32,772 nucleotides of DNA, taken from the NCBI GenBank assembly GCA_001714685.2, contig MDTP02000070.1:1-32772 (forward strand), given 5' to 3'. This DNA comes from Methanosarcina sp. Ant1 (GTDB lineage: Archaea; Halobacteriota; Methanosarcinia; Methanosarcinales; Methanosarcinaceae). The notes below the pieces were generated by a model, which saw only the letters and a program-made list of their open reading frames with translations, did not search any database and had not been told where the DNA came from. Positions 1-32,772 of this stretch are shown here, in pieces; positions within the stretch are counted from its first letter, which is position 1, and the number at the start of each line of letters is the position of its first letter. The position numbers and the translations under genes were made by a program.

Positions 1-369
1 ATTATATTTTACCTGTGATTGTATCAATGATTTTTTAGAAAGATTTTAAGAAATTTGCTTTTACCTTCGAATTTTAAGAGGATACGGAAAATGCTTTATT
101 TGCAAAATGTTTACAAAAGTTTTTTTATTGGGTTTCAAAATAGGATTGAATATCTATTATATAATGGCATCGAATGTTCACTATCGGATGCTCTAAATAA
201 ATTTCAGACCCATAAAAGATTTGAAAAAGGAAACTTAAACCTGAAAAGCAGCAGATACGTGGAAAAAGGCAACGGCTCGGAAATGCTCTTTTCTTTTCGG
301 GTCAGCCAACTAAAAATTAGACGAATCCTGCCGTTTGAGATCCTGCGGGTCTAAATTATGGATGCTGAC
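1..369. other. Intergenic region downstream of aroA
   Basis: This AT-rich stretch lies beyond the 3' end of aroA. The open frames here are short, lack a ribosome binding site and resemble no family I know. I see no RNA gene or clear repeat, so I leave it unassigned. Confidence 0.5.
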
Positions 370-1662
370 TTATTCTTCCGATATCTGCTCAATTTTTACT
401 CCAAGGTTTCGCATATCCTTAAAGAAGTCAGGGTAAGAAATAGATACAGATTCAGTCGTGTCAATTATCGTATCTCCTGCCACCATTCCTGCTATTGCAA
501 GGGCCATAACAATCCTGTGGTCGTGCCAGCCGTGGACTGCTGCTCCATGCATTTTTCCTCCGGTAATGGTCAGGCTGTCCTTTTCTTCTTTAAGGCTGAT
601 TCCAAGCTTTGGGAGTTCGGTTGCTAGGGCACGAAGTCGGTCCGTTTCCTTGTATCGGACATGCTCGGCATTTTCAATCCTGCTCGTCCCTTCAGCAACT
701 GCAGCCAGAACAGCGACTGTCGGAACAAGGTCAGGGGTTGCTCCGGCATCAAAGGTGATGGCTTTTAATTTTTTTCTTCCTCTGACAGTTACATTACCGG
801 CTTCTCTATCCCATGTGATATCTGCTCCCATTTGTTTCAGAGTCTCAATGATCATCTTATCTCCCTGTTTAGAGGGGAAGAGATTTTTGACTGTAACTTC
901 AGACCCATCTGTCATAGCTGCAGCTGCAAGCAGGTAGGATGCAGAGGAAAAGTCACCTGGAACTGTATACTCTTTGAGGTCATACTTCTGTTTCCCAGGA
1001 ATAATGAACCTGATGCCATTTTCATTGTCAGTCTGGATTTTAGCTCCTGCCAGTTCAAGCATTTCCAAAGTTACGTCCACATAAGGCTTTGACTTCAGTT
1101 TTCCTATGATGGAAAGAGTAGTGCTGCTTTCTGTAAGTGGGCAGGCTATAAGAAGGGCAGAGATAAACTGGGAACTGATAGAGCCGTTAATATCCACCTC
1201 CGCTCCCTTTAGTCCACCTTTGACTACAAGTGGAGCTCTCTCATTTCCTCGAGTGGAGCAGGCGCTGACCCCAAGCCTGTTGAGAACTTCAAGAAGAGGC
1301 CCATTAGGGCGGGTGCGAAGGGAATTATCTCCAGTAAGCACCGTGATTCCATCAGTAAGAGCGGCTACTGCGGTCATGAAGCGAAGGGTTGTCCCTGAAT
1401 TTGCAGCATCGATTACATCTTCCGGAACATTGGGTTTTCCATCAACTCCGTGAATAATGAGATTATCTTTATTCTTTTCAATCGAGGCTCCGAACATCTC
1501 GGAAGCCCGGATTGTAGCAAGGGTATCGGCTGAGATCAGAGGGCGGTGAACGATCGATTCTTTTGAAAGGGCTGCCAGGGTTATAGCCCTGTGAGTATAA
1601 CTCTTTGAGGGGGGGGCAAAGACTTCCCCTTTGATTGATGATTTGCCGATAGAAACACGCAT
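370..1662 (-). CDS. aroA: 3-phosphoshikimate 1-carboxyvinyltransferase (EPSP synthase)
   Basis: EPSP synthase transfers the enolpyruvyl group of PEP to shikimate-3-phosphate, the sixth step of the cytoplasmic shikimate pathway to aromatic amino acids. The 430-residue product has the family's usual length and its motifs in order: SKSYTHRA near the N-terminus (phosphate-binding Lys and Arg), NSGTTLRF (the PEP loop, NAGTA in bacteria), RPNGPLLE, SSQFISALL, GDFSSASYLLAA, DLVPT, the RYKETDRL motif and DHRIVMALA near the C-terminus. No active-site residue appears to be missing. The ATG start gives a complete N-terminal beta strand, although the ribosome binding site is weak. It lies about 100 bases downstream of thyA on the same strand and may be co-transcribed with it. 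Function is confident; operon membership is inferred. Confidence 0.96.
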   Translation of the reverse strand: MRVSIGKSSIKGEVFAPPSKSYTHRAITLAALSKESIVHRPLISADTLATIRASEMFGASIEKNKDNLIIHGVDGKPNVPEDVIDAANSGTTLRFMTAVAALTDGITVLTGDNSLRTRPNGPLLEVLNRLGVSACSTRGNERAPLVVKGGLKGAEVDINGSISSQFISALLIACPLTESSTTLSIIGKLKSKPYVDVTLEMLELAGAKIQTDNENGIRFIIPGKQKYDLKEYTVPGDFSSASYLLAAAAMTDGSEVTVKNLFPSKQGDKMIIETLKQMGADITWDREAGNVTVRGRKKLKAITFDAGATPDLVPTVAVLAAVAEGTSRIENAEHVRYKETDRLRALATELPKLGISLKEEKDSLTITGGKMHGAAVHGWHDHRIVMALAIAGMVAGDTIIDTTESVSISYPDFFKDMRNLGVKIEQISEE

Positions 1663-1761
1663 GTATATCAGAGCTCTTCTAATTTTTGTATTGGACGCTT
1701 TTCCGAGATTCAGGTGGCTTTTTTGGTCTTTAGTAATGATTAGAAAGTTAGTTTTAAAGAT

Positions 1762-2415
1762 TCAGTACACACCTTGCACAACATTTTCTACCATATCCCA
1801 GTCATGGTCATAGACATGGGCTGAAATGCTGATAGTAGTTATCGTTCCGGGTTCTACTCCCACCCTGTCAGCCACGTATTCGAGGAGTTTCGAGAGCCCG
1901 TAAAGGTTTGCAGGATATGCTCCCCCGAAATCATGACTTCTGAAAAGAGTGGTGAGATGTACCTTTCCGTCCCTGATCTTGAAGTCATCCAGCATCATGC
2001 AGGGGACCTCATTAACTTTCGTGTCCACAGGCGGGATCCAGGTGACGGCTATTGCTCGCCTGGAGGTGGGACTTTCCTGCAGCTTTTCGATCACGTACTC
2101 AATCTGGTCCACTTCTCCGTTCCAGTTACGAAGGCGCTGCCCGTATGTGTACTCAAAGTCCTGTACGTTTTCTCCCGAGATCAGCTGTTTTGCGTACTCT
2201 TCAAGCCTTTCCTCATTCCAGGCAATATCTTCTGGAATCCTGTCAGTGTAAGGGTCTTCAATGACCACCATCAAGTCCATGAATTCCCTGATCTGGCTTC
2301 CTCTCTCATCAGTAATTACATTCCCGTGATTCCAGATTACATTGAGCCCGCGATACCATGCATCAGAGATACTCTTTGCCCTGATGATCCTGCCAATCTC
2401 AAATTTGTCTTCCAT
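1762..2415 (-). CDS. thyA: Thymidylate synthase, methanogen type
   Basis: The 217-residue product belongs to the short archaeal thymidylate synthase family, which methylates dUMP to dTMP. In methanogens the one-carbon donor is expected to be a methanopterin rather than a folate derivative. Visible features are the candidate nucleophile Cys in VPCMMLDDFKI, the downstream RSHDFGGAYPANLYGL block (the dUMP-binding Arg-Ser-His-Asp region followed by an Asn-Tyr motif), and YTYGQRLRNW in the N-terminal half. It is shorter than bacterial ThyA (about 264 residues), as is normal for this archaeal form. A GGGG ribosome binding site lies about 8 bases before the ATG. An AT-rich TATA-like stretch sits near 2465-2480 on the minus strand. 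aroA follows downstream. Confidence 0.92.
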   Translation of the reverse strand: MEDKFEIGRIIRAKSISDAWYRGLNVIWNHGNVITDERGSQIREFMDLMVVIEDPYTDRIPEDIAWNEERLEEYAKQLISGENVQDFEYTYGQRLRNWNGEVDQIEYVIEKLQESPTSRRAIAVTWIPPVDTKVNEVPCMMLDDFKIRDGKVHLTTLFRSHDFGGAYPANLYGLSKLLEYVADRVGVEPGTITTISISAHVYDHDWDMVENVVQGVY

Positions 2416-2769
2416 TGAAAATTCCCCGATGAAATATCAGGTAGGGTGTGGACAATTAACATAGTAATATAATATTCTGATTTACAAAAAATATCCTTCA
2501 GACCCGATTTTCGTGCTTATTCTTTATCCTTTTCTCTTTATCTATCACTTTTTATAAGTGCTTTCTCTCAGGTGCGTTCTAAAGGCATCTAATTGCATCT
2601 TGATAGCATATAGCATGCTTAATTTAATAGAATTTCGGACGAGAGAAAAATAGAGAAAAAACCTAAAAAACGAGACTGAAAAAAAAGAAACTGAATATAA
2701 AACTCAATGAACAAAACTGATAAAAAGAAACAAAAGATAAAAGAAGGAGTAAAGGCCTGAGAAACGTTC
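2416..2769. other. Intergenic region between thyA and htpX
   Basis: This holds the presumed thyA promoter (AT-rich stretch near 2465-2480, read on the minus strand) and the 3' region of htpX. The part at 2640-2760 is rich in A runs. I see no small gene, hairpin or repeat that I could defend. Confidence 0.5.
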
Positions 2770-3630
2770 TCAGAACCTCATTGCCCTCAGGCGTTTTACC
2801 CTCTCATTGGTTACAGGATGGGTACTAAAGAGAGACTGAATCATCCCTCCCTTGAGGGGATTGACAATGAACATGTGGGCACTGCTTTCTTTTGGCTGCA
2901 CATCTGAGATGCTCGGCTTGAAGTTGGAGTTCCCGTATTCGAGCTTTTCCAGGGCATCGGCAAGTGCCCAGGGTTTTCTACAAATGATGGCTCCTTCCTC
3001 ATCGGCTGCATATTCTCTTGATCTTGATATTGCAAGCTGTATCAGGGTTGCGGCAAGAGGTGCCACAATCGCCATCGCGATGAGGCCTACGATTCCACCA
3101 TTGTCATCATCTCTGCTGCCAAAGCCGCCGAAAATTGCAGCCCACTGCGCCCAGGTGGCCAGCATTGTGATAACTCCTGCAATGGTTGCAGTCACTGCAC
3201 TGATTAGTGTATCTCTGTTCATTACATGTGCCAGCTCGTGTGCCAGCACGCCTTCGATCTCTTCATGAGATAGCAGGTTGAGAATTCCGGTCGTAACAGC
3301 TACAGCAGCATGTTTCGGGTCCCTTCCTGTTGCAAATGCATTTGGCATCCCGGACTCTACGATATATACTTTGGGTTTAGGAAGTTGCGCTTTCATCGCC
3401 AGTCCATCTACGATCCTGTGCAGGTTCGGGGACTCAGCAGGGGTAACTTCTCTTGCCCCGTACATCTTGAGTACTATCTTGTCGCTGTACCAGTAGCTTC
3501 CGAAATTGAGGATTACTGCAAACAGGAATGCAATGATCATTCCGCCCGTACCACCGAAGTAATCTCCAATTAGAATCAGGAGACCTGTAAGGGCAGCAAG
3601 CAAAACTGTAGTTTTTAACATGTTCTTCAT
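2770..3630 (-). CDS. htpX: HtpX-family membrane zinc metalloprotease (M48B)
   Basis: HtpX is a membrane endopeptidase that degrades misfolded membrane proteins. The 286-residue product has two N-terminal hydrophobic segments (about residues 8-25 and 30-48), the zinc motif HELAH at about 131-135, and a third ligand Glu in [11 protein letters not shown] near 206. A second hydrophobic pair lies at about 143-170 and 178-202. The C-terminal [13 protein letters not shown] is typical of the family, and length is normal. Upstream on the minus strand are a TATA-like stretch near 3703-3712 and a short dyad CCCAG/CTGGG (about 3651-3668) in the leader. A GGAGG lies about 17 bases from the ATG, farther than usual, so the ATG three codons downstream is a possible alternative start. 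Function is confident. Confidence 0.95.
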
Positions 3631-3765
3631 GACTTATCACGCGACGTCCTCCCAGGCTAACGTCTGGGTTTTCAGTCTTTGATTCTTATTTCTGGACTTA
3701 TTTTTATAAATTAGGCCGAGTAGAATCAATTGTATATATACTGAATACGGATATATAGTTCTTAT

Positions 3766-3779
3766 CCTGCATATGCAGG
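3766..3779. promoter_or_regulatory. Perfect 14-bp palindrome, possible operator
   Basis: CCTGCATATGCAGG is a perfect palindrome about 55-60 bases upstream of the htpX TATA-like stretch, in AT-rich DNA. This is the size of site bound by dimeric helix-turn-helix repressors. Assignment to htpX or to a transcript running the other way is inference. Confidence 0.3.
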
Positions 3780-4036
3780 TTGACACAATTGTATTATTTT
3801 ATTTCCTTATTCGTCTAGAATTATTTTCAGATTCCATAAAAACGGAAAATTTATTCTCAAAATGGGAAATTTTATCTATTGTATAGCGCAATTTATTCTT
3901 CTCTTTGACATACACTACCCAGAATCTTAATATTTAGTAATATCTCTGTTTAGCTATATTTACATTTGGTGTATTTTGAGTATCGATTTTGGTTTGAAAT
4001 CAAACGAATTATAAACTCAAAATATATGTATTTATT

Positions 4037-4161
4037 AAAGAGTTCATCCCAAAACCAATTTTATTCTCAAATCAATGAGAGTTTCAGAACTATTTTTCAT
4101 GATCAGAAACTCGATTGATTATTCTAAATTCGAGATTCAGAGAAGCAATTTTAAGTTTTGG
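4037..4161. repeat. Direct repeat, left copy (MITE-like)
   Basis: About 124 bases, beginning AAAGAGTTCATCCCAAAACC and ending near TTTTAAGTTTTGG, recur with high identity at 4694-4817. The ends are roughly complementary (CCCAAAAC near the left, GTTTTGGG at the right), so each copy resembles a small inverted-repeat element. The two copies bracket the winged-helix gene. Confidence 0.75.
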
Positions 4162-4183
4162 GGTCGGCTAATAAGAAGATAAG

Positions 4184-4190
4184 TTTATAA
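4184..4190 (+). promoter_or_regulatory. TATA box for the wHTH gene
   Basis: TTTATAA preceded by a purine-rich stretch fits an archaeal BRE/TATA element. Transcription would start near 4212, giving a leader of about 110 bases that includes the inverted repeat at 4221-4262. Confidence 0.5.
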
Positions 4191-4220
4191 CCGTAGATTG
4201 CTATAGTTAAAGCTCTAAAT

Positions 4221-4262
4221 AATGCGACATTATGCTTGCATATCTACAGTTTATGTCGCATT
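4221..4262. promoter_or_regulatory. 10-bp inverted repeat in the wHTH leader
   Basis: AATGCGACAT (4221-4230) and ATGTCGCATT (4253-4262) are exact reverse complements separated by 22 bases. They lie just downstream of the predicted transcription start. This could be an autoregulatory operator for the adjacent DNA-binding protein, or an RNA hairpin. No binding data can be inferred. Confidence 0.4.
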
Positions 4263-4323
4263 ACTTGCAACTGTGAATATAGCTAATATTAAGAATCACT
4301 TGTGTAGAACAGCCACCTCTGAG

Positions 4324-4614
4324 ATGAAAACAATGGATCCACTAGAAAAAATCTTCGGAAAAACCGCACAGATGACAGTTCTTAAGAATCTAATCGAACG
4401 ACAAAACGAACCAACCTACCTTTCAGGAATAGCTCAGGAAACTGGATTGTCTCACTCCAGCGTATCAAGGGTTATCACACCTTTAGTCGGGTCAGGCATT
4501 ATCCTAGAAAAACCTCTAGGGAAGCAAATCCGAACTTTCCAGGCGAACATGGAAAGCGAGACAACAAAGTTGATAATAGATTTTTACAATAAAATCAATC
4601 AGATGGTAGATTAA
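4324..4614 (+). CDS. Winged helix-turn-helix transcriptional regulator
   Basis: A 96-residue protein, nearly all of it one DNA-binding winged helix. The segment MDPLEKIFGKTAQMTVLKNL is the first helix. ERQNEPTYLSGIAQETGLSHSSVSRVITPL is the helix-turn-helix with the recognition helix around SHSSVSRVI. SGIILEKPLGKQIRTFQANM is the beta wing. The C-terminal helix (TKLIIDFYNKINQMV) could dimerise. It resembles MarR/ArsR-like regulators common in Methanosarcina. The frame is open upstream to an ATG at 4222, but the extra 34 residues do not fit the domain, so I chose the internal ATG. Neither start has a strong ribosome binding site. It is isolated from other genes and flanked by 124-bp direct repeats. 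Confidence 0.8.
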   Translation: MKTMDPLEKIFGKTAQMTVLKNLIERQNEPTYLSGIAQETGLSHSSVSRVITPLVGSGIILEKPLGKQIRTFQANMESETTKLIIDFYNKINQMVD

Positions 4615-4693
4615 GTTAGAATAAAAGAAGCATGGGACGTAGAAAAATTCTGGATAGGACGGACACACTGTTCCTTCTTTCCAAGCTTTACAT

Positions 4694-4817
4694 AAAGAAC
4701 TCATCCCAAAACCAATTTTATTCTCAAATCAATAAGAGTTTCAGAACTATTTTTTTCATGATCCGCTTGATTGATTATTCCAAATTCGAGATTTAGAGAA
4801 GCAATTTTGAGTTTTGG
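4694..4817. repeat. Direct repeat, right copy (MITE-like)
   Basis: Near-identical to 4037-4161, differing by scattered substitutions and small indels. It follows the winged-helix gene by about 80 bases. Confidence 0.75.
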
Positions 4818-4818
4818 A

Positions 4819-4850
4819 ATCAGATCAAAATATATTTTTATAGATCTGAT
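4819..4850. promoter_or_regulatory. Inverted repeat enclosing a TATA-like box
   Basis: ATCAGATC (4819-4826) and GATCTGAT (4843-4850) are exact reverse complements enclosing a TATTTTTATA stretch. The arrangement matches the dyad at 7557-7588. A repressor bound here would occlude the promoter. No obvious gene lies downstream. Confidence 0.35.
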
Positions 4851-4865
4851 TTATCGATGAAAAAT

Positions 4866-5039
4866 GGTTCTTCGTTGTTTTGTGTGAATTGAAAATAATT
4901 GCTCAGTTAGGAAGTTCCCACACCATAGAAAAAATATGATCTTGAATGTGATTTCCCACAAGAAATGTTTTCAATTTTATAGATGTTGAATCGCATTAGA
5001 AATTGATTCTAAATTACCCACTCGAAATAGCGAAGAGCC
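4866..5039 (+). mobile_element. MITE, GGCTCTTCG family, long variant (copy A)
   Basis: The left end GGTTCTTCGTTGTTTTGTGT and right end CGAAGAGCC match the termini of the three 91-bp copies elsewhere in this window. The interior is 174 bp in total and mostly unrelated to the short form. It may be an internal-deletion derivative of a larger insertion sequence. No target duplication is visible. Confidence 0.6.
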
Positions 5040-5134
5040 ATTAATTCTTTATCTTCTTTGTATTTTTTAAAGGCTTTTAGGAGGTTGTCTGATATTTTGG
5101 TAGATTATTGAGAGGTTATTTCATTCTTTCTGCG

Positions 5135-5575
5135 TTATTCCTCTCCCATTTCTTTTCTGAATTCTATGCAATCTCTCTCGACTTCTTCTATCTTGTATTC
5201 CATTTTATTCCCCCTATTTTTGTGCATCTTTGCTTTCAGTTTTATAGTTCTATTAATATTTATGTCGGGTTTTTGGAGGCACTCGAAGGGTTGTTTATTT
5301 GCAAGTTCTTTGATATTTTTAACAATGTGTTCCGGTTCATTTTTAAGTTTAGACTTTTGTTTAATGGATGACCCTAATGTTTTACATGATTAATGGATGA
5401 CCCTAATGTTTTCCATGATTTTCGTTTCATTAGGGGTTAAAATCATACCATTACTGAACAAAAACCCGTATCTTTCTGCGGTTTTCATTTCATCAGGGGT
5501 TAAAAGCATGCCATTGCCGAACAAAAACCCATGTAAAACTGGTTTTGGAAGCTTTTCCTTTATCGTTTCTTTCAT
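5135..5575 (-). pseudogene. Small repeat-containing ORF interrupted by an in-frame TAA
   Basis: Read on the minus strand, an ATG at 5575 opens a 61-codon frame preceded by a good ribosome binding site (GGAG, about 8 bases upstream) and a TATA-like stretch near 5650-5660. The product has two copies of a ~22-residue repeat, GFLF(G/S)NGM(L/I)LTP(D/N)E. The frame ends at TAA (5390-5392), then stays open in the same frame for about 84 codons to 5135. That extension is lysine/glutamate-rich, for example NEPEHIVKNIKELANKQPFE. A 29-bp tandem duplication (5361-5418) sits exactly at the stop, suggesting that it damaged a longer gene. Alternatively the 61-residue peptide is complete. I do not recognise the family. 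Confidence 0.45.
5361..5418. repeat. 29-bp tandem duplication
   Basis: Two adjacent 29-bp copies (5361-5389 and 5390-5418) differ at one base. They coincide with the stop codon that ends the 61-residue minus-strand ORF. Confidence 0.85.
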
Positions 5576-5626
5576 ATGCTGGGTCTCCTATCCTAAATTT
5601 GTAGTCCCCCATTTTGGATTAGGAAT

Positions 5627-5664
5627 ACAGTAACCTATTACCTATCTGATAATATAAATAGTTT
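5627..5664 (-). promoter_or_regulatory. Promoter of the 61-residue ORF, duplicated at 6461-6493
   Basis: On the minus strand a TATA-like CTATTTATATTA precedes AGATAGGTAATAGGTTACTG. The same arrangement (TTATTTATAG, then the same block) occurs on the plus strand at about 6461-6493, pointing the other way. The block lies near the predicted transcription start. Confidence 0.5.
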
Positions 5665-5796
5665 TTTACCTATTGAACGAAGCGACTTCTACAGAAGTTC
5701 TCACACAGTATAAAAATTAGCTGTCCAAATTACGAAAAAAGACACTTTAAACTGCTCCAGAATAGAGAAAAGTATTCCAAGCAGTTTAAATTCTCT

Positions 5797-6327
5797 TCAT
5801 TTCACTTCATATTCCAGCTTCACCAGCCCATTCTCATACCTTTCTACCCTTTCAGTCCTGAATCCTATCTCTTTTCCAATGTGATCAAACAGAGGAATTC
5901 CACTCCCAAGAATTATGGGAACAACGAAAAGAATTAGATCCTGCACAAGGTTTTCCTCAAAAAATACTTTGATAATCTGCGAACCGCCCACGAGCCAGAT
6001 ATCTTCCTCGGTATTTCTTTTGAGCTGGCGCACGAATTCCCCAATGTCCTCGGAAACGAATTCGACATTATTTTCGCGGCGCGTGGGTTCTTTTTGTCTC
6101 GTAAATACGTATGACTTTTTTTCTCTGTAAGTCCACTCGCCGAATTCAAGGGCCTGTTCGTAGGTCTTCCTGCCCATAAGGACTTTGCCGATTGATGCAT
6201 AAAATTCGGAATAACCGTAGTCAGTTTCTGGGTTATTTTCATATTTTGTTAACCAATCAATGCTGCCGTTTTCTCGGGCTATGAAGCCGTCGAGGCTTGT
6301 TGCGATGTAGAGTTTTATTCTTGGCAT
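5797..6327 (-). CDS. Dihydrofolate reductase / RibD C-terminal-domain family protein
   Basis: The 176-residue product matches the stand-alone RibD_C/DHFR-fold family, NADPH-binding reductases whose substrate is often unknown. Visible features are the opening strand KLYIATSLDGFIA, then GSIDWL, GKVLMGRKTYE (the nucleotide-binding GR-T motif), KSYVFTRQ, EEDIWLVGGSQII (the GG loop) and a C-terminal VVPIILGSGIPLF. Length is normal. A GGGAG site lies about 6 bases upstream of the ATG. It stands alone on the minus strand, so context gives no substrate. It is neither a proven folate reductase nor clearly part of riboflavin synthesis; methanogens usually use a separate RibD-like enzyme. Confidence 0.85.
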   Translation of the reverse strand: MPRIKLYIATSLDGFIARENGSIDWLTKYENNPETDYGYSEFYASIGKVLMGRKTYEQALEFGEWTYREKKSYVFTRQKEPTRRENNVEFVSEDIGEFVRQLKRNTEEDIWLVGGSQIIKVFFEENLVQDLILFVVPIILGSGIPLFDHIGKEIGFRTERVERYENGLVKLEYEVK

Positions 6328-6460
6328 ATTTTCTCCCTTTTTATGTGTTATGTGAATAATCTAATTTCAAGCCTATTTTTTAATTCGTCTTAATTTCAGA
6401 AGATGCATAGTTCAAGCCACTCGCAGGCAAACAGAGGAAGATCAACAAATAATAAATTAT

Positions 6461-6493
6461 TTATAGTATTAGATAGGTAATAGGTTACTGTAT
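6461..6493 (+). promoter_or_regulatory. Promoter block shared with 5627-5664
   Basis: TTATTTATAG followed by AGATAGGTAATAGGTTACTG on the plus strand repeats the promoter of the 61-residue ORF. Leader similarity continues weakly through GGACCTACAAAA to GGAGG, but no intact gene follows. Probably the remnant of a paralogous gene. Confidence 0.45.
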
Positions 6494-7156
6494 GTATACT
6501 ATTAAATATGGACCTACAAAACCAAAAAGGAGGTTGAAAAGAAAAAATAAGCAATATGAAAAGTCTCCTAATCACCTTTGTATGGATTTTGCTTGACAAT
6601 GTACATTTGTGATCCAATGGAAATGGAATTATTTAAAGCTTCGAAGTCTTCCAGGAGACAAAAATCTAATCTCGAAAAGTGAACAGGAAAAGAATACCTG
6701 TTAAAAATGGCCAAGAACTCGTCGAAAGACAATCCTTAGATAACCTCCAAAAAATGTGTATTAAACAACCTCCCAACAATCCACCCACCTTCCGCACTGA
6801 ATTTTTGATTTTCGCATTTTTTCTGCTATCAATTTTCATCAAAATGCGGATTTGTCGGAAAATGTGTGCAGGTTTAAACGGATATACGGCGAATATACAG
6901 ATCTAAAAATGATAATATGCAGTTTCCTCCTAATTCGATGCAAACTCTTCATTATTTGATGATATTGCAAAAACGCCAAGAAAAAATATTGGTGACTTTC
7001 GAAAACTGCTGCGGAATGTGGGATCTAATACCTCTCAAAACTCCTGATATATTCTAATCTCTTCTGAATCTTCAAAACTTAACGGCAGGTCACTTTGGAA
7101 AACTGATTTTTAGCACTTAATGGAGTAATCAATCAGAAGCCAGAGATAATAAAAAA

Positions 7157-7247
7157 GGCTCTTCGCTGTTATGTATGGATTTCATCATAAAAACCAAAGC
7201 GGTCTTGAGTTGAAAATCGTCTTACCCATTGAGAATGGCGAAGAGCC
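7157..7247 (+). mobile_element. MITE, GGCTCTTCG family (copy B)
   Basis: 91 bp beginning GGCTCTTCG and ending CGAAGAGCC, with imperfect terminal inverted repeats of about 25 bp. It is highly similar along its length to copies at 10585 and 24881. Flanking octamers ATAAAAAA and AAAAAAAA match at 7 of 8 positions, a possible but low-complexity target duplication. No coding capacity. Confidence 0.8.
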
Positions 7248-7556
7248 AAAAAAAATCTCTTTTTCATTTTGTTGCTCTTATTTTGGCGACATATTGCCTG
7301 GAACGCGACTCCAAAGTAAGTTCATAAGCCTGGATTTTTGAATATATTCATCGATTAACGAATTTCCCCATAAGTAAGGGACTTTTTTGAAAATCGTTTC
7401 GCTAGTTTTTTCGAAATCAAGCCTTCTGAGAAATATCTGTATGAAACTAATCTAACATCTTGCTTAATATTTTTCTACAAACGTAATGACTATGCGTGAA
7501 CATAAACAGGAATAGCAATTCTGTAAGTTTCAAATAAAGACATAAATTACAGGATA

Positions 7557-7588
7557 AATCAGATAAAAAATTTATATAGTATCTGATT
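7557..7588. promoter_or_regulatory. TATA box inside a 9-bp inverted repeat
   Basis: AATCAGATA (7557-7565) and TATCTGATT (7580-7588) are exact reverse complements enclosing TTTATATA (7571-7578). Transcription would start near 7603, leaving a leader of about 190 bases before the protease gene, a length common in Methanosarcina. This is a candidate operator for the surface-protease promoter. Confidence 0.45.
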
Positions 7589-7792
7589 AAATAATTACTA
7601 TCTGTTTGATAAAGACCTGATCCGGAAATAACTGCGTATGAGGTGGTTATCCTCATTTGCAGAATATGGGGACTGGGCGCGAACATGCCTGTTACTTACA
7701 GCAAGGTGTGCAGCCGTCTTTAGTTCTTTTGATCTAAAGATCTTTTGTAGAGTTTGGAGAGGGCGTAAAAGAAAATAAAAAAGGAAGTAAAC

Positions 7793-10354
7793 ATGAAAAA
7801 ATCAATAATAACTTTCAGTGAACTCTTGGTTCTATTTTTGCTTATAGTCTTATCGATAGCGATAGTAGGTGTCGTTCTGGAAAATGTTACAAACCAGAAT
7901 GAGAATTCCCCAAAGATTGGACTTGCGCCAGAAAACCCCGAATTTGTCAAATACCATAACAACAAAATTTACACTCAAGCTGCGCCTTCCCAGGATGGAC
8001 ATAAAGCAGGTTTTGTACCCGCGCCTGTGGACCTTAATTATCTTAGCAATATTTCCACAGCAGAAGTATCTGCTCCAGCTTACAATGACATGCAGGATGT
8101 ACAAGCTGTGAGTACGGTCTCCAGTACTCGATCCGAATTATCTGCTCCAGCTTACTATGACCTGCGAACACTACAAAAGGTAACGACTGTGAAAGACCAG
8201 GGTAGCGCAGGAGCCTGCTGGGCATTTGCAACCTGTGCATCTCTGGAATCATATTTAATGTCTGGAGAAAACCGGGATTTTTCAGAGAATAATATGAAAA
8301 ACCTGCTTTCTTCTGCATATCCGGAAGGTTTTGACCGCAATCCCAACGATGGGGGAAATGAATTTATATCAACTGCCTACATGGCCCGCTGGAGCGGACC
8401 AGTGGCCGAAAGCAGTGATCCTTATAGAGATACATCGATGTCTTCGCCCACTGGACTTTCTGTACAGAAACACGTTCAAGATGTGCTTTTTCTTCCGGAT
8501 AGGCAGGGGCCTCTGGACAATAACGAAATAAAATTGGCAGTCCAGAACTCCGGAGCGGCGTTTACCGCATTTTACTATGATAATGCCTTTTATTCCCCTA
8601 CCACATACAGCTATTACTATAACGGGCGCTCAGCATCTAATCATGCTGTAGCGATTGTGGGCTGGAATGATTCCTTTGATAGGAACAGGTTTTCCAATGT
8701 TCCACCTGGAGATGGGGCATTCATCATAAAAAATAGCTGGAGTCCAGCCTGGGGAGAAAATGGGTATTTCTATGTTTCCTATTACGACTCAAATATAGGA
8801 ACCTCTAATTTAGTTCTCACGGCTGAAAGCCCTAATAATTATAAATCCATCTACCAGTATGACCCACTCGGATGGATCCAGAGCGTGGGATACCGTAACC
8901 ACGTTGCCTGGTGTGCAAACATCTTTACTTCAAAATCCGATGAAGCCCTCAAAGCCGTGAGTTTCTATACAACAGACTCAAACTGCAAATATGACATCTA
9001 TATTTATACTAACCCGGGGTCCAATCCCATAAGTCAAGCAGGCCCTATTCTATCAAAGAGCGGGACAAGCCTTGCTGCAGGCTACCACACAATCCCCCTG
9101 GATCCCGGAGTTCCACTCAAGACAGGTCAAAAGTTCTCCGTCGTTCTGAAGCTTACAACTCCTGAATACAATTTCCCGATTGCAATAGAAATGCCGTACT
9201 CAGGCTATAGTAGTAAAGCAACAGCCCATGCAGGAGAGAGCTTTATCAGTTCTGACGGGAATACCTGGACAGACATAACTACATATGACTCAAATACAAA
9301 TGTATGCATCAAGGCCTTTACCGCTCCAGGAAATGTGCGTCCTGCAGCAAGCTTTTCTGCAACCCCAACCTCAGGGAATGTACCATTGACCGTCGCCTTT
9401 ACTGACACAAGTACAGGAACGCCTACTTCATGGAGTTGGAGTTTTGGAGACAAAACATCTTCAACAGAGAAGAACCCTGTACACACATACAGTACAGCCG
9501 GAAAATACACTGTAACCTTAACAGTAAGGAATGCAGCGGGTAGTAATGCGGTAACTAAATCCAGCTATATAAATGTCGGAGCCCTTCCGAAAGCACCTAC
9601 TGCTGCTTTTTCGGCATCTTCTACTTCTGGAAATGCACCTTTGAGGGTTCAGTTTACTGACACGAGTACAGGAACTCCCACTTCATGGAATTGGAGTTTT
9701 GGAGACGGGACATCTTCAACAATCAAGAGTCCAACACATACTTACTCAACAGCTGGGAACTACACTGCAGTACTTACAGTAAGCAATGCTGCAGGTAGTA
9801 ATACGGCAACAAAATCCACTTATATAAAAGTGGCAGCAGCTACACAAAAACCGGTTGCAAACTTCAGTAGCAATATTACCTCCGGAAATTCGCCTCTGAA
9901 TGTCTTATTTACTGACACAAGTACAGGAACACCTACTTCATGGAGTTGGAGATTTGGAGACGGAACATCTTCAACAGCCAAGAATCCTGTGCACAAATAC
10001 AGTAAAGCAGGAAAATACACTGTTAGTTTAACCGTAAGGAATGCGGCCGGAAGTAATATGGTAACAAGGTCGAGCTATATAAATGTTGGAGCCCTCATGA
10101 AGGCTCAGCCCGCTGCTTTTTCTGCATCTCCCACCTCTGGGAATGCACCTTTGAAGGTTCAGTTTACTGACGCAAGTACAGGATCACCCACTTCATGGAG
10201 GTGGAGTTTTGGTGACCGAACATCTTCAACAACCAAGAACCCTGTACACACATACAGTAAAACAGGAAAATACACTGTAACCTTAACAATAAGGAATGCA
10301 GCGGGCAGCAATGTGGTAACTAAATCCAGCTATATAACTGTCGGGCCCGCCTGA
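7793..10354 (+). CDS. Secreted papain-like (C1) cysteine protease with lectin-like and PKD domains
   Basis: The 853-residue product starts with an N-terminal membrane/signal segment (residues 10-29), so the rest is extracellular. A C1 papain-type domain spans about 117-345, with nucleophile Cys142 in GACWAFA, His284 in SNHAVAIVGW and Asn314 in KNSWSPAWGENGY; the catalytic set is complete. Residues ~350-510 resemble the lectin-like domain that follows C1 peptidases in clostridial surface proteins. Four PKD domains follow (starts near 518, 602, 688 and 771), each with [12 protein letters not shown] and a W.FGD core. GGAAG lies 8 bases before the ATG. The gene ends in a TGA followed by a decayed fifth PKD domain, so the C-terminus is probably truncated. 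It likely acts on or at the S-layer; the substrate is unknown. Confidence 0.9.
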   Translation: MKKSIITFSELLVLFLLIVLSIAIVGVVLENVTNQNENSPKIGLAPENPEFVKYHNNKIYTQAAPSQDGHKAGFVPAPVDLNYLSNISTAEVSAPAYNDMQDVQAVSTVSSTRSELSAPAYYDLRTLQKVTTVKDQGSAGACWAFATCASLESYLMSGENRDFSENNMKNLLSSAYPEGFDRNPNDGGNEFISTAYMARWSGPVAESSDPYRDTSMSSPTGLSVQKHVQDVLFLPDRQGPLDNNEIKLAVQNSGAAFTAFYYDNAFYSPTTYSYYYNGRSASNHAVAIVGWNDSFDRNRFSNVPPGDGAFIIKNSWSPAWGENGYFYVSYYDSNIGTSNLVLTAESPNNYKSIYQYDPLGWIQSVGYRNHVAWCANIFTSKSDEALKAVSFYTTDSNCKYDIYIYTNPGSNPISQAGPILSKSGTSLAAGYHTIPLDPGVPLKTGQKFSVVLKLTTPEYNFPIAIEMPYSGYSSKATAHAGESFISSDGNTWTDITTYDSNTNVCIKAFTAPGNVRPAASFSATPTSGNVPLTVAFTDTSTGTPTSWSWSFGDKTSSTEKNPVHTYSTAGKYTVTLTVRNAAGSNAVTKSSYINVGALPKAPTAAFSASSTSGNAPLRVQFTDTSTGTPTSWNWSFGDGTSSTIKSPTHTYSTAGNYTAVLTVSNAAGSNTATKSTYIKVAAATQKPVANFSSNITSGNSPLNVLFTDTSTGTPTSWSWRFGDGTSSTAKNPVHKYSKAGKYTVSLTVRNAAGSNMVTRSSYINVGALMKAQPAAFSASPTSGNAPLKVQFTDASTGSPTSWRWSFGDRTSSTTKNPVHTYSKTGKYTVTLTIRNAAGSNVVTKSSYITVGPA

Positions 10355-10584
10355 CAGCTCCAGTTACCGCTTTTTCTGTATTTCCAACCTGCGGGACACT
10401 CCATTGAAGGTGCAGTTTACTGACGCAGTACAGGAACTCCCACTTCATGGAAATGGAGTTTTAGAGACGGAACATCTTCAACAGACAAGAATCCTGTACA
10501 CACATACAATAAAACCGGAAAATACACTGTAACCTTAAAGACAGGAAATACCAAAGACAGTAGCACCAAAACCGTATCTGGATA
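10355..10584 (+). pseudogene. Decayed fifth PKD domain and tail of the protease gene
   Basis: Immediately after the TGA, the DNA still resembles the upstream PKD repeats but changes frame twice. Near 10357 the match is in frame 1 (APVTAFSVFPT). From 10401 it is in frame 0 (PLKVQFTDA). From 10427 it is back in the original frame, running [12 protein letters not shown] through [13 protein letters not shown] to an SG tail. The last in-frame stop is a TAG whose G is the first base of the MITE at 10585. The simplest reading is a stop plus two small deletions, then MITE insertion at the 3' end. Confidence 0.75.
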
Positions 10585-10675
10585 GGCTCTTCGCCATTTT
10601 CTATAGATAAGATGATTTTCAATTCAAGACCGCGTTGGTTTTTATGAGGATATCCACACAAAACAACGAAGAGCC
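10585..10675 (-). mobile_element. MITE, GGCTCTTCG family (copy C, reversed)
   Basis: 91 bp, reverse orientation relative to copies B and D and highly similar to both. The termini are GGCTCTTCG and CGAAGAGCC. It abuts the end of the decayed PKD tail. The flanks do not form an obvious 8-bp duplication, consistent with later loss of flanking DNA. Confidence 0.8.
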
Positions 10676-10767
10676 AAAATTTTTTAGTGTAGGTATATAC
10701 AGAGTTGAGTCGTTTTCAGTTACAGGAACAATAATAATAGAGAGATGTAGCCTTTCTAAGTCACTAA

Positions 10768-10898
10768 GAGCCTATCCGAAAAGTGGTTACCTGCTGTAAC
10801 TTTTACAATACGCAATATGCAAAACCTGAACGGATACTTTGATATTATAGACCTATTATGACTTTTCAACATGCATTACTGACTTTTCGGATAGGCTC
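10768..10898. mobile_element. IS5-like MITE with TAA target duplication
   Basis: 131 bp bounded by perfect 17-bp inverted repeats, GAGCCTATCCGAAAAGT at the left and its complement at the right. The flanking triplets are TAA on both sides (10765-10767 and 10899-10901), matching the TNA duplication made by IS1031-group IS5 elements. The interior has no ORF. The family link rests on duplication size and the adjacent transposase-like relic. Confidence 0.75.
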
Positions 10899-10982
10899 TA
10901 AAGCGCTTAATTTTACTCCTTTTACTTTCTTGTAGCCATCGTAATCGATGTTTCCCCTTTTTAGCAGAATTGCGAGGAACAT
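10899..10982 (-). pseudogene. Transposase relic (possible IS5 family)
   Basis: On the minus strand, 28 codons read MFLAILLKRGNIDYDGYKKV and then KGVKLSAL, running straight into the MITE at 10898. The DYDGYKKVKG segment resembles the catalytic-core region of IS5-type transposases around their second strand. The fragment is too short for certainty. No further transposase sequence is in frame upstream. Confidence 0.4.
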
Positions 10983-11282
10983 CTTCTCAGGTACAACGTG
11001 TATTAATCACATACAAAATTCCATTCATTAACTTTCGCAAATCTGAACAACGTCTTCCTGTATGTAGTTTGTGGAGGAAGAAGGCGTTCTATGGAGCTCA
11101 ATAGAATGTCACCAATTTCACGGAATGACATGAAACTAAATTTATAATTTTAATATTATATTGTTTATTTGATCAGCTCCATGAATAGAATGCCCTATAA
11201 CTTTTCTAAGACAGTCAAGTTAATATTCGATTAATAACAATGTAGAAAGTCAAGTAAAAATTTATAGAAGGTGGCTTTTAAC
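10902..11282. other. Intergenic region upstream of the pilin-like gene
   Basis: Apart from the transposase relic, this holds an interrupted inverted repeat (11083-11098 against 11175-11194) around an AT-rich TATA-like stretch at about 11140-11162, the likely promoter of the pilin-like pair. Confidence 0.45.
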
Positions 11283-11780
11283 GTGGAGGGCAAAAAGTGC
11301 AGGGCACTTGGCGAAGACTGCCAGGCAGTTTCAGAAGTAGTAGGGCAGGTGCTCATGATTGCCATAGTTGTGTTAGCTTTCTCTTCAGTAGCCGTTGTTA
11401 TATTTTCGGATTTGGTAGTAAATCCTCCTCATACGCCGCATACAGACCTGCAGGCGAACCTGCAACCAAGTAACAGCAATAATACCAGTTACACATTATG
11501 TGTACTCCATACTGGCGGCGAGGCTATAGACCTTAAAAATGCTAAAATTGCTTATTTAAACGCCAGTAGACAAACGGATTATTTTAACAACCTAGAGGAT
11601 GTAAGCTTTTCTCGAGAAGGAAATGAGTCTGAAAATGGAAATTTGATGTTAGGCGACTTTATAAAATTTGACATTCCAAGAAATAACTTAACATTTACGG
11701 AGTATGGCACTATTGATATGTATTTTGTGTACACGCCATCTCAACAGGTAATACAGAAATTTACGTTATGTAAAATGTAA
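11283..11780 (+). CDS. Archaeal type IV pilin-like protein
   Basis: About 165 residues. The N-terminus has a short charged leader followed by QAVSEVVGQVLMIAIVVLAF and continuing hydrophobic residues. This is the class III signal peptide/pilin H-domain pattern of archaeal type IV pilins, which a PibD-like peptidase would cleave just before the hydrophobic helix. The rest is a Ser/Asn-rich soluble domain with likely N-glycosylation sequons (NNTS, NESE, NLTF) and two late cysteines. I chose the GTG at 11283 because AGGTG lies about 9 bases upstream; an earlier GTG at 11271 would add four residues but has no spaced ribosome binding site. A gene with a similar N-terminus starts 38 bases downstream, implying an operon. 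Exact pilin class is uncertain. Confidence 0.75.
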   Translation: MEGKKCRALGEDCQAVSEVVGQVLMIAIVVLAFSSVAVVIFSDLVVNPPHTPHTDLQANLQPSNSNNTSYTLCVLHTGGEAIDLKNAKIAYLNASRQTDYFNNLEDVSFSREGNESENGNLMLGDFIKFDIPRNNLTFTEYGTIDMYFVYTPSQQVIQKFTLCKM

Positions 11781-11818
11781 TAATTAGACAAGATAATCGA
11801 AATAAATAAAGTTCCGCT

Positions 11819-14431
11819 ATGAAAATCAGAGAGAGCCGAAACAAAGAGAAGGCCAGAAAGGACCTATTCAGCTCAGAATCAGCAGCAGCAACAGTGATTG
11901 CAGCAGTACTACTCTTGAGTATCATATTTACCATATTTGCAGTGGTAAGGATTGCATATGTTCCAGAATGGAAAAATGATGCCGAACAATTGCATATGAG
12001 TGAAGTTCAGAGAGATATGACAGAACTCAAATCAACTGTAGATATGATTGCATTAAAGGCAGATATGGTTGCTCTTCTTAAGGATTCAAACTCGAATTCC
12101 TCACCTGATTTTTCCTTGACTGTCCCGATTAGTATGGGAGGTGGAGAAATACCTATTCTCGAACCTTCAAAATCAAGCGGGACACTTTCAGTAAATACAG
12201 AACCTTGCAACATAATCATTAAAGGAACCCCAATTAACGGCACGCCTCAAACCCGGGATCAAAAATGTGGAGGCATTACCTACTATTCTAACAATAGACA
12301 ATATGCGGACCAAGTCTTCAGATATGAAAACGGAGCCTTGATTCTTAAGCAGGGCAATAGATCATTGATGAGACAATCTCCATCATTCCGTATAGAAAGT
12401 AACCCAACTAATAAAAGTAACTATACTGTGTTGATCCAAGAAATCAAAATATCAGGAAATCCTGACACTATTTCTTCAGATACTGATACTTCTTTGAGAC
12501 TGACGGGGCTTAACTCCAATACTACTCCATACGTAGAAAATTTTTATTCTTTTAGTTGCACGATTATCACCAGATATCCAGATGCCTGGAAGTGTTACCT
12601 CAACGATACCGCAAAGAAAGCAGGACTTATAGATTCCAAATTTACACTTGAAAATAATACCTCAGAAAATGGTCTATACGAAGTATATTTTAATCTTAGC
12701 AACAATTTCTATACGCTCAATATGAGCGAATCGGTTATAAAAGCAGAATTGGGAGTTGGAAGCAATTTCAATTATATCAGTGAGGGAACTACTAAAATTA
12801 AATGGGATAATCCGGCTGACATAATTTATGGAACAGCATTAAACAACACTCAATTGAATGCAACTGCTTGGAATGGTCTTACGAATTTAACATCACAAGG
12901 AGCCTTCGTCTATACTCCAGCATCAGGAATTGTATTGAGTGTAGGTACACAGACATTGCATGTGGATTTCACACCTGCTGATGTTGCAAACTACACTACA
13001 GTATCAAAGGATGTTACAATCAATGTCATGAAAGTGACTCCAACAATTACATGGAGTAGTCCTGCAGGCATAATCTATGGAACAGCATTGAACAGCACTC
13101 AGTTGAATGCAACTGCTTGGAATGGTCTTACGAATTTAACATCACAAGGAACATTTGTATATACTCCAGCATCAGGAACTACACTGAGTGCAGGCACACA
13201 GACATTGCATGTGGATTTCACACCTGCTGATACTGCAAACTACAACATAACATCAAAGGATGTTACAATCAATGTCATGAAAGTGACTCCAACAATTACA
13301 TGGAGTAGTCCTGCAGGCATAATCTATGGAACAGCATTGAACAGCACTCAGTTGAATGCAACTGCTTGGAATGGTCTTACGAATTTAACATCACAAGGAA
13401 CCTTCGTCTATACTCCAGCATCAGGAACTAAACTGAGTACAGGCACACAGACATTGCATGTTGAGTTCAAACCCACAGATACTGCAAACTACAACACAGC
13501 ATCAAAGGATGTTACAATCAATGTCCTGCTAAAAGCCTATGCATATATTACGAACTACAACAGCAACACTGTATCTGTGATTGACACATCAAACAACACT
13601 GTTATAGCCACGGTAGATGTAAGAAACAATCCTCACGGAGTTGTAGTTAACCCGGCGGGAACAAAGGTATATGTGACGAACGAAGAAGACAAAACTGTCT
13701 CTGTAATTGACACAGCCACAAACACTGTTACAGCCACGGTGAATGTAGGAAAACAGCCTTACGGAGTCGCAGTCAACCCGACGGGAACAAAAGTATATGT
13801 GGCTAATATAGTTGACAGCACTGTCTCTGTGATTAACACGACCACAAACACTGTTACAGCCACTTTAACTGTAGGAGACAATCCTTATGGAGTTGCAGTT
13901 GACCCAGCGGGAACAAAGGTATATGTGACGAACAACCGCAGAAATACTGTCTCTGTAATTGACACAGCCACAAACACTGTTACAGCCACTTTAACTGTAG
14001 GAAGACGGCCTTACGGAGTTACAGTCAACTCAGCGGGGACAAAAGTATATGTGGCGAATGAGTACGATGGCACTGTCTCTGTGATTGACACTGCCACAAA
14101 CAAGGTTACAGCCACTGTGACTGTAGGATACGCTCCTTACGGAGTTGCAGTAACACCGGATGGATCAAGGGTATATGTGGTGAACTTTTGGGACTCCACT
14201 GTCTCTGTAATTGACACAGCCACAAACACTGTTACAGCCACTTTAACTGTAGGAGGTGATCCTTATGGAGTTGCAGTTGACCCAGCGGGAACAAAGGTTT
14301 ATGTGGCGAACAACAAAGACAGAACTATCTCTGTAATTGACATAGCCACAAACACAGTTATAACCACTGTGACTGTAGGAGACAAACCTATCGCCTTCGG
14401 GCAGTTTATAGGTTCGCCCCCAGCAAAATAA
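11819..14431 (+). CDS. Pilin-like N-terminus fused to Ig-like repeats and a YVTN beta-propeller
   Basis: The 870-residue product begins with a charged leader and the hydrophobic segment SAAATVIAAVLLLSIIFTIF (residues ~21-48), resembling a class III signal/pilin helix. A unique Asn/Ser-rich domain spans ~50-323. Three Ig-like repeats of 83 residues follow (starts near 324, 405 and 488), each with IIYGTALN.TQLNATAWNGL and ending in DVTINV. Residues ~570-870 contain seven YVTN repeats (VSVIDTATNTVTATLTVG... PYGVAV.PAGTKVYV.N), enough for one complete propeller. The second and third Ig repeats are nearly identical in DNA, so they arose or were homogenised recently. Likely a surface adhesin or S-layer-associated protein made with the upstream pilin-like protein. 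No clear ribosome binding site precedes the ATG. A PKD-like remnant follows the stop in frame. Confidence 0.85.
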   Translation: MKIRESRNKEKARKDLFSSESAAATVIAAVLLLSIIFTIFAVVRIAYVPEWKNDAEQLHMSEVQRDMTELKSTVDMIALKADMVALLKDSNSNSSPDFSLTVPISMGGGEIPILEPSKSSGTLSVNTEPCNIIIKGTPINGTPQTRDQKCGGITYYSNNRQYADQVFRYENGALILKQGNRSLMRQSPSFRIESNPTNKSNYTVLIQEIKISGNPDTISSDTDTSLRLTGLNSNTTPYVENFYSFSCTIITRYPDAWKCYLNDTAKKAGLIDSKFTLENNTSENGLYEVYFNLSNNFYTLNMSESVIKAELGVGSNFNYISEGTTKIKWDNPADIIYGTALNNTQLNATAWNGLTNLTSQGAFVYTPASGIVLSVGTQTLHVDFTPADVANYTTVSKDVTINVMKVTPTITWSSPAGIIYGTALNSTQLNATAWNGLTNLTSQGTFVYTPASGTTLSAGTQTLHVDFTPADTANYNITSKDVTINVMKVTPTITWSSPAGIIYGTALNSTQLNATAWNGLTNLTSQGTFVYTPASGTKLSTGTQTLHVEFKPTDTANYNTASKDVTINVLLKAYAYITNYNSNTVSVIDTSNNTVIATVDVRNNPHGVVVNPAGTKVYVTNEEDKTVSVIDTATNTVTATVNVGKQPYGVAVNPTGTKVYVANIVDSTVSVINTTTNTVTATLTVGDNPYGVAVDPAGTKVYVTNNRRNTVSVIDTATNTVTATLTVGRRPYGVTVNSAGTKVYVANEYDGTVSVIDTATNKVTATVTVGYAPYGVAVTPDGSRVYVVNFWDSTVSVIDTATNTVTATLTVGGDPYGVAVDPAGTKVYVANNKDRTISVIDIATNTVITTVTVGDKPIAFGQFIGSPPAK

Positions 14432-14524
14432 CCAGTATTTCCTGTTGTAAATTTCAGGAGCAATATCACCCAGGATTCTGTTCTCCTTTTTGTGCAGTAC
14501 ATATCTATCGGAAAATACAATAGA
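14432..14524 (+). pseudogene. PKD-domain remnant after the propeller gene
   Basis: Directly after the TAA, in the same frame, the translation reads PVFPVVNFRSNITQDSVLLF before losing similarity. This resembles the start of a PKD domain like the third one in the protease gene (PVANFSSNITSGNSPLNVLF). The propeller protein probably once continued into PKD sequence. Confidence 0.5.
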
Positions 14525-14612
14525 ATGAATTCAATGAAAGAAGGCGAAAAAGCATTTGAATCAGATCAGCAAATATAAATAATAACTCTGGGGAACATAT
14601 CGAAGTACAGGA

Positions 14613-15346
14613 ATGAGAATGCCTGAAAAATACACCACTTCTTACCCTGCTAGAAGAGTATATTCAGATGGCAGGGCTGAAGACACTGAAGTATTGCTTG
14701 CAAAGGAATGCCCTGTTAAACTGTTTCTCGACGGAAAAAATTTTACTACACTTTTTGCCTCTCCACTTGAACTGAAAGAGCTTGCAGTCGGGCACCTGAT
14801 TACAGAAGGAGCGGTCAATTTCAGAGAGATTATAGAAATCGAGGTAAAGGACGACGAAATTCACGTCCGGACTCAAAATGAAAATCAGCTCTCTCAAGGA
14901 AAAGGGTCGGCTTCACAGGTTTTCGTAGATTCTGACACTATTTTTGATCTAGAAGCCCTTTTGCAGGTACAAATCACCTTGAATCTGAGATATACAGGCT
15001 TACCAGAGGGACTCATCTTGAGGCCCTTATAGATGGAAAAGGAAAACTTGCAGTTCAGATTGTCGATGTAGGCAGACATAACGCAGTAGACAAGATAGTA
15101 GGAGCTGCCTTTCTTCAAGGGCTCGACATCTCACAGCTCTATATGCTTTCCACTGGCAGGCAGCCTGCATACATGGTTACAAAAGCCGCACGGGCAGGAA
15201 TTCCCCTTATTGCCACCAAAGCCATGCCCTTTGACTCCGGAGTTGAGGCTGCAAAAAAAACAAACGTATGCCTTGTAGGGCAGCTCAGAAAAGAAGCGAT
15301 GCTCATCTTTGCCAATGAATGGCGGGTCAGATTTAACAAAAATTGA
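14613..15346 (+). pseudogene. fdhD: FdhD-like formate dehydrogenase accessory protein, frameshifted
   Basis: FdhD passes sulfur to, and inserts, the molybdenum/tungsten cofactor of formate dehydrogenases. The N-terminal frame (14613-15032) gives YPARRVYSDGRAEDTEVLLA through SPLELKELAVGHLITEGAV. The C-terminal part lies in another frame and includes IVDVGRHNAVDKI, MLSTGRQPAYMVTKAARAGI, PLIATKAMPFDSGVEAA and CLVGQLRKEAML. The frames join if one A is restored near 14970 (CAAATCAC to CAAAATCAC), giving about 244 residues, close to the family length. The ATG at 14619 has better AGGA spacing than 14613. The CxxC loop of E. coli FdhD is absent. A sequencing error in the A run cannot be excluded. No formate dehydrogenase gene is in the window. 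Confidence 0.85.
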
Positions 15347-15471
15347 GAGAAGAAAAACTGAGAGCTAATATCGAACTGAATTTTAATCAAAGCCCGATTG
15401 AGCAAAGAACAATTCTAAGCCGTAAATTAGTCTGCTTGAGCGAGCGAAGCGAGTGAAACGGACATCGTGCT

Positions 15472-15536
15472 GTTGCACTTGCAATGCAACTCCTAGAAAA
15501 TCTCCGATTTTCTGTGATCCCGAAGCGAAACTCGGG
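15472..15536. terminator. Cluster of three hairpins between convergent fdhD and hisB
   Basis: Three successive stems are visible: GTTGCA/TGCAAC (15472-15490), AGAAAATC/GATTTTCT (15495-15513, 3-base loop) and CCCGA/TCGGG (15519-15536). They fill the gap between convergent genes and could terminate both transcripts. No long T run follows. The neighbouring GAGCGAGCGAAGCGAG segment suggests a dispersed intergenic repeat. Confidence 0.45.
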
Positions 15537-15538
15537 TG

Positions 15539-16114
15539 TTAGAGAGTGCCTTTCGTGCTTTTTACGTCTTTGCCTTCGATTTTTACAGCCCGCTTCATGG
15601 CATAGGCAAAAGCCTTGAAAAGAGCTTCGATTTTATGATGGTCGTTATCTCCGTAGACACTTGCATGTATGGTAATTTTAGCATTTGAGGCAAGAGTTTC
15701 GAAGAAATGCCTCACCAGCTGGGTACTAAACTGTCCGACCTGGGGAACAGCAAAATCGGCTTTCAGGACAAGATAACTCCGCCCGCCGATATCCAGGGCA
15801 ACGTCTGCAAGAGCTTCATCCATTGGAATTCTGGCTTCTCCAAAACGAGCAATCCCTGCCATGTTTCCAAGAGAGTCTGCAAGAGCTTTTCCGAGAACTA
15901 TCCCGACGTCTTCTATCAGGTGATGCTCGTCTACGTAAAGGTCGCCCTCGGCTCGAATCTTAAGGTCAAACTCTGCGTGCCTCGCAAAAGAAGTAAGCAT
16001 ATGATCAAAAAACCCGACACCAGTGCTGATATCTGCAACTCCTTTACCATCAAGGTTCAGTTCAAGCTGAATGTCGGTTTCTTTTGTCTTACGGGATATT
16101 TTACATGTTCTCAT
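15539..16114 (-). CDS. hisB: Imidazoleglycerol-phosphate dehydratase
   Basis: HisB dehydrates imidazole glycerol phosphate to imidazole acetol phosphate, the seventh reaction of histidine synthesis. The 191-residue product has the metal-binding repeats of the family: [10 protein letters not shown] with [11 protein letters not shown], then [15 protein letters not shown] with [15 protein letters not shown]. It ends near GTL, as expected for a monofunctional archaeal/plant-type enzyme. The frame is open to an ATG at 16147, but I chose the ATG at 16114, which gives the normal length and has GTGAT a few bases upstream. It is the last of three his genes on the minus strand, separated from hisA by about 170 bases that include a tandem duplication. 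Confidence 0.95.
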
Positions 16115-16167
16115 GAGCATCACATTCTCTTTAAATTTATTAAACACTTTGTATCTAGTGCCTACTA

Positions 16168-16247
16168 CTTCTGATCTTCTATTTGTTTCGGAGAATCAAG
16201 AGAATGACTTTTGATCTTCTATTTGTTTCGGAGAATCAAGAGAATGA
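16168..16247. repeat. 40-bp tandem duplication between hisA and hisB
   Basis: Two adjacent 40-bp copies (16168-16207 and 16208-16247) differ at one base, each containing TTGTTTCGGAGAATCAAGAG. It lies in the hisA-hisB spacer of the operon. It has no coding role and may shift the spacing between the two genes. Confidence 0.9.
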
Positions 16248-16286
16248 GCCGATGGCTCTGCCATAGGGCAAAAAGAGGCCACCAGA

Positions 16287-17021
16287 TCAGTCCCGGATGA
16301 ACTCAATAGCCTCCTCAAGGGTAAACCTATCTGTGTAAAGAGCACTGCCGACTACAACTCCTGATGCTCCAGTTTCCTTCAGTATTCTCAGATCTTGCAG
16401 AGAACTTACTCCCCCGGATGCAATTACAGGGATGCTTACCGATTCAACAAGCTCTTTTGTAGGGATGGGATTTACCCCCTGCATGAGACCTTCTGTATCT
16501 ATATTCGTAAAAAGCAAACTGCCCGCACCCAGCTCTTCAAACTTCCTGCCCATTTCCACAGGAGTTTGCACGCATTCTTCAGTCCAGCCTTTGATTGAGA
16601 TTTTCCCGTTTTTTGCATCCAGGGCAACGGTTATGGATGCGCTCCCAAAGGCTCTGGCAAGCGATCTTACAAGTTCCGGATCCTGAAGGGCAGCAGTTCC
16701 AAGAATTACTCTTGAAACTCCCAGTTTAAGAAGGGCAGCTACATCTTCAAAATTTCGAATTCCGCCCCCAACCTGGATGCACACTCCTTTTTCCTTGCAA
16801 GCCTTTACTATTCCTTCAAGAATTGGTGCGTTTTTACGTTTTCCTTCGATTGCACCGTCCAGATCTACCAGGTGCAGGGTTTTTGCCCCTTTTACGACCC
16901 AATCAAGGGCGACTGCAAGAGGATCATCAAGGGATATAATTTCACTTCCTGGAACCCCCTGAACTAGCTGAACGCACTTTCCTCCTCTCATATCCACAGC
17001 AGGGATTACTTCAAAATCCAT
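16287..17021 (-). CDS. hisA: ProFAR isomerase
   Basis: HisA isomerises 5'-ProFAR to PRFAR, the fourth step of histidine synthesis. The 244-residue (beta-alpha)8 barrel has EVIPAVDMRGGKCVQLVQG at its start with the catalytic Asp in AVDMRGG. Phosphate-binding motifs IQVGGGIRN and IASGGVSSLQDL are present, and the second catalytic Asp lies in LFTNIDTEGLMQG. I start at the ATG at 17021, which has GAGG six bases upstream; earlier GTG (17042) and ATG (17033) codons would add unconserved residues. It sits 70 bases downstream of hisG on the same strand, consistent with an operon. Confidence 0.95.
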   Translation of the reverse strand: MDFEVIPAVDMRGGKCVQLVQGVPGSEIISLDDPLAVALDWVVKGAKTLHLVDLDGAIEGKRKNAPILEGIVKACKEKGVCIQVGGGIRNFEDVAALLKLGVSRVILGTAALQDPELVRSLARAFGSASITVALDAKNGKISIKGWTEECVQTPVEMGRKFEELGAGSLLFTNIDTEGLMQGVNPIPTKELVESVSIPVIASGGVSSLQDLRILKETGASGVVVGSALYTDRFTLEEAIEFIRD

Positions 17022-17092
17022 TGAAAGCCTCATCTCCGGCACACTTTTGGAGAAACATATTTCTTCTTCTGTTAATTCAAGCCTTTTTCCTT

Positions 17093-17965
17093 TCAGGGCA
17101 TTATCCTCTCAATAGGGACAACAAGAATATCCCTTGCACCCACTTTTTTCAGCTTGTTTACTAAGGTAAAGATCAGGTCAGCGTCCACAACAGCGTGAAC
17201 TGCAACGATCGATTCTCCTCCTGAGAATTTCCCAGGCTCAACTTTCATGACAGTTGGGCCTGACATCCCTGGCAAGACCTCTTTTACTGCGTTAAGGGAA
17301 GCCTCGGGAACATTCATCATAAGATAGCGTCGTTTTTTTGCGTTGAGCACGCTTTCCAGTGCAGTTTTTATATCCAGGATTTTCTCCTTTGCCTCAAGGC
17401 TTTCTTTATTAGCAATCAGGTAGACTGTGGAAGAAAAGACAGTGTCAATAGCTTTTAGATGGTTGATCATCAGAGTCGTTCCTGAGCTTGAAATATCGAC
17501 AATTGCGTCCGCAATTCCCACATGCGGAGTCATCTCGCAGGCTCCGCTGACCTTTATGATATCAACGTTAACTCCAAGTTTTTTAAAGTACTGGCTTGTG
17601 ATTTCCGGGAACTCAGTTGCAATCTTTTTTCCTTCAAGATCCTGAGCTTTCTGAAAATGAGACTCCTCGGGAACAGCCAGAACAAGGCTCGCTTTTCCAA
17701 ATTTCAGGTCTAGAAGAGCTTCAACTCTTGATCCTCTTTCCTTAATAAGATCCATGCCTGTAACGCCAACGTCCGCAGCTCCGTCCTGTACATATTCAGG
17801 GATGTCAGCGGCCCTAGCAAAAAGAATATGGATATCTGGATCTGTAGTTTTTGCAAAGAGTTTTCGACTTTCGGCTCCTCCACTGATGGGAAGCCCTGCA
17901 TCTTTGAAAATAGAGATTGTGGGTTCGTATAGGCGCCCTTTATTGGGTATTGCAATGCGAATCAT
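17093..17965 (-). CDS. hisG: ATP phosphoribosyltransferase, long form
   Basis: HisG condenses ATP and PRPP, the first and feedback-controlled step of histidine synthesis. The 290-residue product is the long form, with its own C-terminal ACT-like regulatory domain, so no HisZ partner is required. The N-terminus RIAIPNKGRLYEPTISIFKD is diagnostic. DVGVTGMDLI and the PRPP loop DAIVDISSSGTTLMIN follow. The regulatory tail includes LMMNVPEASLNAV and GPTVMKVEPG. GAGG precedes the ATG by about nine bases. It is the first gene of hisG-hisA-hisB. A five-copy 14-bp array lies about 130-200 bases upstream. Confidence 0.96.
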   Translation of the reverse strand: MIRIAIPNKGRLYEPTISIFKDAGLPISGGAESRKLFAKTTDPDIHILFARAADIPEYVQDGAADVGVTGMDLIKERGSRVEALLDLKFGKASLVLAVPEESHFQKAQDLEGKKIATEFPEITSQYFKKLGVNVDIIKVSGACEMTPHVGIADAIVDISSSGTTLMINHLKAIDTVFSSTVYLIANKESLEAKEKILDIKTALESVLNAKKRRYLMMNVPEASLNAVKEVLPGMSGPTVMKVEPGKFSGGESIVAVHAVVDADLIFTLVNKLKKVGARDILVVPIERIMP

Positions 17966-18610
17966 CTGCTATGTCCTCTAATAAGTGATAAGTGATCTGC
18001 CGGAAAACTTTCCGGTATGCTCATTTGAATAAAACGTTTATCCAGAATACTCTTGTATAATATAGACTTCACGGTAAGATTTATGGAAATTCTCTTGCCA
18101 AAAATATCTTGCCAAAAATATCTTGCCAAAAATATCTTGCCAAAAATATCTTGCCAAAAATATGACATAAAAATAAAATAAGCTTATAGAGAAATAACTT
18201 GGAGTTCGTAAGTTAACTTATGATATTGAAAATAATAAATTATTTTTTTTCAGAGTGTATATTACCTTCAGTAATGAATTTGTGGGAAGAATTATATAGC
18301 CCTAGTAATTAATAGAAAATGACTCCTAGTCATATATATAATATTATTAATGTTATTGCATTGTGTGAATTAATTAAAACTGAGTATTTGTAACGAAATA
18401 ACTTAGGCAAAGAAAAATTTATTGAAGCTAAATCAGTCATCTTGATAGTGAAGTTATTAAATCATTCCTAAATATTGCCTATGTATTCCGCCGCAGATCC
18501 TAAGTACTAAAAAAGCAGACTGATGATTCCAACTGACCGAAAAATAGTAAACCAATAAAATCAAGATTTACTAATAAAACTACTATTTATTTTGAAAAAA
18601 GAGGATCCAA
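17966..18610. other. Divergent intergenic region between hisG and mat
   Basis: About 645 bases containing the hisG leader on the left, the five-copy 14-bp array, and the long AT-rich leader of mat with TATA-like stretches near 18335-18350. A GAGG site at 18601 precedes the mat ATG. I see no ORF worth calling and no recognisable riboswitch fold. Confidence 0.5.
18094..18163. repeat. Five perfect copies of a 14-bp tandem repeat
   Basis: CTTGCCAAAAATAT is repeated five times without interruption or mismatch. It lies upstream of hisG, in the region where promoter or operator sites would sit. Perfect identity indicates recent expansion. Confidence 0.95.
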
Positions 18611-19807
18611 ATGGCCCGAAATATCAAAGTGGAAGATCTCTTGCAAACCCCGATTGAGAAACAGCAGATAGAACTTGTTGAACGCAAAGGGATAGGGCAT
18701 CCTGACAGCATATCGGACGGACTGGCCGAAGCCGTAAGCCGCGCTCTATGCAGGGAATACATAAAAAAATGTGGGGCCGTGCTCCATCATAATACCGACG
18801 AAACGCAGATTGTAGCCGGAAGGTCATGCCCCAGTTTCGGGGGCGGAGAAGTGCTGCAGCCCGTATATATTCTGCTGGTGGGCAGAGCCACAAAGGAATT
18901 CGAAGGCATCGAACTCGCTACCGAATCTGTGGCCATTCAGGCTGCCCGCAGGTACCTGAAGAATACCCTCGTAAACATGGACCTTGAAAGGGACGTGATT
19001 ATGGACTGCAAACTCGGGACAGGATCTTCAGATCTCAGGGACGTCTTCAAAAGAGACAGAGTGCCAGTTGCAAACGACACCTCCTTTGGGGTAGGGCATG
19101 CTCCGTTTTCAGAACTTGAAAATCTTGTTTACAACACCGAAAGACAGCTGCTTACCGATTTAAAATCCCGCATGCCTGCAATCGGAGAAGATATGAAGGT
19201 TATGGGGCTCAGGGACGGAGAAGACATAACCCTCACTATATGCAGCGGCATGATCGGGAGATACATCGACGATCTGGACAGTTATATCAACATGACTGAA
19301 GAGATGAAAACCTACGTAGAAGAACTCTCAACTCGCTACACAGAAAGAGATGTGAAGGTTTTCATTAACACTGCTGATAACCTTAAAGCGAGCTGTGTGT
19401 TCCTTACAGTTACCGGAACCTCGGCTGAAATGGGAGATGACGGCTCTGTAGGGCGCGGAAACCGCTGCAACGGATTGATCACACCAAACAGGCCTATGAG
19501 CATGGAGGCAACCAGTGGAAAGAACCCGATTAACCACATCGGAAAAATTTACAACCTCCTCTCGACCCAGATGGCCAGGGATATTGTAAAGACGATCCCC
19601 GAGGTACAGGATGTCTACATCAGGCTGCTCTCACAGATAGGAAAACCTATTGACCAGCCACTAGTAGCAAGCGCCCAAATAATCCCCAGGGAAGGTACCT
19701 CCTTTGCAAAGGTCAAAGCGGAAACCGAAGTTGTCATTGATGACTGGCTTTCCGATGTGACAAAAATTACCGAAATGGTGATTAAAGGAGAATTGAATAC
19801 TTTCTAA
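18611..19807 (+). CDS. mat: S-adenosylmethionine synthetase, archaeal type
   Basis: This enzyme makes S-adenosylmethionine from methionine and ATP in the cytoplasm, supplying methyl groups for tRNA, coenzyme and corrinoid chemistry. The 398-residue product matches the archaeal MAT family, which is divergent from bacterial MetK. Key segments are [67 protein letters not shown] and [16 protein letters not shown] followed by [14 protein letters not shown]. Length is normal and the motifs are intact. GAGG lies seven bases before the ATG. The leader is long and AT-rich. Two tRNA genes follow about 430 bases downstream. Confidence 0.97.
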
Positions 19808-20156
19808 ACAATGCAAATACTGTCGAAAAGGACCGCCGGTTCTTTTCACATATTTTTTAGTCACTGTTTTTAACATAAAGCTGATTTCCAAATTCAAAAT
19901 TTGTTTCTTAAATCTCGATTTGTTTCTTAAATCTCGCACTTTGAATAATTAATCGCGTTTCTGATAAAAAGTAATCCTGATAATTTTTTGTCAGCAAGAA
20001 TAAAATGATTTTGTGATTAACTCACTACAAATTGCGCCTTATGCTCACTATAATGTAGAAAAATATAGAAAATATAGAAAAAAAGAAGAAAAAAGATCTG
20101 CAAAATATATAAAAAATGTCATAGATACAAGTCCTCATACTGACATCAGCGAAAAC
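19808..20156. other. Intergenic region between mat and tRNA-Tyr
   Basis: AT-rich spacer with a near-duplicate GTTTCTTAAATCTCG segment at about 19903-19935. No gene-like ORF is visible. Confidence 0.45.
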
Positions 20157-20235
20157 CATAAATAGCATCACCATATATGGAGATGGTGCACTGAGGCAGT
20201 GCAGTCTTGTAAATCATTGAATCAGCATACGTTAT
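20157..20235 (+). promoter_or_regulatory. Promoter and hairpin leader of tRNA-Tyr
   Basis: CATAAATA at 20157-20164 is a TATA box placing the start near 20186. The predicted transcript would begin with a perfect 7-bp hairpin, TGCACTG-AGG-CAGTGCA (20187-20203), followed by about 32 unpaired bases before the tRNA. A second dyad, CACCAT/ATGGTG (20169-20188), overlaps the start region. Confidence 0.45.
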
Positions 20236-20351
20236 CCCGCCTTAACTCAGTGGTAGAGTGCGCGGCTGTAGTTCGGCTCGTGCGGGAAAATTTACCCGTA
20301 CATTTCTGCGCAGGCACCGCGATGTCCCCGGTTCGAGTCTGGGAGGCGGGA
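20236..20351 (+). tRNA. tRNA-Tyr (GTA) with a 44-base intron
   Basis: The acceptor stem CCCGCCT pairs with AGGCGGG, followed by discriminator A; C1-G72 is characteristic of archaeal tRNA-Tyr. The D arm (ACTC/GAGT), anticodon stem CGCGG/CCGCG (20261-20265 with 20317-20321) and T arm CCCGG-TTCGAGT-CTGGG are all present. The anticodon GTA lies at 20268-20270. An intron at about 20272-20315 interrupts the loop after position 37, the canonical archaeal site. CCA is not encoded. The intron can form a helix with GTGCGGG/CCCGTAC, consistent with a splicing-endonuclease motif. Confidence 0.95.
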
Positions 20352-20390
20352 CCTTAAACATTAACCAGAATCGAAAACCCTCAACCAGAA

Positions 20391-20479
20391 TATTTATATA
20401 TCGGGAAGACATCTAAGGTTTGCTCTCAACGGAGATTCGTTCTCAAAGAGGGCAAAACAGCAACTAAAAAGATCGAAGT
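20391..20479 (+). promoter_or_regulatory. Promoter and structured leader of tRNA-Asp
   Basis: TATTTATATA at 20391-20400 is a TATA box placing the start near 20420. The predicted leader starts with a 9-bp stem, TTTGCTCTC (20419-20427) with GAGGGCAAA (20448-20456), one G-U pair, enclosing an inner AACG/CGTT hairpin. About 24 bases then lead to the tRNA. Confidence 0.5.
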
Positions 20480-20552
20480 GTCCGGATAGTGTAGAGGCCT
20501 ATCATGGAGCCCTGTCGAGGCTCCGACTCGGGTTCGAATCCCGGTCCGGGCG
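20480..20552 (+). tRNA. tRNA-Asp (GTC)
   Basis: 73 bases. The acceptor GTCCGGA pairs with TCCGGGC (one G-U), followed by discriminator G. The anticodon stem GGAGCC/GGCTCC encloses the loop CTGTCGA with anticodon GTC, and the T arm is CTCGGG-TTCGAAT-CCCGG. There is no intron and no encoded CCA. It follows tRNA-Tyr by about 130 bases but has its own TATA box. Confidence 0.96.
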
Positions 20553-21029
20553 CTTTATTTTTTCTCTTTTGTAACTGTGCAGAATTATTAATTATGAAGC
20601 CTATAAATTAGGATTATGTCGTTTTCTAACCCTTAATTTCACTTTTCTGCTTTATTTTTGCTCAACCTTAAGCTTTCAGCCCAATTTTAACTCCTTTCTT
20701 TTTTGAACTTATTCTGCTCTAATTCAACTGTGAATTCTATTGGTTTTAAACATTTTTAGACCCGGCTTATTCTATTCTCTACTTTATTCTGCCATTATTA
20801 GACCCAGCTATTTCTATTATTTCCTTTCATCGACCAGTGTCAGAGCCAGCTTATTCTATTATTTCCTTTCATCGACCGGTATCGGATCCAGCTTACTACA
20901 TCCCCCTTTTAATAGACAAGTGTCAGCCTTCTATGCCTTGAAACTCAGCTTTAAGGTACCGAGGGAAAAGAAATTATGTAAGAGAAAACTGCATAAAAAC
21001 TAGAGAATGCAAAAGTGAGAGAATACAAA
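20553..21029. other. Intergenic region with 42-bp tandem repeats
   Basis: T-rich DNA dominated by four degenerate 42-bp repeats (20759-20926). The 87-codon frame crossing them begins at TTG without a ribosome binding site and merely translates the repeats, so I do not call it a gene. Confidence 0.55.
20759..20926. repeat. Four degenerate 42-bp tandem repeats
   Basis: Units begin GACCCGGC, GACCCAGC, GAGCCAGC and GATCCAGC at 20759, 20801, 20843 and 20885. The two central copies share TTCTATTATTTCCTTTCATC. The outer copies are more divergent, as in an ageing array. Confidence 0.8.
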
Positions 21030-21662
21030 ATGGAAGTTGAAACCGATATCCCTGATGATCCCCAAGAAAAAATCAACAGCATGCTGGAGAGATTGGAAGA
21101 TACCAGAGAAAAAATGGAAATCGAAGCCCGTATTTTTATTGAAGCTACCAAACAGTTTACCTTAGAATGGATTCGAAGAGAAATGGAAGTGACCATACTT
21201 ACTCTGGAGAGTGAACCTTCTCCTGACAATTTAGGGTCTGATAATGAAAAGCTCAGTGAATTAAAGTCAGATCTGAAAAAATTACCCTATAGAATACCAG
21301 ATATTGTTGAGGCCTACATCAACCGCGAAAATTACTGGATACACAGAAGAGGACAGCTCCAGGCAGGGATTTCCGTAGATTACCTTGAGTTTAAAAAAGA
21401 AAAAATGCGAAGGGGGCTAACCTTAAGCATTCGAATGATCCTAGGCTGCGCTGTAGAAATTTTCGGCGACCTTAACGATGGGAAGCCTGAAGATAAAGGA
21501 TGGGTAAAAGAGCAAGGAAAAAGAAAATATGTGTGTTTTCTCAGGTTTTCGGATGAAATGACAGCCTCTCTGAACCGCTATTTTGAGAGACTTGAGGAAC
21601 TTTTTACTCTAAATTATGAAATAAAGGAAAAAATGTCAAAAATAGGCTGGAAAAAGATCTGA
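21030..21662 (+). CDS. Uncharacterised protein, helical and charged
   Basis: The 210-residue product is rich in Glu, Lys and Arg, with no membrane segment or signal peptide, so it is probably cytoplasmic. Residues 11-60 and the last 30 residues look like amphipathic or coiled-coil helices (EKINSMLERLEDTREKMEIE; LNRYFERLEELFTLNYEIKE). The middle segment NRENYWIHRRGQLQAGISVD contains conserved-looking aromatic and basic residues. I chose the ATG at 21030, preceded by GAGAG, over a GTG at 21015. It lies 40 bases upstream of a peptidase gene on the same strand and may be co-transcribed. I do not recognise the family and assign no function. Confidence 0.75.
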   Translation: MEVETDIPDDPQEKINSMLERLEDTREKMEIEARIFIEATKQFTLEWIRREMEVTILTLESEPSPDNLGSDNEKLSELKSDLKKLPYRIPDIVEAYINRENYWIHRRGQLQAGISVDYLEFKKEKMRRGLTLSIRMILGCAVEIFGDLNDGKPEDKGWVKEQGKRKYVCFLRFSDEMTASLNRYFERLEELFTLNYEIKEKMSKIGWKKI

Positions 21663-21701
21663 CAATAAGAACTTTATCCAGAGACACCAGAATTACCTTA
21701 C

Positions 21702-22871
21702 ATGACAGAGCCAGAATTCAGCATAAAGCAGGCCCTTGTGGAAGCGGGAACTGATTCTTATCTTATGACAGGAAATATTCATAATTCCGATATTTACTAT
21801 GTCACCCATTTCCTGGCTTCAGACGACTTTGTTTACCTGCAAACAGGAGCAGGAGAAGAAGTACTTTTTATTTCGGAGATGGAAAAGGGGAGGGCTGAAA
21901 TAGAGTCAAGGGTTTCTATAATAAAAACCACTCAGGACTTTGGCTACAGGGAAAAGATCAAGGAGAAAAAAGACATATCAGTTGCCTATGCAGCCTGCAT
22001 ATCAGAGTTGCTTATGGAGAAAGGGGCAAAGAGAGTTTCAGTACCTTACGATTTTCCAACATTTTATTCGAATTCCCTCAAAGAAGCAGGTTTTTCCATA
22101 GTGCCTATGAAAAGCCCATTCAGGAAAATAAGGAGCCGGAAGAAGCCGGAAGAAATTGAAGCTATAAAATATGCCCAGATGGCAGGAGAAAACGCTATGG
22201 AAGCCGCTATCGACCTGATAGCAGGAGCAGAAGAGAAGGGAGGGATCCTGTATCATGCCGGGAATGTACTTACCGGGGCTAAAGTGAATACAATCATTGA
22301 CCATAAACTGCTTGATTTTGGGTGTGAGGCCGAAGAGATTATCGTTTCGTGCGGCAAGGATACAGCAAATCCCCATGGGACCACAGATGGCCCTCTAAGA
22401 GCAAATGCACCAATTATTCTGGATATTTTCCCACGGAGCAAGAAAAAACGTTATTTTGCAGATATGACACGTACGGTCATCCATGGAGAGGCTTCAGAAG
22501 AGCTCAAAGAAATGTATGAGGCTGTGCTCGCAGCCCAGGAAAAAGGGCTTGAAATGGTTAAGCCAGGCGTGTCTGCAACCGATGTGCACAATGTTGTCTG
22601 TGATACATTCGAGAATCGGGGCTATGACACATACAGAAGCGGTTCGAAGGTCGGATTTATTCATTCAACAGGACATGGGGTTGGACTGGATGTACATGAA
22701 CTTCCAGGAGTCGGAGAAAGTGGAGTTTTACTTGAAACAGGTAACGTGATTACCATCGAACCTGGCCTATATTACCCGGAAACTGGAGGAATCAGGCTCG
22801 AAGATATGGTGCTGGTCACCGAAAATGGCTGTGAGAACCTTACAGGGCTGGAAAAGAGATTTGTAGTATAA
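21702..22871 (+). CDS. Xaa-Pro aminopeptidase / prolidase (M24B)
   Basis: M24-family metallopeptidases of this type remove residues N-terminal to proline from peptides in the cytoplasm. The 389-residue product has an N-terminal creatinase-like domain (about 1-140) and a C-terminal pita-bread domain. All five dinuclear metal ligands are visible: Asp241 (ILDIFPR), Asp254 (FADMTRT), His325 (STGHGVGLD), Glu353 (TIEPGLY) and Glu367 (IRLEDMV). The HxxxH-like HELPGVGE follows. Length is typical. No convincing ribosome binding site precedes the ATG, so translation may be coupled to the upstream gene 40 bases away. A related M24 enzyme, methionine aminopeptidase, follows. Whether it prefers dipeptides (prolidase) or longer peptides cannot be read from sequence. 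Confidence 0.92.
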   Translation: MTEPEFSIKQALVEAGTDSYLMTGNIHNSDIYYVTHFLASDDFVYLQTGAGEEVLFISEMEKGRAEIESRVSIIKTTQDFGYREKIKEKKDISVAYAACISELLMEKGAKRVSVPYDFPTFYSNSLKEAGFSIVPMKSPFRKIRSRKKPEEIEAIKYAQMAGENAMEAAIDLIAGAEEKGGILYHAGNVLTGAKVNTIIDHKLLDFGCEAEEIIVSCGKDTANPHGTTDGPLRANAPIILDIFPRSKKKRYFADMTRTVIHGEASEELKEMYEAVLAAQEKGLEMVKPGVSATDVHNVVCDTFENRGYDTYRSGSKVGFIHSTGHGVGLDVHELPGVGESGVLLETGNVITIEPGLYYPETGGIRLEDMVLVTENGCENLTGLEKRFVV

Positions 22872-22940
22872 CATTTTACAATTTGAGAACTCTGTCTATA
22901 TCTGAATATAACCTGTTCGGACCGAAAATTAGCGCTAAGA

Positions 22941-23056
22941 CTGTCAGGATCAGATACTCAGAAACTTATTATTACCAATCAGGGCAGGAACCTATTATCT
23001 GTCAGGATCAGATACTCAGAAACTTATTATTACCAATCAGGGCAGGAGCCTATTAT
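22941..23056. repeat. 58-bp tandem duplication upstream of map
   Basis: Two adjacent 58-bp copies (22941-22998 and 22999-23056) differ at one base. They occupy most of the short gap between the two M24 peptidase genes and end 28 bases before the map start codon. Confidence 0.95.
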
Positions 23057-23084
23057 TACCCAATAATGGATTTACGGGATTAAT

Positions 23085-23978
23085 ATGACTGATAATGTGA
23101 ACAATAAGCAAGAGATCCTTGAGAAATACAGGGAGGCGGGAAGGATCCTGAAGATTGTCAGGGCCGAGGCTGTGGAAATGGTAAGGGTTGGAAACAGCCT
23201 GCTAAACGTTGCGGAATTTGTAGAAAGTCGGACTATTGCACTGGGGGGAAGGCCCGCTTTTCCCTGTAATATCTCAAGAAACGATGAGGCTGCGCATGCA
23301 ACTCCAAAAGCAGGAGGTTCTGACGTTTTCGAAAAAGATATGGTGAAACTGGACCTTGGTGTCCATGTGGATGGATATATCGCAGATTCAGCTGTGACTG
23401 TTGACCTATCAGGAAACCCCGATATTTTAAAAGCAGCTGAGGAAGCCTTAGCTGCAGCCATTGAACTTGCAAGACCGGGAATCTCTACAGGGAAGATTGG
23501 GGCTGCAATAGAGGACAGTATTCGCAGTTATGGCTTAAGCCCAATAATGAACCTGACAGGTCACGGGCTTTCTCAGTATGAAGCCCATGATGAGCCTTCT
23601 GTTCCCAACAAACGCGTAGAAGGAGGAATAATTCTAAGGGAAGGGGATGTGTTTGCAATAGAACCCTTTGCAACGGACGGAGAAGGACTTATTCATGAAG
23701 GCGGGAGCTGGGCTGAGATATATAGCCTTACAAGAAAAAAACCGGTCCGCATGCCTGCAGTCCGAAATGTCCTGAAACAGGTAGAAGAATACAGGAAACT
23801 ACCTTTCGCAAAACGCTGGCTCGAATCCGACAAACTGGAATTTGCGTTAATCCAGCTGGAGAGAGCCGGAATCCTGCACTCTTATCCCGTGCTTCTTGAA
23901 AGTGCAGGTGGGCTTGTAGCCCAGGCAGAACATACGATAATAATAACTCAGGACGGCTGTGAAGTTACAACAAAATAA
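23085..23978 (+). CDS. map: Methionine aminopeptidase, type II archaeal
   Basis: This enzyme removes the initiator methionine from nascent proteins. The 297-residue length and the insertion within the catalytic domain (about 205-265) mark the archaeal/eukaryotic type II enzyme. Metal ligands are visible: Asp90 (KLDLGVHVDG), Asp101 (ADSAVTVD), His160 (TGHGLSQYE), Glu193 (AIEPFAT) and Glu282 (AEHTIII). The substrate-contacting His71 lies in DEAAHATPK. The ATG has no strong ribosome binding site; a tandem duplication fills the upstream region. It follows another M24 peptidase on the same strand. Confidence 0.96.
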   Translation: MTDNVNNKQEILEKYREAGRILKIVRAEAVEMVRVGNSLLNVAEFVESRTIALGGRPAFPCNISRNDEAAHATPKAGGSDVFEKDMVKLDLGVHVDGYIADSAVTVDLSGNPDILKAAEEALAAAIELARPGISTGKIGAAIEDSIRSYGLSPIMNLTGHGLSQYEAHDEPSVPNKRVEGGIILREGDVFAIEPFATDGEGLIHEGGSWAEIYSLTRKKPVRMPAVRNVLKQVEEYRKLPFAKRWLESDKLEFALIQLERAGILHSYPVLLESAGGLVAQAEHTIIITQDGCEVTTK

Positions 23979-23981
23979 AGA

Positions 23982-24233
23982 CTAGTACATCGATTCCAAA
24001 ATAGATGCCTAATTAGGTAGCCAATTGCAGTTATGAACAAAAATAGTTAGTTTAAAACCATGAGATTCATTAAGCACTGAAAATACAGGAGGGCACGGAA
24101 AAACCTAATCAAGACGCTATAACCGCGGAAGGATTGTGCCCTTTGTTTCTTAATTCCGTGTTTCCGTGTTTTCCGTGCTTTCCGTGGTTTTCAGAAATTT
24201 ATTTTACCATATATTTTGGAATCGAAGCACTAG
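23982..24233. mobile_element. 252-bp element with 22-bp terminal inverted repeats
   Basis: The left end (23982-24003) and the complement of the right end (24212-24233) match at 20 of 22 positions; the conserved core is TCGATTCCAAAATA. Both ends terminate in CTAG, which may be part of the repeat or a 4-bp target duplication. The interior has a run of CCGTG-containing near-repeats (24155-24190, TTCCGTGTTTCCGTGTTTTC) and no ORF. A non-autonomous element is the best explanation; the parent family is unknown. Confidence 0.7.
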
Positions 24234-24283
24234 AACCTGATGATATCAAAAACAGGTCACAGATAATGAATTTTTTGGAGAGC

Positions 24284-24610
24284 TTATAGACTTGCATAAT
24301 CTCCTTGGTTATCGATTTCGGGAATGCCTATGGTCTCAGTTTCCCTCAATCCTCTGGCATAGAGGTAACCTGCAGTAGAAATTGGGATTGCGACAAAATC
24401 CAAGGTATCAGCATGTCTGTTTAGCCAAAGGTTCTTCTGCTGCGGAAATAATCACGGGCTAAGATACGTGAGATTAAATGAGGTAACAACTCCCAGTGAG
24501 AGGGCAGTTGCAGTGGAAATAAGGGGGATATCAAGTTTGGCAACTAACTCTTTGGTTATTGGAACAAAGATTACATATCGGGATATAACATATCGGGGAA
24601 AGCAAATTAG
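24284..24610 (-). pseudogene. Fragment of a membrane protein gene with an internal stop
   Basis: On the minus strand, a frame of about 100 codons ends at TAA (24284-24286). It reads KLDIPLISTATALSLGVVTS and then FNLTYLSP, hits TGA where TGG (Trp) would continue the protein, then runs LFPQQKNLWLNRHADTLDFV through IPISTAGYLYARGLRETETI to the end. An in-frame TAG about 10 codons before RYVI (near 24620) shows that the 5' part is gone. Alternating hydrophobic stretches suggest the C-terminal end of a membrane protein. I do not recognise the family. Confidence 0.55.
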
Positions 24611-24880
24611 AACCTAACTGAGAAAATGTTAAAAAATCAATATAACTTCTATAAGCAGTTTGTTAACGTGCTAATTACCCATAATTTCTAGAAACTTTGA
24701 AACTTCATAATTTGCTAAAGATAATTAAAAAAGTTTAATATAGCAGGCCTCGTATATATTTTTCTACAAAATTGGGACAGATTTGTCTTAACAAGAAAAC
24801 TTGTGTTATTACTTACGTTAACCAGTATTCTTTTTAATCAAACTCCTTGATTCATGACATCTAATTTATGAAGAATATTT

Positions 24881-24971
24881 GGTTCTTCGTTGTTTTGTGT
24901 GGATATTCTCATAAAAACCAACGCGGTCTTTAATTGAGAATCATCTTATCCATAGAGAATGACGAAGAGCC
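24881..24971 (+). mobile_element. MITE, GGCTCTTCG family with 8-bp target duplication (copy D)
   Basis: 91 bp from GGTTCTTCG to CGAAGAGCC, flanked by perfect 8-bp direct repeats GAATATTT (24873-24880 and 24972-24979). This identifies the exact boundaries of the family. Termini beginning GG(C/T)TCTT with 8-bp duplications are the hallmark of ISL3-family insertion sequences. It lies about 130 bases upstream of the CheY-like gene. Confidence 0.9.
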
Positions 24972-25106
24972 GAATATTTAATCAAGAGGCGAGATTCGGC
25001 ACAGATAGAAATAAAGCATCGGAATATTCCAAAAAGATGGGAGTACAAAATCTAAAAAGATAAACCGATATTGTCACTTGCTTTAGAAGTAAGAGAAGGG
25101 AAACAT

Positions 25107-25472
25107 ATGGCCAGAGTTATGATCGTGGATAATGCCGAATTCATGCGAATGATAATTAGGAACATTCTTTTAATACACGGACACGAGGTGGTTGCCGAAG
25201 TAAGTGATGAGGAAGAGGCAATTCAAACGTATTTGGAAGTAAAGCCAGATCTCGTGTTAATGGATATAATTATGCCGACTATAGATGGAAAGGAGGCATC
25301 GCAAAAACTTCTTGCTATGGATCCGGAGGCAAAAGAGATCATGTGCTCTTCTCTTGGCCAGCAGGCCCTAATAACTGAATCCATGAAAATAGGCGCCATG
25401 GGCTTTATAGTAAAACCTTTTGAGACTAGTGGGATGCTGGATGTAATAAGAAAAATTGCTGAGCCGAATTAA
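25107..25472 (+). CDS. CheY-like single-domain response regulator
   Basis: The 121-residue product is a lone receiver domain that would be phosphorylated by a histidine kinase and act through protein contacts. The phospho-acceptor is Asp53 (LVLMDIIMP), the switch Ser is at 81-82 (MCSSLGQQ) and the conserved Lys is Lys103 (FIVKPF). At the N-terminus the usual acidic pair is Asp8-Asn9 (MIVDNAEFMRM), so one metal-binding Asp is replaced by Asn, which may weaken Mg2+ binding. The MCS..GQQ and NAEFMRM signatures are those of chemotaxis-type CheY. I chose the ATG at 25107, preceded by AAGGG, over an upstream TTG. No kinase or chemotaxis gene is nearby, so it is an orphan here. Confidence 0.9.
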   Translation: MARVMIVDNAEFMRMIIRNILLIHGHEVVAEVSDEEEAIQTYLEVKPDLVLMDIIMPTIDGKEASQKLLAMDPEAKEIMCSSLGQQALITESMKIGAMGFIVKPFETSGMLDVIRKIAEPN

Positions 25473-25606
25473 TCATTTTGAGCCAAAGTGATAGAACTTG
25501 GAATTGAAAAGAAAAGCAGTAAGTGGAAAGTAAGGTTTCGAAAAAATTAATAAATTACGGCCCGACGTCGTTCTCCTGGGGAATGCCATTCCTATTCTTA
25601 CGCGTT

Positions 25607-25702
25607 GATACTCTTTCTCCTTGGCGCTTTGATACTCTTTCTCCTTGGCGCTTTGATACTCTTTCTCCTTGGCGCTTTGATACTCTTTCTCCTTGGCGCT
25701 TT
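25607..25702. repeat. Four perfect copies of a 24-bp tandem repeat
   Basis: The unit GATACTCTTTCTCCTTGGCG plus CTTT is repeated four times exactly. Because 24 is divisible by three, two frames remain open: one reads DTLSPWRF and the other LILFLLGA repeated. The hydrophobic frame continues to 25799 with FNTLARILKEHQSLWLRFWL. It may be a remnant of a membrane protein, but no ribosome binding site is present. Confidence 0.9.
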
Positions 25703-26168
25703 CAATACTCTTGCCCGGATTCTAAAGGAGCATCAATCTCTGTGGTTACGGTTTTGGCTCTTAAGAAGGACTGAAGACATTATAAAAATAGTAAGCTGAC
25801 TTTTCAGATTTAAAAAGTAACAAATCTATTTTACTATTTGTTTATAATTGAGCTTCTATAGAAAAATGTTTCAGAGCTTATTACACAACTTGTTTTTTGT
25901 TCATTAACTTTTTCTGAAAAATTATATATTTGATATAAATATTATCATTGACATTAATTAACCCCATTAATAGAGTAGAAAAAAATAAATGTAGCATAAA
26001 ACTTTAAGTGCATGTCTTAAATTAAGGAGCACTTTGATTAGATAATATCTTTGTAAGCTATTAAAAATCGATAAATATTCAATAGAGAATCTGGAAGATT
26101 ATAGAGGATAACAGACACCTCTAAAGGCAGAAAATATCAAACCTACTATTTTCTAAACTGACTGTAAA

Positions 26169-26206
26169 CTAATAACCAAAAACAAATCTAATAACCAAAA
26201 ACAAAT
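26169..26206. repeat. 19-bp tandem duplication abutting the ftr ribosome binding site
   Basis: CTAATAACCAAAAACAAAT occurs twice back to back (26169-26187, 26188-26206), immediately followed by GAGGG, the likely ribosome binding site of ftr. Confidence 0.95.
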
Positions 26207-26217
26207 GAGGGATTTTT

Positions 26218-27111
26218 ATAGAAATCAATGGAGTAGAAATCGAAGACACATATGCAGAAGCGTTTCCGATCAAGATTGCACGCGTGCTCATAACTGCAGT
26301 AACCAAGCGCTGGGCCCTAGTGGCAGCTACTGAAGCCACAGGTTTTGCGACATCAGTTATAATGTGCCCCGCAGAAGCTGGAATCGAAAGGCTAGCAAGC
26401 CCCAGTGAAACTCCTGATGGTAGGCCTGGTGTTTACATCCAGATCTGTAATTTCAAATACGAAGCTCTGGAAAAACAGTTACTTGAAAGGATTGGACAAT
26501 GTGTACTTACAGCACCCACAACTGCAGTTTTCAACGGGCTTCCTGAAGTTGAAAAGCAGTTTAACATTGGTGCTAAACTCAGATTCTTCGGAGATGGTAT
26601 GGAGTCCGAAACCCAGATTGTAGGTCGCAAAGTACATAAAATCCCTATCATGGGAGGGGACTTCCTGAACGAAGAAAATATCGGAGCTGTAGCTGGAATT
26701 GCAGGCGGCAACTTCTTTATTTATGGAGATTCCCAAATGAGCGCCCTGACTGCAGCCGAAGTTGCTGTTGATGCAATTGCAGAGCTTGAAGGCACAATTA
26801 CCCCGTTCCCTGGAGGCATTGTATCCAGCGGGTCCAAATCAGGAGCAAACAAATATAAATTTCTGAAAGCTACCGCTAACGAAAAATTCTGCCCCTCCAT
26901 AAAGGATAAGGTTGAAAACACTGAAATCCCGGCAGATGTCAATGCTGTATATGAAATTGTCATTAACGGGCTTGATGAAGAAAGTATAAAAGCTGCTATG
27001 AAAGCAGGAATTAAAGCCGCTGTAACTGTCCCCGGCATCAAAAAAATCTCAGCAGGGAATTATGACGGAAAACTCGGGAAATATCAGTTCAAACTGCACG
27101 AGCTCTTCTGA
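26218..27111 (+). CDS. ftr: Formylmethanofuran:tetrahydromethanopterin formyltransferase, ATA start
   Basis: Ftr moves the formyl group from formylmethanofuran to tetrahydromethanopterin, the second step of CO2-reducing methanogenesis, in the cytoplasm. From 26218 the frame encodes 297 residues, the normal family length, beginning (M)EINGVEIEDTYAEAFPIKIA. Other typical segments are TEATGFATSVIMCPAEAGIE, FNGLPEVEKQF, ITPFPGGIVSSGSKSGANKY and a C-terminal YQFKLHELF. The codon at the expected initiator is ATA, not ATG. GAGGG lies about six bases upstream, which supports initiation here. The first standard start in frame is GTG at 26284, which would remove 22 conserved residues. An ATG at 26205 is out of frame. 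It could be the main Ftr or a diverged paralogue. Confidence 0.93.
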   Translation: MEINGVEIEDTYAEAFPIKIARVLITAVTKRWALVAATEATGFATSVIMCPAEAGIERLASPSETPDGRPGVYIQICNFKYEALEKQLLERIGQCVLTAPTTAVFNGLPEVEKQFNIGAKLRFFGDGMESETQIVGRKVHKIPIMGGDFLNEENIGAVAGIAGGNFFIYGDSQMSALTAAEVAVDAIAELEGTITPFPGGIVSSGSKSGANKYKFLKATANEKFCPSIKDKVENTEIPADVNAVYEIVINGLDEESIKAAMKAGIKAAVTVPGIKKISAGNYDGKLGKYQFKLHELF

Positions 27112-27328
27112 GCTCTAGATTTTTTTTCAGTTTTCTTTTGTCGAATCTTCTTTTCTTCATTTTTTTATAATTTTGTTTTTGTGCCGAATTCACTGATTAA
27201 GAGCAAAGTAGGAAAAAGAAAAAGATTTAAGAAAAAGAAATGCAAAGCAGGAAAGATTGACTTTCCTGACTGATTTTTCGATACTACCTGTAAAGAAATA
27301 TTATCCGACGAACGGCTATTTGGAGCCA

Positions 27329-28858
27329 TCAGAGTCCAAGAGTTTTGAAGCCAGCCATTAGAATGTCTCTTGGGTCAATGCCAGTAATTTGTATCATGAC
27401 ATAAGCTGCAAGGAAAGCCCCTGTCATACTTCCGAGATTTGCAAAGCTGGCAACAAGGAGTACACGCATGAACTTGTTTTTGAACATTTCTTTGAAGGTT
27501 TCAACCCCTGCCAGAGCTTTTATGTCAGCTGTGGTAGGATTTCGCTGTTTTGCTTCCACCAGACCAGCAAACCAGCCTGCAGCGATCAATGGGTGCAGAG
27601 TTGTTAGCCAGGCAACTAAAAAGGCAGTCAGAACTGAGTAAGGATGACCGCCTGCGAGAAGAGTACCAGCCGCACTCAGGACCCCAGTGATAATGAACCA
27701 GCATCCGAAAGCTATCAAGAGGACCTTCAGCGGAACTCCGGAAAGGAGCAGTAGCAAAAAAAATGCAAATATAAAGCCGACAAAAATTAAGCCAATTAGC
27801 TTACCAATGCTGAAGCGTTTCTTCGGAATTTCCATAAGAGTATTCAGAGGAGGTATACTCATCGGATTTTTCAGATGGTTAATTATTCCAGGTTTATGCC
27901 CGGCTCCTATCACAACAACGACAGTTTTGTTTCCGCCTGCAGCGATTTTGAGTATATTTCCTGCAAGATATGCGTCCCTTTCATCAATTAGAACCTCGGC
28001 TGCGGTCGGGGCAAAACCCCTGAGTTCACTTACAAGGGCAGTTACAACATCCTGTTCTGTTATTTGATCGATATCTATTTCGGCTCCTTTTCCGATTCCT
28101 ATAAGGCCGCCTAAGAGGGAGCCAGTCATCCTGATTTTCTCCAGGAATTTCATCTTTCCCCAGAAGCGCTGAAGCGTCACATGGATATCCCTATCAATTA
28201 AGGCAACATTGGCCCCTATAATCTCGGCTTCCTCGATCGCGGAAAGCATCTCAGCGCCTGGTTTTACGCCCATGTCTTCCCCGATCTTTTTCTGCATATA
28301 GGCAAGCAGCCATTGAATAACGTAGTAATAGATCTTCCCTTCAGAAAGAATATCCTTGATAGGAACCTGGTGTTCCTGGACATTCCCTTTTATGGAATCA
28401 TAACGTCCTCTACAGAGCTCGACAGCAACAACATCTGGTTTCAGATTTTTGATAGCAGCTTTAACCTCGGCAACACTCTTTTCCGAAACATGAGCTGTCC
28501 CTATGAGCACAATTCTTGAAGACTGGTATTCTGCCTTGCTCCCGTCTGAAGATTGGGAAGTAAAAGGAATTGACACTTCCGAAGCTGAATCAGGAAGAGG
28601 CTCTGCAACAAGTTCGGAGCTTATATCGAGTTTTGTTTCAATCCCCCCAGGTTCTACTGCAGACGCATGGGCAGAAATTTCATTTTCCCCTTGCACGTTA
28701 ATTGAAGAATTAGAAAGTTTAGACTTACCGACAGAAATAGAATTTTCTGCGGATTCGGTCACAAGTTTGTCCATAGAATATATCGACTCCTGAGATGAAC
28801 TGTGAAAATTGTAGTCAGGGTCCCTGTCCTGAGAATCTGTAATTTCAGGTTTATCCAT
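27329..28858 (-). CDS. TraB/PrgY-family membrane protein
   Basis: TraB-family proteins (related to enterococcal PrgY and animal Tiki) are putative membrane-linked metal-dependent hydrolases. The 509-residue product has an N-terminal Ser/Glu-rich low-complexity region (about 1-115). The TraB domain then carries GTAHVSEKSV, VVAVELCRGRYD, IDRDIHVTLQRF, LIDERDAYLAGNI and VVVIGAGHKPGI; the two GxxH motifs are the proposed catalytic His positions. About four C-terminal membrane segments follow (FVGFIFAFFLLLLLSG, LIAFGCWFIITGVLSAAGTL, VLTAFLVAWLTTL and a final one near FMRVLLVASFANLGS). I chose the ATG at 28858, with GAGAG upstream; the longer frame adds 31 unconserved residues. Archaeal function is unknown. 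Confidence 0.87.
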   Translation of the reverse strand: MDKPEITDSQDRDPDYNFHSSSQESIYSMDKLVTESAENSISVGKSKLSNSSINVQGENEISAHASAVEPGGIETKLDISSELVAEPLPDSASEVSIPFTSQSSDGSKAEYQSSRIVLIGTAHVSEKSVAEVKAAIKNLKPDVVAVELCRGRYDSIKGNVQEHQVPIKDILSEGKIYYYVIQWLLAYMQKKIGEDMGVKPGAEMLSAIEEAEIIGANVALIDRDIHVTLQRFWGKMKFLEKIRMTGSLLGGLIGIGKGAEIDIDQITEQDVVTALVSELRGFAPTAAEVLIDERDAYLAGNILKIAAGGNKTVVVVIGAGHKPGIINHLKNPMSIPPLNTLMEIPKKRFSIGKLIGLIFVGFIFAFFLLLLLSGVPLKVLLIAFGCWFIITGVLSAAGTLLAGGHPYSVLTAFLVAWLTTLHPLIAAGWFAGLVEAKQRNPTTADIKALAGVETFKEMFKNKFMRVLLVASFANLGSMTGAFLAAYVMIQITGIDPRDILMAGFKTLGL

Positions 28859-29189
28859 TATCAATCTCTCTACTGCCAAATTAGAAGTGATGGATGAGAA
28901 TATGTTACTTGAAAGATTGTATTTTATAGCATGAATAATTAAGCCCTTCAAATAAAATAACCAAGCTATAAAAGAGTTAACTTCATGATAATAAACTGGC
29001 GATAATTACCTGCAACTGGTGGTAATTACCTGCCATGGATTTATATTTTGCTGCCTTTAAAGTTTTCATTCTTATTTATGTAACTCCATTTCAAATCATT
29101 CATCATAAACTTATTTGATATCTTTTTATAAAAAACATTTCATAAAAATTTACAAAAAATACCTTTTCATAAACAATTCTTTTTGATTA
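28859..29189. other. Intergenic region between TraB and S2P genes
   Basis: AT-rich DNA with a near-duplicated GGTAATTACCTGC segment at about 29004-29035 and TATA-like stretches that could serve the TraB gene. No ORF is supported. Confidence 0.45.
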
Positions 29190-30284
29190 TCACTCTGACC
29201 TGAGCCTCAAAATCCTTACAAGATCTGTTCTTGAAAGGATTCCTACAAGCGCCCCGTTATCAACAACTAGAACCCTTCCGATATTCCTAGACGAAATCAG
29301 TTTCAGAACATCACTGGCCTTTGCTTCAGGAGGGACGGATATGAGACTTCTGGTCATGATATCCGAGACCCGGGACACCGGACGCTCTAGATCAGGAACA
29401 CGCTCTATATCAGTAAAAGTCACAACCCCTTTCAAACTGCTTCCCTCCATTACAGGATAACCCATGTGTTTTTTCTCAAACATAAACTTAACCAGGTCTT
29501 CCACGCTCATAGAAGGAGCAACTGAGACTACATCCTTTGTCATAATATCCCTGACCAGAATGTTTTCGAGAGCTACCTCGGCCTGAGTAGATCGTTCCTC
29601 TTCAGATGCGCCAACGTAAATAAAGAGAGCAATTAGAGGAAACCAGAGATTTCCGACAAGAATTCCAAAAATTGCCATGAGAATAGCAAAAAACTTTCCG
29701 ACAGAAGCTGCACTCTGGGTAGCTTTCACATAAGACATTCTCCTGGCATAGAAAGAACGGAGCACTCTGCCCCCGTCCATAGGAAAAGCAGGCAGCAAGT
29801 TGAAAATCCCAAGCACTATGTTCATGGATCCAAGGATCCAGAGAAGAAGAAATGCCGGGTTTTGGGAAAGCATAGGATTAGGGGAGATAAGATACCTGTA
29901 TGTGAAAAGGCAGATAGAGCCTATAATGAGGCTTGTTAAAGGTCCGGCAAAAGCCATCTTTGCTTCCTGTCCGGACTTTCTGGGCGTTTCTTCCATAGCA
30001 GATACTCCTCCAAAGAGGAAGAGAGTAATGCTCTCAATATTGACCCCGTAACGCTTTGCAAGATATGAGTGTGCAAGTTCATGTAAAAGAATTGAGGCAA
30101 AAAGCAAGATGGCAGTCAGAGTTGAAAGTACATACCTTATTATAGGTGGCTCAACTCCCTGAAAACCAAATGGTTGCGGATTGATCGCAAATACATAAGC
30201 AAACATTGGCAGTACCAGAAGGAAAGTTATGTGCAGTTTTATAGGTATACCCATTATACTTCCGATTTCCAATGACGATTTCAT
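29190..30284 (-). CDS. Site-2 protease (M50B) with tandem CBS domains
   Basis: A membrane metalloprotease that cuts substrates within the bilayer. The 364-residue product has about five or six membrane segments. The zinc motif HELAH is at residues 68-72, and the second motif FNLLPAFPMDGGR has Asp170 as third ligand. Two CBS domains occupy about 245-300 and 305-360 (MTKDVVSVAPSMSVEDLVKF; MTRSLISVPPEAKASDVLKL); in this subfamily they are thought to sense adenine nucleotides and adjust proteolysis. All catalytic residues are present. A GGGGGT lies about 12 bases before the ATG. Three 20-bp tandem repeats lie upstream. Substrate unknown. Confidence 0.95.
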   Translation of the reverse strand: MKSSLEIGSIMGIPIKLHITFLLVLPMFAYVFAINPQPFGFQGVEPPIIRYVLSTLTAILLFASILLHELAHSYLAKRYGVNIESITLFLFGGVSAMEETPRKSGQEAKMAFAGPLTSLIIGSICLFTYRYLISPNPMLSQNPAFLLLWILGSMNIVLGIFNLLPAFPMDGGRVLRSFYARRMSYVKATQSAASVGKFFAILMAIFGILVGNLWFPLIALFIYVGASEEERSTQAEVALENILVRDIMTKDVVSVAPSMSVEDLVKFMFEKKHMGYPVMEGSSLKGVVTFTDIERVPDLERPVSRVSDIMTRSLISVPPEAKASDVLKLISSRNIGRVLVVDNGALVGILSRTDLVRILRLRSE

Positions 30285-30317
30285 AAAATGAAATACCCCC
30301 GTTCTCGTTTCTTAATA

Positions 30318-30377
30318 TTAAACACATGGTAAAATGCTTAAACACATGATAAAATGCTTAAACACATGATAAAATGC
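30318..30377. repeat. Three 20-bp tandem repeats upstream of the S2P gene
   Basis: TTAAACACATGATAAAATGC is present three times (30318, 30338, 30358), the first copy with one substitution. It lies just upstream of the S2P start codon, probably within its leader or promoter. Confidence 0.9.
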
Positions 30378-31246
30378 TAAACTTAAGCTTCAAAGGATTT
30401 CTAGATTATTATATCTTTATTAAGTTATTTAAGTTATGAATTTTTTTATTGAGTTATGAATTTTTAAGTTATAAACCTTAACTTAAATCTGAACCTGAAA
30501 ATCTAAATAGAGAATATTTACATATCCAGAATATTTACAGGTGAGCTGTTATGATGAAGCGTAACTTAGGAATGACAAGAATATAATTTCAAGTATTTCA
30601 GTTACAGATATTGTCTTTGATGATTATTTGGGAAAATGGAATTATAGAGCTATCCCAAAGTGAAAACTTGAAGTTATTTTCGAGCTATTCCTTAACAATG
30701 AATTAACTTGCCAGTGAACTAATAGATACTTAACGTGTATTATATTATTTCAGATAGTATAATTATTTGTTCATGAACTTCAATCTGGAAACTTCAGATA
30801 AGAAGGCAAATTTATTCAAAGCTTGACAACACTGCTTTCTGGATACGCAACCTAGAATATTTTACCCCTAAATTCTTCATAAAGCTTCATCGTAATTATA
30901 ACTGCTCCCATATACTATTTAGCAATAATATTATAGATATTTGCTTTCGCAAATTTGGCAAACTGTAGAAGAAATAATAAAATAGAAAAGAAATATCTAA
31001 GAAAAAGAAATATCGTACAAATATTCATATCGTACAAATATTCAAGAAAAAGAAATAATCAGATGAATATCTAAAAGAGATGTAAGATCAATATTTAAAA
31101 AAAAGTTTAAAAAAGAAGCTTCAGATAAATATTTAAGAAAAAAGAAGAAACGAGGGAATAAGTTACTGAAAACCACAAGCAGAAAGGTGGCTTTCAAATC
31201 TGGACAAACAAGGAGGATTTGCCCTTTTTGTCAGATCAAATCAAAA

Positions 31247-31339
31247 ACTCAAAGACATGCCAAAGGAAAACTAATAGACTCAAAGACATGCCAAAGGAAG
31301 ACTAATAGACTCAAAGACATGCCAAAGGAAGACTAACAG
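31247..31339. repeat. Three 31-bp tandem repeats at the 3' end of mfnA
   Basis: Units start at 31247, 31278 and 31309 with ACTCAAAGACATGCCAAAGG. The last ends two bases before the mfnA stop codon, so the array begins exactly where the gene ends. Confidence 0.9.
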
Positions 31340-31341
31340 CT

Positions 31342-32529
31342 TTAAAGTTCTGATGTCACTTTTTTCAGGTCCTGAAGGAATTCTTCGATATCTTGAGCTG
31401 TATTGTGAGGCATGAGTACCAGTCGGAGGGATCGGGGAGTGCGGGTGATTGAGACATTCCAGCCAAATTTCTTAAGGAGTTGCTCCCGGACAAGATCAGG
31501 ATCTGGAGTTTTCAGAGCAACTACATTCATTACAGGTTCTAGCAAGGGTTCGAAACCGAGTTTTCGAGCTTCTTCGACCAGTTTTGCGGTAAGTTGAATG
31601 CAGTATTTTACATTTTTTACGTAACCCTCACGGCCGAGATACTTCATGACAGCACATGTGGCTGCAGCTGCTGCCCCGCTTCGGGTACCTGTAAGGGTGA
31701 ACTGGGATTTTGTGGTAAGGTATGGAGTATTTACTTTGAGGGAATCCAGAAAAGAAGGAGACCTGAACAATAGGGCACCTGACGGGATTGTGGAAAGACC
31801 CATCTTATGGGGATCTATTGCAATAGAAGTAACGCCTGGGATTTCAAAATCAAAAGGATATGGTTTTTCAAGAAATGGGATTACAAAACCTCCGAAAGCT
31901 GCATCAACATGAAGGAAAAGCTTATTTTCAAGAGCAAGTCTTGAGAGTTCCTCGATAGGATCTACCTGGCCAAATTCCGTATTTCCTGCTATACCTACAA
32001 GCCCTATAGTGTTTTTATTTATCAAGCTCTCCACAGAGGCAGTATCCACTTTGAACTCGGAATCCAGAGGAGCTCTTCTAACTTCGATACCCATCATATC
32101 GGCGACCTTATCAAATGAGAAATGAGCTGATTCGGGAATTATTATATTTGGAATCTCCTCTAATTTTTTCTTTCCTGTAATTACAAGATTTTTCATGCCC
32201 CTGACAGCCTGGATATTGGATTCGGTACCTCCAGTTGTAAGGTAGCCGCAAACTGAGTTCCCAAAGGATTCTTCGGAAAGGATTTCTACAGATGAAGCAT
32301 GGAGAAGTTCTCCTAACATTCTGATTGCTTCTTTTTCCAGCCTGTGAGCCCCCGCAAAGAGTCCCAGGTCACCCAGGTTAGCTTCAATAAAAAGCCTGTG
32401 AGCCTCAACCGCAATTTTATGAGGGTGAGTACACATTGAACTTAAAACCCGATAGTAGTCCGTATCTTCTGACTTTGCACTTTCCAAATAGGAAAATATT
32501 TCTTTTTCAGAAAGACCCTTATCATTCAT
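31342..32529 (-). CDS. mfnA: L-tyrosine/L-aspartate decarboxylase MfnA
   Basis: MfnA is a PLP enzyme that decarboxylates tyrosine to tyramine, the first step of the furan-tail side chain of methanofuran; some homologues also make beta-alanine from aspartate for coenzyme A. The 395-residue product has the fold-type I layout: TTGGTESNIQAVRGMKN (PLP phosphate loop), HFSFDKVADMMGIEV, Asp209 in HVDAAFGGF and the Schiff-base Lys242 in DPHKMGLSTIPSG. Length is typical of archaeal MfnA. The ribosome binding site is weak, but the N-terminus fits the family. Its product feeds the cofactor used by Ftr, encoded 4 kb away. Tyrosine is the more likely substrate. Confidence 0.94.
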   Translation of the reverse strand: MNDKGLSEKEIFSYLESAKSEDTDYYRVLSSMCTHPHKIAVEAHRLFIEANLGDLGLFAGAHRLEKEAIRMLGELLHASSVEILSEESFGNSVCGYLTTGGTESNIQAVRGMKNLVITGKKKLEEIPNIIIPESAHFSFDKVADMMGIEVRRAPLDSEFKVDTASVESLINKNTIGLVGIAGNTEFGQVDPIEELSRLALENKLFLHVDAAFGGFVIPFLEKPYPFDFEIPGVTSIAIDPHKMGLSTIPSGALLFRSPSFLDSLKVNTPYLTTKSQFTLTGTRSGAAAAATCAVMKYLGREGYVKNVKYCIQLTAKLVEEARKLGFEPLLEPVMNVVALKTPDPDLVREQLLKKFGWNVSITRTPRSLRLVLMPHNTAQDIEEFLQDLKKVTSEL

Positions 32530-32720
32530 ATAGATAAGGTAAAACCAGTTTTATTTAAAAGACTTATGGAATCTAACTACGAAATTGCTTAATTGCACTT
32601 TAAAATAGTCCAAACTTGCTCTGAGTAATTATAAGTTACGCAATGTTACAAAAAAGGTAACTATTCAGCCTACTGAAAAAAGTTATAATTTAATATAAAT
32701 GCTGCAACTCTCAGAATAAT

Positions 32721-32744
32721 AGCGGCGCTTGATTGAGCGCCGCT
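32721..32744. terminator. Strong GC hairpin
   Basis: AGCGGCGCT (32721-32729) and AGCGCCGCT (32736-32744) form a perfect 9-bp GC-rich stem with a 6-base loop in otherwise AT-rich DNA, near the window edge. No T run follows on either side. It may end a transcript entering from the right or be part of a repeat. Confidence 0.45.
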
Positions 32745-32772
32745 AGAATAGCATCCATAGAATTCAAGTCAT

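Follow-up and report, generated by a model that had tools for sequence, protein, structure and literature searches.

Organization of the locus

The window, i.e., the whole stretch of 32,772 nucleotides that was analyzed, corresponds to contig C70 of a Methanosarcina genome that comprises 4.29 Mb in 342 contigs. Two adjacent genes were found on its forward strand. ORF1 (11283..11780) starts with GTG and is predicted to encode a short-form archaeal type IV pilin (Pilin_N) of 165 aa, and ORF2 (11819..14431) is predicted to encode a modular pilin-like protein of 870 aa composed of a DUF7289 stem, three Ig-like repeats and a seven-bladed YVTN propeller. An earlier sequence-only reading of this DNA had described two adjacent genes 38 bases apart, and this is the gap between the end of ORF1 at 11780 and the beginning of ORF2 at 11819. 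The mechanical ORF of ORF1 extends from 11271 to 11780; the start at 11283 was favored because it matches the conserved VEGKK start in relatives.

Upstream of the two genes, the window contains a gene (7793-10354) for an 853-aa surface protein with a papain-like protease, a lectin-like domain and four PKD repeats. The sequence-only reading had pointed to a papain-like protease just upstream; the gene is real, but it was rejected as a component of the pilin locus because approximately 70 related loci were without any match to it. Between the protease gene and ORF1, a MITE-like element of 133 bp was found (10767-10899). Its inverted repeats are perfect over 18 bp (AGAGCCTATCCGAAAAGT); a genome-wide count of the arm gave 30 occurrences, and the reversed control gave 0. 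On the other side, fdhD (14613-15346) is interrupted, with its halves in different frames and a shift near 14975. Relatives carry an intact fdhD of approximately 245 codons, and the frameshift in the window could be either a mutation or a sequencing error. The EPSP synthase gene lies at the left end of the window; in loci L047 and L147, a further Pilin_N/DUF7289 cluster was found to adjoin this gene. Rfam detected a 116-base tRNA at 20236-20351, which is longer than usual and perhaps intron-bearing; it is absent from the ARAGORN list (bacterial code), where the sole tRNA is a tRNA-Asp at 20480-20553.

The partner pilin ORF1

ORF1 scored 64.7 bits (E = 1.4e-17) against the Pfam model Pilin_N (PF07790), which is above the curated cut-off of 25.2, and the profile of its family matched the solved archaeal pilins 8fj5, 9myg, and 8gi2. 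By these profile matches, its membership of the archaeal type IV pilin family is clear. The ORF1 tree grouped the window with pilins of Methanosarcina sp. fen_51 and bog_70 (93/83). Altogether three Pilin_N genes were found in the genome of the window.

Archaeal prepilin peptidases require G, A, or S at position -1 and a charged residue at position -2 (PMC4371748). ORF1 failed this rule, as its sequence QA|VSEV has A at -1 and Q at -2; several ORF1 relatives have R at -2 (RA|VSEV). Only 67 of the 137 ORF1 family members satisfied the simple rule near the helix, which means that the rule does not define the family, and ORF1 is still assigned to Pilin_N. Its cleavage by the charged-(-2) rule appears less certain.

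The DUF7289 stem of ORF2

The pilin-like stem of ORF2 comprises residues 1-315 (11819..12763, forward strand). This part had been taken for a unique domain in the sequence-only reading, but it is a member of the DUF7289 family (PF23960), against which residues 1-324 alone scored 39.8 bits (cut-off 27), and all 50 of the 50 aligned stem relatives matched the same model (E ≤ 0.01). The stem was present in 28 of 31 Methanosarcina genomes (24 of 24 when the good ones are counted) and, at the level of the order, in 155 of 186; in a phylum-wide sample of 393 genomes, 306 had the Pfam DUF7289 family. The genome of the window has only one DUF7289 gene, which in the ORF2 tree grouped with those of fen_51 and bog_70 (100/96), so that the ORF1 and ORF2 trees give a concordant sister group. 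No paper on DUF7289 as a carrier domain was found in the literature searched, and the domain is still annotated as unknown.

The AlphaFold2 model of the stem, built from 50 sequences (pLDDT 86.6, pTM 0.81), contained helices at residues 20-46 and 50-88 with a break at the conserved P49, followed by a beta-rich domain of approximately 230 residues. Residues 20-46 (11876..11956, forward strand) form the first half of the predicted alpha1 helix and are mostly hydrophobic. The predicted layout resembles that of a pilin, in which a long bent alpha1 helix precedes a beta-rich head. The bent helix over residues 20-88 and the beta-rich head were predicted with good confidence, but the head was without a match when the predicted stem was compared with solved structures by Foldseek (E ≤ 0.001), and a DUF7289 profile search of solved structures matched none. 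Profile-profile comparison of DUF7289 and Pilin_N aligned the two over 35 N-terminal columns only (E 2.7e-4, probability 42%).

Directly before the hydrophobic helix, the simple rule gave a candidate prepilin peptidase site between S21 and A22 (ES|AAAT), which is the arrangement of a class III type N-terminus. Of 123 members of the ORF2 family, 110 had a charged -2 residue together with G, A, or S at -1, and cleavage of ORF2 is plausible from its sequence. Hence, of the class III signal-like helix claimed for both proteins in the sequence-only reading, the helix itself was recovered in both, with a candidate site in ORF2 but without a charged -2 residue in ORF1. The broader claim that both proteins are pilin-like held, with the Pilin_N match of ORF1 and the DUF7289 stem, hydrophobic helix and candidate cleavage site of ORF2. 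The PF04021 class III signal model had no match in the genome of the window; this result is not decisive because PF04021 represents a different signal family.

Ig-like repeats and propeller

Three Ig-like repeats of 83 residues, which probably act as a spacer, were located at residues 326-574 of ORF2 (12794..13540, forward strand) by their spacing and by Ig-type Pfam matches. Their anchors at residues 335, 418, and 501 are spaced by exactly 83, in agreement with the repeat length given in the sequence-only reading, and the repeats showed 75-86% amino-acid identity and 83-90% DNA identity to each other. The AlphaFold2 confidence for this region was low because only one sequence was available.

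The repeats are followed by a YVTN beta-propeller at residues 574-870 (13538..14428, forward strand). TIGR02276 matched seven stretches of ORF2 (E = 6.3e-96), and the seven YVTN-type blades start at residues 576, 618, 660, 702, 744, 786, and 828 with a spacing of exactly 42. Seven YVTN repeats, enough to close a propeller, had been counted before, and the same number was obtained here; the AlphaFold2 model is a closed ring of 28 strands spanning residues 574-860, mostly with pLDDT 88-96. Every feature that the sequence-only reading had counted was thereby confirmed. The archaeal surface layer protein structure 1L0Q was the closest match to the propeller both in sequence (phmmer E 1.9e-81) and in structure (Foldseek E 1.7e-34, 54% identity, 1.2 A rmsd), and the seven repeats are predicted to form a closed propeller like that of 1L0Q. 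No PilY1-type family was detected on ORF2 in Pfam or NCBIfam.

The Ig-propeller part matched 15 places in the genome of the window, ORF2 itself included, and in the related genome G023 another surface protein was found to contain an Ig-like repeat and a propeller linked in the same order. The genus therefore possesses a donor cassette. A separate gene for a YVTN propeller with an apparent signal peptide (L049, 6081-6827) was observed in fen_51, approximately 1.4 kb downstream of the DUF7289 gene.

Gene order in relatives and pilus machinery

In relatives, the gene order was found to be an ATPase gene (T2SSE with PilB3_C), a T2SSF platform protein gene, one or more Pilin_N genes and one or more DUF7289 genes, and this operon was seen in Methanolobus, ANME-2, and Methanosarcina loci; in the Methanosarcina loci, fdhD often comes next after DUF7289. 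Conservation of the gene pair, for which the sequence-only reading had proposed a search in other Methanosarcinales, was evident, as 41 of the 42 DUF7289 genes in the Methanosarcina loci, and 56 of the 69 in the named loci, had a Pilin_N gene upstream of them within the same gene run; the two sets have genomes in common. Judged by sequence similarity and gene order, Pilin_N and DUF7289 are the predicted pilin part of a PilB3-like type IV pilus operon conserved across the Methanosarcinales.

The genes for the pilus ATPase and platform protein, adjacent to the pair in relatives, are on another contig in the genome of the window. Contig C4 encodes a T2SSF protein and an ATPase with 75 and 87% identity, respectively, to those of genome G007, beside a PilA-like pilin (AVSPVIGVILMVAITVILAA), and contig C78 encodes one A24 prepilin peptidase. 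The location of the pair apart from the machinery, together with the single DUF7289 gene and the three Pilin_N genes, suggests that the system may be reduced. The two-gene form was also found in fen_51 and bog_70, in both without the propeller fusion. What the sequence-only reading had put forward as a candidate undescribed system is a pilus operon of a known type in reduced form.

Modules on DUF7289 and Pilin_N proteins

A whole-protein search of 238 genomes of the class found only the window to span residues 1-870, and no other fusion of a pilin-like protein to a propeller was detected in these genomes among the best three candidates scored per genome. Likewise, no propeller was seen on approximately 18 long DUF7289 frames read from the 393 phylum genomes, five of which were scanned with Pfam. 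Some of these frames were DUF7289-DUF7305 fusions and others were open frames running upstream of the domain; DUF7289-DUF7305 fusions were present in L191, L198, L200, and L201 from other lineages of the phylum.

The C-terminal part following the stem differed between relatives. The stem ends at once without any module in fen_51 and bog_70, some stems (e.g., L051) carry an extension of approximately 190 residues with a weak CARDB match, and PKD repeats were found on the stem in L055 and L067 and together with this extension in L085. A remnant of the usual C-terminal extension was searched for in the window, and none was found. Partner Pilin_N proteins with lectin-like Laminin_G_3 domains, some of them also with PKD, were detected in Methanolobus and other Methanosarcinales. 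Pilin_N proteins of pilus operons with one to four Laminin_G_3 copies were observed in L076 (2727-5870), L082 (3965-5974), and L084 (4033-5997), and such Laminin_G_3-bearing proteins are candidate archaeal pilus adhesins. If DUF7289 is accepted as a pilin module, ORF2 contains a pilin module and a non-pilus module in one open frame, as a modular pilin does. The Ig-propeller architecture on a DUF7289 stem appears to be undescribed; what is new here is this graft and, alongside it, the way in which archaeal pilin carriers bear interchangeable modules.

Discussion

We consider it fairly probable that ORF2 is an archaeal modular minor pilin that is cleaved and co-assembled with ORF1 in a PilB3-like pilus or a short pseudopilus, with the propeller on display; for ORF2 we infer cleavage, assembly, tip position, and ligand binding. 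DUF7289 would be the carrier, with its N-terminal helix inserted in the membrane, and an A24-type prepilin peptidase would cleave ORF2. Together with its partner ORF1, ORF2 would then enter a PilB3-like type IV pilus or a short pseudopilus, the filament being assembled by the ATPase and platform protein whose genes lie on another contig. Within ORF2, the distal propeller would be the displayed effector, with the Ig-like repeats acting as a spacer, and would most likely mediate adhesion, whether to other cells, to surfaces or to polymers. Methanosarcina has many secreted YVTN proteins, and the propeller cassette was probably recruited from among them through domain shuffling; the stem that received it bears different modules, or no module at all, in relatives.

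An unlikely alternative is that ORF2 is a membrane-anchored surface protein, in which the pilin-like helix acts as a signal anchor only and the propeller is held at the cell surface or the S-layer without any filament. Other YVTN proteins of Methanosarcina are surface or S-layer associated (1L0Q), the Ig-propeller protein of the relative L173 has an N-terminal segment with an apparent membrane helix, and the pilus machinery of the genome lies on a different contig, all of which would be compatible with such an anchor. However, the stem is homologous to proteins of pilus operons across the order and not to general anchors, and the candidate prepilin site recurs throughout most of its family (110 of 123 members). 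Lower still is the probability that the fusion arose recently by accident, is functionally neutral or already decaying, and belongs to a lineage on its way to losing this pilus system, as might be suggested by the absence of the second DUF7289 gene, the long pilin and the upstream trio of other species, which leaves one DUF7289 gene, as well as by the frameshift in the neighboring fdhD and the MITE-like element just upstream. Against decay, the frame of 870 codons is uninterrupted, none of the seven blades is damaged or shortened, and the machinery has been retained in the genome; moreover, the reduced two-gene form is common to fen_51 and bog_70, which indicates that the reduction is not brand new.

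That an assembly artefact had attached the repeats of some other surface gene to the pilin locus was judged very unlikely. Propeller and Ig repeats are common in the genome and the assembly is fragmented into 342 contigs, but the other genomic copies show at most about 66% protein identity, so that no near-identical donor for a false join is available, and both flanks are syntenic with relatives (with the pilin gene to the left and fdhD and hisB to the right), so that an artefact would need two in-frame misjoins. Least credible of all, and only barely so, is that the propeller is an enzyme or a cofactor-binding module, e.g., lactonase- or cytochrome-like, placed on the stem; Lactonase and Cytochrom_D1 models did match, but the best matches were the YVTN repeat model and the S-layer propeller 1L0Q.

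Methanosarcina forms aggregates and exchanges electrons with partner cells. A propeller or lectin carried by a pilus is plausible as an adhesin of this genus, and the DUF7289/Pilin_N loci offer a direct way to test the roles of archaeal minor pilins. A tentative generalization, possible but short of probable, is a general display system of euryarchaeal type IV pili, in which unrelated modules (PKD, lectin, CARDB-like, DUF7305, and Ig-propeller) on two pilin carriers, Pilin_N and DUF7289, are swapped between species; in the present case, with the propeller fused directly to the carrier, one polypeptide would do the job of the bacterial minor pilins and PilY1 together.

Among archaeal proteins, the seven-bladed propeller of ORF2 has its counterpart in 1L0Q, a YVTN/PKD surface layer protein in which the propeller is paired with PKD domains, whereas in ORF2 it is paired with a pilin-like stem. 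The DUF7289-DUF7305 proteins of other lineages of the phylum share with ORF2 the DUF7289 stem and a large C-terminal module, which is DUF7305 in those proteins and a propeller in ORF2. The predicted minor pilin of euryarchaeal type IV pili, arCOG02911, was proposed to form an ancestral four-component system with an ATPase, a TadC-like protein and a PilA pilin (PMC4858521). DUF7289 is probably the same family as arCOG02911, matched by description only: arCOG02911 adjoins the genes for the ATPase, the TadC-like protein and a PilA-family pilin, is duplicated, and is an all-beta, pilin-like protein of approximately 250-550 aa. Since the stem family is known and widespread and arCOG02911 fits its description, the locus does not represent an undescribed system; ORF2 with its 870 aa nevertheless exceeds the described range and differs from arCOG02911 by its propeller.

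Among bacterial systems, the tip adhesin PilC/PilY1 of type IV pili is also a beta-propeller protein that has been proposed to be displayed at the pilus tip. Rather than being a pilin itself, PilY1 is borne by a minor-pilin complex (PMC8179133), whereas the propeller of ORF2 belongs to another family and is covalently fused to a pilin-like stem. The closest parallel is offered by PilB and PilC of Streptococcus sanguinis, which are pilins with grafted adhesive modules, in PilC an Ig-like module and, after it, a lectin (PMC8179133, PMC9934059). In these proteins, as in ORF2, an effector module is grafted behind the pilin module, and their modules vary freely between species; this parallel is direct, and ORF2 was for this reason taken as a modular minor pilin with an adhesive propeller. 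In contrast to PilB and PilC, ORF2 is archaeal, its stem is DUF7289 and not a bacterial pilin, and its effector is a YVTN propeller following three Ig-like repeats. The 2021 survey of modular pilins is about bacteria in its main text, in which the word "archaea" is absent (PMC8179133). Grafting of modules onto pilins has thus been surveyed and tested in bacteria, and the loci described here suggest an equivalent strategy in archaea.
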